Both the position numbers and the translations under genes were made by a program. A model generated the notes under the pieces. The model saw only the letters and a list, made by a program, of their open reading frames with translations, was not told where the DNA came from and searched no databases. A stretch of DNA of 64,000 nucleotides from NCBI GenBank assembly GCA_001714685.2, contig MDTP02000003.1, positions 1 to 64,000 of the forward strand. Reading direction: 5' to 3'. Shown here piece after piece: positions 1 to 64,000 of this stretch; position 1 is the first letter of the stretch, and the number at the start of each line of letters is the position of its first letter. The DNA is from Methanosarcina sp. Ant1. Lineage in GTDB: Archaea; Halobacteriota; Methanosarcinia; Methanosarcinales; Methanosarcinaceae.

Positions 1-568
1 TAAGGACAAAATAATAAGGTTGATGGGAAAAAATTGTGAAAAATACTACTTTTGAGGAGAGATCTGCGGAAAGTCGGTTTCAACAGGAAAATCAGTAAAA
101 AAAATTATTCAACCTTACTCCGCAAATGTATCTTAATGTTGAATTTATTTGCAAATTTGGCTTTATTCTAAACAGAACTGATGTATTTTAATTCGTGCGT
201 TTTAAGAAAAATGGTTGAATTTTCTGGCGTATAATTAAGGGAAGCAGATTATTTAATACATACTATTATCCCCAAGAAACTTACTGCTATCGCAATTATA
301 GTTATAAAAGCAATCAAAGCTGAACTTTCATTCTCAACCTGTTCGTCATTTTTATAACCCATACTATTAAACATGCGATTAATACTTAAAAACTTTTGTA
401 AGTTTGGGTGGGTCTGGAAATAATAAATGATCTATTTAATTCTTGAATCTGCCAATTGAGACCAAAATAAGTTTATTACATTGCCGATTTTATTATTTTT
501 ATATTCCTTTTTAGTAAAAGTGAATTTAGTGAAGTTTATCGCGAAATTGACTACTTCTTACAGCTTTT
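1..568. other. Intergenic, no gene seen
   Basis: AT-rich sequence with no convincing reading frame. An ORF can be opened from about 481 on the plus strand, but it is built mostly from the low-complexity T/C-rich repeat that follows and lies antisense to the aminotransferase gene, so it is not called. No clear promoter or RNA gene was recognised here. Confidence 0.5.
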
Positions 569-684
569 TACTTACCTTTACTTTCTTACTTTACTTTCTT
601 ACTTTACTTTCTTACTTTACTTTCTTACTTTACTTTCTTACTTTACTTCCCTACTTTACTTCCCTACCTTACTTCCCTACTTTA
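569..684. repeat. 13-bp minisatellite overlapping a stop codon
   Basis: About eight tandem copies of a 13-bp unit. The left copies read TTTCTTACTTTAC and the right copies carry the variant TTCCCTACTTTAC. The array covers the stop codon (669-671) of the minus-strand aminotransferase and extends about 100 bp beyond it into the 3' untranslated region. Because 13 is not a multiple of three, gain or loss of a unit inside the coding end would change the C-terminus. Copies are near-identical, which suggests recent expansion by slippage. Confidence 0.9.
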
Positions 685-2087
685 TTCAGAGCTTTTTCAA
701 ACTTATCGAGCCCAAGACCGATTTCGTCTTCTGTTATTACTAGGGGCGGGCAGAAGCGGATTGCGGAATCTCCACAGGGGAGGAGCAGGATTCTTTCTTT
801 AAAGGCTTCCCTGAGAATTTTATCCCTTCGAATAGGGTCTACGGACTTATCGGATTTTACGATTTCAACACCTATCATCAGGCCTAGGCCGCGTACATCC
901 CCAATGCAGGGGAAGTTTTCCTGAAGTTCTCTGAGGCGCTGCTTGATGTGGGAGCCCAGTTCCTTTACTCTATTTTGTGTATTTTCCCTTTCCAGAAACT
1001 CGAGGGAAGCAAGAGATGCAGCTGAGGCCAGGAGGTTTCCCCCAAAGGTGTTTGAATGGACACCAGGCGGCCAGTTCATGAGATCGCTGTCTGCAAGCAT
1101 TGCACCTATGGGAAGACCTGCTCCAAGGGCTTTTGCAAGGCAGGAGATGTCAGCTCTGACCTCAAAATTCTCCATGGCAAGGAAGGGGCCTGTCCGGAAA
1201 CAGCCAGTCTGGACTTCATCGGCTACGAGGAGAACATCATTGTCTGTGCAGATTTTTCTTACTTCCTTGTGAAACTCTGTTGGAGGAACTATGTACCCGC
1301 CTTCTCCCTGGAGAGGTTCGACGAAAACGGCAGCCGTATCGTCCGGGCTTAGTTCCCTCCGGAAAATCAGGTTTTCTATCTCTTTTGCACACTCTATCCC
1401 GCAAGATGGGTATTCGAGTTTAAGGGGACAGCGATAGCAGTAGGCATAGTGGGAATGAACTGTGCGGATTGAAGGAAAATGCTCCTTTTGCCTGATTTTT
1501 GAGCAGGTAAGGGAGAGAGAGCCCAAGGTACGGCCGTGAAAAGCGTTATAAAATGAAATAAGGTTTTGCCGCTTTGTTTTCCAGAAAGCGAGCTTGATTG
1601 CAGCTTCTACAGCTTCGGTCCCGCTGTTGCAGTAAAAGACTTTCGAATAAGCTGAAAGCTCTATCAACTTTTTTGCAAGTTTCACAGGCGGCTCGGCAAA
1701 AAAATCCCCATACCCGCAGTGGGTCATTTTTTCCAGCTGGGAGAAAATGGCAGCATTCACCTCAGGGTTAGAGTGGCCTGCATTCATTACCGCAATCCCT
1801 GCAACAAAGTCGAGATATTCTCTTCCGTCGACATCTGTGATTATGGAACCTTTTGCTCTGTCCACAACCAGAGGGTAAGGGCGGGCCGCGCAGGCAGAAA
1901 CAATATTGCAGTCCTGCTCGATAATCTCCCTGGCTTTCGGGCCGACAATATCAATCAATCCTATTTCCTTGAATAAATCAAAATCTGCTGCCAGATTATT
2001 CTCAGGGCTTTCAATTCTTCCCGTTTTTTCAAATCGTCTCAGTTTCTCCTGATCCAGAATGTATTCCTCCCCAATCTCAAACATCAT
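669..2087 (-). CDS. Class III aminotransferase (4-aminobutyrate / broad-substrate type)
   Basis: PLP-dependent fold-type I aminotransferase of 472 residues, the usual length for class III enzymes plus a roughly 45-residue N-terminal extension. Visible motifs: GTEAVEAA near residues 156-163, the Asp that contacts the PLP ring nitrogen in VADEVQTG (D290), and the Schiff-base Lys in CLAKALGAG (K319). A cysteine motif, C217-x2-C220 ... C229-x3-C233, is typical of archaeal GABA-aminotransferase-like proteins, some of which are broad-specificity amino-acid racemases, so racemase activity is an alternative. The ATG overlaps the stop of the upstream aldehyde dehydrogenase by four bases (ATGA), implying translational coupling. 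The pair would convert an omega-amino acid to its semialdehyde and then to the acid (inference). The stop codon lies inside a 13-bp minisatellite. Confidence 0.88.
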   Translation of the reverse strand: MMFEIGEEYILDQEKLRRFEKTGRIESPENNLAADFDLFKEIGLIDIVGPKAREIIEQDCNIVSACAARPYPLVVDRAKGSIITDVDGREYLDFVAGIAVMNAGHSNPEVNAAIFSQLEKMTHCGYGDFFAEPPVKLAKKLIELSAYSKVFYCNSGTEAVEAAIKLAFWKTKRQNLISFYNAFHGRTLGSLSLTCSKIRQKEHFPSIRTVHSHYAYCYRCPLKLEYPSCGIECAKEIENLIFRRELSPDDTAAVFVEPLQGEGGYIVPPTEFHKEVRKICTDNDVLLVADEVQTGCFRTGPFLAMENFEVRADISCLAKALGAGLPIGAMLADSDLMNWPPGVHSNTFGGNLLASAASLASLEFLERENTQNRVKELGSHIKQRLRELQENFPCIGDVRGLGLMIGVEIVKSDKSVDPIRRDKILREAFKERILLLPCGDSAIRFCPPLVITEDEIGLGLDKFEKALNKVGK

Positions 2088-3562
2088 TCCGAATCTATCT
2101 GGGCTTTCTGCAGCTTTCCACTATAGTCTATATATACGGCTTTTACCTCTGTAAATTCCTTGATTGCTTCGGTCCCTGCTTCTCTGAAACCGTTTCCAGT
2201 TCCTTTTACGCCTCCGAAGGGGAGATGGACTTCGGCACCTATCGTGGGAGCATTAACGTATGTGATTCCGGCCTCAATTTTTTCAATTGCCTTAAAAGCG
2301 TTTATAATATTTCCTGTGTAGATTGCCGAAGAAAGCCCATATTTTGTATTGTTGGCCACCTCTATTGCTTCTTCAAGACTTGAGACAGTTATGACACTGA
2401 GTACTGGCCCGAAAATTTCTTCCTGTGCGATCCTCATATCCGGTCGTACATCTGTAAATATTGTAGGCTCAAAGAAATAACCCGGAAGACCAGGGTCTGT
2501 GGTATTCCCTCCGAGCAGAAGAGTTGCACCTTCTTCTTTTCCTGTTCTCACATACCTTTCGATTTTCTCAAGCTGAGCTTTGTTAATTACAGGCCCTATA
2601 TCTGTTTCAGGCAAGAGCCCATTTCCTATCCTAAGAGCTTTTGTCTTTACAAGCAGCCGATTAATGAATTCATTTTTTATTTTCTCGTGTAAGATCAGTC
2701 TGCTCGTGGCCGTACAGCGCTGCCCGGTGGTCCCAAAAGCTCCCCAAAGCACGCCTTCAAGGGCCAGCTCAATATCGGCATCGTCCATGATAATTACAGG
2801 GTTTTTGCCTCCCAGTTCCAGAGAAACCCGTTTCATGGTTTTTGCACCTTCTTCCATTATCCATTTCCCGGTTTCAAGGCTGCCTGTAAAGGAAATAGCT
2901 TTGATACGCGGATGCTGGACTATCGCTTTTCCAACAGTCCCTCCTGGCCCGAGTACGATATTTAATACACCTGGAGGCAAACCTGCTTCCATCAGGATTT
3001 CTACCAGTTTGATAGCAAGCAAGGGCGTATCACTTGCAGGTTTGAAAACAATTGCGTTTCCCGTCACAAGGGCTGGCATGATCTTCCAGCTGGGGATTGC
3101 AATAGGAAAATTCCAGGGCGTAATCATGCCCACAACTCCTATAGGCCTTAATAAGGTCATACAGAGTTTTTCCTTGAGTTCGGAGGTTGTTGTCTCTCCA
3201 AGCATCCGTCTCCCTTCCCCTGCGGCATAGAATGTAATATCGATGGCTTCCTGCACATCTCCCCTGGTCTCTGGCAGGATCTTTCCCATTTCTTTTGTCA
3301 TAAGGACAGCAAGTTCTTCCTTTCTCTCCTGCAAAATCCGGGCAGCCCTCAGAAGCACCTCAGCTCTTCGAGGAGCCGGAATTTCGCTCCAGATCCTGAA
3401 CCCTATCTCTGCAGCTTCAACTGCCCTGTCTACATCCTCTATTCCAGCTACCTGTAATGTAGCCAGGTTTTCCAGACTAGCCGGATTGATATCATCAAAA
3501 ACCTCTCCAGTTGACGAGTCTCTCAACTCCCCACCTATAAACAGTTTGTACTCATGAACCAT
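2084..3562 (-). CDS. Aldehyde dehydrogenase (succinate-semialdehyde dehydrogenase-like)
   Basis: NAD(P)-dependent aldehyde dehydrogenase of 492 residues, full family length. All catalytic signatures are present: PWNFP (N151), the general-base Glu in LELGGKNP (E249) and the nucleophilic Cys in GTTGQRC (C283). The start at 3562 is preceded by a good ribosome-binding site (AAGGGGAT) and a TATA-like box about 35-45 bp upstream. It is the first gene of a two-gene minus-strand operon with the class III aminotransferase. That partnership suggests a semialdehyde derived from an omega-amino acid, such as succinate semialdehyde, as substrate; lactaldehyde or glyceraldehyde-type substrates cannot be excluded from sequence. 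Confidence 0.9.
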   Translation of the reverse strand: MVHEYKLFIGGELRDSSTGEVFDDINPASLENLATLQVAGIEDVDRAVEAAEIGFRIWSEIPAPRRAEVLLRAARILQERKEELAVLMTKEMGKILPETRGDVQEAIDITFYAAGEGRRMLGETTTSELKEKLCMTLLRPIGVVGMITPWNFPIAIPSWKIMPALVTGNAIVFKPASDTPLLAIKLVEILMEAGLPPGVLNIVLGPGGTVGKAIVQHPRIKAISFTGSLETGKWIMEEGAKTMKRVSLELGGKNPVIIMDDADIELALEGVLWGAFGTTGQRCTATSRLILHEKIKNEFINRLLVKTKALRIGNGLLPETDIGPVINKAQLEKIERYVRTGKEEGATLLLGGNTTDPGLPGYFFEPTIFTDVRPDMRIAQEEIFGPVLSVITVSSLEEAIEVANNTKYGLSSAIYTGNIINAFKAIEKIEAGITYVNAPTIGAEVHLPFGGVKGTGNGFREAGTEAIKEFTEVKAVYIDYSGKLQKAQIDSE

Positions 3563-3594
3563 AAAATCCCCTTAAAAGCTTGAATATACTAGGA

Positions 3595-3608
3595 GATAAA
3601 TATATTTC
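3595..3608 (-). promoter_or_regulatory. TATA box for the ALDH/aminotransferase operon
   Basis: Read on the minus strand the sequence is GAAATATATTTATC, a good archaeal TATA element. It lies about 33 bp upstream of the aldehyde dehydrogenase ATG, leaving a short leader that contains the AAGGGGAT Shine-Dalgarno. Confidence 0.5.
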
Positions 3609-3960
3609 CCGAAAATCTTTTCATTTCCAGAAAATCCTTTTCAGGCCAAAAACAAAATACTTCCGTGATCTTCCTTTTGAGCTCCAGCATAAAGCAAATA
3701 CTGGAGGTGCCCTGGCCCGAATATAATTGCTTCAGAAGTCGTTGAAAATCTGGAATCGGCTCTGGGAAATTTCAGCGTCACTTATCAGGCCTCTTGAGAG
3801 ATGAGACTAAACCTCTTTACCAGCTCATTAGTTTGTGTGATGACTTCAGTGAAACTTAGAACGGCTTTTGAAGACAGCGAGAAACTCAAGGAGACAATCC
3901 CAGGACTTTGTTATAAGGAGCGGCTACCTAAAAGATAAAATACGTTTTAATAAGCCGGTT
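3609..3960. other. Intergenic, no gene seen
   Basis: Spacer between the divergent aldehyde dehydrogenase and zinc-ribbon genes. No reading frame with coding character is seen; the right side runs into the dispersed repeat that begins near 3961. Confidence 0.5.
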
Positions 3961-4088
3961 TTAAGTCCTCTTGAGCGAAGCGAAAAGGACAGCGCACTGC
4001 AGAGCCGCAACTCTGCCGAAAAGGACTTCGTGCTCCCGAAGCGAAACTCGGGAGGCGCAACTCGGCTGGCGCAACTCGGCGCGCAAAA
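3961..4088 (+). repeat. Dispersed GC-rich repeat, copy A
   Basis: Core consensus GTCCTCTTGAGCGAAGCG followed by AAAAGGAC and then TCCCGAAGCGAAACTCGGGA. Both parts can fold: GTCC pairs with GGAC, and TCCCGA pairs with TCGGGA around AGCGAAAC. This copy has an insertion and extra GCGCAACTCGG-type units. Related copies lie in the opposite orientation at about 6741-6829 and 28699-28779. All three are in spacers. The GC content is well above the surrounding AT-rich DNA. Confidence 0.85.
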
Positions 4089-4175
4089 AAGTTTATCATA
4101 CTTTAATATATATAAATAAATTAAAGAAATAATCACGAATAACAGTTAATCTGACCAGAAAAGGATCGTGATGTA

Positions 4176-4907
4176 TTGGCAAAGGATGAGCGTATCAGGT
4201 TTCCATCAGGTTCATATCAGGCTCTTTATAAAGGTATCTGCTATAGAATAGATCCTGAGAATGACGCCGTGGAAATGACCAAAAGACTAAATCTTAGATA
4301 TAGCCCCGAGAGCAAGGAAGCGGCTATTAATCTGGTCAACGAACTTGGGGCGGAAAGAATTAAAAAAAGAGTCAATATATTCTCAAAACTCCTCCTCGCT
4401 TCGATCTTATTATTCTTGTTCCTGACTCTTCTCCCAGTTCTTTTTTCCGGAAAATCCGAAGCCCTTCTATCTTTGGGGAGATTCATAACGGTTATTTCCG
4501 AAATTGCCTTCCTTTACATGTTCGGCTGTTGCAATGTTACAATGAATTATTATAAGGATTCACATTGCGAAAAATGCGGGAAATATTTTGTTTTTGAAGA
4601 ATTTCAAGCTCCCTTGTTGAAAGAAGAAAGCAAAACCAATGCCTACATAAGAACCTTAACAAAATACTGGCGCTGCAAAGATTGCGGATATGAAGATATA
4701 AGAGTCGAACCCCAACACATAGATTATCACTTCGGGAAAAGGCAGCCCATATTAAAAGAAGATAAATGTGAGGAATGTGGAAAAGAGCATGCAATAGAAG
4801 AATACAGGAATGTCGATTTATTAATTTATTTTGTCAGAAAGAAATTCAGGTATTTAAAATGCAGATATTGTGGGTATCATGAAATCAGACTCCATTCAAA
4901 AATTTAA
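4176..4907 (+). CDS. Membrane protein with two zinc ribbons, unknown function
   Basis: 243 residues, family not recognised. An N-terminal soluble part of about 65 residues is followed by two hydrophobic segments (about 67-90 and 100-120). The C-terminal half has four CxxC knuckles arranged as two pairs, CEKCG with CKDCG and CEECG with CRYCG, consistent with two zinc ribbons on the same side of the membrane. The start is a TTG at 4176 with an AAGGAT element nine bases upstream; no in-frame ATG occurs near the N-terminus. It is monocistronic between a dispersed repeat and the convergent elp3 gene. A role in protein-protein or nucleic-acid binding is only suggested by the ribbons. Confidence 0.7.
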   Translation: MAKDERIRFPSGSYQALYKGICYRIDPENDAVEMTKRLNLRYSPESKEAAINLVNELGAERIKKRVNIFSKLLLASILLFLFLTLLPVLFSGKSEALLSLGRFITVISEIAFLYMFGCCNVTMNYYKDSHCEKCGKYFVFEEFQAPLLKEESKTNAYIRTLTKYWRCKDCGYEDIRVEPQHIDYHFGKRQPILKEDKCEECGKEHAIEEYRNVDLLIYFVRKKFRYLKCRYCGYHEIRLHSKI

Positions 4908-5050
4908 TTTCACTGGATAAATTGCCAGGTTTTCCGACAAAATTACTACAAGTGTTTTTGATCGTAGTATAATATGGTTTTGATCGGTCCCTGGGGTTTA
5001 TTTTGCAATCGAAGCACCATAGTCCGTGGATCTTATTAAAGTCTGAACTC

Positions 5051-6694
5051 TTAATCTTTCAAAAATTTTGACATATATACATTATCAAGAAAATATCCGA
5101 GTTTCCGATAATATTCTCTGGCTCCGATTCCGCTAACAACGGCGAGTTTCCGGTAGCCAGATTCAATCGCTATTTTTTCTGCATATTCCAGAAGTTCTTT
5201 CCCATATCCTCTATGCTGCCAATCATTCTGCTTTGCTCCTTTTCCCACAGGTACCATAGAGCCATAAACATGCAGTTCTCTGATCAAAGCGGCCTCCTGC
5301 AGCTCCGGGCGATGAGGGGCGGCGGGGAATCGCAGGCGGGCAAATCCTATAAGAATGTCCGCAGCAAGATCTTCAAATGCGATGAAATATTCTCTGCCTT
5401 CACAAGCTTCATAGGTTTCTACAGTCAGTTCAATATCCTTCTCGTCCACTTTTCTCCCTTTCAGGCTGGTATGCCCCACTTCCCTGCAGCGGATACAGCT
5501 GCACTTCCCTCCTTTTTCTCTAAGCTTTTCTTCCGCAAGCTGTCTGAGGTTACTCTTTCGGACTCCTGCGAAGATCTGGTGGGCGGGAATATCGCGCTGG
5601 ACACGCTGGAGTCTTACCCATTTAGGCAGGATCGCCTTTATGTCTGCAACAAGTTCTGCTGCCTCTTCGTCCGAAATAGCTTCATATTTCCCTGCTTCCC
5701 AGAGCCTGTACAGAGGAGTACCTTCAGTCACAAGAGTAGGATAAATCTTGAGATAATCGGGCCTGAAGCGAGAGTCCTCAAAGAGCTTTTTAAAACCTCT
5801 AAGGTCCAATTCTGAATCCGAACCAGGTAGATGAGGCATCATGTGGAATCCAACCTTGAGCGCGCTGTCTCTTAATACCTGGTTAGCCCTTACGATTTCT
5901 GCGACGCCGTGCCCTCTCTGCATGCGGGTGAGCACAAAATCATAAACACTCTGAACCCCAAGCTCTATTTTTGTTCCTCCCAGCCTGAGGAATTCGTCCA
6001 CGTGTTTTGCTTCTGTCCAGTCTGGACGAGTTTCAAATGTAATTCCTATATTTCGAATCCCAGCTGTCTCGTTGGCTTTTTGTACCTCTTCAAGAGGTAT
6101 ATAGGGCATAGAATTCCCGATTTTCCAGGCATTTTCTCTCCACTCCTTACAGGTGAAATCGTTCATTGCCTCAATGCACCTTTTGGTAAACCATTCCTGA
6201 TAGTCAAGACTGCGTGCGGAAAATGTGCCTCCCATAACTATCAATTCCACTTTCTCTATATCGTGGCCTATTTCTTTGAGCTGGGAGAGCCTGGAACTTA
6301 CTTGGGAGTAGGGATCAAACTCGTGCTGGATCGCTCTCATAGCTGCAGGCTCCCTCCCCATGTAACTTTGAGGAGACTTAAAAGCAGAGTTTGGGCCGCC
6401 TGGACAGGGCAGACAAACTCCATGCGGGCATGGAGCCGGAGAAGTCATTACAGCAATTACCGCCACTCCGGAAATCGTTCTCACTGGTTTACGTTTCAGG
6501 AATTCCTTAACTATGGTCTGCTCTTCTGGGGAACCCTGCATTATAATGTCCCCATTCCTGGGCAGGCTGGCCAGATGATAGTGCTTACTGACTTCCTTTT
6601 TTGCTTTGTTCAACTGATTCTCTTCTTCTATTTCGCCTGCCAGTACTTTATCAAGGATTTTCCTGCAAGCTCTGATGTAATCTTCTTCTCTCAT
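5051..6694 (-). CDS. elp3: Elp3-type tRNA uridine(34) acetyltransferase
   Basis: 547-residue two-domain enzyme that modifies the wobble uridine (U34) of tRNA. The N-terminal radical-SAM domain carries the cluster-binding cysteines in CPHGVCLPC (C89, C94, C97). The C-terminal GNAT domain (about 400-547) shows the acetyl-CoA loop region around HRGYGKELLEYAEK and the terminal YYRKLGY motif. Length and domain order match archaeal and eukaryotic Elp3, the catalytic subunit of Elongator, which acts alone in archaea. The gene is monocistronic on the minus strand, and its upstream region contains a dispersed GC-rich repeat (6741-6829), so its promoter probably lies beyond that repeat. Confidence 0.95.
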   Translation of the reverse strand: MREEDYIRACRKILDKVLAGEIEEENQLNKAKKEVSKHYHLASLPRNGDIIMQGSPEEQTIVKEFLKRKPVRTISGVAVIAVMTSPAPCPHGVCLPCPGGPNSAFKSPQSYMGREPAAMRAIQHEFDPYSQVSSRLSQLKEIGHDIEKVELIVMGGTFSARSLDYQEWFTKRCIEAMNDFTCKEWRENAWKIGNSMPYIPLEEVQKANETAGIRNIGITFETRPDWTEAKHVDEFLRLGGTKIELGVQSVYDFVLTRMQRGHGVAEIVRANQVLRDSALKVGFHMMPHLPGSDSELDLRGFKKLFEDSRFRPDYLKIYPTLVTEGTPLYRLWEAGKYEAISDEEAAELVADIKAILPKWVRLQRVQRDIPAHQIFAGVRKSNLRQLAEEKLREKGGKCSCIRCREVGHTSLKGRKVDEKDIELTVETYEACEGREYFIAFEDLAADILIGFARLRFPAAPHRPELQEAALIRELHVYGSMVPVGKGAKQNDWQHRGYGKELLEYAEKIAIESGYRKLAVVSGIGAREYYRKLGYFLDNVYMSKFLKD

Positions 6695-6740
6695 CTCAAG
6701 TTCCGTCTTTCCGGTTTTCTGGATTTCCGGCTTTTTCTTT

Positions 6741-6829
6741 TGCGGCAGAGTTTCGCTTCCCGAGTTTCGCTTCCCGAGTTTCGCTTCGGGAGCACGAGGT
6801 CCTTTTCGCTGCGCTCAAGAGGACTAATT
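6741..6829 (-). repeat. Dispersed GC-rich repeat, copy B
   Basis: Minus-strand copy of the repeat seen at 3961-4088. It has three tandem AAGCGAAACTCGGG-type 14-bp units next to the GTCCTCTTGAGCG...GGAC hairpin. It lies within 50 bp upstream of the elp3 start, so it could be part of the elp3 leader RNA. A 60-residue reading frame through it is an artefact of the repeat. Confidence 0.85.
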
Positions 6830-7163
6830 ACAGGTTTACAGTTTTTTCCGCGCTTCTCGTGGTCATATAGCATAAATGACTTAAGTGTGAATAAGTACGT
6901 TTGAAACTCTAATTTCGGTCTTTTTAAAAGCAGTCTGCTTCAATTCTCATAATGAGCTCATCCCAAAAACAATTTTGTTTTCACATAAAAAGAGTTTCAG
7001 AACGATTTTCATGATCTGAAACTCGATTGGTCATCCGGAATTTGAAATTCAGAGACGCAATTTTGAGTTTTGGGGTCAGTTCAATATGAATAAAATGGAC
7101 CGCAGTAATATGCCCCAATAAAAGACTCTTTACTTCTACAGCTTTCCGCGGTCTGTAATCTGC
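6830..7163. other. Intergenic, no gene seen
   Basis: Spacer upstream of elp3 and downstream of the 191-residue hypothetical gene. A TATA-like ATGCTATATGAC on the minus strand near 6862-6873 could serve elp3. No coding frame is seen. Confidence 0.4.
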
Positions 7164-7739
7164 TTAGCAAAGATCTAACCCAATTAAAAAAGTTCCGTGT
7201 CCTAGCTCCGGCTTAAGGCCCATTACAGACCTTATGTACTCATCTGATGGAGTGGAAGGGGATGCAAGTATGGCATTGATTACACCGGTTACACATTCTA
7301 CTTCCTGGCATTTCTGGGGAGGGAGAACGACAGTTATAGGTTCTTTCTTTGCATCCTTTGGTTTAGTTACTGCACTCCTGTAAATCACAAAGTTGCCCAT
7401 AACCACCATATCCTTGCATTTTTTACATTCCTCGAGTTTTTCGGGATCGTAAATATCTTCACCAACCTTCTCTCCATATTGCATGAGAACCACGTTGGGC
7501 CCTTCAGGCCAGACATAATCCATATTAGTTGTAACGGCGATGATTATCTGACGCTTGAATACCTCCTTAGTTCCCTGGTTGTCTCCTACACCAAGGCCCA
7601 TAAGGACAGCTCCCTCTGCCTTTTTTTCAAGCTCAATAACTTTTTCTTTGTCTTTCTCATCTAAAATATATGTCTTTTCTACGCCTTTGATGGCTTTTAT
7701 CTTGCATATGACATCCTGGATAACATCTTTACATTCCAA
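7164..7739 (-). CDS. Conserved hypothetical protein, 191 aa
   Basis: Not recognised as a named family. No signal peptide or membrane segment is visible, so it is probably cytosolic. Cysteines occur in suggestive places: C3, C12, an EECKKC knuckle in the middle, a KCQEVEC pair near residue 145, and a Cys as the last residue. These could bind metal or be redox-active. Short glycine- and valine-rich stretches such as AVLMGLGVGDN and IIIAVTTN look like beta strands of an alpha/beta fold. The start is TTG at 7739 with a strong Shine-Dalgarno (AAGGGGAT) seven bases upstream. It is monocistronic. Confidence 0.7.
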   Translation of the reverse strand: MECKDVIQDVICKIKAIKGVEKTYILDEKDKEKVIELEKKAEGAVLMGLGVGDNQGTKEVFKRQIIIAVTTNMDYVWPEGPNVVLMQYGEKVGEDIYDPEKLEECKKCKDMVVMGNFVIYRSAVTKPKDAKKEPITVVLPPQKCQEVECVTGVINAILASPSTPSDEYIRSVMGLKPELGHGTFLIGLDLC

Positions 7740-8530
7740 TGCGAATCCCCTTCGTGTTTTTAGACCATATTATATTATTGGGGTATAAAATATGATCTTA
7801 TTTAATTTTTCTTATATTCGCAATGTATCTGGCTTTTCTGCCGTTCTCTAATCTTCACTAATCTTCACTAATCTTCACTATTGTTTCATATCATTTATTT
7901 TATATTTCTTATTTTATATCGTCAATTTCTAATAGCACACAGATTTCCTATACAAATAAGGGAAAATATATTATTTCGGACTTTGTTATTATAAAAATAA
8001 TGGGAGTGCTCCCCAGTAATATCTAAATTATTTTGATTTATACTGCAACTTTTTGTTGCTATTTTTCAAAATTAGTGCTCCAATAAGGTTCCTTCTGAGT
8101 TCAAAGGGAAGCTAACAGGATAATGTATCGAAATAAACTGGAAATTTATGCAGGTTAGTTTTTTGGGTCTAAAGAGGTCTTGAAATACAGTAAATTACAG
8201 TAAATAATACCCTGACCTGATATATTTTTAAAATTAGTAATGTCTGAAATTATTTGGCTAAGAGCTTTATATACGTACCTTCTTTACCCAATAGTATTGT
8301 ATAAGTATTTCTACTTTATCTTTTGATTCAACTCCTGACGAATATCCTGCCTGAGTTCTTTCGACATTTACCGTCATTTGTATCGTTGTTTTGCGGTTTT
8401 CCTCTTCAAATTCACTGAAATTGACCACAAAAGATTTAATAAGGCAATTATTTTATAAACACTTGTAATCCAATTTAGAGGGATAAGTAGGGAATGAAAT
8501 CCTCATCGACAATAGACGAAATATAATTAA
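7740..8530. other. Long spacer upstream of the S-layer gene
   Basis: About 0.8 kb without a credible gene. It contains a 10-bp tandem repeat at 7848-7880, a TATA-like CTTTATATACG near 8268-8278, and the proximal S-layer promoter region at its right end. A long AT-rich upstream region is common for very highly expressed archaeal genes, but no operator can be named. Confidence 0.5.
7848..7880. repeat. Short tandem repeat, unit CTAATCTTCA x3
   Basis: Three perfect copies of a 10-bp unit followed by a partial fourth, in the spacer upstream of the hypothetical gene at 7164-7739 and the S-layer gene. Confidence 0.85.
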
Positions 8531-8544
8531 TGATATATATAAGT
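8531..8544 (+). promoter_or_regulatory. TATA box for the S-layer gene
   Basis: TGATATATATAAGT is a strong archaeal TATA element. Transcription would start about 25 bp downstream (about 8565-8570), giving a leader of about 70 nt that ends with the GGAGG ribosome-binding site just before the ATG at 8641. Confidence 0.55.
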
Positions 8545-8640
8545 CTAATTTGGTGAAGAATGGTGAAACCCTTTAAGTGTTGATCCCGACACTTCTTCTT
8601 ACATACAATATATATTAACAAACATGGAGGAAACAATAAA

Positions 8641-10656
8641 ATGAAGAGATTTGCAGCAGTTACACTGGCTGCTCTCATGCTTTTAACTGTATTTGCATCC
8701 GCCGCAAGTGCAGTAGCAGCAAATGAAAGCATTGGGGTCCGCGGTCCTGTGTATAACGGCTCTAACATTAACGACATTTTAGCCAAACAACCTGGCGGTG
8801 TCATTAAAATGGATGCTACTCAATTTGCAGCATTCTTCTACGATATCAACGACAACGTGACAACTGAAACTCTTTCCATTCTTCCTGGTGGAAGCTCTGG
8901 CAACGTCATCGGAAAGAACAGTCTTGTCTACACAACCACCATTGCGAAGACTGAATACCAGTTTGAAGGTTTTGGCAATTACAGTGTGCTCGGTTTCTTC
9001 GCAGACAAGTACATCCCGCTGAAATCTAACGACGCTAGCAAGCTCGCCAAGCTCGTTCTTGACAGCGATGACAAGTACACCCTCAAGACCGGCGAAAAAC
9101 TCGATCTCGGCTCTGGATATGCTCTTGAAGCCAAGCAGGTCGATGTTGACGGTAAGAAGGTCTGGCTCGAATTCAGCAAGGACGGACAATATGTAGATGA
9201 TCAGATCGTCTCAACTGATGCTGGCTCTAACACCTGGACTTGCGAACTTGACAAGATTCAGGGCGAAGACAATGTACCTGTCCTGAAAGTCCATGTTAAC
9301 CAGGTCTTCCAGGGTGCAGTCGACAGCATTGCTCAGATCGATGGTCTCTGGCTCATTGACTACGCAAACGCCATGAAGATCGAGTCTGACGATGAATTCG
9401 GCAAACTCAACAATGTTGGTATCAGCGGTGCTACCCTTACCGTCTCCAACGACGATACCATGACTCTGACCAGGGACTCTGATGTGGAAATCGGCCAGGG
9501 AATGTTCTTAAAGGTCGCTGACACAGGCGCCGATGCGCTCAGGTTCTATGCATTTAAGGAAATCACAGATGCTGGAACTCATCAAATAAGAGGACAGGTT
9601 GCATCTGGTAACGCTGAATGGACTGCAGCTAACTTTGCAGGCTTCTTCTACGACCTGAAAAAGAACGTCGCTACAGAATCCCTTAAGGTTTCTGGTCTTA
9701 GCGGAAACGTGATCCCCAAGAACGGTCTCGTTTACACTACAACCATCGCGAAAATTGACTACCAGTCTGCAGATTTCAACGGATCTTATCCTGTTCTCGG
9801 CTTCTTTGCTGAAGAATACGTCCCACTGAAATCTAACGACGCTAGCAAGCTCGCCAAGCTCGTTCTTGACAGCGATGACAAGTACACCCTCAAAACCGGT
9901 GAAAAACTCGATCTCGGCTCTGGATATGCTCTTGAAGCCAAGCAGGTCGATGTTGACGGTAAGAAGGTATGGCTTGAATTCACTAAAGACGGACAATATG
10001 TAGATGACCAGATCATCGCAACTGATGTTGGCACTAACACCTGGACTTGCGAACTTGACAAGATTCAGGGCGAAGACAATGTTCCTGTCCTGAAAGTCCA
10101 TGTTAACCAGGTCTTCCAGGGTGCAGTTGACAGCATTGCTCAGATCGATGCAATCTGGCTCATTGACTACGCAACCGCCATGAAGATCGAGTCTGACGAT
10201 GAATTCGGCAAGCTCAACAATGTTGGCATCAGCGGTGCTACCCTTACCGTCTCCAACGATGATACCTTCACTCTGACCAGGGACTCTGATGTGGAAATCG
10301 GCCAAGGCATGTCCTTCAAGATCGCCGACGCCGACACACTCAGGTACTTCCCATACGTCGAGAAGACCATCGGTAACGAGACTGGTAACGTAACAACCCC
10401 AAGTGGCCCAAGTGTCACCCCAGGTAACGACACCAACGTAACCACTGGTAACGACACCAACGTAACCGCTCCAGTCGGTAACGAAACCACCCCTGCTGTA
10501 GGAGGAGAGACTCCAGGCGCAACCACCCCTGAAGGAGAAACTCCAGCTGCAAACAACACAAGCACTGAGAAGAAAGAAGGTTCTCCTGGATTCGGAGTTA
10601 TACTCGGAATTTCCGGACTGCTTGCAGTTGTCTACCTCGTCAGGAGGAACAAGTAA
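8641..10656 (+). CDS. Major S-layer protein with tandem DUF1608-type domains
   Basis: 671-residue secreted surface protein. A signal peptide ends at about residue 24 (VFASAASA). Two homologous S-layer domains follow (about 37-305 and 310-575), spaced 269 residues apart. After them come a Thr/Pro/Asn-rich stalk with several N-x-T/S sequons (NVT, NTS) and a C-terminal SPGFG plus hydrophobic helix plus RRNK. That tail matches the PGF-CTERM type of surface anchor processed by archaeosortase. In Methanosarcina, proteins of this design form the hexagonal S-layer and are N-glycosylated. The start is well supported by GGAGG eight bases upstream, a strong TATA box and a hairpin terminator after the stop. 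The second halves of the two domains are about 95 percent identical in DNA. Confidence 0.95.
   Translation: MKRFAAVTLAALMLLTVFASAASAVAANESIGVRGPVYNGSNINDILAKQPGGVIKMDATQFAAFFYDINDNVTTETLSILPGGSSGNVIGKNSLVYTTTIAKTEYQFEGFGNYSVLGFFADKYIPLKSNDASKLAKLVLDSDDKYTLKTGEKLDLGSGYALEAKQVDVDGKKVWLEFSKDGQYVDDQIVSTDAGSNTWTCELDKIQGEDNVPVLKVHVNQVFQGAVDSIAQIDGLWLIDYANAMKIESDDEFGKLNNVGISGATLTVSNDDTMTLTRDSDVEIGQGMFLKVADTGADALRFYAFKEITDAGTHQIRGQVASGNAEWTAANFAGFFYDLKKNVATESLKVSGLSGNVIPKNGLVYTTTIAKIDYQSADFNGSYPVLGFFAEEYVPLKSNDASKLAKLVLDSDDKYTLKTGEKLDLGSGYALEAKQVDVDGKKVWLEFTKDGQYVDDQIIATDVGTNTWTCELDKIQGEDNVPVLKVHVNQVFQGAVDSIAQIDAIWLIDYATAMKIESDDEFGKLNNVGISGATLTVSNDDTFTLTRDSDVEIGQGMSFKIADADTLRYFPYVEKTIGNETGNVTTPSGPSVTPGNDTNVTTGNDTNVTAPVGNETTPAVGGETPGATTPEGETPAANNTSTEKKEGSPGFGVILGISGLLAVVYLVRRNK
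9019..9504 (+). repeat. Intragenic direct repeat, copy 1 (S-layer domain 1)
   Basis: 486 bp aligned without gaps to 9826-10311. I count about 25 mismatches, i.e. about 95 percent identity. The DNA just upstream (8800-9018) is much more diverged from its counterpart. Confidence 0.9.
9826..10311 (+). repeat. Intragenic direct repeat, copy 2 (S-layer domain 2)
   Basis: Partner of 9019-9504, offset exactly 807 bp (269 codons), no indels. The sharp drop of similarity at the upstream edge suggests a conversion tract rather than a uniform old duplication. Confidence 0.9.
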
Positions 10657-10667
10657 ATTTTCTGAGT

Positions 10668-10707
10668 GAAGGATTTTCTTAATCCTTCTCTCTTTCAATC
10701 TTTTTTT
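10668..10707 (+). terminator. Hairpin terminator of the S-layer gene
   Basis: Perfect 8-bp stem GAAGGATT / AATCCTTC around the loop TTCTT, starting 12 bp after the stop codon and followed by a T-rich tract with seven consecutive Ts (10701-10707). Confidence 0.8.
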
Positions 10708-10832
10708 GTTTACTATTGCAGATAACTTTTTATTTGCTGATTTCTTAAGTTCTGTTGATTCTTTTAATTTTAAAATCCTGATTCTTCAAGCCGTCTGGCT
10801 GCCGTCAGGATTTCAAGATCAGGTGAAATTTT

Positions 10833-11414
10833 ATGAAAAAAAGTACAGCTTTACTATCTCTGTTTGCGGTTTTGATGATCGCGTTTTCAGGTTGCGTGGG
10901 TAACAATACTCCTGCAGCTAACGGGACAAATTCGGATAATCCGAAAGCAAACGTAATTTCTGGTGAAGATGCAGCTGGAATAAGTAAAATCAAAAATATG
11001 TCTGCAGGCTTTGAATACGTTGGCAATATTTCGCTCTCCACAGACGTGATTAAAAACAATTACAACGCTGAGAATGTCTCCGGAATCCTTGGAGGATCTG
11101 AAGGATTCTACAAAGGTTCTAACAACTCTGACTTTTATATAGATGTAATCCAGTTTGAAAATAAGGAGGCTGCAAATAATTTCATCTCTACTTATAAGTC
11201 TTCCTTCACGCCATTAAAGGAAGGTTCCCGTTTTGCGGAAGAGTCTTTTAACGGGCACTCTGCTGTGAGAATCACAGATTATGTCACAGATGCAGGAAAA
11301 TCAGTTCCCAGGTACTCCTATATCTGGAACAACGAAAACTATGTGTTAGTAGCTTCTGGAAGTACTGTTGACAACTCTCTGGTAAGGCAGCTGGCAGAAG
11401 CAACAGGATACTGA
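10833..11414 (+). CDS. Small secreted lipoprotein, unknown function
   Basis: 193 residues. The N-terminus has two Lys, a hydrophobic stretch and a lipobox-like FSGC with Cys at residue 21, so the mature protein is predicted to be lipid-anchored on the outer face of the membrane. A Thr/Asn-rich linker with N-glycosylation sequons follows. The rest is a compact globular part without a recognised family; the pattern of an ENKEAANNFISTY helix and strands resembles small ferredoxin-fold-like exported domains, but this is a guess. It lies in the same orientation 175 bp after the S-layer gene, beyond its terminator, and has its own hairpin terminator, so it is probably a separate unit. Confidence 0.78.
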   Translation: MKKSTALLSLFAVLMIAFSGCVGNNTPAANGTNSDNPKANVISGEDAAGISKIKNMSAGFEYVGNISLSTDVIKNNYNAENVSGILGGSEGFYKGSNNSDFYIDVIQFENKEAANNFISTYKSSFTPLKEGSRFAEESFNGHSAVRITDYVTDAGKSVPRYSYIWNNENYVLVASGSTVDNSLVRQLAEATGY

Positions 11415-11433
11415 AAATACTTTCTTTTTAATG

Positions 11434-11455
11434 AAAGGGCTCAGTGCCCTTTTTC
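11434..11455 (+). terminator. Hairpin terminator of the lipoprotein gene
   Basis: 7-bp stem AAAGGGC / GCCCTTT with a TCAGT loop, followed by a T run, 20 bp after the stop codon. Confidence 0.8.
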
Positions 11456-11938
11456 TTCTCTTTTTCAGTATTTTTTTACTTTCAAATTTACTTTTAAATT
11501 TTAGGAGCTTCTAAAATTATTGCATAAACTATGGCTTTAAAATGCTTATTTTTGATAAAGAGTATAAACAAGTCTCTCTCCAAAAGCACGCTCTAAAAAT
11601 CTCATACTGGAAAAATAAGCGCAATCGATTTAAAATTAGTAATAAGTTAATATAGGAACTTAATGCTTTTTACAAATTATATTCATCTGTAATTATAGCA
11701 TCAGATTTTATTTCTAATTTTACCTGGTGGAAAGCACATAATAAGGAAAAAAAAGCCTTTAAAAACTAAAATAAAGGTTTTTTGTCCCTTTAAGTGATAA
11801 ATGATATATTTATCTCCTGTACTTTCCCAATAAAAGTACAGAAGATTATTTAATCCAGTAAATGAAGCTCATCAACTCTTAAAACAGGCTCATTTTCGAG
11901 GGTATTTAAGTTTACTTTTCATTGTTCCGGATCCTCTT
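11456..11938. other. Spacer between convergent transcription units
   Basis: No gene seen. Near the fwdC end there is an inverted repeat (about 11754-11779, CCTTTA ... TAAAGG) followed on the minus strand by eight Ts. This is a candidate terminator for the fwd operon. Confidence 0.5.
11747..11783 (-). terminator. Candidate terminator of the fwd operon
   Basis: On the minus strand a stem AACCTTTA / TAAAGGCTT with an AT-rich loop is followed by a run of eight Ts. It lies about 155 bp beyond the fwdC stop, which is somewhat far, so confidence is moderate. Confidence 0.45.
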
Positions 11939-12697
11939 TCATTTTATCAGCAGTACACCTTTTCCGCCGACGTTAACATCGCCTGTGAACTTACGGTAGA
12001 TAACACCCTCTACCTCTTCCGTCCCTTCTTCTTTATAAGAAGGAAGCAGGTCTGACACCTCACCTTTAATAATGACTGTACCGCTCTTCATTTCGCTTGC
12101 AGGCATTGTGGCGTTGCCTTCGATTACGATTTTTCCGCCGTTGTTTGAGATTGCAGGAAGGAGTCCTACATTACCTTTCACAATGATTTCTCCTCCACAC
12201 ATATGTTCACCGACGTAGTCCCTGGTATTGCCATTGACCGTAATTTTTCCCCCGCGCATGCCGCAGGATTCTCCCCGGTAACCCGACCCTACATAGTAGG
12301 AGGCATTTCCATTGAGAACGATTTCTCCACCCATCATCTCGCAGCCGAGCCAGCTGTCAGCATCTCCGTTAATTACGATCTTTCCGCCCTTCATACCAAA
12401 GCCGCAGTGCATGTCCACGTTGCCATTGATCTCTATTTCCCCTGCACTCATATTCTGCCCGATGCGTTTTACTCTGGAAACATCACCTTTGAAAACAATC
12501 TTTGTATTTTCTGCCGAATCACTGCCTTCTACACTTACATTGAAGAAGTCTCCAAGAGGGCACTGGCCATTCCCGTACCAGACCGGAATTGCCTTTATTT
12601 CTCCTTCGGTCTTGCCTGCAAAATTGTCCGGGTTTACGTTATCGGCTTCTATGGGGATTTTATTGGGTTTTTTCAGGGAAAGCGTCACAATCTGCAT
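11939..12697 (-). CDS. fwdC: Formylmethanofuran dehydrogenase subunit C
   Basis: 252 residues. The body is built from repeated glycine-rich GGxIxxNG-type turns (for example MKGGKIVING, MMGGEIVLNG, MRGGKITVNG), the right-handed beta-helix also seen in the C-terminal domain of glutamate synthase. FwdC scaffolds the FwdA/FwdB core of the enzyme that reduces CO2 and binds it to methanofuran in the first step of methanogenesis. It is the last gene of the minus-strand fwdDBAC operon; its ATG directly abuts the fwdA stop codon (TAA then ATG). Confidence 0.95.
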   Translation of the reverse strand: MQIVTLSLKKPNKIPIEADNVNPDNFAGKTEGEIKAIPVWYGNGQCPLGDFFNVSVEGSDSAENTKIVFKGDVSRVKRIGQNMSAGEIEINGNVDMHCGFGMKGGKIVINGDADSWLGCEMMGGEIVLNGNASYYVGSGYRGESCGMRGGKITVNGNTRDYVGEHMCGGEIIVKGNVGLLPAISNNGGKIVIEGNATMPASEMKSGTVIIKGEVSDLLPSYKEEGTEEVEGVIYRKFTGDVNVGGKGVLLIK

Positions 12698-14422
12698 TTA
12701 GAACACCCCTTCAGTGGCGATTTCAACAGGCTTTTGAAGGTACGTATCCTCAACCATGTAATTGGACTTGCTCACTGTGTAATACTTCCTGAATTTAACA
12801 TCTATATCTTTCTGCATTGCGATGTCGATATTTGCGGGAACTTTAGCGTTTACCCAGTAGACCTTGCCTTTCGGAGTGGCTTCGATTTCTCCGTCTTTTA
12901 CAACAACCTCTCCATCTTTCAGAGTGTATGCTGCACCTGAAAAAGCTTTCTTAACTTTCGCGTACTCTGTCGAGGGATCAATCTGTCCAGGCAGGATGTC
13001 ATAGATTGCAATGTCGGCATCTGAACCAACTTTAAGGTTTCCTTTTTCAGGCATGCTGTACATCTTTGACTGAATACCTCTGGTCATGACGGCAAGCTCG
13101 TAGAAATCAAGTTCCCTGTCGATACCCGGCAGTACCATCCTGTCAATGGCCATCTTTGAAAATCCAGAAATAACCTCTTCCCTTCTCTTTGCACTCATAA
13201 GGTAGGTGAAAGCTTCAGGGTAGTTCACAAAAGAACCGCCGTTAGGGCTGTCTGTTGTAAACATGACTTTCCAGGGGTCTTTTACTAGCAGCGCAAGCTC
13301 AAGCCCGATTGCCCACTGGACTGCATTTACGAAACTCTTTGGAGAATAAAATAGGGGCACGACTCCGGACGCATCTTCCAGTTCAATGTCCTGGTTGCTC
13401 CATTTCTCGTGCAGCATTCTTGCATTTGCATATTCTACAGGTCCATCTGCGGTCATTGTTACTGCAGGGCCAAAGATAACCTGTCCCAGGTCAAAAGTCA
13501 TATGGTCTGCTCCATTCACATAGTCTGCAACCATGGGAGCTCCTGTCTCAAAGTCTCTCCAGGAGGTGCCTGCATAGGCATTGAACTGCACGTGAGTTAC
13601 ATGCAGAGCTTGTCTGTCTCTGCTCGGATTAATCTTCTCAAAAAGCTTCATGGTTTCTATTGTGGTTGCATAGTTTCCTGGCTTTCCGAGGTTGTTGCAG
13701 TGCACATGCACGGAATGGGGAAGCTGCAGGCGTTCATTGGCTTCGGCAAGCCCCATAAGGATCTCTGCCGGAGTTACATCAAAGTTCGGGACAGGGTCGT
13801 AGAGTCCGCTTACGTTCTTTCCCCAGCCCCAGGCTTCTCCTCCTCCTGGGTTTACAATTTTTACTCCGTAGCCTCTTGAAGCTCTCAGGCCCCACGAAAC
13901 ATACGCTGCCAGTTTTTCAGGTTCTTTATCCCTGATATACTCCATGACCTGCCAGTTGCTTCCAAAGAGGGAGAGTCCCATCTTGTCCAGGATTGGAATT
14001 TCTTTGAACTCCTCATGGGTGTGCCTTGCAGCAAGAAGGGGAATTGCAGCTTCACAGATAGTTGTGTACCCGAGTTTTGCATACCTGTACCCGATTGCAT
14101 AGGTATTTGGGGTATTGTACCCTACCTGTGCTCTTGTTTTTTCGGTACGCGCAACCTGGCCAGATAGCCCTGGTACAAGGTTTTTCCTTGCATCGTTTGG
14201 ATTCATGAAGCGCCCTACGTTAATTTTTCCGGCGCTGTGTGTGTGTCCGTCAAAGCCCCCTGCCATGGTGAGCCTGCCTTCTGCATCAATAATTTTTGCG
14301 CTTCCAGATACGCTTTCTACTATTTTTCCGTCCCTGATGCAGATATCCATAGTCTCGCAATTAATACCCTGGACAGGATCGCAGACGTTAGCGTTTTTAA
14401 TCAGCATTTCCGACATCTTCAT
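12698..14422 (-). CDS. fwdA: Formylmethanofuran dehydrogenase subunit A
   Basis: 574-residue amidohydrolase-fold subunit that condenses formate with methanofuran at a dinuclear metal site. The metal-binding HxH is visible in GHTHSAG (H60, H62). The Lys in YGVKIVNPGG (about K188) is the likely carboxylated lysine bridging the two metals, and later HVHCNN and THVQFN motifs supply more His ligands. The start overlaps the fwdB stop by four bases (ATGA). Length is typical of the family. Confidence 0.96.
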   Translation of the reverse strand: MKMSEMLIKNANVCDPVQGINCETMDICIRDGKIVESVSGSAKIIDAEGRLTMAGGFDGHTHSAGKINVGRFMNPNDARKNLVPGLSGQVARTEKTRAQVGYNTPNTYAIGYRYAKLGYTTICEAAIPLLAARHTHEEFKEIPILDKMGLSLFGSNWQVMEYIRDKEPEKLAAYVSWGLRASRGYGVKIVNPGGGEAWGWGKNVSGLYDPVPNFDVTPAEILMGLAEANERLQLPHSVHVHCNNLGKPGNYATTIETMKLFEKINPSRDRQALHVTHVQFNAYAGTSWRDFETGAPMVADYVNGADHMTFDLGQVIFGPAVTMTADGPVEYANARMLHEKWSNQDIELEDASGVVPLFYSPKSFVNAVQWAIGLELALLVKDPWKVMFTTDSPNGGSFVNYPEAFTYLMSAKRREEVISGFSKMAIDRMVLPGIDRELDFYELAVMTRGIQSKMYSMPEKGNLKVGSDADIAIYDILPGQIDPSTEYAKVKKAFSGAAYTLKDGEVVVKDGEIEATPKGKVYWVNAKVPANIDIAMQKDIDVKFRKYYTVSKSNYMVEDTYLQKPVEIATEGVF

Positions 14423-15723
14423 GCACCTCTCTTCAGTTCCCTGACCTTTGCAGTCAGATCTTTTACAATCTCTTCGTCGGTCTTGAATTTCGAATCGATC
14501 AATTTCTTCATACGGAGGGAAATCGCATCCATACGGTAAGCTGTCCCTTCTGCTTCTATCCCAACAACGGCTGCCGGAATAACCACATCTGCAATTTCGG
14601 TTGTAGGGTTGGCATACGGGTCAATCTGAATTACAGGAATCCTTGCAAGGTGCATGACAGCTTTTTGCGGGAAATGAGCTCCCGGATCAGCCGCGGATAT
14701 GATTGCAGCATCCGGCTCTTCACGCACAAGAAGGTCATTTGCTCCTGTTTCTCCAGGGTTGTAATAGGGGTATCCTTTGGCAAAGTCGATTGCCATAGGG
14801 AAACCGGTCTCCCAGGTTGCCACCTGTCCGAAACCTGTGACGTTATAGTGCCCACGCATTGCGATCATAACGGCTTTTGTGTGCTGGTTAAGATCAGAAA
14901 TGAGGGAAGACACAGCGTCTCCGTTTTTGTACTTTGAACGAGACTGAGTGACTCCCATCCCGAAGAAGACGCAGACGAACTTTGCATTCTTCAGAATCTC
15001 TGCAAGCTCAAGGATTTCAGCCTTTGGAACGCCTGCAACTGTTTCCGGAATAACATCTTCGTGCCCGTTTACAATTGAGCGGAGAGCAGTAATCAGGAGC
15101 AGGTCCGATCCCTGGTCGATTTCTACATATTTGTCAGCCAGTTTTGCAGTGTCCGTTTTCCTGACGTCAATTACCACCATTTTCCTGCCTTTCCGCCCTT
15201 TCTCGGTAAAGAAGCCCTTTGAAAAGATTGAGTAACGGCTCATGTGCCTCGGGTGGGCATGTACAGGGTTGCATCCCCAGAAGAGGATAACATCTGCCCT
15301 GTTCTTTATTTCTCCAAGAGTGGCTGAAGGAGACCCTTTCTCCTGTGCAGCAAGAGCTGTTGGCCCATGGCAGACATTTGCTGTAGAATCAATGACTGAA
15401 CCTGTTTCTTCTGCAAGCTGAATGGCTCCGCTGATTGCTTCACAGGAGGTAGAGCACCAGCCGTAGGAAAGAGTCCTTCTGGATTTCACCAGAATTTTTG
15501 CAGCAGCTTCAATTGCTTCGTCGTAAGAGACCGGGACAAGTTCCCCTTCCTTCCTGATCATAGGGGTTTCTATCCTGTCGTGCTCAAACATGCCGACAAA
15601 TTTGCTGTGCCCTAGGATGCAGGCGTTTCCGACTTTTGTGATTTTATTTTCTTCAACAGTGACTGTGATATCATCGCAGAGGGACCCGCAAAAGGAGCAC
15701 ACTGCGTCTTTAATTACTGGCAT
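14419..15723 (-). CDS. fwdB: Formylmethanofuran dehydrogenase subunit B
   Basis: 434-residue molybdopterin-dependent catalytic subunit that reduces CO2 to formate. The N-terminal CSFCGSLC plus C35 bind a [4Fe-4S] cluster. Cys118 in STANVCHGP is at exactly the position of the metal-coordinating Cys118 known from the tungsten enzyme, so this is a Cys and not a Sec form. The D-B-A-C order suits the tungsten-type fwd operon of Methanosarcina, but metal use cannot be decided from sequence alone. The gene is 71 bp downstream of fwdD. Confidence 0.95.
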   Translation of the reverse strand: MPVIKDAVCSFCGSLCDDITVTVEENKITKVGNACILGHSKFVGMFEHDRIETPMIRKEGELVPVSYDEAIEAAAKILVKSRRTLSYGWCSTSCEAISGAIQLAEETGSVIDSTANVCHGPTALAAQEKGSPSATLGEIKNRADVILFWGCNPVHAHPRHMSRYSIFSKGFFTEKGRKGRKMVVIDVRKTDTAKLADKYVEIDQGSDLLLITALRSIVNGHEDVIPETVAGVPKAEILELAEILKNAKFVCVFFGMGVTQSRSKYKNGDAVSSLISDLNQHTKAVMIAMRGHYNVTGFGQVATWETGFPMAIDFAKGYPYYNPGETGANDLLVREEPDAAIISAADPGAHFPQKAVMHLARIPVIQIDPYANPTTEIADVVIPAAVVGIEAEGTAYRMDAISLRMKKLIDSKFKTDEEIVKDLTAKVRELKRGA

Positions 15724-15794
15724 ATTTTTTCCTCCGTGTTTTTCAGGTTTCTCCGGATCGAATTGAAAAGGTGAATTTCTCGCTTCACGGGATT

Positions 15795-16178
15795 TTAATC
15801 TTCCATGTACTTCTTCATCAAAGACTTCATGTCCAGCGGCTTTTCATCCGTGACCTCAATTTCCGCAGGCACGCCTTTGAATCCGGGCATTCCGCAGCCG
15901 TGTGTATCAGGATTCATCACTGCATTCACCCAGGGTCCCATTGGGATAAAGGCAAGACCTTCCGGATTTCCGTCATTTGCCTTTGCAAATACTACCACTT
16001 CCCCAAACTCGGTGGTAACCTTCAGGCTGTCTCCCTCGGAGGCACCCAGCCTCGCAAGGTCTGCGGAGTTCAGCTCGCAGTATGTGCAGGCGTCAAAATA
16101 ACCTTTGTGTGTTTTTGCCTCCAGATGTGCGCCCTGGTCGGCAGTTCTTCCTGATATGAGATTTGCTTTTATTTTCAT
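15795..16178 (-). CDS. fwdD: Formylmethanofuran dehydrogenase subunit D
   Basis: 127 residues, a molybdopterin-dinucleotide-binding domain (double-psi beta-barrel) that in many homologues is the C-terminal part of the molybdoenzyme chain and here is a separate subunit partnering FwdB. Visible features are ELNSADLARLGASEGD, typical of the barrel, and GPWVNAVMNPDTHGCGMPG near the C-terminus. It is the first gene of fwdDBAC; GAGGAA lies seven bases before the ATG. The ferredoxin-like subunits (FwdF/G) and FwdE are not encoded next to it. Confidence 0.94.
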   Translation of the reverse strand: MKIKANLISGRTADQGAHLEAKTHKGYFDACTYCELNSADLARLGASEGDSLKVTTEFGEVVVFAKANDGNPEGLAFIPMGPWVNAVMNPDTHGCGMPGFKGVPAEIEVTDEKPLDMKSLMKKYMED

Positions 16179-16954
16179 GGAAATTCCTCATCTGGGATCT
16201 AATTCGGATATCTAGGTAAGCTGAATAATTTTTCTGAAACGTCAGTATCAAATTTCTACTATCCAACAGTCCTCTGAGCCAGAAGATTCAGGCGTCCTTC
16301 CAAGGACTGATCATGCCTGATGATGACTTATCATGACTTATCATTAACCCGAGGTCATGGCTTTCTTAAGAGGTATTGATTTAGAAATTTACGGGGGCCA
16401 ATGGTTAAGAGTCAATAGTTAAATGAGTGAATGGAATTCTGAGAGTTGGCCTCTGGAGACTCAATTTATCAGGAACGCTATCAAAAGCAGTTCTTTTGAC
16501 AATATTTCAAGTCTTAAGGATTAAAGGGATTATTTGTATGGGAAATCGATCCTTAGACGCTTTTTTAATTGGGTGCCTATTTAGACCGTTCATTATAATT
16601 CCATATGTTATATATATTTATTTAGATTTAAATTTGTTTTCGGCCTTTAAACTCATATATTGCTGATCAAAGTCTTTTCTGAAAGTGCTTTCTCGCTTAC
16701 CACGTTTTTAAAAATCGATCTGAAAGCTTATTTATATCGCTTCTTTATTATATATTTGTTTGCTATATAGGCTATATCCAAATAATTTCCTTTTATTATA
16801 TATCACCCTATTATGTTATCTCAAACATAACGTGTTTACTGATGTCTTTAATATATTCTGATAACTGGCAAACTCATCCTTCTCGATCTAAGGCAGCGTT
16901 CTTCAAGTAGTTATTTAAGAAAAAATACATTTTTTCCGCCTCCAATCGTTACCC
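16179..16954. other. Spacer upstream of fwdD, no gene seen
   Basis: About 0.8 kb of AT-rich DNA with short direct repeats such as TGATGACTTATCATGACTTATCAT near 16320-16343. It must hold the fwd promoter, but no TATA box stands out. A 79-residue frame at 16427-16666 has no coding character. Confidence 0.4.
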
Positions 16955-16964
16955 TTTAATATAT
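16955..16964 (+). promoter_or_regulatory. TATA box for tRNA-Met
   Basis: TTTAATATAT lies about 25-30 bp upstream of the first tRNA base at 16988, the usual distance for an archaeal tRNA promoter. Confidence 0.6.
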
Positions 16965-16987
16965 CTTTGTACATTTGTGTGTTGCAA

Positions 16988-17097
16988 GCCCGGATAGCCT
17001 AGTCGGTTGGGGCGCCAGACTCATAGGGACCTTATATGAGGCGTCTTTAATCTCCTGAGATATCTGGAGGTCGCGTGTTCGAGTCACGCTCCGGGCA
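16988..17097 (+). tRNA. tRNA-Met (CAT) with intron
   Basis: Cloverleaf: acceptor GCCCGGA / TCCGGGC with discriminator A (17097), D arm, anticodon stem CCAGA / TCTGG, anticodon CAT at 17022-17024, T arm GCGTG / CACGC with TTCGAGT loop. No CCA is encoded. A 36-nt intron (17026-17061) sits after the base 3' to the anticodon (37/38). A canonical bulge-helix-bulge fits: CTCA pairs with TGAG as the 4-bp central helix, the 3-nt bulges are TAG and ATA, and GGA pairs with TCC on the intron side, giving cuts TA^G and AT^A for the archaeal splicing endonuclease. The G-C first pair and long intron fit elongator rather than initiator Met tRNA. Confidence 0.95.
17026..17061 (+). other. tRNA-Met intron
   Basis: 36 nt, inserted between positions 37 and 38. 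Boundaries are set by the bulge-helix-bulge described for the tRNA. Confidence 0.88.
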
Positions 17098-18205
17098 TCT
17101 GAATTTTCTTTAAAAGCGTATTTTTGTCAAAATATTTGCTATCTATAACTTCAAGTCCTCATTCATTTTTACATGTTCTATTTTTCTCTTTTTTAGACCA
17201 TCTAAGATGCTTTTAAAATACCTTTTTTGTGATTGGTAGCCATATCCTAAACGTTCAACAGAGAGCCCGAGAATTATCTATGCTTTCTTCTGTGTTCTCT
17301 CTTCTGTGAATGTGAGTTAAGAAGCTTTAAGCCTCCAAAATACGAGAATACAGTTAAAAGCCTACAGTTTTTGAGTAAATCTTTTAACTTTTTCATTGAT
17401 TCATTTTGGAAAATCTTTAAATTAATTAAAACTCTCGCGTTTATGGCTTATTTTTGCAGGTTTCGTTCTTATTTCCGTGTTCACTCCGTCTATATTTACT
17501 AAATCTTTCCCATTTCAGTGACTCACTGAAGAACATGTGTTAAATGAGCCCCTTTTTCATTCTTTTTCTTTGTTTTCATAATCAGTAAAAAAGCGATTTC
17601 ATAAGGCTCTTTTTCTGTATTCGCTGTGTGCCTGGTAAAATGTTTATGAATATACTCGGACGGTAATCGATCAACTGCCCTATATTCACATAGTCACTAG
17701 ACCAATCAAGGTTAGAAAAGCATCAATGTTAAAATATCGGTCGTGCCCCTTTAGCTGGTTGATATTTCATCTTAGAATCCACTTTGTTCAAATGCACTCG
17801 TTTTCCAAGTTTACCTTCATACGATAACCAAAACATACACAGCTCGGAAAAGAGATGCAGAACGGAAGCATGTGAATTTACTGGATAAATATCAACTTAT
17901 TTTGATGGACCACCCAAAAATGACACAATGCCAAAATCTAGTGATGAACGTATAATTAAAAATCACTTGATATTGAAAATGGTCACAATCCTTTGAATTT
18001 TATCTGTCGATTGATGCCGAAAGATCTCGAATATTGAGTTTGATTGAAGCCTGAATTCTTCTTGAAAATTCAAGATTTCGATCAAAAAAATGCAAAAATC
18101 ACTAGATTTTGGAACTGAGTCACCAAAATATCTAAAAAATATGAACTGTTATAGATGCAAAGAAGATACAAAAGGAAAAATAAGGATTTCACTGGGTACC
18201 AACAG

Positions 18206-18446
18206 GATATCAAGGCAGTGCAAGCCGAAAACACGAGATTTAAAGAGTATTTGCTGAACGCTCCAGATGCACTGGAATTATTCTAGCTTCGGCCAGGTCT
18301 GAAGAATTGAAAGGCATTATACTTAAGCAGGAGCTCGAGTATCTTGAGAATATGCGTAATAACTATTGTTGCGGGTTCAAAAACTCATCAATCCGAAGGC
18401 TATAGAGGCACCTGGAGCTAAAAAACCATGGTGGAGATTTTGGTAA
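18206..18446 (+). pseudogene. Frameshifted remnant ending in KKPWWRFW
   Basis: Coding similarity runs through three frames: DIKAVQAENTRFKEYLLNAP..., then LASARSEELKGIILKQELEY..., then LLRVQKLINPKAIEAPG... ending in KKPWWRFW and TAA (18444-18446). Two frameshifts and an internal stop break it. The reconstructed protein end is helical and charged with a tryptophan-rich tip. The same tail recurs at 19801-19872 (LINQKAIETPGTKKPWWKFW). The parent family is not recognised. Confidence 0.6.
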
Positions 18447-18841
18447 CTTTTGTTTATTTCCTAAAAAGCACCTAATCGTCATCTTCACTAGGATATTTAG
18501 GGACAATAGAATACGATAGAATCCCGACCGCAACAAAAAAAATGCCAAGAACTAAACCAGCGGGACCGTCAAGAACCCACCCTAACCTCGCAACGAAACA
18601 CATCAGCACAAGCAACATTAATTATTAAACATAATATATTAATTGCGAAACAGTTATAAATAATTTATTATTTATACATCCCTTCTCCAGCAGAAAACAC
18701 TATCAAGGGACTTTTATTATATCTCTCTTGAAGCAATCTTTTTTATTACTGTTGCCTCTGACTGCTTAAAATCGAGGAGATATCCAAAGCCTAATAAAAG
18801 TACCTTTCTCAAAACACTACTACGTCCGTAATCAGAATAAG

Positions 18842-19069
18842 ATGACGCAATACCAGAACATCCGGGAAAACAAAGACGAAATAAAACGGTGGATATCCGT
18901 TATAAACAGATAGCCTGAGGGTGTGCGCTACTCGAGGCATACAGTCGTATATTCAATGTGTGAATACAACTTATACAAACGGACATCCATACAAACAGCA
19001 AAGAGCCAGAAAAATCAACATACGAATGAAAAGGGTATCAGACATATCAAATCAAAAAACAATTGTTAA
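18842..19069 (+). pseudogene. 75-codon frame with an internal TAG
   Basis: Starts at an ATG (MTQYQNIRENKDEIKRW...), meets TAG at 18911-18913 and continues in the same frame (PEGVRYSRHTVVYSMCEYN...) to TAA at 19067-19069. Composition on both sides of the TAG looks coding. Methanosarcina can read TAG as pyrrolysine, but in this relic-rich stretch a dead stop is the simpler view. Confidence 0.35.
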
Positions 19070-19560
19070 GCCCCTGGAACAAAAAAACACATTAAAGAAA
19101 GATTGGAGAATGCCCGGAAGATTTATGTTCCTTCTACTGTAGCCCCCGATACAGTCGCTCCGATGATATTCCCCCTCAAGATTATTTGTTCGGAACAGGA
19201 CCAAAGTCTTCCAGGCAATTATTTATTCACATACCCTACCGGTTATTCTTCACTCTTTTGACCTTTTAACTTCCCCTATAATATACAATTATCCCCCTAG
19301 TTATTTTAAATTAATTATACGAAAAATAGTTTCTGAACAAAAGTTACTTCCATATAATATATTTTAAAATCAAACAACAATTTAATATTAATTATGTTTT
19401 TATAAAATTTTTTAGGATCTCCAACATATGGTATTGAGCTTTTTTCCTCCTAAGACAACACATATATATTTTATATCAAATTCTTGGTTTTTAAACATCC
19501 GATAAGAATTATTATAAAAACTATCTAAAACAAATTTAAAATATTTAAATATTGTGCATA

Positions 19561-19580
19561 TCTGGTAGAGATTTTGGTAA
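19561..19580 (+). pseudogene. Tail fragment related to the WWRFW remnants
   Basis: The bases read W-stop-R-F-W-stop and match the final 20 bp of the 18206-18446 remnant with one change. It lies immediately upstream of the 123-bp dispersed repeat. Confidence 0.4.
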
Positions 19581-19628
19581 ATGTAGTTTAAGCATATTTC
19601 AGCTACAGTTATTGAAAACCCATTAAGG

Positions 19629-19750
19629 AATAGCTAGAAAATAACTTCGAGTTTTCACTTTGGGAATAGCTCTATAATTCCATTTCCCTAAATAATCATC
19701 AAAGACAATATCGGTAACCAAATACTTGAAATTATATTTTTGTCATTCCT
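19629..19750 (+). repeat. 123-bp dispersed repeat, copy 1
   Basis: Over 90 percent identical by eye to 33641-33763, same orientation, with only point changes and single-base indels. Both copies begin AATAGCTAGAAAATAACTTC and end near TTGTCNTTCCT. Weaker similarity continues downstream of both copies. Confidence 0.85.
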
Positions 19751-19800
19751 AAGTACTTGAAGTCTCACTATATTTCCTTCTTTTTTCACTCTAAAAACAG

Positions 19801-19872
19801 GTCCAGACGCTCATCAATCAGAAGGCTATAGAGACACCAGGAACTAAAAAGCCCTGGTGGAAATTTTGGTAA
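19801..19872 (+). pseudogene. C-terminal fragment ending in KKPWWKFW
   Basis: Open frame VQTLINQKAIETPG... ending TAA at 19870-19872. Only the tail of a gene is present, with no start. It is a second copy of the tail at 18206-18446 and sits about 50 bp after the dispersed repeat. Confidence 0.6.
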
Positions 19873-20030
19873 CCTTTTTTGGGGCCGAAAAAACTTACTA
19901 TTATTCTGGTTCTTTGGCTGTTCTCGCCCTTCAAATTCTTCAAAAACTATAATATGCATCTGCCTATAATGGGTGTGACTTTTGCCCCTCTTCAGGATCT
20001 TCAGGTGGCCAACAAGGGGTTTCAGCCGCG

Positions 20031-20290
20031 TTATAAACTAAATATTACATCCTGTACTTCTGGGCCACGCTCGAGGGTTTCAATTTTTCTAAGAAGAGTT
20101 GCTGCTGTTACCATCTTATAGGCCCCGATTACCTCTCTAAGTCTTCCTGATCTTCAAAATATGGGGTCTAAACCGTCTCTGATGCCAGGCTTTCCGCCGG
20201 CATGCTTTCCAGAGACTGAAGTCTGCGCTGAAGTTCTTCAAGTTCCAAATCTTTTTGTATGAAGTTTTGAGTCTGCAATGCTTGAGTAAA
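20031..20290 (-). pseudogene. Coiled-coil gene relic, frameshifted
   Basis: On the minus strand a charged helical stretch (QTQNFIQKDLELEELQRRLQ...) runs into a stop. After a frame change, a second coding-like stretch (SGRLREVIGAYKMVTAATLL...RKIETLERGPEV...) ends with TAA at 20031-20033. It looks like the C-terminal part of a helical protein that has decayed. Family unknown. Confidence 0.45.
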
Positions 20291-20555
20291 GACAAGGATA
20301 ATTCAAGCAGTTTGTGGAAAAAATTATAGTAGGAATAATAGTGAAAATTGAAGCAAGGGCAGAGAAGCAATTTGTAAAAAGGGATTCAACTCCTTTTTAG
20401 GCTTTTTTCGATCAATTTGGGGGATTTAACAGGATAGAAAACTCAAAAGACTATATAAAAATTTATGATATAATTAAATAAATATTTATATTAAGTACGA
20501 GTAGTTTATATCGAGGTATAAATAAAAAACAAAAAACTTTACTGTGTGGAAAAAC

Positions 20556-20963
20556 ATGAAAATTCGAGTAGTTAGTTCCAGAGAGGAAATCTTCACTCTC
20601 AATCCTAATGAACGTGTTGTTCACCTGGCTTTCAGGCCTTCGAACAAGGATATATTTGGACTGGTTGAAACCTGCCCGAAAATTGAGGTAATTCAGTTAC
20701 CGCCGTCTTATAGGCGCACGGTCTCAAAGTCCATTGAAATGTTCCTTGAGATGCAGAGAATCCAGCTCCTTGAAGGGGACGTCTGGGGTCACAGGAAGGA
20801 CATTAATGAATATTACAATGTTCCATCCTCAGTGATTGAAAAGATGAAGGCAATGAAAAATGAAGGTAAATCCACTGAGGATATCGAAGCCAAGATTTCA
20901 AGGGAAAGCAAGCTTAACCCTGAAATGGTTGCTTATATCCTTAATAGGGAAGTTCATGCCTGA
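20556..20963 (+). CDS. DUF1699 family protein
   Basis: 135 residues from the ATG at 20556 (MKIRVVSS...). A GTG at 20544 would add four residues but has no better ribosome-binding site. The sequence ...NPNERVVHLAFRPSN... with ...VSKSIEMFLEMQRI... is characteristic of DUF1699, a small, highly conserved, mostly Methanosarcinales family of unknown function often present in several copies per genome. No membrane segment is seen. The C-terminal half is helical and charged and ends with a region resembling a helix-turn-helix or UBA-like helical bundle, which is only a guess. It is monocistronic. Confidence 0.82.
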   Translation: MKIRVVSSREEIFTLNPNERVVHLAFRPSNKDIFGLVETCPKIEVIQLPPSYRRTVSKSIEMFLEMQRIQLLEGDVWGHRKDINEYYNVPSSVIEKMKAMKNEGKSTEDIEAKISRESKLNPEMVAYILNREVHA

Positions 20964-21444
20964 ATTCTTTCAGGATAAGATATGCCCTTAAAAATCTTTA
21001 CTGGGGATTAGACTCTACAGAAGATGTCGAATCTTTCGTGATATAATCTCCAGTTTAAATCTGCCATTTTGAGGAAATGAGATCACTTGAAAGTACAATT
21101 GATGCCAATTTTTCGAAAAGATCCTTTTCTTTCTTCAGGGTCATAACTGCCTTAATTTTTTTAGTCAAAATATCTGGATAATTATATTGAATTCTATATT
21201 TCGAATAATCGATTAATCTCCTGATCCTTAAACCAATCCTGAAGACTCTTAACGACTAAATAAATGGGTTTTATAGAGCCCTATTCTAACTTTTTAAGGA
21301 CCTTTTTTTCTAAACATTTATTCCTAAGAGTTTATGCCCTTTGAAGAGAAACGATACTTAGCTTTACGAAATATATTTTTGAATACAATTCAAGTTCGAT
21401 CGAACAGAACTCGGACACGTTTTTAAGAAGGGGATGTCAGGAAA
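20964..21444. other. Intergenic, no gene seen
   Basis: About 480 bp of AT-rich DNA between two small genes. No RNA gene or repeat was recognised. Confidence 0.5.
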
Positions 21445-21852
21445 ATGTTACTGATGGATATAGTGACCTGGGAACCAAAAGATTCAGCAAAGGTTGGGGA
21501 CCTTTATATGAATTACGAATACCCGAAGGGCATGAAGATAATTGACGAATGGATTGACCTTACGGGCTACCGCATGTTTGTGATTTACGAAGCTGATGAC
21601 GAGAAAATATATGCACCTTCCGTCCTTCCTTTTATCGGACTCTGCAGGTTCGAGACGATCCCGGTTATGAAAGCAGACAAATATATGCAGATGGCCCAGA
21701 AACATGCTGAGAAAACTGGAGGAAAAAAATATGGAGCTGAACAAAGAGAGGAAGCTGCAGAAAAAGAACTTCTACAGCAAATCGAGCACCTTGAAAAGAG
21801 AATTCAGCGACTGGAACACCACTCTTTTATCCAGCAGGAAGATACAACCTGA
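21445..21852 (+). CDS. DUF3303-like small protein with C-terminal coiled coil
   Basis: 135 residues. The first 90 match the pattern of DUF3303-type Methanosarcina proteins (MLLMDIVTWEPKDSAKV..., a YPKGMKIIDEW motif and an FETIPVMKADKYMQMA motif), a small alpha/beta-barrel-like fold of unknown function. The last 35 residues form a charged coiled coil (EKELLQQIEHLEKRIQRLEH) that is not part of the domain and could mediate oligomerisation. GGGGAT lies just upstream of the ATG. Monocistronic. Confidence 0.75.
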   Translation: MLLMDIVTWEPKDSAKVGDLYMNYEYPKGMKIIDEWIDLTGYRMFVIYEADDEKIYAPSVLPFIGLCRFETIPVMKADKYMQMAQKHAEKTGGKKYGAEQREEAAEKELLQQIEHLEKRIQRLEHHSFIQQEDTT

Positions 21853-22326
21853 GACCAGATTGTAGAGTCAGGTTCAGGATCCGATTTTAAAGCGTAGATT
21901 AATAACCCAATTGTGACAGTTTCTACTATTTTCGTTGATATTTTCCTATTTTTCCCTTAATTTAGTCCGAAAACTAATTTGACATTCAAAACTAATTTAT
22001 CCAAATTCTGAAGAAATTCCCTATTTTTGGATTAAAATCAAGATATTCACGGGGTCAAAATTGGCATAAATATAGTTTTTGTTTTTGTTCGTCAGAAAAT
22101 CTACGGTAACTGTCAGATTAGGGTCATAGCGTTCACATTCTGAGAAAACAGCATCAATAGCCTTCATCTTCGTGAGGCAGTCTGTGAATTGAGAAAAGAA
22201 TTTCATTAAATGCTGCCTATTGGTATTGTCCTGATTGATGCTGTCTTATCTACATGAATTCTTGATTTCATTTTTAAGTAATCCTGACAATTATCAGGCG
22301 GATATTCTCAGGATGTCTGGATGGCT
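21853..22326. other. Intergenic, no gene seen
   Basis: Spacer between convergent units. A 61-residue minus-strand frame at 22021-22206 has no support. No clear terminator hairpin was found for either flanking gene. Confidence 0.45.
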
Positions 22327-23373
22327 TCAACATCTCTTTTCGACATTAGTAGTCCACCAGTTAAAGACTTCCTCTCCACTTGCAATCCACGCTTTTTTGC
22401 CGGAAACGTATTCGAGGAATTTTTCATAATACTTAAGGTGCTGTCCATCAATTGATGTATTGTTGTGCCAAAGGATCGTAACCACGCCATTGTACTGTTC
22501 AACCTTATCAACGAGTCTTTTTATGAGCTCCCAGGCCTTTTTAACATCAAGGCGCATGTAATCTCTTAGCAGAGTTCGATCCATAATTATAAGAGGGATT
22601 TCGATGATGTCTATTTGTTTTCCGGTATTTCTATTGAAAGGTCTGAAAGGATGACATACTCCATTCCTAAAGCCTGCGCAGTCCGCGTACCCGAATGTTG
22701 TGTCATACTTGAAGCCTGCTTTGCTTAATAATTCCCATGTATCAGGCACTTTAAATCTCAAATAATGATTCCTATACCCTATAACCTGTTTGCCAAGAAC
22801 CTTTTCAAGCCTTCGCTTTTTTTCCATTATATCTTCAAAGCTCTTGTAAGATTCGTGCCCTCCATGCAGGCCGACTTCCCACCCATGATCAGATATAAAA
22901 TGTAACTCTGCTTCAAGGTCTTCAATTTTGTAATTGAAGTCCTTCTCTCCAGGATGTAGGGCTAGAAAATTGAAGCTGGATTTTGCATTGTATTTTGCTT
23001 CCAGCTCCATTATTTCTTTAAAATTCCAGCAAGGGTTACACTTCTTGTTGATTCTGGAAAAAGGTGCCTTCATAGCATCTGTTAAATTCCCTTTAGCAAA
23101 TGCTTTGGCCGTTCCAACGATTGGATAAAGTTCTTCCGGATAGACTACATCAATATCATGCGTAAGGCAGACTGCAAACTTTTTTCCATCCGGATATTCA
23201 GGGTGCAACCCGTTTTCTACCAGAAATCTGGAAACTTTGGGATCAAAAACATCCCTCTGACTACTTAAATAGTAAGGAAATCTATCATATTGGTCAGAAA
23301 AAGTCAAATTGTATTCTTCTTTTTTGGTAAAAAGATCCCAGAGTTCTTCGTTTTGTTTTAGTTTTTCAATCAT
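22327..23373 (-). CDS. Polysaccharide deacetylase-like protein (paralogue 1)
   Basis: 348 residues with a NodB-type carbohydrate esterase core. The Asp-containing first motif is CLTHDID (71-75 THDID), the metal-binding His motif is GLHGGHES (H170, H173), the Arg motif is RNHYLRF (201-207), and a terminal LWHN motif carries the catalytic His. An N-terminal stretch of about 65 residues (ELWDLFTKKEEY) precedes the core and is shared by the paralogues at 48591 and 56879. No signal peptide is seen, so it would act in the cytoplasm on lipid-linked or nucleotide-linked sugars. It is the last gene of the minus-strand Wbp-like operon. Substrate unknown. Confidence 0.83.
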   Translation of the reverse strand: MIEKLKQNEELWDLFTKKEEYNLTFSDQYDRFPYYLSSQRDVFDPKVSRFLVENGLHPEYPDGKKFAVCLTHDIDVVYPEELYPIVGTAKAFAKGNLTDAMKAPFSRINKKCNPCWNFKEIMELEAKYNAKSSFNFLALHPGEKDFNYKIEDLEAELHFISDHGWEVGLHGGHESYKSFEDIMEKKRRLEKVLGKQVIGYRNHYLRFKVPDTWELLSKAGFKYDTTFGYADCAGFRNGVCHPFRPFNRNTGKQIDIIEIPLIIMDRTLLRDYMRLDVKKAWELIKRLVDKVEQYNGVVTILWHNNTSIDGQHLKYYEKFLEYVSGKKAWIASGEEVFNWWTTNVEKRC

Positions 23374-23435
23374 TTTTTTCGCCCTTTTCCAGAATATGAA
23401 AGACTGAACTAACCTCTCAAACTAGTAGTTTATGC

Positions 23436-24863
23436 TCATAATATTAAATGTTCGTTCTTATCACCTCTCCCAATCCCCTTATACACAAACCCCTTGCTAA
23501 TAAACTCATCCGGTTCAATTACATTTCTCCCATCTATAAGCACCGGATTTGCTTTTCCAGTAACCTTCTTTACCCAATCGGCCTTTACATCAAAATACGC
23601 ACTGTGCCCTGCAAGGAACACCACAGCATCTGCGTCCCTAACAACCTTTTCCAGATCATCCGAAATCTCGACCCCAGGATAATTCACAACATAAGGGTCG
23701 TGCACCATAACTTCGGCGTCTGCTTTCAGGCAGAGGTTTCTGTAAGGCTCTGAAGGAGTGTTCCTGGCGTCGTCCGAGTCCCGGATAAAGGCCCAGCCGA
23801 GCATAGCAATCTTTGAACCTTTCATCGACTTCCCAATTCTTTCAAGGGCTGCAGCAGTAAGGTTGTACAAGTGCACAGGCATGAAATCATTGACTTTTCT
23901 CGCAAGCACATAGATTGAATCTGCACCTTCAGGGTAATCCAGATGGCCATTCCCGATCTTGACCCCTCTTTCCAGGTGGTAAGTGTCCTTGGTCAGACAA
24001 TGGCCTCCGACACCTGCACCGGGCCAGAGGACAGCTCTTGTGATGCCTTCTCCTTTTAAGCTGTCCACACCGGTCCTGACATCATACACATTTATGCCCA
24101 TGGCTTCACAGTAAAGAGCAAGCTGGTTGATTGCTGCAATCTGAAGGTCGCGGAAAGTATTCTCTGCAGTCTTTGTGACCTCAGCTGCAGTTGCACTCAT
24201 CGGAATTACTTTTCCTACAGTCAGCACAGGGGAATACAACTCAACTGCCCGCCTTGTACTGGCCTCATCGATTCCCCCTACGATTCGATCATGTTCCCTT
24301 ATATTTTTCAAAAGCCTGCCGACCATTACCCTTTCAGGTGCATGCGCAAGTGCAAAGTCTTCACCTGCTTTAAGACCGGATTCTTCTTCAAGGATCTGTT
24401 TTGCCATACCTTCTGTTGTACCAGGGGTGATTGTGGACTCAAGCACTACAAGCATGCCTGGCCTTAGATATTTCCCCACGTTTCTGATACCATCAATAAG
24501 TGCGGAAAAATCGGGTTCCAGATCTTTAGGGTTTGCAAAGGGAGTCTGAATTGCAAGGGTGACTGCATCAAGTTCGGAGATTTTTGAGAAATCCGGAGTG
24601 CATTCGAACTTCCCAGCCTTTACTACCCTGGCAAGAAGGTCATCGAGCCCTGGCTCCTCCCCTTTGAGAGGGCATTCTCCCCGGTTGATCATATCAATTT
24701 TGTAACCTGAACTTTTTGAGTTACGCTGAAAACCAAAAACGTTGTCAAAACATGGGGCATCTGCGAAAAGGACAGCTGCAGGGATACCTACATAGCCCAT
24801 TCCGAGTACTCCTATTTTTTTTATCGGACCGCGTTCCTTGAGAAGTTTTTCTAATTTATTCAT
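23436..24863 (-). CDS. UDP-N-acetylhexosamine 6-dehydrogenase (WbpA/WecC-like)
   Basis: Nucleotide-sugar dehydrogenase that oxidises C6 of a UDP-HexNAc twice to the uronate. NAD-binding GVLGMGYVG is near the N-terminus and the catalytic Cys is in GVGGHCLTKD (about residue 290), with the C-terminal GWAFIRDSDDARNTPS signature of the family. About 475 residues, normal to slightly long. I chose the ATG at 24863; GTG codons at 24872 and 24869 are alternatives. It is clustered with a 3-dehydrogenase, an aminotransferase and an acyltransferase, as in the Pseudomonas Wbp pathway to UDP-GlcNAc(3NAc)A, which supports UDP-GlcNAc as substrate. UDP-ManNAc dehydrogenase activity is the alternative. Confidence 0.88.
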   Translation of the reverse strand: MNKLEKLLKERGPIKKIGVLGMGYVGIPAAVLFADAPCFDNVFGFQRNSKSSGYKIDMINRGECPLKGEEPGLDDLLARVVKAGKFECTPDFSKISELDAVTLAIQTPFANPKDLEPDFSALIDGIRNVGKYLRPGMLVVLESTITPGTTEGMAKQILEEESGLKAGEDFALAHAPERVMVGRLLKNIREHDRIVGGIDEASTRRAVELYSPVLTVGKVIPMSATAAEVTKTAENTFRDLQIAAINQLALYCEAMGINVYDVRTGVDSLKGEGITRAVLWPGAGVGGHCLTKDTYHLERGVKIGNGHLDYPEGADSIYVLARKVNDFMPVHLYNLTAAALERIGKSMKGSKIAMLGWAFIRDSDDARNTPSEPYRNLCLKADAEVMVHDPYVVNYPGVEISDDLEKVVRDADAVVFLAGHSAYFDVKADWVKKVTGKANPVLIDGRNVIEPDEFISKGFVYKGIGRGDKNEHLIL

Positions 24864-24946
24864 GTTCACCACTTTCGAAATTGTTTTTTCAGATATTTCT
24901 GTATCAGAGATTTTTGATATTTCGCTTTCTCAGGATCTTTTCCGGT

Positions 24947-25885
24947 TTATTGTCCTACTTCAATTAATCTTCCTTCTTCGTAGGACCTTATGGCTGCCAT
25001 TGCTACTTCAAGGGCGTGTTTTCCATCTTCTCCGCAGGGGTTTGGATATTTCCCGTTTGCAACGCAGTCTACAAAATATTTTAGTTCATTTTTCAGGGGC
25101 TCACTTGGTTCAACTTTGGCTTTTCTTATCCATTCGTTGTCATGTATTTGTACTGTCTGATTGATATAGTCCAGATATGCAACACCCTTAACGCCGATTG
25201 CTGTCAATTGTCTGACTTTATGAGGAGTTAACCAATTTGTTTCCACAACCCCTGCAAAGTTATGATCCATGCGCAGGATGATTGAAGCATGGTCTTCAAA
25301 TGAATGGATATCTGCACCCGCAATGGCATAAACACTATTTATTTTCTTACCGTATAGATATGAGATCACATCTATGTCATGAACACCGATATCCAGGATT
25401 ACTCCCACATCTCTGATTCTCGGGTTATAAGGGCCCACTCTTTTGGTCGAAATTGAAACTATCTTTCCCAAAGTGCCTGAGTTTATTATTTCTTTGAGCT
25501 TTATGACTGCAGGGTTAAAACGCTCAATGTGCCCTACCATAAGGATCTTTCCCGCCTTTTTTGCGGCTGCGATCATCAGGTCAGCGTTTTCAGTAGTATC
25601 TGCAATCGGCTTTTCCACGAGGACATGCACTCCCGCATCAAGGGCATCGAGTACGACCTGCTTGTGCAGTTTTGTGGGTACAACGACACTTACCGCATCA
25701 AGTCCCTCGGCTAACATTTTCTTGTAGTCTGTAAAAGCCTTTGTTTTGAACTGTGTTGCCATAGCTTCGACGCGCTTCTGGTCTACATCAGAGATCCCGG
25801 CAAGTTCCACACCCTCCATTTCAGTGTAAATCCTGACGTGATTCTGTCCCATGGCACCTGTGCCTATAACTCCTACTCTGATCAA
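24947..25885 (-). CDS. Gfo/Idh/MocA oxidoreductase, WbpB-like sugar 3-dehydrogenase
   Basis: 312-residue NAD-dependent oxidoreductase. The N-terminal Rossmann motif is GVIGTGAMGQNH, followed by VEKPIA, whose Lys is the catalytic residue of the family, and DIGVHDIDVISYL in the substrate domain. In the Wbp pathway this enzyme oxidises C3 of UDP-GlcNAc uronate to a 3-keto sugar, ready for transamination. I place the start at TTG 25885 with GTGAG upstream; a GTG at 25894 would add three residues. Its partner aminotransferase lies 45 bp upstream. Confidence 0.85.
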   Translation of the reverse strand: MIRVGVIGTGAMGQNHVRIYTEMEGVELAGISDVDQKRVEAMATQFKTKAFTDYKKMLAEGLDAVSVVVPTKLHKQVVLDALDAGVHVLVEKPIADTTENADLMIAAAKKAGKILMVGHIERFNPAVIKLKEIINSGTLGKIVSISTKRVGPYNPRIRDVGVILDIGVHDIDVISYLYGKKINSVYAIAGADIHSFEDHASIILRMDHNFAGVVETNWLTPHKVRQLTAIGVKGVAYLDYINQTVQIHDNEWIRKAKVEPSEPLKNELKYFVDCVANGKYPNPCGEDGKHALEVAMAAIRSYEEGRLIEVGQ

Positions 25886-25929
25886 AAGTCTCACTTCCCG
25901 GTTCTAAAATCCAATGGCTGGAAAACTAC

Positions 25930-27012
25930 TCAATCCTGTGAATAAAATTTGTTGGTTTCTTCGACTATCTTCTGTACATCGGATCTGGATAACGCAGGGT
26001 GTACAGGAAGAGAGAGAACTTCCTCTACTGCTTTTTCTGAGACAGGTAGGGAATCTTTGTACCCAAGCTCCTTGTAGAAGGGTTGCTTGTGGATAGGTAT
26101 CGGATAGTGGACTCCTGTTCCTATTTCTTTCTCTTTCAGGAAAGCTGCAAGTTGATCTCTCTTGTTGGCCCTGACTGTATACTGGTGGAAAACGTGGGTA
26201 CAGCCAGCTTTTGTAATTGAAGGTACAAGTCCGGATATCCCTCTGAGCCCCGCTGAAAGTATCTCTGCGTTTTTCTGTCTGGCTGCGGTAAATCCATCCA
26301 GTTTTCCAAGCTGCACAAGCCCGATTGCAGCTGCAATATCAGTCATGCGCAAATTGAAACCCAGCATTTCGTGCAGGTAGCGGACCTTTGAGCCATGAGC
26401 CCTGATCATTTTTGCTTTCTCTGCAATTTCTTTTTCATCTGTAGTGAGCATTCCACCTTCGCTGGTTGTCATATTCTTTGTTGGGTAAAAGCTGAATGCT
26501 CCTGTTCCAAAGCTTCCTACTTTTTTTCCAAGGCATTCTGCACCATGGGACTGGCAGGCATCCTCGATCACAATAAGCTTGTTATCGTCTGCAATCTCCA
26601 TTATGGCTTTCATGTCTGCAGGGTGTCCGTACAGGTGGACAGGCATAATGGCTCTGGTTTTTGGAGTGATTTTTTCCTTGATCCTTTCAGGATCTATATT
26701 AAATGTATCTGGCTCTATGTCTGCAAAAACAGGTTTTGCTCCAGTGTAAAGGATACTGTTTGCAGTGGCAATGAAGCTGAAGGGACTTGTAATCACTTCA
26801 TCTTCCTTCCCTATTCCATGGGCAAGAAGTGCAATATGCAGCGCTGCAGTTCCAGAGTTTACAGCTGCTGCATACTCACAGCCAGTGTGCTCGGAAAAGG
26901 CAAGTTCGAATTCTTCTACTTTCGGGCCCTGCGCAATCATGCCTGAATTCAGGACCTCTGTTACTGCATCAATCTCTTCCTTGCCCAGCTGGGGCTTGGC
27001 AATTGGAATCAT
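25930..27012 (-). CDS. DegT/DnrJ/EryC1 sugar aminotransferase (WbpE-like)
   Basis: 360-residue PLP enzyme that transaminates keto-sugars. Motifs: [11 protein letters not shown] (52-62), the PLP-stacking region [10 protein letters not shown] (149-158) and Schiff-base Lys K179 in FYPTKNMTT. Full family length. In this operon it would aminate the 3-keto uronate made by the WbpB-like enzyme to a 3-amino sugar (inference from neighbours). GAGGT precedes the ATG. Identity as a 4-aminotransferase cannot be excluded from sequence alone. Confidence 0.9.
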
Positions 27013-27074
27013 TTTAGAACCTCTTTAAAATCTTAATAGAATATTATATTACTTACTTTTGATTTTTTAATAGA

Positions 27075-27743
27075 TTATATTCGATTCAATTCCTTTAAAT
27101 CCTTCGGAAGTTCCTGTATTATGGCAGGCACGCCAATGGCAAGTTTCCAGGCAGGTACGCTTTTCGTTACAAGTGCTCCTCCGGCAACCATTGCCCCTTC
27201 TCCTATTTCCACCTCTGGAAGCAGGGTAGCATTTGCACCGATAGATGCCCCTTTTCTCAAAACAGGACCTTTCAGTTCGTATTTTTTCCGAATAGGATAT
27301 TTATCGTTGGCCAAAACAGCGCAGGGACCAATAAACACATTGTCTTCAATTACAACATTGGTCGGAATATAGACATTGCCCTGAATACTGACATTATTTC
27401 CTATCTTCACATGCCCGTCTATAATAACATTGGTTCCGATCAGGACATTATTTCCTATTTCGGTATTTTCTCTGATCATTACATTATGTCCAGTTTTGAA
27501 GTTTATTCCTGTTTTTACGTTGGAAAATATCGTTGATCCGGCCCTTACAATTGAGTTCGGGCCTATGGTACAGCCTGGGAAATCAAAATCTTCTATTTCG
27601 AGATTTTGTTTCAGAATTTCCATCAGGATCTTGTGTTCCGGGTACCCAAGAATCACATTTTCTAGTATTACTGTGTCTTTGCCTATTACAGAGGTGCCGT
27701 ATATTTTAGAAGAATTGTGAATTTTAAATTCAGTCAAGTTCAT
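27075..27743 (-). CDS. Hexapeptide-repeat sugar N-acyltransferase (WbpD-like)
   Basis: 222-231 residues of left-handed beta-helix, with isoleucine-rich hexads such as [20 protein letters not shown] and a C-terminal AIGVPAII typical of the family. It would acetylate the amino group added by the preceding aminotransferase, finishing a 2,3-diacetamido uronate. The N-terminus is unusual: about 60 residues of strand-like sequence precede the hexads. Start ATG at 27743 was preferred; an ATG at 27770 adds nine residues and neither has an ideal Shine-Dalgarno. It is the first gene of the minus-strand operon. Confidence 0.83.
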
Positions 27744-27770
27744 GCTCCCCCGGTTTTCTAGTTTTTTCAT

Positions 27771-28290
27771 TGACCAGCCGCACTTTCTCTTGAAGTGTCA
27801 AATCCCTGGTCATTTTTTACATAGATTTCTGTTCTTACATTCCCGGATGATCGGGTTAATCTATACTCTTGAGATAAACCTCGAAGATGATTTCGATTTA
27901 TTTTTTTCCCGATACCCACTCCCCTTGATTTATGAAACTATCTTAATTTTTTAGTTGAATACACTGTATAATTATTTAAGTTATTTGGTTTATTTACCTG
28001 TCGGGCATTTTGTCTTGTATTTTCTGGTAAAGTTCTTCAATCTATACCTCTTCTTTTGCATTCATAGTTGTGCAGTACAGCTTCTAATCTTTTATTTACA
28101 ATACTATTATGGCTATAACTTATATAAAATATTAATAACTTAAGAAATTTCCCGTTCCCGAATCCTAAATTGTGTGGCCGGGCTATATTTGGTAAATCAG
28201 GGTAAATAAGTTCCAACATGGTTCCCCTTTTGGCTCCCCCTCAAATTCGGGCCAATATCTTCTCTTCAAATTTGTCAGTATATGAGAGAA
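27771..28290. other. Divergent promoter region of the Wbp-like operon
   Basis: AT-rich DNA without a gene. Several TATA-like stretches occur, including TTATATAAAATATT near 28118-28132, which could serve either strand. Confidence 0.4.
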
Positions 28291-28301
28291 TTTTTATATC
28301 A
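28291..28301 (+). promoter_or_regulatory. TATA box for the small membrane protein
   Basis: TTTTTATATCA lies about 25-30 bp before a likely transcription start near 28325, followed by AAGGAG at 28338-28343. Confidence 0.5.
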
Positions 28302-28351
28302 TATACACATTTGTCTCTAAAATCTGTGAATCAACTTAAGGAGTCCTAAAT

Positions 28352-28600
28352 ACGCTTGCAAGTTTAATTTCGTCAAGTTCACTTACTTCAGGTCCACTCT
28401 CAATGACGATGGTACCAGGAATACCTGAAGGCGCATCCATAGCCGCAGCTACTTTGATCTTGTTGCTTTTGCTCAGAGATTTCCTCCCAGTGTCGAAGAG
28501 CTGGAATAATACTGTGAAAGATTCTTTAAATATGGGAATTATCCCACTGTTATTTTCCTTTGGTGCAGCCATTGTTTTCAAGTTTATCCTGCTCTTTTAA
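28352..28600 (+). CDS. Small two-TM membrane protein, probable ACG start
   Basis: A frame of 65 residues begins at ATG 28403, but this lacks a ribosome-binding site and cuts off an N-terminus seen in its paralogue at 46649-46939. The same frame runs back to a perfect AAGGAG (28338-28343), eight bases after which lies ACG CTT GCA where the paralogue has ATG CTT TCA. I therefore infer an ACG start or a mutated start codon. Two hydrophobic helices follow (ATLILLLLLRDFLPV and GIIPLLFSFGAAIVFKFILLF), the second introduced by a MGI motif shared with the paralogue. Function unknown; it is divergent from the Wbp-like sugar operon. Confidence 0.6.
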   Translation, partial: TLASLISSSSLTSGPLSMTMVPGIPEGASIAAATLILLLLLRDFLPVSKSWNNTVKDSLNMGIIPLLFSFGAAIVFKFILLF

Positions 28601-29111
28601 CAGCGTTTTACCTTCAGCTATAACTTTTTATTTTTTCCATATTCTCTTCCGGGATATTCTTTCATAATTTTGTAAAAAAGATTTTTCTTCCCTTCTCTGC
28701 AGCCCGAGTTTCGCTCCCCGAATTTCGCTTCGGGAGCACGAGGTCCGTTTCACTCGCTTCGCTCCTTCAAGCGGACTAATTTATAAAATTACAGCTTTTC
28801 TGTGTTTTTGTGCTTAGGAGTCGTCACAGAACAAACTATACACAGGTTTCTAGTGGACGCCTTGATTTTCAAGATCATAACCATCAATTGAAAAGTAACT
28901 TTATGAAAAATCTGCATAATCTAATTTGTGACAGTTACTTACAGTGTCTGGAGTAAATTTTTCCATGAAATCAGGGTTTTCCGTGGTTATTCGAGTCTGA
29001 AGTGGGTTAGTCAAGAACATTGTTTTTTTGACTATATCTCCAGCTTCTGCTTTTTCGCTCCCTTACTTTTTACTTTCTTTTCTTCGGAATCCGGGGTAGG
29101 ATCAGATAGGT
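28601..29111. other. Spacer with dispersed repeat, no gene seen
   Basis: Holds copy C of the GC-rich repeat at 28699-28779. The remainder is AT-rich and shows no coding frame. Confidence 0.5.
28699..28779 (-). repeat. Dispersed GC-rich repeat, copy C
   Basis: Minus-strand copy of the family at 3961-4088 and 6741-6829, with the TCCCGAAGCGAAATTCGGGG hairpin and a GTCCGCTTGAAGGAGCG arm. Compensating-looking changes (GTCCG...CGGAC) keep the outer pairing. Confidence 0.82.
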
Positions 29112-29906
29112 TTAGAGGAGAAGGGGAATGATCCCGAAAAGAAAGACATTTATAGAGCCATGAATCATCACAGCCAGGGGGAGGCTGCGTGTTCTATAAA
29201 ATAGGTAACCTATTAAGAGGCCTACAAAGGATGCGTATATAACTTCGTAAACATTTCCATATCCTGAATGCATAAGTCCGAACAAAACGCTTGTAAATAT
29301 CAGCCCTGCCTGGTTGCCAAGCATCATCTCTAGCCGGTTCTGGAGGATTGATCTGAAAATTATCTCCTCTACAAGACCTACGAAAAATATCATAACGATG
29401 CTGAGCATCATAAGGTTAAATATTGAAAGGTCTGGAATTAGAGAGTTAGTCCTTATTATCAGATATTCTCCTTCTGCTAGCAAGAGGCCCAACAATATTG
29501 AGAACGGAACATAGAGCCACATTTTCTTGAAAGTTATCCCGAGCTGCATGCGAGTAAATCCCTGATGTGTGGCTGCAATACTTGCAGGTATCGCAAGAAT
29601 GCCGTATATGAAAATCAAGGAATAAAGTGTTGTCTCATAGTAAACTGGTATTGAAAGGTTTACCAAGCGCAGAATCGGAAGGAGAATAAGTGCCTGGTAG
29701 GTTTTCTGGATTTCCTCGTTTTTTAAGAACATCATGGAGAAAGAAAGCCCAAGCAGGATCACTGCATGCATTTCCAGGGATTCGACTTCCCTTCCCAAAT
29801 ACATCAATATTTCTGCAAAGGCAATTGCTAAAGCCGGTATTGCCAGATAGAGCCATTTGTTTTCAATATCAGGCGTTTTTTCTCTGAAATTTTCAGATAT
29901 TTCCAT
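29112..29906 (-). CDS. CPBP-family intramembrane metalloprotease
   Basis: 264-residue polytopic membrane protein with about seven or eight hydrophobic helices. The C-terminal CPBP (Abi/Rce1-like) signature is complete: EEIIFR at 180-185, the His in LMHSGYGN (H213) and MIHGSINV (H249). Such proteases cleave within membranes, process prenylated or lipid-linked peptides, or act in surface-protein maturation. It follows the DUF1616 gene by two bases, so the two are co-transcribed. Location at the edge of a surface-glycan locus suggests, but does not prove, a role in maturing envelope proteins. Confidence 0.85.
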   Translation of the reverse strand: MEISENFREKTPDIENKWLYLAIPALAIAFAEILMYLGREVESLEMHAVILLGLSFSMMFLKNEEIQKTYQALILLPILRLVNLSIPVYYETTLYSLIFIYGILAIPASIAATHQGFTRMQLGITFKKMWLYVPFSILLGLLLAEGEYLIIRTNSLIPDLSIFNLMMLSIVMIFFVGLVEEIIFRSILQNRLEMMLGNQAGLIFTSVLFGLMHSGYGNVYEVIYASFVGLLIGYLFYRTRSLPLAVMIHGSINVFLFGIIPLLL

Positions 29907-29908
29907 CC

Positions 29909-30796
29909 TCAGACCCCCTTTGTAACGTTAATCCAGAGGCGCAGGTCTCGATAGGGCACTTCCTTTTCAGTCTCGTTGAAAAGCAGGAATTCAAGCTTCA
30001 TATTATTTCCTTCAACAGAAGGTGTAATCACAAGGGGCTCTTCCAAGGTCGTGTTATGGGCAAGCCTTATGTTTTGCAAATTTTTCGGGAGGGGCAGTGA
30101 TTTGTTTTCAAGCCTTACTTCCATCGTGTAGTTCATTTTTTTATATTCGTTGTTCGTTATCCCTACAATGTAGGTTCCGCTTTCTCCCTGTACATATTCA
30201 GTTGTATAATTCTCAGCCATCTTTTGGGGTCCGAGGATATAGAATTCCGTAAATGGCTCTTTCTCATGAGGCACTAAGGTAACGTAACCCATAGTCCCGA
30301 TCAAGACCAGGAAAGAAATGGCTAGAAATGTCCTAAGGATTCTCTCTGTTTTTGATTCAGGCTTTCCCAGAACTTCATTCATCAGATTAAGAGCGGAGGC
30401 TTTTATAGAGATCCCAAATGCTTTGTCTTCTGGCAGCTTTTTCCTTCTTACGTATGCCAATCCAGACAAGAGCAGGGTAAATACAGAAAGGCTTGCGAGG
30501 AGGGGAATCTCCTTTATCCCCCAAGATGTAAAATTAAGTACAAGCCCTATTAGAGGTACTACCGCAACGCTCAACCCAACAGAAAGAGCTATTCTTTCCA
30601 GCCATTCAAGTCCGGTTTTTTCCGGAAAAAGCATGGCTATAAGGGCATACCCTGGAAGGAAAAGTATTAGGGGTAAACTTAGAGCAGTGCGAACGAAACT
30701 TCCGCTGAGTGCAGGAATAAGTACGAAAATATCCGTAAGAATTACAAGACCTGCTACTAACAGCAAGTCAGATGGAAACTTCTGGTTTCCGGCCAT
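29909..30796 (-). CDS. DUF1616 family membrane protein
   Basis: About 295 residues. Four N-terminal TM helices (about 10-115), one more near 160-180, then an extracytoplasmic beta-rich domain with many N-glycosylation sequons (ENYT, MNYT, NKS, HNTT, NETE) ending close to the C-terminus. This layout matches DUF1616, an archaeal family of unknown function. I chose ATG 30796 because GAGGAG lies four bases before it; an ATG at 30808 overlaps that element. Upstream of the CPBP protease by two bases. The abundance of sequons fits a glycosylated envelope protein. Confidence 0.8.
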   Translation of the reverse strand: MAGNQKFPSDLLLVAGLVILTDIFVLIPALSGSFVRTALSLPLILFLPGYALIAMLFPEKTGLEWLERIALSVGLSVAVVPLIGLVLNFTSWGIKEIPLLASLSVFTLLLSGLAYVRRKKLPEDKAFGISIKASALNLMNEVLGKPESKTERILRTFLAISFLVLIGTMGYVTLVPHEKEPFTEFYILGPQKMAENYTTEYVQGESGTYIVGITNNEYKKMNYTMEVRLENKSLPLPKNLQNIRLAHNTTLEEPLVITPSVEGNNMKLEFLLFNETEKEVPYRDLRLWINVTKGV

Positions 30797-31046
30797 ATAA
30801 CTCCTCATAAAACGGTTTTAGTGTTTTTCTGGCTTCAAAATTTTTTTCATTTATTATTCGAGCTAACTGCCGATTTCCGTTTTCCCTCTTGAGGTTTCTG
30901 AAAACCTTCATACTTGCTCCAATCGGTCTTCTTTGATTTCCGATTGCGAAGAGTAATAACCTGAAAGGCGAAAACTGCCCGAAACTCAACCTCGGAGTTC
31001 TCTTCCGATTTAGCAGCATTTTCTTCTTGATAGTATTAGTTTTCAA
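30768..31046 (-). CDS. Possible small basic protein overlapping the DUF1616 gene
   Basis: 92 residues, highly basic N-terminal half, then a charged helical end (RQLARIINEKNFEARKTLKP). It overlaps the DUF1616 start by about 30 bp and its end contains that gene's ribosome-binding site, which is compatible with translational coupling. No family recognised and no good start signal, so it may be non-coding leader. Confidence 0.3.
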   Translation of the reverse strand: MKTNTIKKKMLLNRKRTPRLSFGQFSPFRLLLFAIGNQRRPIGASMKVFRNLKRENGNRQLARIINEKNFEARKTLKPFYEELYGRKPEVSI

Positions 31047-31702
31047 TATTTTTTTAACCCTATCTACTGAGATACTCAGTTGTATAATTTATCTTTCCCA
31101 TTTCCTGCTTGCTATATCAAATACCTTTCCCTTTTTTTCTATCTTCCTGAAGGGAGTTTTCGACCTTAAAACCTTTTTCTTACCTTCTTTTTGGAAAGAG
31201 TATCTGGCATGAGCCTTAGTATATACAAATGCTAACATATAACATGGAAATATTTTTGGCTTTTTATATCAGTGCAATTTTTTTCCTTTATTACGCTTAT
31301 TTAAAATGGAGAATAAAAGCTTTAAACTTTTTATTTAACTTAACAGGCTTTTTAAACAAACTTAATTGCTTTTCATTATCAGTGTTACTTACTTATTATT
31401 TTTCATGTCTAAATGCTTATATAGCTCGTATATTAAAACAGATACAGGTCTTATATTATATGCCGTGACTCATTTACAGAGTATCTATGTTCCTCCTTTT
31501 TGTTAAAAGGAGTATCAAAATCCCCCAAATTGATGTCTGTAAATACACTGTAGAAGACCTTTTGAAACCCTTTAAAAATTATGGAGCGAAGACTCTGAAA
31601 AATATATTTTCCAGATTTGAACTTTTTATCGACTCCTCTATAATAAATCCCTTTGTTATGGAGACCCCTGAGTCTTATCGTCAAAGAGGTAGGTGATCGC
31701 AC
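31047..31702. other. Intergenic, no gene seen
   Basis: About 650 bp of AT-rich DNA between divergent units. Hydrophobic frames at 31229-31468 and 31487-31696 have compositions explained by AT content. The end of the spacer carries TAGGTGATCGCAC, the ribosome-binding site of the next gene. Confidence 0.45.
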
Positions 31703-32602
31703 ATGACCATTACAATTGCAGCCATGCCTGCATATAACGAAGCCCATGCCATTGCAGAAATCATCACGGGCTGCAAAAAACATGTCGACAGGGTAGTGGT
31801 TGTGGATGATGGAAGCACTGATAACACTGTCGATATTGCCGAATCCCTAGGTGCCTATGTAGTCCGTCACGAGACAAATAAAGGATATGGTGCAGCCCTT
31901 AAAGACTGTTTTGAAACCGCACGTAAACTCGGTGCAAATTTTATGGTCATAATCGACTCTGACGGTCAGCATGATCCATCCGAGATTCCAAAGCTTCTTG
32001 AGCCCCTAAAAAATGGGTTTGATCTTGTAATCGGCTCAAGGTTTGTCAATGGTAACGGTAAAAATGTCCCTATTTACCGTAAGTTTGGGATGAAGGTTCT
32101 TGATGTCGCAACCTACATTGCAGGAGGTCTCAATGTCACTGACTCCCAAAGCGGTTTTCGAGCTTATGGACAAAGAGCCATTGAAAATATAAATTTGAAT
32201 GGTACAGATATGTCCGCAGGCTCTGAAATCCTTATTCAGGCAAGGGATTGCAAACTAAAGTTTACTGAAGTGGAAATTCATTGTAGGTATGACCTTGAGA
32301 ATTGCTCAAGCGAGCATCCTTTCATACATGGCCCCAGGGTTCTATTTAAGATTTTGAAGGATATGGAATATAGACGGCCCCTGTATTATTTTGCCGTTCC
32401 TGGTATAATTATGGCATCTACAGGCTTTCTTATGGGACTGAAATTTTTACATGATTATTCTCTAGGAGGTTCCTTGCGTTTCGGGCCTACACTTCTCATG
32501 GTGATGCTGACAATTATTGGAGCCTTCATGGTGTTTACGGGAATAATATTGCATGCCATATCAAGGATGATAGTTATAAACGAGCAGATTCGAAAACAAT
32601 AA
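31703..32602 (+). CDS. GT2 glycosyltransferase, polyprenyl-phosphate sugar synthase-like
   Basis: 299 residues. The N-terminal GT2 domain has MPAYNEA, VVDDGSTDN and the DxD-type DSDGQHDP, and the acceptor-loop QSGFRAY typical of DPM1/DPG synthases. Two C-terminal TM helices (about 232-250 and 265-290) place it at the membrane. Enzymes of this architecture transfer a sugar from UDP or GDP to dolichyl or undecaprenyl phosphate on the cytoplasmic face. GGTGAT five bases before the ATG is an excellent ribosome-binding site. It is followed after 23 bp by a second GT2 gene. Confidence 0.9.
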   Translation: MTITIAAMPAYNEAHAIAEIITGCKKHVDRVVVVDDGSTDNTVDIAESLGAYVVRHETNKGYGAALKDCFETARKLGANFMVIIDSDGQHDPSEIPKLLEPLKNGFDLVIGSRFVNGNGKNVPIYRKFGMKVLDVATYIAGGLNVTDSQSGFRAYGQRAIENINLNGTDMSAGSEILIQARDCKLKFTEVEIHCRYDLENCSSEHPFIHGPRVLFKILKDMEYRRPLYYFAVPGIIMASTGFLMGLKFLHDYSLGGSLRFGPTLLMVMLTIIGAFMVFTGIILHAISRMIVINEQIRKQ

Positions 32603-32625
32603 ATTTCAGAATGGGGTTAATTTTT

Positions 32626-33639
32626 ATGGAATACCCTTTTATTTCGGTGGTAGTAGGCATTCGCAATGAGGAAAGATTCATTGAAGAATGTATTGAATCG
32701 CTTCTCAGACTCGACTACCCTCAGGATTCTTATGAGATTATTATCGTTGACGGAATGTCCACCGATAAAACCAGGGACCTCGTACAGAAATATCCTGTCA
32801 GGCTCCTTCTCAATGAAAGAAAGAATGTTGCTGCGGCAAGGAACCTTGGCGTGAAAAATGCCAGAGGCGATTTTGTTGCTTTTACTGATGGGGACTGTAA
32901 GGTCTACTCCCAGTGGTTGAAGATCCTTGTCCTTGAAATGCAAAACGCCCCAGATGATGTGGTGTGTGTTGGAGGCCCTAACCTGATCTTTGACACTGAT
33001 CCTATATTTGGCAGGGTCGTGGGGTATGCCCAGGAAACTTTTTTGGGCTCTGGAGGCTCGGCTCAATCCAAAAACTCCACTAAAAAACACTATGTAAGCT
33101 CTCTCCCCAACTGCAATGCTATGTACAAAAAAAGTGCAATTCAGGAAGTAGGGTGTTTCGACGAGAGATTTCTTATAGGCCAGGATGGAGACCTGAATTA
33201 CAGAATAGGCAAGAGAGGCCACAAGTTTTTGTATATCCCTGAAGCACAAGTTTTGCACCATCGAAGAGGAACTTTTAAATCTTTCTCTGTAAGGATGTTT
33301 AAATACGGTATGTGGATGGCAGAACTTTTCAAAAAGCATGGGGAGTTTGTTCGCTGGTATGCGTTTTTGCCTTCAGTTGCAATCATTTTTGCAGTTGTTT
33401 TGCTCATCTCTTCTATTATGTACTTTGCTCCGATACTGTTTCTGCTTGTACTGATGGCCATATATTTTGTCCTAGTCTTTGTCACTTCAATCCAGGTTAC
33501 TTACAAAATGAGGTCAAAATACGGTCTTTTTGCCCTTTTTGTGATCCCTGTTCAACATGTTACCTATGGGCTGGGATTTTTGTACAGTTTTGCAAATTCC
33601 CTTTATCTCTCTAAATCCAGATCTCGCTCGGATAATTAA
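32626..33639 (+). CDS. GT2 glycosyltransferase with C-terminal TM helices
   Basis: About 337 residues. The GT2 motifs are VVVGIRNEE, VDGMSTDKT, a DGDCKV nucleotide-sugar site and the acceptor-side GQDGDLNYRI. The C-terminal third has two or three TM helices (about 250-300), as in ExoA-like membrane glycosyltransferases of exopolysaccharide pathways. I chose the ATG at 32626, preceded by GGGG nine bases upstream; an ATG at 32611 adds five residues. It forms an operon with the preceding DPM1-like gene and ends just before a dispersed repeat. Confidence 0.88.
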   Translation: MEYPFISVVVGIRNEERFIEECIESLLRLDYPQDSYEIIIVDGMSTDKTRDLVQKYPVRLLLNERKNVAAARNLGVKNARGDFVAFTDGDCKVYSQWLKILVLEMQNAPDDVVCVGGPNLIFDTDPIFGRVVGYAQETFLGSGGSAQSKNSTKKHYVSSLPNCNAMYKKSAIQEVGCFDERFLIGQDGDLNYRIGKRGHKFLYIPEAQVLHHRRGTFKSFSVRMFKYGMWMAELFKKHGEFVRWYAFLPSVAIIFAVVLLISSIMYFAPILFLLVLMAIYFVLVFVTSIQVTYKMRSKYGLFALFVIPVQHVTYGLGFLYSFANSLYLSKSRSRSDN

Positions 33640-33958
33640 AAATAGCTAGAAAATAACTTCAAGTTTTCACTTTGGGAATAGCTCTATAATTCGATTTCCC
33701 CAAATAATCATCAAGACAATATCGGTAACTGAAATACTTGAAATTATATTCTTGTCGTTCCTTAATGTCCACGCGCTTATTTGCCCATCAGTTAGAAGAA
33801 ACGGCCGAAACCCTTGAATATATATGGGGGACTTTTCGGGGCAAAAAATTTTTAATCAATACCGCCCTGATTGTAACTCTCATTGGTTTTCGACACAAAA
33901 TTTGGGTAAATTATTATTCAATTTGTGAAATTTGTTTGCTTAAGGTTATGGAGATAGT
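33640..33958. other. Spacer with dispersed repeat
   Basis: Begins with copy 2 of the 123-bp repeat and continues with sequence weakly resembling the tail relics at 19801-19890. A 75-residue frame at 33738-33965 is built from this repeat and is not called. Confidence 0.5.
33641..33763 (+). repeat. 123-bp dispersed repeat, copy 2
   Basis: Partner of 19629-19750, over 90 percent identical by eye. It starts directly at the stop codon of the GT2 gene, suggesting insertion or recombination at this point. Confidence 0.85.
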
Positions 33959-36016
33959 ATGTTAGAATTAAGTAAAGATGAAGGACTCAGATTGGATAAT
34001 AACCGTTTAATGAGGTTAATTTCCTATGTGTTTCCAATAGCTATAATTCTCGCAGTGATACTCACGTTCTTATGGATGTTTAAAGTCGGGAAGTTCGGTT
34101 ACGCAGTTCGAGGACTATTTACAGGAATCCCTGCAATACTTTCCTGCCTTTTTGTATTGTTCATTTACAAAAAAGATGTAAGTCTGCATGATATAGACGT
34201 CCTTCCGTCACTAAATCTAAAGTCTCTTACGTATCTATTTGGGATATTTTATATCAGTTCCCTGGTTGCACTCTTGCTGTCTGAGGGTAGCAGACCGGGG
34301 TATTATTTCATCTTTATTCTAGTGCTGTACCTTTCGGTGTTCCTGCAAATATTCTCTAAAAATGTAAATCCTTCTCTTATCCTTGTTGAATCTTTCTTAA
34401 TCATGATTAACTTGATTTACAGTGTTACATTAAATTACGATTTTTACTTTGGGACCACAGATATCTTGCCCCATATCTTTCTTTCCGAAATTACCGCCAC
34501 ATTTGGGCGGATAATTCCGGCTTCATTAAGTGATTATGCATACTTTCCCTTGTATCATGTATTTATTGCAGAAGCGTCCGAGCTCTTGAATCTAGGCACA
34601 AAGACATCGCTGTTTCTGGTAACTGCGCCGATTTATGCAATCACTATAATTTTTCTTTACTACGTTTTTAATTACATAACAAACAACAGGCAAATATCTC
34701 TGCTTTCTTGTTTATTATTTTCCTCGAGTTCTATTGTACTATATTACGGTGCAAATGTAATCACCCGCACAATGTCATTTATAATGTTCGTTATATTACT
34801 GTACCTGATTTATAGTGTCAATTTCAAGAAAGATAAAATCTCTTTAAAAACTCTTTCAGTAATCATTGCGATCTTTTTAACCCTAGTTCACAATGTCTCC
34901 CTGCCCCAGATAGTCTTATTACTGATCCTTCTATTTGCTTCTGAATATATAGTAAAAAACGGCAGCTACATAAGCAAGCCCTTTTTCTTATTTCTGACTG
35001 TTACCTTCGTAGCATACTGGTTTTTTGAAGCATACCTGTTTGTTCAAAGGGGCCTGACTCCCCGTTTACAGAGCCAGTTCTGGGATTCTTTAGTTTTAAC
35101 TGCTGGAGGCGTAGAGGTACTTCAGGAGGAGTGGATTAGTTTAATAGGACTTCTGGATAAATCAATTTTTTTATTTTTTGCCTTAATTGGAATAGGCTTT
35201 CTCCTGAAGAACCATAAAAATAATTATGCTTCTGTGTTAGGTTTATTTTCCTTTTTGGCCCTGATATTCTACGTGCCCAATCCACTCAATACCATCTGGC
35301 AGTTCAGGGTTCTTTTTAGAGTTGACCGTTTTATGCTTCTTGTCAGTCCTTTTATGGCTTTCGCAATGGGATACGGCATATATGTATTCTGGAATTATAT
35401 GTCTAAATACGCCCCTAAAAAAATAAATTCCTTTTTTTTAATAGTTTTACTATTCTCTGGATTTGTCTTGGTTTCCCCGATCTTCAGTATTGGGGACTCG
35501 GACTTACTTGGCCAAAACGCTAAACATGAATACTTCACTTCCGATGAATTGAGCGGCTTTGAGCACGTTTTCAAATACACTCCTGCCAATTCCGCCATTT
35601 ACACAGATTATTACACCTCAAGATTTTTTTATCTTCCATTGATTCCTCAGAATTCTGCGGAAATGAATCTCTCACCTTATCAAAATTACAGAATCGGTGA
35701 TGTGAATAACCTCCCAAAATACAGAGGATATATAGTGCTCAGAACCCGGGAATTTCTAAGAAGCGGTTTATACTTCGGCAGTGAGGAAAGCACCCTCAAA
35801 GAAACTCCTAACTATTTGTTCCAGGGAGTGCTGCCCGAAAACAAGCTTGAACTAGAACGTAACGTCGCAGATCTCAGTAAAGTCTATTCAAATCCTTCAA
35901 CGGATATTTTTATTCCACATAAGGGATTACGTTCTCAACAAGGAACAAAATCGACGAATAGTCAAAATCTTAAAAATCAAGGTAACTATTCAGCCAATCC
36001 AAAATCAGTTGAATGA
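33959..36016 (+). CDS. Polytopic membrane protein, GT-C-like (paralogue 1)
   Basis: 685 residues with about 13-14 TM helices over residues 20-520, followed by an extracytoplasmic soluble domain of about 150 residues. The first large outer loop holds an acidic-His motif (FGTTDILPHIFLSE), and a YFPLYHVFI segment follows, both also seen in the 649-residue protein at 54823 (GYDAYFHANM, YFYYPLAHIFI). This arrangement is that of GT-C glycosyltransferases, which use polyprenyl-phosphate sugars outside the membrane. The C-terminal tail is low-complexity Asn/Ser/Gln. GGAGAT precedes the ATG. Whether it transfers a sugar or polymerises (Wzy-like) cannot be told. Confidence 0.7.
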   Translation: MLELSKDEGLRLDNNRLMRLISYVFPIAIILAVILTFLWMFKVGKFGYAVRGLFTGIPAILSCLFVLFIYKKDVSLHDIDVLPSLNLKSLTYLFGIFYISSLVALLLSEGSRPGYYFIFILVLYLSVFLQIFSKNVNPSLILVESFLIMINLIYSVTLNYDFYFGTTDILPHIFLSEITATFGRIIPASLSDYAYFPLYHVFIAEASELLNLGTKTSLFLVTAPIYAITIIFLYYVFNYITNNRQISLLSCLLFSSSSIVLYYGANVITRTMSFIMFVILLYLIYSVNFKKDKISLKTLSVIIAIFLTLVHNVSLPQIVLLLILLFASEYIVKNGSYISKPFFLFLTVTFVAYWFFEAYLFVQRGLTPRLQSQFWDSLVLTAGGVEVLQEEWISLIGLLDKSIFLFFALIGIGFLLKNHKNNYASVLGLFSFLALIFYVPNPLNTIWQFRVLFRVDRFMLLVSPFMAFAMGYGIYVFWNYMSKYAPKKINSFFLIVLLFSGFVLVSPIFSIGDSDLLGQNAKHEYFTSDELSGFEHVFKYTPANSAIYTDYYTSRFFYLPLIPQNSAEMNLSPYQNYRIGDVNNLPKYRGYIVLRTREFLRSGLYFGSEESTLKETPNYLFQGVLPENKLELERNVADLSKVYSNPSTDIFIPHKGLRSQQGTKSTNSQNLKNQGNYSANPKSVE

Positions 36017-36287
36017 TATTGATTTTGACGTAATCGAGAAGTGCGATCATTAACTAATGAAAATAGAAAAACGTAATCTCTAGTCAACAGTTAAATAAAA
36101 TTAATTCACATAGGTGTGCTCGTTGAATATTAACAAAGATAGCTATTGATGTTGTTTCATCTAGGCTGAATAGTACTAATAAAGATTAATTTGATCGATA
36201 CCTGTGGATTCGCGAGAAACTGTAGTTTAGAGCAGGTGCTAAATTAAAAGTAAAACTAAAAGACTTCAAACTTCACTTTAAAGGGCT

Positions 36288-37478
36288 TTACAAAAGCTTT
36301 GAGTATATATCCACAGTCTTTTTTGCGTGGGCTTCCCAGGTAAGCCCCCGCTGAATTATGCTCTTGCGCCCAAATTTTCCCATCTTTTCTCTCTGATTTT
36401 CATCCCCAAGTAGCTTATTAACCTTTTCGGATAGTTCGAGAGGATTTTTTGCAGGCACTAAATAGCCTGTCTCCCCATTGATAATCAATTCTGGAATCCC
36501 TCCAACGTCCGTTGCTACAACTGGAACTTCACAGGCAAGGGCTTCAAGCACTACATTTGGCCTCCCCTCCGAGAGAGAAGGGAGCACAAGAATGTCAGAA
36601 GCTGAGACCCAGAGAGGAATATCCTCATGGTTTACGGGCCCTATAAATTTAATAAAATCGGTAATTTTGAAGTCTTGTGCCATTTTTTTCAGGCTTTTTT
36701 TCAAGCCATCGTCCCTGCCGACCAGATAGAGCTCTGTATTGGAATCCACAAAATTCTTTGCAGCCTCAATCAGGTAATCCACACCTTTTATACTCCTAAG
36801 GGCTCCTACAAATAGAATAATATTCTTATCTAGAGGTAAGTTTAACAGCTTCCTTGCATTTTCTTTTCCTGCGGGCTTGAACTTCTCAGTATCTACACCG
36901 TTTGGAACAACAATGACATTATTTTCGTTTATTCCTAGATTTACGATGTGAAGCTTTAGGTCTTCGCTGACAGAAAGAACTTTATCTGCAAAATTCATAG
37001 CCTTTATGATCTGCCTTGAGGTATAAGATCCCTCATAAGCAACTTTTCTTTCTATTGTGCCAAGTGCACTTATTACGAGGGGGATATTCCATTTCTTTGC
37101 AAGCCCTATCATGCCGAATCCGTCAGGGTATGAAAAGTGTGCGTGGATTAGGTCTGGTTTTGGCTTTATGTTTTTGATTGCGTATCTGGAAACAAAATGA
37201 GCATATGAAATTCCGGTTATAGGGTAAAAATACTTTTTAGGAACAGCATATACATAGCGTGGATAGTGAAGGTCGTATTTTTCGGTGTGCTCAATCCGCG
37301 GCAGTTTGGAAAAATTGTGGTATGGAAATGCGGAAAAAGGAAGCACTAAAGGTTTTGGGGAAACAACAGTAATGTCTACTTTCTGGTTTGCAATTGAATC
37401 AATACTTTGCTTTATGAATGTCCCAAGTTGAGGATAATACCTATTAGGAAATTCCTGACATACTTCCAGTACTCTCAT
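36288..37478 (-). CDS. GT4 glycosyltransferase
   Basis: 396 residues, two Rossmann-like domains (GT-B). The acceptor domain has GTFIKQSIDSIA and HAHFSYPDGF. The donor domain shows VPNGVDTEKF, FVGALRSIKGVDYLIEAA, the E-x7-E-type PSLSEGRPNVVLEALACEVP (catalytic Glu pair) and ATDVGGIPE. It is a retaining cytoplasmic enzyme using NDP-sugars on a lipid-linked acceptor. It is the only minus-strand gene between 31.7 and 40.7 kb and stands alone, divergent from the next GT4 gene. GGTAAAAAGCC precedes the ATG. Confidence 0.92.
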   Translation of the reverse strand: MRVLEVCQEFPNRYYPQLGTFIKQSIDSIANQKVDITVVSPKPLVLPFSAFPYHNFSKLPRIEHTEKYDLHYPRYVYAVPKKYFYPITGISYAHFVSRYAIKNIKPKPDLIHAHFSYPDGFGMIGLAKKWNIPLVISALGTIERKVAYEGSYTSRQIIKAMNFADKVLSVSEDLKLHIVNLGINENNVIVVPNGVDTEKFKPAGKENARKLLNLPLDKNIILFVGALRSIKGVDYLIEAAKNFVDSNTELYLVGRDDGLKKSLKKMAQDFKITDFIKFIGPVNHEDIPLWVSASDILVLPSLSEGRPNVVLEALACEVPVVATDVGGIPELIINGETGYLVPAKNPLELSEKVNKLLGDENQREKMGKFGRKSIIQRGLTWEAHAKKTVDIYSKLL

Positions 37479-37678
37479 GGCTTTTTACCTTTTTTCGCTT
37501 CGGACGCGTCAAAAACAGACAAAGGAGATAATTGATCCTATAAATACCTCTCTCAAAAATGCGCTAGATTTTCGGTTTTGAGATTTATACTAAACTTTCT
37601 TTCTCCAACTTAATAATTAACAAGTAAATTTATGGGATAAACTAATTAACTACTTTTGCTATTCTGGTAACGGCAATC

Positions 37679-38860
37679 ATGTTCAAAAAAGTAAATAGTA
37701 TTTTCCTTGTTTATTACGGTTCCTTCAATACCAAATCAGGTTCGAACGTACATATACTTGAACTTCTCGGAAATTTGAAAAAATACTCAGATGTAGTCCT
37801 GTTCGCGCCTGGTCAGAAGAGTGTGAATCGTGCTTTATCCGGAGTAAAATACGTGCCTGTAATAGACAACAAATATCTTGTACAGCCTTCTTATGAATTC
37901 ATGCTTTCCTTTTACCTTCTTTATTCGTGTATAAAAAACAGGCCTGATGTGCTTTATCTCCGGCAGAATTCCTTCCCATTCTTTCCTATAATTCTATGCA
38001 AAGTTTTGAAAATTCCTTCAGTGGTCGAAGTAAACGGGCTGGTTCTGGATGAGTTAAAAGTAAATAATTCAAAGTCCTTTGCATACAGAATTTTCTCTTA
38101 TCTCGCACTCCGTTCCGAAAAACTCAATTACAGATATTGCAACAGGATAGTTTCTGTCACGGATAAACTCAGAGACGAACTTGTTAGCTTGTATGCTGTT
38201 TCTGAAGACAAAATCTTTGTTATCAACAATGGAGCAAATACTGATTTATTCAAGCCTCTGGACCGAGAGCAGGTAAAAGCAGAATTAGGGCTGGAAAGAT
38301 CAAAAACCTATGTATGTTTTGTCGGGCATCTTGCAGCCTGGCAGGGCGTTGAATTTCTGATCTATGCCTCTCCTTTAATTCTGGATAAATGTCCAGACGT
38401 TCGTTTCCTTGTTGTTGGTGACGGGGCTATGAAAAATAAGTTACTGGAAATAACTTCCGAAGTAGGACTTTTGGATAAATTCATTTTTACCGGGAGGGTT
38501 CCTTACGAAAGTGTCCCTCTATACATTAATGCGGCTGATATCTGCGTTGCCCCTTTCATTAAAGGTAGGAACTCGAAAATAGGGCTTTCTGCCTTGAAAA
38601 CATATGAATATCTTGCCTGTGGAAAGCCAATAGTAGCAAGTAGCATTCCAGGGGTTAAAGATCTGATTGAATTATCTGGGGGGGGTATTTCAGTAAGTCC
38701 TGAGGATCCAGAGGAACTTGCAGTTGCTGTAATTAAATTAATTCTCAATGAAAATGCCCGAGCCCTTATGGGTGAGAAAGGCCGTAAATATGTCGTTGAG
38801 AATCATAGCTGGAATGGGGTTGCAAGGAAAATTCTGGATATGTGTAGCGAGATTATTTGA
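37679..38860 (+). CDS. GT4 glycosyltransferase (paralogue of 50594 gene)
   Basis: 393 residues. The GT-B donor domain has INNGANTDLFKP, FVGHLAAWQGVEFLI and FIKGRNSKIGLSALKTYEYL, with catalytic Glu in KTYEYLACGKP. It is closely similar over its whole length to the protein at 50594-51814 (both share a QGVEYL/QGVEFL motif, GDG.MKN and a Y/YV.ENYSW C-terminus), so the two arose by duplication and probably use related donors. The N-terminal acceptor domain has a short hydrophobic patch near FFPIILCKVLKIP that would attach to the membrane. Confidence 0.9.
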   Translation: MFKKVNSIFLVYYGSFNTKSGSNVHILELLGNLKKYSDVVLFAPGQKSVNRALSGVKYVPVIDNKYLVQPSYEFMLSFYLLYSCIKNRPDVLYLRQNSFPFFPIILCKVLKIPSVVEVNGLVLDELKVNNSKSFAYRIFSYLALRSEKLNYRYCNRIVSVTDKLRDELVSLYAVSEDKIFVINNGANTDLFKPLDREQVKAELGLERSKTYVCFVGHLAAWQGVEFLIYASPLILDKCPDVRFLVVGDGAMKNKLLEITSEVGLLDKFIFTGRVPYESVPLYINAADICVAPFIKGRNSKIGLSALKTYEYLACGKPIVASSIPGVKDLIELSGGGISVSPEDPEELAVAVIKLILNENARALMGEKGRKYVVENHSWNGVARKILDMCSEII

Positions 38861-39276
38861 CAATATCTATTTTTTGAGATATATTTGCATGCGTACCAAA
38901 CTATTATAAGAATTTCTCTAAAAACAAAGGCTTTTATCTTTTGTAGAAATCTCTTATTCGGAGCTAGAACTTGATTTTTGCTGAAAATAACGCTATCGAA
39001 ATAAACTTTAAGTTAACGCCGAATATAAATATAATCTCCCCTAACTTTCTAACTCAAAATTAAAGGTTTTTATAGAAAAATCATTATGCTCTGTCTATAA
39101 AACAGAACTTCTTAGGAACTCTTGAAACCTGAGCAGGAAATTCAACGCTCAAAAGGATTTAAATACCAGATTTTGGATATTGAGTTGGATCACATTGCAA
39201 GAGAAATTTTCATAAAATTATGTTCTTAAGTTTCTTCAATCAAAAATTTTAAAAACAGGATTCCTTTTAGGGTGAT
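38861..39276. other. Intergenic, no gene seen
   Basis: About 415 bp of AT-rich DNA. The last bases hold AGGGTGAT immediately before the flippase start. Confidence 0.45.
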
Positions 39277-40731
39277 ATGGTGTCATATCAAAAGTTTGCA
39301 AGGGATGTCGGCTTCATCGGGACAGTTCAGGTACTTACAAGCTTGGGCAGTTTTTTTCTACTTCCGATAATCACAAAAACCCTTGGAACATATGATTACG
39401 GCCTCTGGGCGCAGATTAATATCACGGTATCTCTAATCTCCCCCCTTGCACTTATGGGTCTTTCCATGGGCTTTGTCAGGTTTTTATCTTCTGAGACAGA
39501 GACGAAGATAATAAAGGAAGCCGTCTATTCCATTCTTTTTTTTGTTACTGTCTCCGGTCTTCTAGCCTCTCTGTTGCTGTATATATTTGCAGAACCCCTT
39601 GCAACTTTTGGTTTTAAGGACCCTGAGGCAACTTATTTTATACAAGCAGGTTCTTTTTTGATTCTCTTGAATGTAATCGAGTCTGTGTCTCTTATTTATT
39701 TCAGGGTCTTCAGGCAGATTAAGAGATTCTCTTATCTTACTCTTTTTGAAACTTTCGCTAAATTATTTTTTATTCTCGTTCTTCTCAAAATGGGATACGG
39801 GCTTCTTGGCGTGATAGCAGCCACATTACTGGTACAGGGTCTTATTTTTTTAATCTCTCTTCTGACCATCATATCACAGATAGGATTTGTTATTCCTAGG
39901 TTTACTTATATGAAAGAGTACCTTCAATTTTCTCTACCGCTTACACCCACTGCGCTTATAAGATGGGTCACGGAATCAAGTGATAGATACTTGGTTACTT
40001 ACTTTCTCGGCCTGGGAAGTGTTGGAGTCTATTCAGCAGCTTGTTCTATCGGAAATCTTATCCAGCTGTTAGTAAGCCCACTTCAACTTATTCTCCTTCC
40101 CGAAATATCAAAGCTGTTTGATGAAAACAAAATTGATCAGGTAAGAACCTACCTGTCTCATTCTTTGAGGTATTTCCTTCTTATTACTATTCCTGCGGTC
40201 TTTGGGATTTCTGCCCTTGCAAAGCCTTTACTCGGAGTTTTTACTACTCAGGATTTTCTTTCAGGCTGGTTTGTAATTCCAATTATTGCCTTTTCCGGAC
40301 TTCTGGCAGGAATCTTTCAAATTTTTGTCAATATTATGTTCCTTGTCAAAGAGACTAAATCTATAACCTACATTAATATTGTTGCTGCGGCTTCTAATGT
40401 ACTGCTTAACCTTCTGCTCATACCTTCTATCGGTATTGGTGGAGCTGCCCTTTCAACCTTGATTTCTTATTTTTTGATGATTGTGTTCTGTATTCATGTA
40501 TCTATGAAACATTTTGTGTTTGATTTTTATTTTTATGATATTGTAAAAAGTATTTTTTCTTCGCTGGCAATGTATCTATTTGTTTCCCATTTCATTATTT
40601 CAAATGTCTACGAACTTTTTGGGATAGCGGGTATGGGAGTGTTTGTCTATATTTTCTTAATGTTTATAATAGGCGGGTTCAGCAAACGTGAAATATCTCT
40701 TGTAAAAAAGTTTACTCGTCCGCGGTTATAA
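39277..40731 (+). CDS. Wzx-type oligosaccharide flippase (1)
   Basis: 484 residues, about 14 TM helices in the MATE/MOP exporter fold. The N-terminal ...TVQVLTSLGSFFLLPIITK...LGTYDYGLWAQ... and the repeated second half (PTALIRWVTESSDRYLVTYF) are typical of polysaccharide biosynthesis flippases. It would move a lipid-linked oligosaccharide to the outer face. The start is ambiguous: ATG 39277 is directly preceded by AGGGTGAT, so the next codon, GTG at 39280, has better spacing. It is followed by a nested inverted repeat and a transposase. Confidence 0.9.
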   Translation: MVSYQKFARDVGFIGTVQVLTSLGSFFLLPIITKTLGTYDYGLWAQINITVSLISPLALMGLSMGFVRFLSSETETKIIKEAVYSILFFVTVSGLLASLLLYIFAEPLATFGFKDPEATYFIQAGSFLILLNVIESVSLIYFRVFRQIKRFSYLTLFETFAKLFFILVLLKMGYGLLGVIAATLLVQGLIFLISLLTIISQIGFVIPRFTYMKEYLQFSLPLTPTALIRWVTESSDRYLVTYFLGLGSVGVYSAACSIGNLIQLLVSPLQLILLPEISKLFDENKIDQVRTYLSHSLRYFLLITIPAVFGISALAKPLLGVFTTQDFLSGWFVIPIIAFSGLLAGIFQIFVNIMFLVKETKSITYINIVAAASNVLLNLLLIPSIGIGGAALSTLISYFLMIVFCIHVSMKHFVFDFYFYDIVKSIFSSLAMYLFVSHFIISNVYELFGIAGMGVFVYIFLMFIIGGFSKREISLVKKFTRPRL

Positions 40732-40740
40732 TTGCCATTC

Positions 40741-40811
40741 GATTATTCTCTAATTAATGAGCTTATTTTGAAACTCAAAATTTGCTTCTTTGAGTGGCAT
40801 TTCGAATAATC
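40741..40811. repeat. Nested inverted repeats between flippase and transposase
   Basis: Outer arms GATTATTC (40741-40748) and GAATAATC (40804-40811) enclose an inner 7-bp stem ACTCAAA / TTTGAGT (40773-40795). It may act as a bidirectional terminator for the convergent flippase and transposase genes. Confidence 0.55.
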
Positions 40812-40828
40812 AATGTATCCTCTTCAAG

Positions 40829-42732
40829 TTAAGCGGAAAACCTCGATTTTCAATTCAATGTACTTTTTTCTCTGATTAGTTGAGCCAGAGATGTCATCTC
40901 AAATTTATTGCTCACTCTATCATAAATGTACGCACATGCACTAACACTCAATTTTTTCGCTGTCTGAACAATTGTCATGAACGTGTCGTTCGCTTTTGTC
41001 CCTTTCTCTGTCACTGTTTGCAGGCTTACATCTCTTTTTCTTACTTTTGCTCTTGCGGCTAACTCTGCTGCATTGTTATGTAAAGGAATCTCTGGTACTC
41101 TCAACACCATCAACAGACTTTTCTTCTTCTCTTTGGTCTTACTGATTCTCTCCTCGAGTTGATCATATCCTGTTTTGGTCGAAAACAATTGGTCAAACTC
41201 AGCATCTAACTGCTCCGCTACCTCTGAATCTGGTTTTATCTTGAACTCACATAGTTTTCCATAATAATCCCAATATTTATCCAGAAAAGCTTTCAGTTTC
41301 TCTTGATAATAAGGTACTACAGGTCGTAGCTTTTTGTAGTTCCTTCCATCATGAATCCAACAATAAGCGTGTTGATAAGTAAGTTTCCGGAATTGAGGGG
41401 CATCATCACTTAGGAGAATATTAACCACAGGTATGTTTGTCATTTGATGATATGACGCAATAGAACAAGCTTCAAGAATTCTCGTCCTGATTGTTTTATA
41501 TCTATCAGGCGGAAAGGAGTAATTCATTTTTCGATTCATTTCTTCTTTGTTGTATATTTTATCCTTAAAAGAAGAGAGTCTTTCAATCCATATCTTGGAA
41601 ACATTAAACGTTTCCATCAGCTCAAATGCTTCTTCATTGAAGAAATATGTTTTTTCATTTCTACATAGTAGTATATCTAAAATTGTTTCTCGATTCTTGT
41701 TGGGGACTGTAAAATAAGCAGCATAGTATTGATTGCAAATTATCTGAGTATAGCAGTTACTGCCATTTACTCTTGCACTTGTATCATCGATCTGCTGGTA
41801 AGCTGTAGAATTTAGACCTGCTTGAAAAATCTCAGCTTTCTCTTCATGGAAAAGATCGTTATTCTCAGTTATTATTCGGGAAATTGTTGACTTGGATATC
41901 AAAATACCTATACTTTCCAGACACTCATGAATTTTAGGCTCTGAAGTATTTGCAACATGATAGAGTGTAAGTATAAAGGTTATCAGTCTAGATCCAAATT
42001 CTCCGTTTACGCTATCTGGTAATTTACCTCGGTATGTCTTACCTTCAGAAGGAGAATAAAAATGCTCTATAAGGTACTTGGTATTCCAAGGTTTCACAAT
42101 GATGTCTCTAATGACTATGGGGCTATAACCTTTAAAAACAGCATCTTCAGGTAAAGTAGACATATCAACTTTACAAGTTTCAGTCTGATGAATCTCTATT
42201 TTGTCTATTCTTGAATTAGATTCCCTGTTTTTTTGAGGTTTTCTTTGATTCCTTTCTTGTTCAGAAGAGATGTCATCTTTCTTTTTAGAACCACGAATGT
42301 TTGGTTTGGTTTGTTCACCCTTAAGCAAGTTGATCTCATCTCGAAGCATCTGGATTTGTTCTTTCTGAGCAATGTTTTCTTTGCTAAGTATTTCGACTAT
42401 AGCAAATAAGCTATTGAAAGCCTTTGCATGTTGTTCGTTCTCAACTTCATCGGGATTGATGTTAAGAGACGCTAAATTTTGAAGATGAGCTTCAAGATTC
42501 ATTTTACCCCAAAATATGAAAATTAATTATGGTGCTAATATTATATTTTACCTGTGATTGTATCAATGATTTTTTAGAAAGATTTTAAGAAATTTGCTTT
42601 TACCTTCGAATTTTAAAAGGATACTAATCAATGAGATTTTGATCCAAGAGCGTATCTTAAAATTAAATTTGGTTCTATAATTGGGATAGGACTTACAAAA
42701 TTGAACTGAAAAACAGTAGCATTAAGCCGTTA
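40829..42732 (-). mobile_element. IS66-like insertion sequence (ends approximate)
   Basis: A transposase gene fills most of this interval. Candidate imperfect terminal inverted repeats are at about 40829-40859 and 42700-42732; their inner ends agree over 12 of 13 bases (TTTTCAATTCAAT versus TTTTCAGTTCAAT). No matching target duplication was found, so the exact ends are uncertain and the copy may be old. Confidence 0.5.
40850..42502 (-). CDS. IS66-like transposase
   Basis: 550 residues. The N-terminal coiled-coil (about 35-65, ENIAQKEQIQMLRDEINLLKG) and a basic linker precede a DDE catalytic core with QIDDTSARVNG, LLSDDAPQF and PLHNNAAELAAR, corresponding to the D, D and E regions of IS66-type transposases; the CWIHDGRNYKK motif matches the family CWAHxRR motif. 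The frame is intact, so the element may still be active. It interrupts the glycan locus between a flippase and an acetyltransferase and is the only intact transposase in the window. Confidence 0.85.
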   Translation of the reverse strand: MNLEAHLQNLASLNINPDEVENEQHAKAFNSLFAIVEILSKENIAQKEQIQMLRDEINLLKGEQTKPNIRGSKKKDDISSEQERNQRKPQKNRESNSRIDKIEIHQTETCKVDMSTLPEDAVFKGYSPIVIRDIIVKPWNTKYLIEHFYSPSEGKTYRGKLPDSVNGEFGSRLITFILTLYHVANTSEPKIHECLESIGILISKSTISRIITENNDLFHEEKAEIFQAGLNSTAYQQIDDTSARVNGSNCYTQIICNQYYAAYFTVPNKNRETILDILLCRNEKTYFFNEEAFELMETFNVSKIWIERLSSFKDKIYNKEEMNRKMNYSFPPDRYKTIRTRILEACSIASYHQMTNIPVVNILLSDDAPQFRKLTYQHAYCWIHDGRNYKKLRPVVPYYQEKLKAFLDKYWDYYGKLCEFKIKPDSEVAEQLDAEFDQLFSTKTGYDQLEERISKTKEKKKSLLMVLRVPEIPLHNNAAELAARAKVRKRDVSLQTVTEKGTKANDTFMTIVQTAKKLSVSACAYIYDRVSNKFEMTSLAQLIREKSTLN

Positions 42733-42756
42733 AATGTCTAAAGTATAATTTTAAAC

Positions 42757-43032
42757 ATGATGGTCACAACACTTGATTTTATACATCGAGTGCGTAAGTC
42801 TGATGGAATAAAGTACTATCCTCAAGGTCAATATGTACTTGAAATTCGGAAAAATTTACGATCTGAAATCCAATTGTATAAATGGTTTGAATTTTGAGAT
42901 AGCCTCTTAGCACCTGAAGCACAAAATCAATTGTAATAGGCTTTAGTTAGTATTATGCTATATGCAACTGAAGGTTTCAATGCTATTGATTCTATTTACC
43001 GCGTAAATCCTAAATATCAAGGGAACGACTAA
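42757..43032 (+). pseudogene. Short gene broken by three in-frame stops
   Basis: A single frame of 92 codons starting MMVTTLDFIHRVRKSDGIKY contains TGA (42895-42897) and consecutive TAA and TAG (42934-42939), yet remains coding-like up to TAA at 43030-43032 (...IDSIYRVNPKYQGND). It lies next to the insertion sequence and was probably damaged when the region was rearranged. Family not recognised. Confidence 0.55.
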
Positions 43033-43121
43033 TTTTGGGAGAAGGCGTTTAACAGAAATTACTTAAAATGGTGGATATATTACATATTCTTCTACCTGCG
43101 AGAAACTCGAGGAATATATTT

Positions 43122-43727
43122 ATGATAAAGTCAAAACAAGACTACAAGTATTATTTAGAAGCAGATAGAATTGCTTTAGGTAAAAAAAGGAAAAAACCAA
43201 TGATTTTTTTTGATGAAGTGTGGGTGTTTGAGAGGTTGCTAAGAAAAGTTGAGTATTATAAAAACTGTAAAAAATCTAAATTTTACCATCCCTATTATTA
43301 TTACCTATATCTAAAACTTCATTTATTAAGTATATTCCTTGGTTTCCATATTAAGCCAAATGTTTTTGGCCCGGGACTATCCATCAGTCATCCAGGTACT
43401 ATTGTTGTTAATGGAAACGCAAAAGTAGGCGCTAATTGTAGGATACACGTTTGCACATCCATTGGAACTAAAGCAGGACATGATGATCTAGCGCCAACAA
43501 TAGGTAATAATGTTTATATCGGACCTGGGGCAAAAATCTTTGGAGATATAAAAATCGCAGATGGAATAGCTATAGGAGCTAATTCAGTTGTAAACAAATC
43601 ATTTACAGAACCAAATATCGGGATTGCAGGGGTTCCAGCTCAGAAGATAAACGATAAAGGTTCTGAGAAATTGGTCAAAAAAGCGACAGAAATCTTAGAG
43701 GGTCAATCAAATGATTATAAATACTAA
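43122..43727 (+). CDS. Serine O-acetyltransferase-like hexapeptide acyltransferase
   Basis: 201 residues from ATG 43122, which has GAGGAA eight bases upstream; a longer frame from 43068 lacks such a site. The N-terminal helical part (MIKSKQDYKYYLEADRIALG) is typical of CysE-like enzymes embedded in polysaccharide loci. The rest is left-handed beta-helix with SHPGTIVVNGNAKVG, the conserved HVCTSIGTKAG and IGNNVYIGPGAKIFGDIKIA. In glycan clusters such proteins O-acetylate sugars rather than make O-acetylserine, and no cysteine-synthesis gene is nearby. It is flanked by the IS66-like element and the epimerase. Confidence 0.87.
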   Translation: MIKSKQDYKYYLEADRIALGKKRKKPMIFFDEVWVFERLLRKVEYYKNCKKSKFYHPYYYYLYLKLHLLSIFLGFHIKPNVFGPGLSISHPGTIVVNGNAKVGANCRIHVCTSIGTKAGHDDLAPTIGNNVYIGPGAKIFGDIKIADGIAIGANSVVNKSFTEPNIGIAGVPAQKINDKGSEKLVKKATEILEGQSNDYKY

Positions 43728-43957
43728 TTATATCCAAGAAATCTACTAAATGTAAAAAATGTGCATACTTGACTAAGTAGTATCAACTTTATAGACTTTC
43801 CTACTTTTCTCATTCTTCAAGGCTCCACCCTTTTTAAGTCAAAGAGCCATTATCTGAGTTATCTGTCCCTTACGTTTCCTATAAATATCCAGAGATATCT
43901 CCTGTGTTCTCTATAGTCCACCTTTAAATTTAAAAAATAATGAAGAGGGTTTGAAAC

Positions 43958-44914
43958 TTAATTATAATATTCATCAAGTAATGTCCTCGCAGTTTCCCTC
44001 ACGCTTCTCTCCGAAGTGTAGGCAGGCTTCCATCCTATGTCCTTGAGTTTTTCGATGTCTAACCTCATCCTTGGCACATCTCCTTTCCAGCCCCTGTTTC
44101 CTCCGGTGTAGATAAATTTGACCTCAGAAAGCTTCATTTCTTCAACAATGGCTCTTCCTATTCCGGTGGCACTGATAGTATCCTCTGAGCCAATATTAAA
44201 TATATTTACATCTTCTTTGCTTTTCTCTATTGCAAACAATATCGCATCGACACATTCTGATACGTGCAAGTAGGATTTTTCCTGCTTGCCATCGCCAAGA
44301 ATCTCCAGCTGGATAGGGTTTTCCTGCAGCTTTCTTATAAAATCAACAGTAATTCCATGAGTGCTCCGAGGGCCGACAATATTTGCAAAACGGAAGATCC
44401 ACGCCTGCATATCGAAGGTGTGAGAGTATGAGGTAATAAGAGCTTCACAGGCAAGTTTGGAAGCGCCGTATAGGGATATCGGAAGAAGGGGGCCGTAATT
44501 TTCCGGAGTGGGCATGATATGTGCCTCTCCGTAGATAGTAGAAGTGGAGGTAAATGCAACCTTTTTAACGCTGTTTTTCCTCATAGCTTCCAGAAGATTG
44601 TAGGTTGCCAAAATGTTCTGATCAAAATGGATTTTAGTATCTGAAGCCCCAAGCCTGACGTCAGGATTCGCAGCCACATGGAAAACGAGGTCAATATCTT
44701 TGCAAGCTCTTTCTATAGCTTTATGATCAAGAAGGTCTCCTTTTATAAGTGTGAAATCCGGGTTTTCAAGATGGTTCTCTATGAATCCAATTTTTCCTGA
44801 ACTAAGGTTATCAAAAACAGTAATCCTGTTCCCTTTTTCTGTAAGGCAATCCACAAGGTGGCTCCCTATAAAGCCAGCCCCCCCTGTAACAAGTATCTTA
44901 TTCTTTGTAGGCAT
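43958..44914 (-). CDS. NAD-dependent nucleotide-sugar epimerase (GalE-like)
   Basis: 318 residues, extended SDR. Glycine motif TGGAGFIGSHLVD near the N-terminus, catalytic TSTSTIYGE with the Y-x3-K motif in LYGASKLACEA, and the substrate-binding NIVGPRSTHG region. GGAGGA six bases before ATG 44914 fixes the start; an ATG at 44959 adds 15 residues without a site. It would epimerise UDP-glucose, UDP-GlcNAc or UDP-GlcA at C4. Next to UDP-glucose dehydrogenase, UDP-GlcA to UDP-GalA or UDP-GlcNAc to UDP-GalNAc are both plausible. Confidence 0.9.
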   Translation of the reverse strand: MPTKNKILVTGGAGFIGSHLVDCLTEKGNRITVFDNLSSGKIGFIENHLENPDFTLIKGDLLDHKAIERACKDIDLVFHVAANPDVRLGASDTKIHFDQNILATYNLLEAMRKNSVKKVAFTSTSTIYGEAHIMPTPENYGPLLPISLYGASKLACEALITSYSHTFDMQAWIFRFANIVGPRSTHGITVDFIRKLQENPIQLEILGDGKQEKSYLHVSECVDAILFAIEKSKEDVNIFNIGSEDTISATGIGRAIVEEMKLSEVKFIYTGGNRGWKGDVPRMRLDIEKLKDIGWKPAYTSERSVRETARTLLDEYYN

Positions 44915-45126
44915 TGAAAATCCTCCAATAATTTTTCTGTCCCTATTAATATTTTGCACTATTTCCAGGTAATCAGAAAACTCCTTGCCTCAACTATCTG
45001 TATGAGGTCAGGTAAACGTTGAGGAAAATTAATAATCTTATAGATGAAAAGTTCTTTGAATTAGCTGTGAGAAGTATCTTTTCACAGAGTTCTTTTTAGA
45101 AAATAGAGATTATTTCTGCCGGTTAT

Positions 45127-46410
45127 TTACCAGCAGAGTCCCTCATAATCTATGTTTTTCGCTTCAATTACCCGCCTTCCGTCAATTACTATTTTCTCTT
45201 TCATATTTTCAAACTCAGACTCAAGCTGCCTGAACTCATCCCATTCTGTCATGACAAGGCAGGCATCAGCACCCTTAAGCGCATCTTCAGCTTTTCCATA
45301 GTATTCGATTGTCGGAAAGACTCGCTTCATGTTCTCAATTGCCATTGGGTCATAAGCCGAAATCTTTGCCCCAAGCCTTAGGAGTTCAGCAATGACAGGA
45401 ATAGCTCTGGATTCTCTTATGTCGTCTGTCTCGTTTTTAAAGGCAAGGCCGAGGACTGCAATCTTTTTGCCCGCAAGATTTCCTATTTTCCGTATGAGAA
45501 TTTCGGTCATTAGAAGTGGTTGTTTTTCGTTTACAGCAATTACGGATTCCAGAAGAATAGGGGAATATCCTATTGCTTTTGCTTTCCCTATAAGAGCCTT
45601 TACATCTTTTGGGAAACAAGATCCCCCAAAGCCCGCTCCAGAGTTCAAAAATCTGGGGGATATCCTGAAGTCTTTACCCACAGCTGCCATGACCTCGTAG
45701 GTATCGATTCCCAGTTTTTTGCAGATATTTCCTATCTCATTGGCAAAGGAGATCTTGGTTGCAAGCAGAGAATTATTTGCGTATTTGATCATTTCCGCTG
45801 TTGCCGGATTCGTGCGGGTGACTTCACATTCAAACTTCCTGTAAAGTTCTGAGATAAGGTCTCCTGATTTCCGGTCAATTGCTCCAATAACTATTTTGTC
45901 AGGATGCATGAAGTCGTGAACTGCTTTCCCTTCCCTGAGAAATTCAGGGTTCATTGCGACTCCAAAATCTTTTCCTGCTGTTTTTCCTGATGCTTCTTCA
46001 AGAACAGGAAGGACAAACTTCTCCGTTGTTTCGGGTACAACTGTACTTTTTACGACTACTACATGGTAACCCTTTTTCTTTGCCAGGGCTTCTCCAATAT
46101 TTGTTGCCGCTGCGCGGACAATTGAGAGGTCTATACTCCCATCTTCTGCCGAGGGAGTCCCTACACAGATAAAAGAAATATCTGTTTCGCGGACCGCAAA
46201 CTCATAATCAATGGTTGCAATAAGCTTCTTTCCTGCATATTTTCGCAAAAGATCTCCAAGCCCCTCCTCATATATAGGAGGAATACCTGCATTTATCTGC
46301 TCCACTTTTTTCTCATCAATATCCACACAGACTATTTCATGCCCTGCTTCTGCAAAGCATGCAGCTGTGACTGAGCCGACATACCCTGAACCTATTACGG
46401 AAATTTTCAT
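45127..46410 (-). CDS. UDP-glucose 6-dehydrogenase
   Basis: 427 residues. GSGYVG NAD-binding motif (7-12), substrate-binding GTPSAEDGSIDL, and the catalytic Cys265 in GFGGSCFPKD. The C-terminal domain has LAFKNETDDIRESRA and a VIDGRRV end, all typical of UDP-glucose/UDP-mannose dehydrogenases; length is right. It makes UDP-glucuronate, the acidic building block of methanochondroitin-like matrices. GAGGTTAAATCT precedes the ATG. The adjacent epimerase lies 212 bp downstream. Confidence 0.93.
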   Translation of the reverse strand: MKISVIGSGYVGSVTAACFAEAGHEIVCVDIDEKKVEQINAGIPPIYEEGLGDLLRKYAGKKLIATIDYEFAVRETDISFICVGTPSAEDGSIDLSIVRAAATNIGEALAKKKGYHVVVVKSTVVPETTEKFVLPVLEEASGKTAGKDFGVAMNPEFLREGKAVHDFMHPDKIVIGAIDRKSGDLISELYRKFECEVTRTNPATAEMIKYANNSLLATKISFANEIGNICKKLGIDTYEVMAAVGKDFRISPRFLNSGAGFGGSCFPKDVKALIGKAKAIGYSPILLESVIAVNEKQPLLMTEILIRKIGNLAGKKIAVLGLAFKNETDDIRESRAIPVIAELLRLGAKISAYDPMAIENMKRVFPTIEYYGKAEDALKGADACLVMTEWDEFRQLESEFENMKEKIVIDGRRVIEAKNIDYEGLCW

Positions 46411-46551
46411 AGATTTAACCTCTTTCTTGGATTTGCAGAGGCTATCAATTCCAATTCTTATCTATTTTTTGATAGCTACCTTCTAATACTCCTCTTCTCA
46501 GGAAATAGCAAATCCATCGGGTTTCATGTATTTAATCCTTGCGTCTCTATT

Positions 46552-46566
46552 CATATATTTATATAG
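46552..46566 (+). promoter_or_regulatory. TATA box for the small membrane protein at 46649
   Basis: CATATATTTATATAG, an excellent archaeal TATA element, about 85 bp before the ATG and giving a leader of about 58 nt. Confidence 0.55.
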
Positions 46567-46648
46567 TTTAATTGTTTAATATCTTTTACAGTTAGGATTT
46601 AGTACATGCTCCAACAATTCCTTTATAGAGATTTTAGGGGAATTTATA

Positions 46649-46939
46649 ATGCTTTCAATGCTTGCCATAGGAACTGAAGGATTTACAGCGGGAAGCTCTT
46701 TTCCCGGCTCAGGTATCTGTTTTCTTTATACGGATTCCGGAGTCCCTATATATTATCAGATTGCGGTTTTGGGACTCATCGCTCTTTTTGGGATGAAGGA
46801 AATGCTACTTGTATCAACCAAAAAGGATCGCTTTTCAATAGACTCCATGGATATGGGAATTTACCCTCTAATGATATGTTTTATTGCGACTTTCTTCACT
46901 GTAGGATTTGGTATAATTCTTTCACAGTTATCTCCCTGA
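46649..46939 (+). CDS. Small membrane protein (paralogue of 28352 gene)
   Basis: 96 residues with two TM helices (about 33-50 and 70-92) and a short polar loop with a DSMDMGIYPLM motif matching SLNMGIIPLL in the 28352 protein. AGGGGAA precedes the ATG at good spacing. No family name known to me. It is divergent from the UDP-glucose dehydrogenase operon, just as its paralogue is divergent from the Wbp-like operon, so a role in sugar or lipid-carrier transfer at the membrane is a reasonable hypothesis. Confidence 0.72.
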   Translation: MLSMLAIGTEGFTAGSSFPGSGICFLYTDSGVPIYYQIAVLGLIALFGMKEMLLVSTKKDRFSIDSMDMGIYPLMICFIATFFTVGFGIILSQLSP

Positions 46940-47524
46940 AGTTTAATAATTTTTTTATTTTCAAAAACTTCTTCTCGTTCTGTGGATGGATTTTTCTGTG
47001 AAATTATTGGGGGTTTTATAGAAGGCTGGTTTTTGTTTTTAAGGCTTTAAAACTTAATAATTTCTATATGTGGAAGAACTCAGTGATCTTAGTTCAGAAA
47101 CATTGTTTCCATAAGTATTTATTGTTGAATAATTTATCTTCTTATCATAATAGTATTTGTTAATGGTCTTATCTAATGTAAAAATTTAAGTTTCGTAAGA
47201 CCACTAATATGGGGCGGTTTTGGCCGCGGAACCGGAATAGTTGCTACCTGCTGTAAGATATGGGAGATGTAAAAAAGTTTCTCTGACAGTAAAGGTTCGG
47301 AACCAGGGTTGAAGGAGAATCATAAGTTGACTGTCAACTGTATACTTCTCTATAACGAGGTCAGAAAGATTTCTTGGTCTGTTGATATTACCTTCTCTCA
47401 TGCGCTTTCATATTGGCTTTTGAGATGGTTCTTTTACCCTTTGTTTTGCAGGAACCTTTCATACCGATGGATTGTTTGTCTTTTAGCGTATCGTAATTAG
47501 TAAATATTATGGGGAGTGAACATA
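46940..47524. other. Intergenic with inverted repeats, no gene seen
   Basis: Contains the inverted repeat at 47160-47207 followed by GC-rich DNA with a small hairpin (GCGG TTTTGG CCGC near 47214-47227). Short frames on both strands are unsupported. Confidence 0.5.
47160..47207. repeat. 12-bp inverted repeat
   Basis: TTAATGGTCTTA and its partner TAAGACCACTAA pair over 12 positions with one mismatch and a 24-nt AT-rich loop. It lacks a T tail, so it is not an obvious terminator; it may be a protein-binding site or the tip of a small mobile element. Confidence 0.6.
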
Positions 47525-48598
47525 TTGAGAGTTCTTATTGATATAGGGCATCCAGCCCATGTTCATTTTTTTAAAAATACTATCTGGAATCTTGAGAAAA
47601 AAGGGCATAAAGTAATGGTGGTCTCGCGGGATAAAGATGTAGTAGTAGAGCTGTTGAATGCCTATGGAATCCCGCATACAGTTCTAAGTAAAGTGAAGCC
47701 AGGGAAAGTCCATTTGTTTGAAGAGTGGTTTATAAGGGAGTATAAAGCTTTTAAAATCACCAAACAATTTGACCCTGACGTTCTTATGGGTATCCTTTCT
47801 CCAACTGTAGCTCAGGTAGCTTGGATGCTGCGGAAAAAATCTATTATTTTTAACGACACCGAACACGCAGTACTAGCCCAGAAGATTACCTATCCTTTCT
47901 GCGATATAATTTGCACTCCTTCATGCTATCTAAAAAACGAAGGTAAAAAGCAGATAAGGTATAGTGGTTTTCATGAACTGGCTTACCTTCACCCATCTTA
48001 TTTTACTCCACGCCCTGAAATTCTAAAAGAGCTCGGAGTAAAGGTAGGTGAACCTTTCATAATACTACGCTTCATTTCGTGGGGAGCACACCATGATGTC
48101 GGTCAGCATGGAATCAAAAACAAACTGGCGCTTGTTCAAGAACTTGAAAAAATCGGGAAAGTATTCATAACCTCAGAAGGGCCACTGGCAGAGGAATTTG
48201 AGAAGTATAGGATTAGGGTCTCTTCCGAAAAAATTCATCATCTGCTCTATTATGCCACACTTTATGTGGGTGAAGGGGCGACTATGGCTGTTGAAAGTGC
48301 AATCCTGGGAACTCCTTCAATCTACATTTCCACTCTTGCGGGAACGATGGGTAACTTCTCCGAACTCGAAGAGAAATACGGTTTGCTTTTCAACTATAGT
48401 GATTCGGAAGCTGCCCTAGCAAAAGCCTTAGAACTTCTCAAGGACCCGGAACTTAAGAAAACTTGGGGTCTGAAAAGGGCTGCTCTTCTCAAGGATAAGA
48501 TCGATGTTACCGGATTCATGGTCAAGCTCATAGAAAGCCTTCCTAAAAAGAAATCTGGAGTTTCTTTACATTCAGTTTCGGATGAGAGCTATGCATGA
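47525..48598 (+). CDS. DUF354 protein, glycosyltransferase-like
   Basis: 357 residues of GT-B-like fold. The N-terminal LIDIGHPAHVHFFKNTIWNL is the hallmark of DUF354, an archaeal/bacterial family distantly related to UDP-GlcNAc 2-epimerase and GT28 enzymes. VGEGATMAVESAILGTPSIY matches its nucleotide-sugar-binding C-terminal motif. I place the start at TTG 47525, behind GGGGAGTGA; a GTG at 47516 overlaps that element. It begins a five-gene plus-strand operon. The stop overlaps the next gene by eight bases. Biochemical role unproven. Confidence 0.85.
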   Translation: MRVLIDIGHPAHVHFFKNTIWNLEKKGHKVMVVSRDKDVVVELLNAYGIPHTVLSKVKPGKVHLFEEWFIREYKAFKITKQFDPDVLMGILSPTVAQVAWMLRKKSIIFNDTEHAVLAQKITYPFCDIICTPSCYLKNEGKKQIRYSGFHELAYLHPSYFTPRPEILKELGVKVGEPFIILRFISWGAHHDVGQHGIKNKLALVQELEKIGKVFITSEGPLAEEFEKYRIRVSSEKIHHLLYYATLYVGEGATMAVESAILGTPSIYISTLAGTMGNFSELEEKYGLLFNYSDSEAALAKALELLKDPELKKTWGLKRAALLKDKIDVTGFMVKLIESLPKKKSGVSLHSVSDESYA

Positions 48599-49631
48599 TT
48601 TATTGAAGCAAAACCAGGAAATCTGGGATCTTTTCACCCGAAAAGAAGAGTATTCGTCCAAAAATCTGGATGAGCACGGCCGTGTTCTCTATGCTCAAAA
48701 AGACCTCAAAAAGGCTTTTGAACCTGAGGTCTCCAGATACCTGGTGGAACTTGGGATGAAGATCGAATTTCCTGAGAACAAAACCTTTGCCGTTTGTTTG
48801 ACCCATGATGTGGATGATATTTATCCACCTCTTTCCCATATGTTACTTTCCTCAGCTCATTGCCTGAGAAATCTGAATTTTCAAGGTTCTGCAGCACAGT
48901 TCCTGTGGAAGTTCAGGGGGTTGGAACACTCGCCTTATTTTAACCTTTCGGAAATCATGGATCTTGAAGAAAGCTTCGGAGCAAAATCCTCTTTTTATTT
49001 CATCGCGGCAGAAGCCGATCCCATACGATTCAGGTATGATATAGAGGATATAGGACACCATCTGGGAGAGGTTTCAGATAGAGGATGGGAAGTTGGCCTT
49101 CACGGGGGTTATTATTCATTTGATAATCTGGAAGCGATAAAAAAAGAAAAGAAAAGGCTTGAAGTTGTTCTGGGAAAAAAAGTATTGGGTTTTCGCAACC
49201 ATTACCTGAGGTTTAAAACTCCTGATTCCTGGGAAATTCTTGCAGATGCCAGTTTCAGGTATGATTCGACTTTCGGACACAGCAACTCAGCTGGTTTTAG
49301 AAATGGAATGTGCCATCCTTTCAGACCATATAATCTGAAAGAAGATCGGGAGATAAGAATTCTCGAAATTCCACTAGTTATAATGGATGTTGCTCTTTTT
49401 GCGATCTCAAAGTCTTTTGAGGAGGCGTGGGAGTGCACAAAAAAACTGATCGATATCACAGCCAAGCTTAACGGTGTCATTACCCTGCTATGGCACAATT
49501 TTGTTTTTGGTTGCAGCTTCCGAAGGGATTGGGTGAGGTTATATGAAAAGGTGTTGCAGTACTGCTCCGAGAGAGGGGCCTGGATGACGAGCGGAGAAGA
49601 AATTTACAGGTGGTGGGAAAATAGATCCTGA
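48591..49631 (+). CDS. Polysaccharide deacetylase-like protein (paralogue 2)
   Basis: 346 residues. Same architecture as paralogue 1: N-terminal EIWDLFTRKEEY, THDVD acidic motif, RNHYLRF and LWHN. The metal motif is GLHGGYYS, where paralogues 1 and 3 have GLHGGHE, so the second His ligand is replaced by Tyr and activity may be lost or changed. ATG 48591 overlaps the DUF354 stop; a start at 48582 is possible. Embedded between DUF354 and GT2 genes with a one-base gap to the next, so translation is coupled. Confidence 0.83.
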   Translation: MHDLLKQNQEIWDLFTRKEEYSSKNLDEHGRVLYAQKDLKKAFEPEVSRYLVELGMKIEFPENKTFAVCLTHDVDDIYPPLSHMLLSSAHCLRNLNFQGSAAQFLWKFRGLEHSPYFNLSEIMDLEESFGAKSSFYFIAAEADPIRFRYDIEDIGHHLGEVSDRGWEVGLHGGYYSFDNLEAIKKEKKRLEVVLGKKVLGFRNHYLRFKTPDSWEILADASFRYDSTFGHSNSAGFRNGMCHPFRPYNLKEDREIRILEIPLVIMDVALFAISKSFEEAWECTKKLIDITAKLNGVITLLWHNFVFGCSFRRDWVRLYEKVLQYCSERGAWMTSGEEIYRWWENRS

Positions 49632-49632
49632 C

Positions 49633-50547
49633 TTGAAAGGAAAATACCTGCTGATTACGCCTGCAAAGAATGAGGAACAAAATCTGCCCGAGGTCGCGAG
49701 GTCCGTGACAGGACAAAAAGTAAAACCTGAGCTATGGGTAATAGTCGACGATGGAAGTACGGATGATACACCGCATATTGTCGAAAACCTCCGAGCCAGT
49801 TACTCCTATATTCAGAGCATAAGGCTGCCTCCGAGGCCAAGAGACATTACCTTTCATTACAGCTATGTTTGCAAACAGGGCTTTGATTATGCACTTGAGT
49901 ACTGCACGGAAAATAACATCGAATTTGAATATATAGGTCTTCTTGATGCCGATACAGTGTTGGAGGAAAATTACTCCGGAAAACTTCTGACTGAATTCGA
50001 AAAAGACAGTTCTCTCGGAATTGCAAGCGGAGGCGTGTATTATGATACCGGCAGGAAGCTTTCTAGGGAAAAGACTGATAAAAACCTTCCCCGTGGCACA
50101 GGGAGGCTCTGGAGGAAAGAATGCTTCATCGAGACAGGAGGCTACCAGGTTGAACCATCTCCAGATTCTATTTCCAATATAAAAGCTCTCCTGCGAGGCT
50201 GGAAGCTCAAGCAATATGCTAATATCATCCAGATCCAGAAGCGTAAGACGAGCGCGGCGGATGGCCTCTGGCATGGGTATGTCAAAAACGGATGGATGGC
50301 TTACTATCTTGGCAAAAATCATCTTGTGGCACTGACAAACGTACTTTACTATTCCGTGAAATTTCCCTTCTATACAGGGGCTGCATACTTCTGGGGGTAT
50401 ATTAGTTCCTCCATCAAAAAGGAGAAACAAATCCAGGACCTTGAAATAAGAGATTACTATCGCAACTTCAAGCTTTCAGGGCTATCTTCTAGGGTCTCGG
50501 AAATTTTTAGCCGGAACTCAGGAGATACACACAAAGGGGAGCAGTGA
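49633..50547 (+). CDS. GT2 glycosyltransferase
   Basis: 304 residues. GT2 domain with ITPAKNEEQN, VDDGSTDDT and a DAD motif in GLLDADTVLEEN; it also has an Arg/Lys-rich middle with GTGRLWRKECF and a TM-like segment near 255-275. It differs from the DPM1-like proteins in lacking two clear C-terminal TM helices. The start is TTG one base after the deacetylase stop, with no Shine-Dalgarno between, so it depends on coupled translation. Acceptor and donor unknown. Confidence 0.87.
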   Translation: MKGKYLLITPAKNEEQNLPEVARSVTGQKVKPELWVIVDDGSTDDTPHIVENLRASYSYIQSIRLPPRPRDITFHYSYVCKQGFDYALEYCTENNIEFEYIGLLDADTVLEENYSGKLLTEFEKDSSLGIASGGVYYDTGRKLSREKTDKNLPRGTGRLWRKECFIETGGYQVEPSPDSISNIKALLRGWKLKQYANIIQIQKRKTSAADGLWHGYVKNGWMAYYLGKNHLVALTNVLYYSVKFPFYTGAAYFWGYISSSIKKEKQIQDLEIRDYYRNFKLSGLSSRVSEIFSRNSGDTHKGEQ

Positions 50548-50593
50548 ATGTTATTGATTATTCTGAAAAATCGGTCCCTACAAAGGTGATATT

Positions 50594-51814
50594 TTGAAGA
50601 TTCTTTTTCTGGATATGGTATGGCCTCTTTATTTGGCCGATGGCTCGCTTATCCACAGGTACGAGCTTGTAAGCAATCTGGCTCGACTGGACAATGAGAT
50701 CCATATATTTACTACTGACAAGGCTTCCCTTTCGAATATATCCAACATTCACTGCAATTATGTTAAACCTGGAAGCCTGTTTTCTCTTACTGTCAACTAT
50801 TTCAGAAATTACGTAAAGCTTCTCAGCTCCGAAACTTTTGATGTACTTTATACCCGCAATCCAAACTTCGGCTTTCTTTCAGGAGTCTTCTGTAAAAGCA
50901 GGTTCAAAAAAATGGTTTACGAATTAAACGGGATTCCTGAGGACGAAAGCAGTCTCTTCAGAACAAAATGTGAAGAGGATAAGCTATCTCAGCAAGGGAA
51001 TAAGAGCGGCTTCTCATTTTCAAAAACTTACTTCACTGCACATGCCAGGTTCAAACTATTTATTCTCAAGAAAGCTCTTGAATTTTCTGACCGAATAATT
51101 GCTGTGACTCCCGGAATAAAATCAAATCTTGAGAAAGTTTACAACATCCCAGAAGAAAAAATAGTCGTGGTTTCTAATGGGGCAAATACCTCTCTTTTCA
51201 AACCACTTGGGCAAGAAAACTGCAGAAGAGAACTGGGTCTGGACCCTGAAATTTCCTATGTCTGCTTTGTGGGAAATCTTGCTCCCTGGCAGGGGGTAGA
51301 ATATCTGGTAAAAGCAGCTCCCTTCATACTTTCTCGCTTTCCGAAATGTCGTTTTCTGATCATTGGAGACGGGGTCATGAAAAATGAGCTTCTCAAGCTC
51401 TCCAGTGAACTCGGAGTTGAAGACAGGTTCATTTTTACAGGTGTAGTTGCTTATGACCGCGTGCCTATGTACATCAATGCTAGCGATGTATGTACTGCTC
51501 CTTTCATATTAGCTAGGAACGCCAAAATCGGCCTGTCTCCGTTAAAATTATACGAGTATATGGCTTGTGGAAAGCCGGTTGTTGCAAGTAACATAAGTGG
51601 TGTTTCCGATGCACTTGAAGCTTCCGAAGGAGGGATTCCTGTCCGTCCTGAAAACCCGGGTGCTCTTGCAGAAGCCATCTTAAAATTGCTTGAAAACCCG
51701 GATTTGAGGAATAAACTGGGTTCAAAAGGTTTAAGTTATGTTACTGAAAATTACAGCTGGTACAGTGTTGCGAAAAAGGTTGATAGAGTCTGCAAATCAG
51801 GACTTCAGGGTTGA
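50594..51814 (+). CDS. GT4 glycosyltransferase (paralogue of 37679 gene)
   Basis: 406 residues. GT-B fold; donor domain VSNGANTSLFKP, FVGNLAPWQGVEYL and KLYEYMACGKP, with the catalytic Glu pair. It is similar across its length to the protein at 37679-38860, with an insertion in the acceptor domain (about 105-140). Start TTG at 50594, three bases after an excellent AAGGTGAT. It is fourth gene of the plus-strand operon. Confidence 0.9.
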   Translation: MKILFLDMVWPLYLADGSLIHRYELVSNLARLDNEIHIFTTDKASLSNISNIHCNYVKPGSLFSLTVNYFRNYVKLLSSETFDVLYTRNPNFGFLSGVFCKSRFKKMVYELNGIPEDESSLFRTKCEEDKLSQQGNKSGFSFSKTYFTAHARFKLFILKKALEFSDRIIAVTPGIKSNLEKVYNIPEEKIVVVSNGANTSLFKPLGQENCRRELGLDPEISYVCFVGNLAPWQGVEYLVKAAPFILSRFPKCRFLIIGDGVMKNELLKLSSELGVEDRFIFTGVVAYDRVPMYINASDVCTAPFILARNAKIGLSPLKLYEYMACGKPVVASNISGVSDALEASEGGIPVRPENPGALAEAILKLLENPDLRNKLGSKGLSYVTENYSWYSVAKKVDRVCKSGLQG

Positions 51815-51891
51815 AAGCCAAGTCTATCTTATAATATTTTTTCCATAATTCATTACAGATAAAAACAAACATCTATTACACGGGGCTTAAA

Positions 51892-52899
51892 ATGGACGAA
51901 ATTGAAGTTAGAGAATTAGCGCCATCTGAATACAAAGAATGGGATCTGCTTGTAGAAAAAGCTCAACCTGGTACACTCTTTCACACCAGTCAATGGCTGG
52001 AAATCTGCAGGGACGTTCTTTCCAGAGAGCTCAGGATTTATGGTTGTTTCAAAAGTGGTGAGCTTGTTGGAGGATGTCCCATTTTTGTTAAGAATATCAA
52101 AGGGGTCCTGGAAGTAGGATCTTCCACCTGTAATATGACTGATTATTGCGGGCCCCTTATAAAAGAGGGTGCTAGCTCCAAAGCAAGCAAACGAGTACAG
52201 GAAACTCACGAAATCCTTAATCCCCTCAGGGAGTTTCTCTGCAGGCAGGGCTTTGATAGTATTCATCTAGTGTTTTCTCCAGGGCTTGGGGACATTAGAC
52301 CTTTTACCTGGAGCGGATGGGACTCAAAGGTTCACTATACCCATCACCTGAACCTGAAAGAAAATGTTGATAATAACGTTTCAAGGAAGATTCGGAGGGA
52401 ACTTAAATCCGCAGATGAGGCGGGGCTCAAGACAAGGGTATGGAATGACCTGGAAACCTATTATGGTCTGCTTTCGAAAGTCTATGAGAAACAAAACATG
52501 GAACTTCCAGTGCCAAAGGAGTTTTTCGAAAGAGTTTTTAATCTGATTAGGGAAAAAGACATTGGTTATATGTTCGTTTCCGAAACCCCTGAGGGAGAAG
52601 GAGTAGCAGCGCATCTTAACCTTTATGGAAAAAAATGCACAGTTACCTGGTCTTCTGCCCTCAATCCGTCCTTTAGCCGGATGGGCCCTAATGCTCTTCT
52701 CTATTATAATGAGTTTCTTGATTTGAAGTCCAGAAATTTTGAATACATGAATGTTATGGCAGGAAATGTTCCCAGATTTGCGGATTTTATCATCGGCTTT
52801 TCTCCTGAACTAGTACCTTATTATAGTGTAACTCTGGAGAGCAAAAAGTACTCAATCATGAAAACTTTATATAAAAGCACTCATCAGGATACTGACTGA
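51892..52899 (+). CDS. FemAB/GNAT-type acyltransferase
   Basis: 335 residues. Two GNAT-like halves: an N-terminal part with PGTLFHTSQWLEICRD, a signature of FemAB-like proteins in exopolysaccharide loci (PEP-CTERM/XrtA system FemAB type), and a C-terminal part with VAAHLNLYGKKCTVTWSSA, the acetyl- or aminoacyl-binding region. It would transfer an acyl or aminoacyl group to a sugar or peptide at the membrane. Not preceded by a strong ribosome-binding site. Last gene of the five-gene operon. Substrate unknown. Confidence 0.78.
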   Translation: MDEIEVRELAPSEYKEWDLLVEKAQPGTLFHTSQWLEICRDVLSRELRIYGCFKSGELVGGCPIFVKNIKGVLEVGSSTCNMTDYCGPLIKEGASSKASKRVQETHEILNPLREFLCRQGFDSIHLVFSPGLGDIRPFTWSGWDSKVHYTHHLNLKENVDNNVSRKIRRELKSADEAGLKTRVWNDLETYYGLLSKVYEKQNMELPVPKEFFERVFNLIREKDIGYMFVSETPEGEGVAAHLNLYGKKCTVTWSSALNPSFSRMGPNALLYYNEFLDLKSRNFEYMNVMAGNVPRFADFIIGFSPELVPYYSVTLESKKYSIMKTLYKSTHQDTD

Positions 52900-53037
52900 G
52901 AGAATGACAGATAGTCTTAAAAATATAAAAATTGGATTTTCCCTTAATCACTTTTTTAATCATTTTTCCTTGCTTCTTTTTTCGGACTGAAAATATGCCT
53001 TCTCTTCTGCAAACTCTCTAAAAGTTTGATTTCATTT

Positions 53038-54516
53038 TCAGATTTTGCTCTTTATTTTCACAAGGAAGGCCGAGAATAATCTTTTGAATGTAGGATCATC
53101 ATGCAGGGTTATACCATAATAGATAGGTGTTATGATCATTGCTGCAAGGAGGATAACATAAAAGTTCGCAGAGAGTACTTCCAGCAGAATTAATGGGATC
53201 GAAACGATCACGCCGATCGCCGTATACTTAATAAGGATCTTTACGCTTTCCATTTTATTAATCCCTGCAAGGTTTAGTAGATATGCATTGTTCCAGAGCC
53301 AGAACAAAACTCCTGTAAGACTGAACAAGCCAAGAGCAAACTCAGGACTTCCATAAGTTCCCCCTATAACCAATGCCACGACTCTTGAGATTAAGAGAAT
53401 CATACTGAAGGTAAACCAGACTCTCTGTTTCTCGAATACGCTATAGAGAGTTGAAATAGGCGAGGAAAGGAAGACAAGGAATATCCATGGCACAAGGATC
53501 TTTACATATGTACCTGATATATACCAGCTTTTTCCAAAAGCAAATGTAAATATCTCTTCACCCATGATCACCAAGAGTATCATTGGGAATATTCCTATTA
53601 AAATTAGCTTTTTGTAAACCTCTCCAACGATGACCTTCATGTCTCCCTTCTCATTTCCGTTTTTCACCTCACTGATTTTCTGGAAAAACACCTGCTGTAT
53701 AGCGGTGCCTAGAAGTCCCATGGGCATATTAACTACCTGATTTGCAAGTGAGAAATACCCGACAACGCTCGTCCCATAAAAGTATGCAAGCAAAAAGGAA
53801 GGTACCTGCGGCGAAATCGTGTTTGCAAGTGTAGACCAGGAAGTAAACAAAGGGAAATTTTTATACTGAATAGCCATTTCTTTCATTTTTTTCAATGAGA
53901 TTTTCCTGAAGACCTTCAGGTCCTGTTTTATGTCCTTGAGCATGAAAAGGTCTGTAAATCCGTATCCTATGACATATCCCGCTATCAGGCCGAATGGAGA
54001 AACATTCCAGATAGGGATAGCTAACTGGAATGCTTTGGTTGAAACAGTATTTAATATTCTGGATCCTGCTATGACTCCGAAACGGATCTTTCTTGAAAGC
54101 CAGTAGTTCTGCACGAAAAAAATGCCATTAAAGAATGTTATTGCTGGAACATAAATTAAATATTTTGAAATTCCCGGAGCATTGAGCATGTACTCAACAT
54201 CTTTTGGAAGGAATAACACTACTAAGGCTGTGAGTAAAGATGTGATAGTTACTAATATCGCGCAGAGGACAGCAACGTTTGCAGAGTCTTCCTCTGTTTT
54301 TGGTGACATGATCGCGAACTGATATGAATAAGTAGAGAAGATTGCCAATATGCCAGATATTGAGAGAAACAGCTGAAAAATTCCTAAATCGTCAGGACTG
54401 TAAATCCTGGTGATTAGAGGTACAAGAAGTATGCCTAAGATCTGTGCAGTAACACTTCCGGATACAAGTTTTAATACATTGGCGATGAAATTTGGCGCCT
54501 TGTTAGATTCTGACAT
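53038..54516 (-). CDS. Wzx-type oligosaccharide flippase (2)
   Basis: 492 residues from ATG 54516. About 13-14 TM helices of the MOP exporter fold, with LVSGSVTAQILGILLVPLIT at the N-terminus and the PQVPSFLLAYFYGTSVVGYF repeat in the second half. Upstream, the same frame continues to 54636, but that extension reads through a GC-rich structured element and is unlikely to be translated. Only distantly similar to the flippase at 39277, so the locus likely handles two lipid-linked products. Confidence 0.88.
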   Translation of the reverse strand: MSESNKAPNFIANVLKLVSGSVTAQILGILLVPLITRIYSPDDLGIFQLFLSISGILAIFSTYSYQFAIMSPKTEEDSANVAVLCAILVTITSLLTALVVLFLPKDVEYMLNAPGISKYLIYVPAITFFNGIFFVQNYWLSRKIRFGVIAGSRILNTVSTKAFQLAIPIWNVSPFGLIAGYVIGYGFTDLFMLKDIKQDLKVFRKISLKKMKEMAIQYKNFPLFTSWSTLANTISPQVPSFLLAYFYGTSVVGYFSLANQVVNMPMGLLGTAIQQVFFQKISEVKNGNEKGDMKVIVGEVYKKLILIGIFPMILLVIMGEEIFTFAFGKSWYISGTYVKILVPWIFLVFLSSPISTLYSVFEKQRVWFTFSMILLISRVVALVIGGTYGSPEFALGLFSLTGVLFWLWNNAYLLNLAGINKMESVKILIKYTAIGVIVSIPLILLEVLSANFYVILLAAMIITPIYYGITLHDDPTFKRLFSAFLVKIKSKI

Positions 54517-54822
54517 ATTGTTTCCAACTTCTAAATCTAAATCTAAATCCCGGATTGTTATATGTGGAGTTTTTATTTCAGTCGAATACCCCGCTAGCTT
54601 CCGGCGGGGATGGAAAACTTCCCCGAGAACCGTCAATAATAATACGATTTACCAATTTCCTTTTCTGTTTGTTAACTTTTGCTCGAATTAAATCGTATTA
54701 GGATTATTGTTTCCTTTTACGGAGTTTGGGGCGGTGGCGCGAACATACTCCGTTACTTGCAGCGGGGTGCTCCAGCGCAACTTTGATTCAAATGGTCTAA
54801 AACAACTAAATTTTCTATGGCT
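54517..54822. other. GC-rich structured element between flippase and GT-C genes
   Basis: Contains, left to right: CTAAAT repeats (54531-54548), a 6-bp hairpin CCCCGC / GCGGGG (54591-54611), an AATACGATTTA / TAAATCGTATT inverted repeat with 37-nt spacing (54641-54699, extended similarity about 24 bp), and an ACGGAGT / ACTCCGT hairpin (54719-54753). GC content and fold differ from the neighbouring AT-rich spacers. No ORF of its own. Candidate non-coding RNA, IS200/IS605-derived palindrome element or leader of the flippase gene. Confidence 0.5.
54641..54699. repeat. 11-bp perfect inverted repeat (AATACGATTTA)
   Basis: AATACGATTTA at 54641-54651 and TAAATCGTATT at 54689-54699. Similarity extends outward: CAATAAT flanks both arms. 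Confidence 0.75.
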
Positions 54823-56772
54823 TCATTTTCTAACTTCTTTTCCTTCTTTTACGTAAGCAAATACCTCTTCATTATTATATATGAGCGCATAGTCCCTTGC
54901 TTCAAATCTATTGAAGAACTCTCTTGGCAGTTCTTGGATAAAATTCACTCCGTAACGGTCGGGATCGTTAATAGAAATCGGTTCTTTTAAAGTTGATTTT
55001 CTCAGCAGAACCATCGAATTCCCCTCGATCTCTCCCGTCTTTATCTGCTGAATATTAAAATATCTTGCGTTACTAGAATTATAGCCGGAATCACTGTAAA
55101 AAAGGCAACTGTCATAAGGCGAGTCCATCAGGATATCCCCAGCGTATTTCCCGGATACTGTTTTAATAGCTTGGATTTCAATATCCTTAAATTGGTTTCT
55201 TACTGTTGTTTCCTTTGCTACAAGAGGGTTGTCTTTATTGATTCCAGGCGTTGTAACCATCACAAATGAAAACAATAGCATTATTATGAAGATTGCGGGA
55301 ATCTTTGCCTTTCTTAAGTCAAAGAGGCTTACCAGTTTTAATATGTATGAAGCAGCCACGAGCACCAGAAATACTGATATCAAGGGGAACCATCTGGTTG
55401 TTAGGAGATTTCTCATCCCGAGTAAGGGAATTCCATAAGCAAAACTATACAGAATTATAACCACTAAAGCAATTGAGAACTTATCTATTTTTTTGAGGTC
55501 TTCGCGGGAAAGCCATGCTAATACTCCTCCTATTGAGAAAAAAGGCAGAGCAAGGTAGCTGATGTGAAGTAAGAGTACTTCTAGTGTATCCTGATTTATT
55601 ACTGAGCCTACTATCAGTTCATCGCTTGAGTAACCGGCTCCTGCCTGAAATACTTCCATAAGAGGCTTAAAAACCATCTCAAGAAAAGAAGTATCCGAGG
55701 TTACAAATGTGAACGTCCAATAAGTTTGCATACTGACTATAAAAAATAGAATATAATTAAAACCGGTAGTTCGGAGTGGGGAATTATTGTATAGACGATT
55801 GTGCAGGTATTTTCCTATATAAATAGTAACCAAAGCGAATAATACTACAAATGTGGTTAACTGGTGAGTCAGAACCATAAGAATAGTAATTAGCAGGAGT
55901 AATCCTGTATACTTCACTTCCTGTTTCTCGCTAAAAATTGTGTATATAATAAATATAAAGTAGCAGAGAACTAGGGAACCAGAAGTTATGTTCGCAATGC
56001 CTGTGACGATATTATGGTTATTCAAGTTTATTAGTAGAGCTGCCAGCAAACCCATTTGAGGGCCTTCAAGCTTCTTTCCTATGAGGTAAATGCCTGCTGT
56101 AATGAAAATATTGGCAAGTCCTATTGAAAAAAATATTGCGTCTTTTACATCTGTTTTGCCCAATATCTGAGTAACTGAAATAAATATGTGAGCAAGAGGG
56201 TAATAAAAATACTTGCCACTTATTTGAAACGGAGCAACAAATCCCGTATTAGTAATTATCCTTGCCATATTTGCATGAAAATAAGCATCGTAACCCATAA
56301 GGCTCGGAAAATTGTAAAAAATTCCCACTCTTATGAGGATTGAAAGCAGGAATATTTGCAGTAATATAGAGCTTACTCTGTCTCCTTCTCTAATATAAAG
56401 AATTTCAGAGGCAATAATGCCTGCTAGGGCGCATACAAGTATAAAGTAAGACATAGGCCTATAATGCAGATTCATGCTGAATATCAATACGCATATGAGG
56501 AAAATAATATAAAATGAAAGACCCAAAAGACTTTTCAATCTGTTTTTTCCTGATGATATGGAGGCTTCGCTTTTGAATTTTTTTCTAAAAATGATATAAA
56601 TTAAACATGAAGAGAGAATAGCTACTCCGATGTCCTTCTGATTTAAATCTATCAGATAATATAAAGAAACGATAAATAACCCTAAACTGAATCCAATAAC
56701 ACTGAGAATCACGTCCAAATTTTCTGTTAATTTGTCCACATATCTTTTTACAGTTTCCATACAATCCCACAT
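54823..56772 (-). CDS. Polytopic membrane protein, GT-C-like (paralogue 2)
   Basis: 649 residues, about 13 TM helices. The motif GYDAYFHANMARII near residue 163 is the acidic-His motif of the first outer loop of GT-C glycosyltransferases, followed by KYFYYPLAHIFISVTQ. A soluble outer domain of about 120 residues ends the protein. Same architecture as the protein at 33959-36016 but low similarity. Start ATG 56772 or ATG 56760 (GGGAT just upstream); both possible. It lies downstream of deacetylase paralogue 3 on the same strand. Confidence 0.72.
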   Translation of the reverse strand: MWDCMETVKRYVDKLTENLDVILSVIGFSLGLFIVSLYYLIDLNQKDIGVAILSSCLIYIIFRKKFKSEASISSGKNRLKSLLGLSFYIIFLICVLIFSMNLHYRPMSYFILVCALAGIIASEILYIREGDRVSSILLQIFLLSILIRVGIFYNFPSLMGYDAYFHANMARIITNTGFVAPFQISGKYFYYPLAHIFISVTQILGKTDVKDAIFFSIGLANIFITAGIYLIGKKLEGPQMGLLAALLINLNNHNIVTGIANITSGSLVLCYFIFIIYTIFSEKQEVKYTGLLLLITILMVLTHQLTTFVVLFALVTIYIGKYLHNRLYNNSPLRTTGFNYILFFIVSMQTYWTFTFVTSDTSFLEMVFKPLMEVFQAGAGYSSDELIVGSVINQDTLEVLLLHISYLALPFFSIGGVLAWLSREDLKKIDKFSIALVVIILYSFAYGIPLLGMRNLLTTRWFPLISVFLVLVAASYILKLVSLFDLRKAKIPAIFIIMLLFSFVMVTTPGINKDNPLVAKETTVRNQFKDIEIQAIKTVSGKYAGDILMDSPYDSCLFYSDSGYNSSNARYFNIQQIKTGEIEGNSMVLLRKSTLKEPISINDPDRYGVNFIQELPREFFNRFEARDYALIYNNEEVFAYVKEGKEVRK

Positions 56773-56878
56773 TACAATAATCTTTTATAATTAACTCGTT
56801 CCCTGGTGAAATATTTTTTGCTTGTAAGTCAGATTATCTTTATTTGCAGGTTACTTTTATTTCTTCGCCTTCTCCCTT

Positions 56879-57940
56879 TTACATCTCAGCCTGTCCGTAG
56901 TTTCCATATTTTTTCTTCCACCAATTACATATTTGAGCTCCAGATGTCATCCAGGCACCCTTTTGAGCGCAGTATTGCAGAATTTTTTTATAAAATTCCA
57001 GGTAGTCGCCCTGCATATTTGTATTATGCCAGAGGATGGTAAGTACCCCTCTGTGGCGTTCAGTCGTAAGGATAAGCTTCTCCGTAAGTTTCCATGCTTG
57101 CTTGAAGTCGAGATGCATATGGCTGAAAAGGGTTGTGTCCATTATGCTTAGTGGGATTTCGAGAATATCAATTTCTTTTCCTGTATTAAGGTCATATGGA
57201 CTGAATGGGTGGCACATTCCGTTCCTGAATCCTGCACAATCATAGTAACCGAAGGTGGAATCGTAACTAAAGCCTGCTTCTGCCAGCAGTTCCCAGGTTT
57301 TTGGAGTTTTGAACCGTAGGTAATGATTCCTATAACCTATAACCTCTTTTTTGAGCACTTTTTCCAGCTTTTGTTTTTTTCGTTTGATTTCCGTCGGGTT
57401 GTTATATGCCTCATGCCCTCCATGTAGTCCTACTTCCCAACCGTCATCCAAAATGTGACCCAGTTCCTCCTCCAGTTCTTCAATACTGAAGGTAAAATCC
57501 TGGTTCCCTGGATCAAGAGTTAGAAAATAAAAAGTGGATTTTGCCCCGTAAATTTCTTCAAGTTCCATAGTTTGTCTGAAATTCCACAGGGGGTTCCATC
57601 TTTTGTTTATTCTTGAAAATGGAAGTATAGAGGCTTCTACAAACTGACCTTTTTTAAGAGCTTTTACGGTTCTGGTAGCAGTATTCAGCATTCCAGTGCA
57701 CACAAAATCGATGTCATGAGTAAGGCATACAGCAAATTTTCTTCCTTCCGGGTATTCGGGATTCATCCCGTTTTTGATCAGAAAGTCTGAAACCTCAGGC
57801 TCGAAAACATTCCTTTGAGTGCTCAGGTAATAGGGGAACCTCCCATATTTGTCCAAAAGGATAGGGTCGTACTCTTCCTTTTTTGTAAATAACTCCCATA
57901 GTTCTTGATCTTGCTTGATTTTTTTAAACACTGCATCCAT
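56879..57940 (-). CDS. Polysaccharide deacetylase-like protein (paralogue 3)
   Basis: 353 residues, most similar to paralogue 1. THDID acidic motif, the full metal motif GLHGGHEAY, RNHYLRF and LWHN are all present, so it should be active. The shared N-terminus (ELWDLFTKKEEY) marks the family. AAGGTTAG seven bases before the ATG. It is first of a minus-strand block with the GT-C-like protein and flippase 2. No signal peptide. Confidence 0.83.
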   Translation of the reverse strand: MDAVFKKIKQDQELWELFTKKEEYDPILLDKYGRFPYYLSTQRNVFEPEVSDFLIKNGMNPEYPEGRKFAVCLTHDIDFVCTGMLNTATRTVKALKKGQFVEASILPFSRINKRWNPLWNFRQTMELEEIYGAKSTFYFLTLDPGNQDFTFSIEELEEELGHILDDGWEVGLHGGHEAYNNPTEIKRKKQKLEKVLKKEVIGYRNHYLRFKTPKTWELLAEAGFSYDSTFGYYDCAGFRNGMCHPFSPYDLNTGKEIDILEIPLSIMDTTLFSHMHLDFKQAWKLTEKLILTTERHRGVLTILWHNTNMQGDYLEFYKKILQYCAQKGAWMTSGAQICNWWKKKYGNYGQAEM

Positions 57941-59389
57941 CTTATTCTAACCTTTTGGAGTTCTAACTTTATTAAATATTTGGTTCACTTCTCGTCTCTT
58001 TATTTTTTTGCATGGAGCCGATCTTAATGGACTTGTCGTGTCAATCTTATCGATGTTCACAAGCCCAAAATATGACTTTCTCATATTTCTGTTATTTCCA
58101 GGCTCCAACCTGAGTAATCTGGATTATTCATTTGTATTCGGTTAAGAGATAAAATGCATGAAAGTGTTATTTTTTATGCTAAAATCTCAACATTCAAGTC
58201 GGAAAATCACTACACGTGGTATTCGAAGTTGTGCATAAAATTCGTTAACCGATGACAAATGCTGGATTATTATATCTTGTGTAAATAACGCAAAGGGGGC
58301 AGAGTTCCTTAACTAAAGTAGCGGCATGCTCACATCAAGGCACAGGCAGAATTTCTTTAATGCTACTCTTTCGAGTCCTGTGAGGTCCCTTACACAGAAC
58401 AGTCAATTTGCCTTATACTTTTCATCACAGAGTTGCGATTCTGCAGTTTCTGTCCTTTTATAATGTTTGCCTTTATCTGACTAAATATTATTAAAATATA
58501 TTTATTCGTCCTACATTAATATTTTTCCCCAGTATTCCCTCACTTGCTTTATATCTTAAACTCTTTTGCTTCCTAATTTAAAACTGTTTAATCTCTTTCT
58601 GGTCTATGGTGTTTTTAAGTCTACAATGGATTTCTGTGACTTTTGCGAGTTCTCTCGGGACAAAGACACTCGATTAATACATATTTTTGCTACCTTATAT
58701 AACTCCCTACACTTATTGTATTCTTATCTACTGATCCCAATTTAGGGTTTTACTGGCACATATAATAGCTTTTCTTTGAGGAGAGACTCTTGAACTCCTT
58801 CTCCTTCCAGATACAACTCTTATAGTTTGCATATAAGGGGCAGAGCCTCACATTAACCCAAAATATTAATCTATTTAATTAACGCTTAATCCGGTATCTT
58901 CTTCATTTACAGCCAGCTTTAATGTTCTTATCTCGATTCTTATTCATTTTTTTCCAAAATTCATTGGCTTTTTTAAATATAGTTTTCATGTTAACCGATC
59001 ATTAATTTTCCAGAGAAGGTTGTTTTTTAATCAGATTTGGGCTGTAGGTTTATGGTGTATTAGATGCTTTAATCATAAATCCACTCAGTAATACCATCTT
59101 TTTTCAATTTAAAGGGGTCAATTTATCTCTAATATCAAATTAAATATGTATAAAGACCTTAAATGCTTAATCTAACTTTTTCTTCTATTAAGATAACAGG
59201 TTTTTGGGTCAGTTACTGAAAACCGCAAACAGCAGGGCGATTTTCAAATCTGAACAGACCAGGCAGATGTGCTCGTTTTGTTAAATTAATCAATCACTGA
59301 CGGACACGACCTGAGAACACTCTAGGTGGATGAGATTAACTTCCAATCATATATAATATTTTTATATACTTATTTAATTCATGTGTTAA
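57941..59389. other. 1.45-kb spacer, no intact gene
   Basis: No frame longer than about 60 codons. On the minus strand near 58300-58430 a short stretch reads DLTGLERVALKKFCLCLDVS with flanking stops and may be a scrap of a transposase C-terminus (low confidence). The rest is AT-rich. Confidence 0.4.
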
Positions 59390-59402
59390 CTTTATATATT
59401 TC
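59390..59402 (+). promoter_or_regulatory. TATA box for the fused GT2 gene
   Basis: CTTTATATATTTC about 100 bp before the start codon; another ATATAATATTTTTATATAC stretch lies just upstream at 59350-59368. Confidence 0.45.
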
Positions 59403-59497
59403 TTAGTCTAATATTTTTTTGTATGATAATCTTTAATATTTTTGCCTTTATACACATAAAGGGGGTTATAGCATATGCAGATGTATAAGGGGGTAGA

Positions 59498-61099
59498 TTG
59501 GGTTTGTTTTCGACCCTTACACTTAGCCTTAATTCTCTAATTTCCGATCCTATTAGCATAATATCTTCGCCATCTCAACTTTCCGATAGGTTGCTCAGGC
59601 ATGAATTTACGGTCTTGATCCCGGCTCATAACGAGGAAGCTTCCATTGGAAGCAAAGTCTTACTCGCGGCAAGTTACGCTGACCGTGTACTAGTGCTTGA
59701 TCACGGTTCTACCGATCGAACTATGGAAGTAGCGGCTCTGGGAGGGGCACGAGTTGTTCCTCTGGCAGGCGGGGAGGAAGCACTGTTCAGAGTTCTATAC
59801 AAGGCATCTCTCGATTCGGAGATTGCTGTCCTTATTTATCCGGAGTGCATGCAGGATATAGATCTGCTCTCCCATGTCCTTGAACCGTTAAGGCAGGGCT
59901 TTGATCTGTCTGTAGGTTCATGGCCCTGCCGTGTCTCCTGTGAACAGGAAACAGTGATGCTTCTTAACGGGAAAAATACCTTTAAGGAAAAAATAGGTTT
60001 CCTTGCCGTAACTGCAGATTCGCTGCAGAAAATCAGCTCAGGCAAAGAGCATATGTCTTTGAAATCCCTGCTCTCTGCAGCGAAGACCGAAAAACTTAAG
60101 GTCAACTATCTGAGCTTTGATGTGGATCCTATATTCAGAAAACTTGAGAGCACTCGGATAGGAGTTGTCGTGCCTGCTTATAATGAAGAATTGCTTATTG
60201 CCGAGACTCTAAGAGGGATACCTGAATATGTAGATCGGATCTATGTAATCGATGACGGTAGTATAGACCGCACTGGTGAGATTGTAAAAAAGTTCGGAGA
60301 TTCGAGAATTGTGTACCTGCTCCACGAGGTCAACAAAGGTGTAGGTGCAGGGATCATAGACGGATATAAACTTGCCCTGAAAGATGAGATGGATATAGTT
60401 GCTGTTATGGCCGGGGACAACCAGATGGACCCTACCCAACTCCCCAGGTTGATTTTTCCAATCATTGAGGGGAGAGCTGATTATACAAAAGGTAACAGGC
60501 TACTCACCGAAGATTTTATGACCGGCATGAGCAAATGGAGATCTCTTGGAAATCTTCTCCTCAGCTTTATCACTAAAATAGGCAGTGGTTACTGGCAGAT
60601 TATGGATCCCCAGAACGGATATACAGCTATTTCCAGGCAGGCTCTGGAGGTTATCGATTTAGATTCAGTCTACCCTTATTATGGCTACTGTAACGATCTG
60701 CTGATCAAGCTTAATGCCTTTGGGATGAGAGTAATGGACGTGGTAATACCCGCTCGTTACGGCAAAGAAAAATCAAAGATCAGGTATGGGAAGTTCATTC
60801 GCAAAGTAGCTCCCATGATCTTCAGGGGTTTCCTATGGAGATTAAGGATCAAATATACAGTATTGGAATTCCATCCTCTGGTATTGTTTTACTTCCTTGG
60901 GATGATTGCCCTACCTGTAGGTGTCCTTTTAGGGTTATGGGGCCTTCTGCAAATGTTATTGAACAATCCTCTTCCTCCATACTATCCTCTGCTCGGCTTC
61001 CTCGTACTGGGTGCGGGACTTCAGATGCTTCTTTTCGGAATGCTTTTTGATATGCAGGTCGAAAAGAAACGAAATGAAAGGTTAGGACTTGCTCGTTAA
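59498..61099 (+). CDS. Two-domain GT2 glycosyltransferase with degenerate N-terminal domain
   Basis: 533 residues. Residues about 35-210 have a GT2-like outline (LIPAHNEEASIG) but the usual DDGS is DHGS (67-71, LDHGSTDRT) and the DxD region reads YPECMQDID, so metal and sugar-nucleotide binding is probably lost. Residues about 220-450 form a second, canonical GT2 domain with VPAYNEE, IDDGSIDRT (251-258), AGDNQMDP and DPQNGYTA, followed by two TM helices (about 465-485, 497-520). The start is TTG with AAGGGGG seven bases upstream. A strong hairpin terminator follows. Monocistronic. Confidence 0.88.
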   Translation: MGLFSTLTLSLNSLISDPISIISSPSQLSDRLLRHEFTVLIPAHNEEASIGSKVLLAASYADRVLVLDHGSTDRTMEVAALGGARVVPLAGGEEALFRVLYKASLDSEIAVLIYPECMQDIDLLSHVLEPLRQGFDLSVGSWPCRVSCEQETVMLLNGKNTFKEKIGFLAVTADSLQKISSGKEHMSLKSLLSAAKTEKLKVNYLSFDVDPIFRKLESTRIGVVVPAYNEELLIAETLRGIPEYVDRIYVIDDGSIDRTGEIVKKFGDSRIVYLLHEVNKGVGAGIIDGYKLALKDEMDIVAVMAGDNQMDPTQLPRLIFPIIEGRADYTKGNRLLTEDFMTGMSKWRSLGNLLLSFITKIGSGYWQIMDPQNGYTAISRQALEVIDLDSVYPYYGYCNDLLIKLNAFGMRVMDVVIPARYGKEKSKIRYGKFIRKVAPMIFRGFLWRLRIKYTVLEFHPLVLFYFLGMIALPVGVLLGLWGLLQMLLNNPLPPYYPLLGFLVLGAGLQMLLFGMLFDMQVEKKRNERLGLAR

Positions 61100-61100
61100 A

Positions 61101-61133
61101 ATCCGGAAAGATAATTTCCGGATCTTTTTATTT
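61101..61133 (+). terminator. Hairpin terminator of the fused GT2 gene
   Basis: Perfect 9-bp stem ATCCGGAAA / TTTCCGGAT with GATAA loop directly after the stop codon, followed by CTTTTTATTT. Confidence 0.85.
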
Positions 61134-61658
61134 CAATCCGCTTTTCTTCGTCTCAGAGCTCATTTATTCAATAAGGCTTATTTTTATTAAGTTTCTTTTA
61201 ACCAGTGTGCAGCAAAAATAGATTTATCCCCATCTCAGGATTTCAGTAATGAAGTTTTGCGAGGACTCTTACTCAAAAGATTTTTAGGACATTATTGCTA
61301 AATATTATATTTCAGTTTAATCCGTGGAATCTTTGGGAAAATTCTCAAGACTGCACCAGAAAAGAGTTGGAGTATGTGTCCACATGTGATCTCAAAAAGG
61401 TGGAAAAAGCCTGAAGTCCGGAAAGAGACCTTACTATCTCTTTCTTTTTCATATTTGTATAAAATTACAGGAAAAAAAGTAAATAGAACAACATGGGGCC
61501 TATAATGCGTTTTTTTAAGTGTAGAGGCAAAGATTACTCTTCCCTATAGGTTTATTAATTCAGGCATGAGATTCCAATGGCCAGGTATCATGGTCTGTGA
61601 TGGTCCTAGTCTGGGTATTTATAAATTAATCGTGCCTCCAGAGCAATTTTGTTGCCTT
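61134..61658. other. Intergenic, no gene seen
   Basis: AT-rich spacer between convergent units. No coding frame with support. Confidence 0.45.
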
Positions 61659-62135
61659 TTAGGTATACTCTACAGTGAGTTTAGGTCTCAGACTTGTGTT
61701 TTTCCATGTAGAACTGTAAAAAGCAATATAATTTTTGTCTTCCTCGCGGACCTTTATTAAGAAACCAGTATTTTTCAGACTTCCCATTTGCGTACTCCTG
61801 TATGAGTTTCGTCACATCCAGCTCATAGTAACGGTTGTCAGGAATTTGATCTCCGCTAATAGTTATTGTAGCGTATGGAGTGTTACCCTGCAAGACGCCA
61901 TTTCTATCATACCAGTCCCTTCCTGAATTATTCCAGAGAGTTTTTGATTCTTTTTCCTACCATGTAGTGTGTTCCTCGCACCATTTTATCGGTCTATATA
62001 CTTCCATCACTGTATCATTAGACCTCTTCTGACCTTCCGGATAGTACCAGAACAAAGAAATGGTTGCTTTTTCAATCTGGTCAGTCTTATTGAATGAACT
62101 TAACTTAAAGAGTATAACATCCCTATACCTGCCTC
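61659..62135 (-). pseudogene. Broken C-terminal domain of a disaggregatase-type protein
   Basis: Continues the gene at 62100-63761 in other frames. After a frameshift near 62130 the sequence reads RYRDVILFKLSSFNKTDQIE..., typical of a DNRLRE/disaggregatase-type C-terminal domain. It then meets TAG at 61957-61959 (EEHTTW then stop), resumes with LWNNSGRDWYDRNGVLQ, ITISGDQIPDNRYYELDVT and IQEYANGKSEKYWFL, shifts frame again near 61748 and ends RPKLTVEYT with TAA at 61659-61661. Two frameshifts plus a stop point to decay of this domain. Confidence 0.82.
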
Positions 62136-63761
62136 CATCTGGCTGTTTCCGACGTCGATATACTCACTTTCATGAGAGTTCTTATTTGGTGAATCCTCTT
62201 TTAACCTGTTGTCAGAAGCAATCAAAGGTAAAGCAGTTTTAAAGTTCTCCGTTCCATTAAAATCTATAAAAAGGTTTAAAAAAAATCTTTTTAGGTACCT
62301 TAAAAAATTTGAGACGGCTCTCATAAGGCTTGATCCAAGGCTCTCCTCCTGTCCCATATGGGGTCTGTTCTCTTCTATTTGGTAAGGTCCTTGCGGCCCC
62401 GCAGACAATGCTTCACTCCATGGGAAATCTTTCCTCAGAGACTCATTTTTGCTCACCTTTTCCACAAATCCAGGATCAACATCAACATCCGATGTGGAAC
62501 TTGCATACATATAATTTCCATCGGCATTGTTTGAAAGGCAGTTTTTTTCCAGGATGAATGAATGGGTGTTTTTCAATTTATTATATATAGCATACCCTTT
62601 TCCGGCCGCAGGACTGGACTTTGTATTAACTATTATATTATTTCTTACAATAGTTGTATATCCTGAACTTGGAGCTGAAAATTCGTTAGTAACCTCTTTG
62701 TGGGCAATAGCTGCACCATAACAACCGTCGAATAGATTATTTTCTATGAGGGTATTTTGAAATCCATTGAGCACTATACCCCCTGCCCAAGCAGCACGCA
62801 GGTCAATACCAGTTTCATAAAACTTGTTGTGATGGATATATACATCTTTTGCAGAGTCTTTGGAATACTCGGATCCGTAACCTGTAATCCAGATACCCGC
62901 GGCATTTGTCTCATACAGCAGATTATTGTAGATTTCTATATCATCCATCACGGTTGACTGGTCGGCTTTCTGGACTTCAATTCCTGCCCCTCCTTCCCCT
63001 TCGGAGTCGATGACATTGTTATGAAATGCTACATGGTTCGTGTTGTATATTCTCAAACCACTATTTGTTCTGCATGTTATATTGTTGTTCCAAGCTTCTA
63101 CATTTGAAGAATAGATAATATAAAGGGCATCATGCCCTAATTTGTACACTGTGTTATTGTAAAACCGAACATTTGAACCCTTTGAGACTTTCAGCCCATC
63201 CCCATGGCTGTCGTGCATATACATATCGTGAACCTGTATATTTTCCGAATTAAGAAAATAGATCAGATTGTAATATCCCTTTCCCCTATCCCTTTCACTA
63301 TTTTTGTCATGGTTTCCGTCAATCTCAAACCCCCTTATAATAATATCGTGATTTCCGGCACTTTCCATTTGCGTAATTAAAGGCTTTTCTTCCCGCCAGC
63401 CTGCTTTATTTTTAAGCTTGATCACAGCTGTGGAATCCCCTTCAAGGATGGTATTACTTCCAACGAAGATGCTGCCCGAAATCACATATACATTTGGGCC
63501 TTTCAAATGAACTGTTGTGAACTGCGGGTTTTCTGCCACGTAAGCAAGAGCCTTATTTATCTCTACCTGATCATGAGTCCCATTACAGTTGAAATTTCCA
63601 CTGCCGTCGGTAGCTACGTACACTATCTCGCCAGAAGATTTGGCAGAAGAGATGGCTGAGAGGGAGAGAATTATACTTGTGATTAAAAAAATAAAACTTA
63701 TGTTGAAAATTACTTTTTTCTTTCCATCTCCCCATCTGTATTTTCGCACTTTTCCGTTCAT
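62100..63761 (-). CDS. Secreted parallel beta-helix protein related to disaggregatase (truncated)
   Basis: 553 residues. A signal peptide (about 15-40, VIFNISFIFLITSIILSLSA) is followed by IVYVATDGSGNFNCNGTHDQ, the N-terminal cap of right-handed beta-helix proteins, and many 20-25-residue coils rich in NN turns (for example DIEIYNNLLYETNAAGIWI). This fold is used by Methanosarcina disaggregatase, which cleaves the methanochondroitin-like matrix, and by pectate lyases. The original protein was longer: its C-terminal domain lies downstream but is broken by frameshifts. The present stop at 62100 gives a chimeric tail (IGMLYSLS). The helix domain might still be secreted and functional. Confidence 0.8.
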   Translation of the reverse strand: MNGKVRKYRWGDGKKKVIFNISFIFLITSIILSLSAISSAKSSGEIVYVATDGSGNFNCNGTHDQVEINKALAYVAENPQFTTVHLKGPNVYVISGSIFVGSNTILEGDSTAVIKLKNKAGWREEKPLITQMESAGNHDIIIRGFEIDGNHDKNSERDRGKGYYNLIYFLNSENIQVHDMYMHDSHGDGLKVSKGSNVRFYNNTVYKLGHDALYIIYSSNVEAWNNNITCRTNSGLRIYNTNHVAFHNNVIDSEGEGGAGIEVQKADQSTVMDDIEIYNNLLYETNAAGIWITGYGSEYSKDSAKDVYIHHNKFYETGIDLRAAWAGGIVLNGFQNTLIENNLFDGCYGAAIAHKEVTNEFSAPSSGYTTIVRNNIIVNTKSSPAAGKGYAIYNKLKNTHSFILEKNCLSNNADGNYMYASSTSDVDVDPGFVEKVSKNESLRKDFPWSEALSAGPQGPYQIEENRPHMGQEESLGSSLMRAVSNFLRYLKRFFLNLFIDFNGTENFKTALPLIASDNRLKEDSPNKNSHESEYIDVGNSQMEAGIGMLYSLS

Positions 63762-64000
63762 TTTGCATCTCCAAATACATTAGACACAACCCTCTAAAAC
63801 TAAAAAAATTACTCAATGAAGGCTGCAAGCAGACACTATAGAAAGCTTTGGATTCTTTTAATTGCTTGGATTTCAACAATGAGAATCCTAAAATAAATGC
63901 CTCTTCCCTCAAAATATTTATAGACTAACTATCCCGAGCTACGAACTCTAATCCGTTAATGAGCCAATCCCATACTTGACTCTACTTCTTTAAGTTACTT
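63762..64000. other. Upstream region of the beta-helix gene
   Basis: About 240 bp to the window edge. Probably contains the promoter of the minus-strand gene; no gene or clear element recognised. Confidence 0.35.

Follow-up and report, generated by a model that had tools for sequence, protein, structure and literature searches.

The systems closest to the one analysed here are prokaryotic genes whose copies have been kept alike over long periods. In methanogens, mtrA-1 and mtrA-2 undergo long-lasting partial gene conversion, for which the evidence came from GENECONV, trees and sequence identity (Wang et al. 2015, PMC4632066), and a wider survey described 26 prokaryote genes with concerted evolution over long times (Commun Biol 2018, PMC6053082), whose products often belong to complexes or homopolymers. 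The slmA-type S-layer gene analysed here resembles mtrA in having a homogenised part (in mtrA, one domain) beside distinct adjoining regions and in the clustering of own copies in trees, and resembles the surveyed genes in its recurrent long-term homogenisation. The differences are: mtrA-1 and mtrA-2 are two separate neighbouring genes of Methanococcales and Methanomicrobiales, whereas the slmA partners are domains of one polypeptide in Methanosarcinaceae; the slmA conversion edge falls within a domain, unlike that of mtrA; and the survey dealt with paralogous genes evolving in concert over their entire length, naming partial cases as future work, whereas slmA is a partial case. No S-layer gene is mentioned in the main text of the survey.

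MA0829/SlmA1 (PF07752, 3u2g) shares its domain layout, a fold match to the second domain and its place near fmdA with the gene analysed here; the status of major expressed S-layer protein has been established for MA0829 and Mbar_A1758 (PMC3361143). No description of conversion between the MA0829/SlmA1 domains was found in the literature searched, which included a review that notes high similarity of the two domains at the dimer interface (PMC12175726). Likewise, the open literature yielded no report of gene conversion or concerted evolution connected with S-layers, subscription papers lying outside the search. The case described below therefore appears to be the first described conversion between tandem domains of an archaeal S-layer protein, within the open literature searched. 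It is a well-supported addition to the known examples of long-lasting partial concerted evolution and stands out because it links domains of a single protein, has sharp limits and extends across the family. Judged from sequence comparison, the two PF07752 domains that lie in tandem within an slmA gene very probably undergo recurrent gene conversion, which homogenises about 500 bp per domain.

The S-layer gene and the parts of its two domains

The gene occupies positions 8641-10656 of the window (the whole 64,000-nucleotide stretch of DNA analysed). Its 671-aa product consists of a leader, two tandem PF07752 (DUF1608) domains (D1 and D2; two stretches, E 1.1e-145, Pfam), a Thr/Asn-rich tether and a PGF-CTERM; PF18204, at aa 649-669, corresponds to the PGF-CTERM/membrane segment C-terminal to the tether. 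The protein matches 3u2g/3u2h (MA0829) with an E of 9.5e-114 and 66% identity, and D2 is the part that corresponds in sequence to the solved domain of M. acetivorans MA0829. The AlphaFold model of D2 (pLDDT 94.8) has the DUF1608 fold, with a TM of 0.94 to 3u2g. The fmdA gene lies close by (12698-14422, minus strand), and it neighbours the slmA counterparts in many Methanosarcina species (e.g. genomes G001, G006 and G010). Because of the two PF07752 domains with PGF-CTERM, the match to MA0829 in sequence and predicted fold, and the proximity of fmdA, 8641-10656 is assigned to the slmA1 kind of S-layer tile protein genes (major type, MA0829/SlmA). The parts of the gene are:

8641..10656, + strand: slmA-type S-layer protein gene, 671 aa (Pfam PF07752 twice, PGF-CTERM)
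8770..8995, + strand: N-terminal segment of D1, a diverged flank that is not homogenised (against D2, silent difference 0.60 and amino-acid sites 0.28; groups with other D1s)
9010..9495, + strand: D1 copy of the homogenised tract (edges at ~8995-9020 and 9460-9525; 94.9% identical to 9817-10302)
9574..9802, + strand: N-terminal segment of D2, not homogenised (groups with other D2s)
9817..10302, + strand: homogenised tract, D2 copy (supported in the same way as that of D1; domain-specific sequence beyond ~10330)
10390..10656, + strand: single-copy tether and C-terminal PGF-CTERM/membrane segment (Pfam; sequence read)

Three further observations were made in and around the gene: an antisense open frame of 396 aa (9508-10698, minus strand) overlies D2 and probably just reflects codon usage; a tandem repeat of 10 bp (TTCACTAATC) is located upstream of the S-layer gene at 7844-7883; and ~6 kb at 16178-22327 contain few open frames of at least 80 aa and gave no Rfam match.

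The two tract copies, offset by 807 bp, are 94.9% identical over 486 bp (neighbouring 486-bp placements at this offset give 93.8-94.2%), and the top-scoring segment is 9014-9518 / 9821-10325. Silent differences between D1 and D2 affect 17 of the 108 tract sites (0.16) versus 24 of 40 (0.60) in the aligned N segment (aa 57-117; Fisher p = 4.9e-7). The preliminary description of this DNA had thus been accurate for this gene in reporting domain ends of 486 bp with about 95% identity, silent sites included, after diverged domain starts of ~220 bp. It had also reported a sharp similarity edge, which holds for the left side, where dense mismatches reach 9018, the next mismatch is at 9087 and the transition takes place within ~20 bp; the right edge (~9460-9530) is softer. 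The coordinates to which it had attached the conversion, 8641-10656, contain the tract, yet they cover the whole gene and not the tract itself.

Silent divergence and domain trees in the Methanosarcinaceae

The comparison across species was based on 35 codon-aligned two-domain slmA-type genes from 24 Methanosarcina species genomes, one genome per species. Within these genes, silent divergence between D1 and D2 was high in the N segment (ps 0.52-0.90, median 0.73) versus the tract (ps 0.10-0.45, median 0.21), and was thus patchy where uniform dS along the domain had been named beforehand as an outcome that would speak against conversion. The median silent difference of the same tract domain between genes was 0.51. 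The nearest silent-site neighbour was the domain's own sister in none of 70 cases for the N segment and in 39 of 70 for the tract; because the other 31 tract domains are nearest to a non-sister, homogenisation is incomplete, or slower than speciation among close species.

The trees separate the two parts of the domain. In the N-segment tree the deepest split is D1 versus D2, save for a few long or basal rows; 34 of the 35 D1s fall into one group (at 99/100), and 2 changes suffice for the D1/D2 label, against 24 when it is shuffled. In the tract tree D1 and D2 are fully intermixed, the label needing 23 changes (shuffled, 24), and the D1 tract of the window gene pairs with its own D2 (support 100/98). 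Clustering of the two domains within species had been proposed as a check; run over the 24 species, it grouped the tract by gene and the flank D1 with D1. Nor did the D1s of different species come together over the tract: a D1 clade in the tract tree is rejected by 1470 lnL units (AU p = 5e-35). That the two halves of the S-layer protein undergo gene conversion, as the preliminary description proposed, is strongly supported by these contrasting tract and flank trees and by the patchy silent divergence.

The pattern was also present in six further Methanosarcinaceae genera (30 genes examined); in this extension own D1+D2 cherries amounted to 38/65 for the tract versus 11/65 for the N segment. 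One of the genes (L172) has a tract without any silent difference next to a flank at 0.27, in another (L173) the domains are alike over their full length, and in genus g11 a few genes show only weak homogenisation (tract ps 0.42-0.50). In nearly all relatives checked, one stretch evolves as a pair and the flanks retain separate histories; the two histories are combined whenever entire S-layer sequences are used for phylogenies, dating or tests of selection.

The pattern was missing from two other two-domain PF07752 families of Methanosarcina (24 genes, tract ps 0.56-0.81), which rules out a general trait of two-domain PF07752 proteins. Ectopic conversion between slmA1 and slmA2, which are ~77% identical inside one genome, was sought in eight genomes: same-genome copies (0.541) were no closer than cross-genome copies (0.528), indicating that conversion is local to the tandem domain pair. 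One slmA-like gene of 1610 aa (L055, G020:C29:83284-86970) has four domains, corresponding to a duplicated pair; its domains 1 and 3 differ by a ps of 0.12 in the flanks and 0.38 in the tracts.

Signs of conversion and rival explanations

In 15 pairs of close genes, 116 silent codons of the tract were alike in both domains and different between the genes, versus 61 shared D1/D2 differences; in the N segment of the same pairs, 6 were fixed in both domains versus 210 shared D1/D2 differences (some genes are common to several pairs, and the codon counts are not fully independent). The window gene and its close relative L015 gave ratios of both-domain fixations to shared differences of 20:0 in the tract and 1:8 in the N segment. 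The longest runs of identical codons were non-random in 31 of the 35 genes by the whole-domain run test and were clustered even inside the tract in 22 of 35; their positions vary by species and their length reaches 72 codons. The window gene passes the whole-domain test only, its within-tract clustering being not significant (p = 0.30), and therefore no single recent event is identifiable there. The silent sites of these domains evolve in concert and in patches; changes become fixed in both domains lineage by lineage, and the process stays within a single gene.

In a gene with very high expression, purifying selection together with extreme codon bias might make the two tracts alike without recombination; slmA1 mRNA does exceed mcrA mRNA in Methanosarcina (PMC3361143), and the amino acids of the tract are well conserved. 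However, shared codon preference cannot explain the likeness because the same tract codons differ between genes at a median 51% of silent sites; moreover, the N segment of the same gene is near silent saturation, and in 116 cases a species-specific silent codon is present in both domains at once. This makes the codon explanation very improbable. An independent recent duplication of the domain in each lineage would yield the own-sister clustering seen in the tract, but the entire domain should then be alike, and the D1 and D2 N segments are two old groups common to the species, which leaves such duplications next to no probability. Equally negligible is the chance of an assembly artefact produced by short-read repeat collapse: the assembly of the window comprises 342 contigs, but for the family an artefact is contradicted by the same pattern in numerous genomes assembled into one or two contigs (e.g. 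G001, G003, G004, G006, G009 and G029). All three of these explanations were tested and rejected as the cause of the likeness.

Cycles of unequal crossing-over, from two to three and back to two domains, could also homogenise the tract in place of non-reciprocal conversion. Two genes fit such cycles: an slmA-like gene of 925 aa, carrying three PF07752 domains, from a single-contig genome (L153, G095:C1:1468530-1470152), whose near-identical domains 2 and 3 (N ps 0.00, tract ps 0.01) include the flank and represent a recent tandem gain; and a 404-aa slmA gene with one domain, of D1-type start and D2-type end (L040, G021:C216:6952-8142). The extra domain of L153 shows that such repeats do recombine and that reciprocal exchange occurs. 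L040 may have arisen through a deletion when sequences within the tract recombined, or it may be an assembly collapse: its contig is short and the assembly incomplete. Yet in nearly all slmA-like genes the domain number is exactly two, one flank being of D1 type and the other of D2 type, and short internal identical patches, divergent on both sides, would require two exchanges apiece. We consider crossing-over cycles unlikely; non-reciprocal exchange fits best, given that the genes have kept both their two-domain layout and the difference between D1 and D2 flanks.

Under recurrent gene conversion, non-reciprocal recombination between direct repeats 807 bp apart, on a single chromosome copy or on two sister copies, would let one domain overwrite the other over a patch tens to ~250 bp long, the two-domain layout being retained. 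The diverged sequences upstream (with length differences) and downstream would rarely be taken in, either through a similarity requirement or through a constraint of their own on the D1- and D2-type ends, and the process would have continued through the radiation of the family. The molecular route is probably homologous recombination, presumably aided by polyploidy, and the stability of the edges may have the same basis in similarity or constraint. Up to 17 genome copies are reported for M. acetivorans (PMC3177094), and multiple copies would supply many templates.

In very close species, an excess of tract divergence raised first the suspicion of paralog import; the sorting of old D1/D2 differences seems enough to account for most pairs, whereas for L016/L023 such sorting by conversion does not seem clearly enough. 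In another pair (L029/L030, from G023 and G010) the silent difference is 0.07 in mcrA and 0.12 in fmdA, yet 0.35-0.55 in the slmA N segment, which could mean that another lineage donated a replacement S-layer gene.

Edges and proposed function of the homogenised stretch

Averaged over genes, the within-gene silent difference drops from ~0.7 to 0.2 across aa 119-135, is minimal at aa 164-243 and rises again from aa 275 to 300. Residues diagnostic of D1 or D2 are confined to the outside of the tract (aa 64, 80 and 115). The left edge lies somewhat earlier in other genera (~aa 99-117) and the first half is weakly homogenised in genus g11, indicating that the edge is not one fixed sequence. Limits of sequence similarity and domain-specific constraint on the ends are both possible determinants of the edges.

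The preliminary description had suggested that conversion preserves a symmetric lattice contact while the other part is free to vary. The first half of this suggestion fits the similarity of the MA0829 domains, which peaks at the dimer interface according to a review discussing Arbing et al. 2012 (PMC12175726). Selection for D1 = D2 protein identity was sought through pn/ps of the tract, which was 0.245 within genes and 0.239 between genes at low divergence; these equal values give no sign of extra selection against D1/D2 mismatch. Preservation of the contact is thus a possible consequence of conversion and at most a putative cause. The second half is contradicted by the flanks, which are conserved by type, D1 among D1s and D2 among D2s. 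There is a slim chance that recombination in slmA is locally raised or favoured: a variant arising in one domain would rapidly reach the other and the tile would change as a symmetric pair, with faster lineage-specific surface change and with the differing D1 and D2 ends shielded. The case raises the question of whether symmetric lattice proteins benefit from conversion, and slmA offers a natural system for short-range repeat conversion in genetically tractable methanogens.

Arrays of tract-like modules were also observed, as clusters of short matches over ~residues 98-257, roughly the homogenised part, with ~50-57% identity (G012:C26:67399-71680, G003:C2:3324943-3329289, G030:C2:3392235-3396590 and G005:C2:3794513-3798150).
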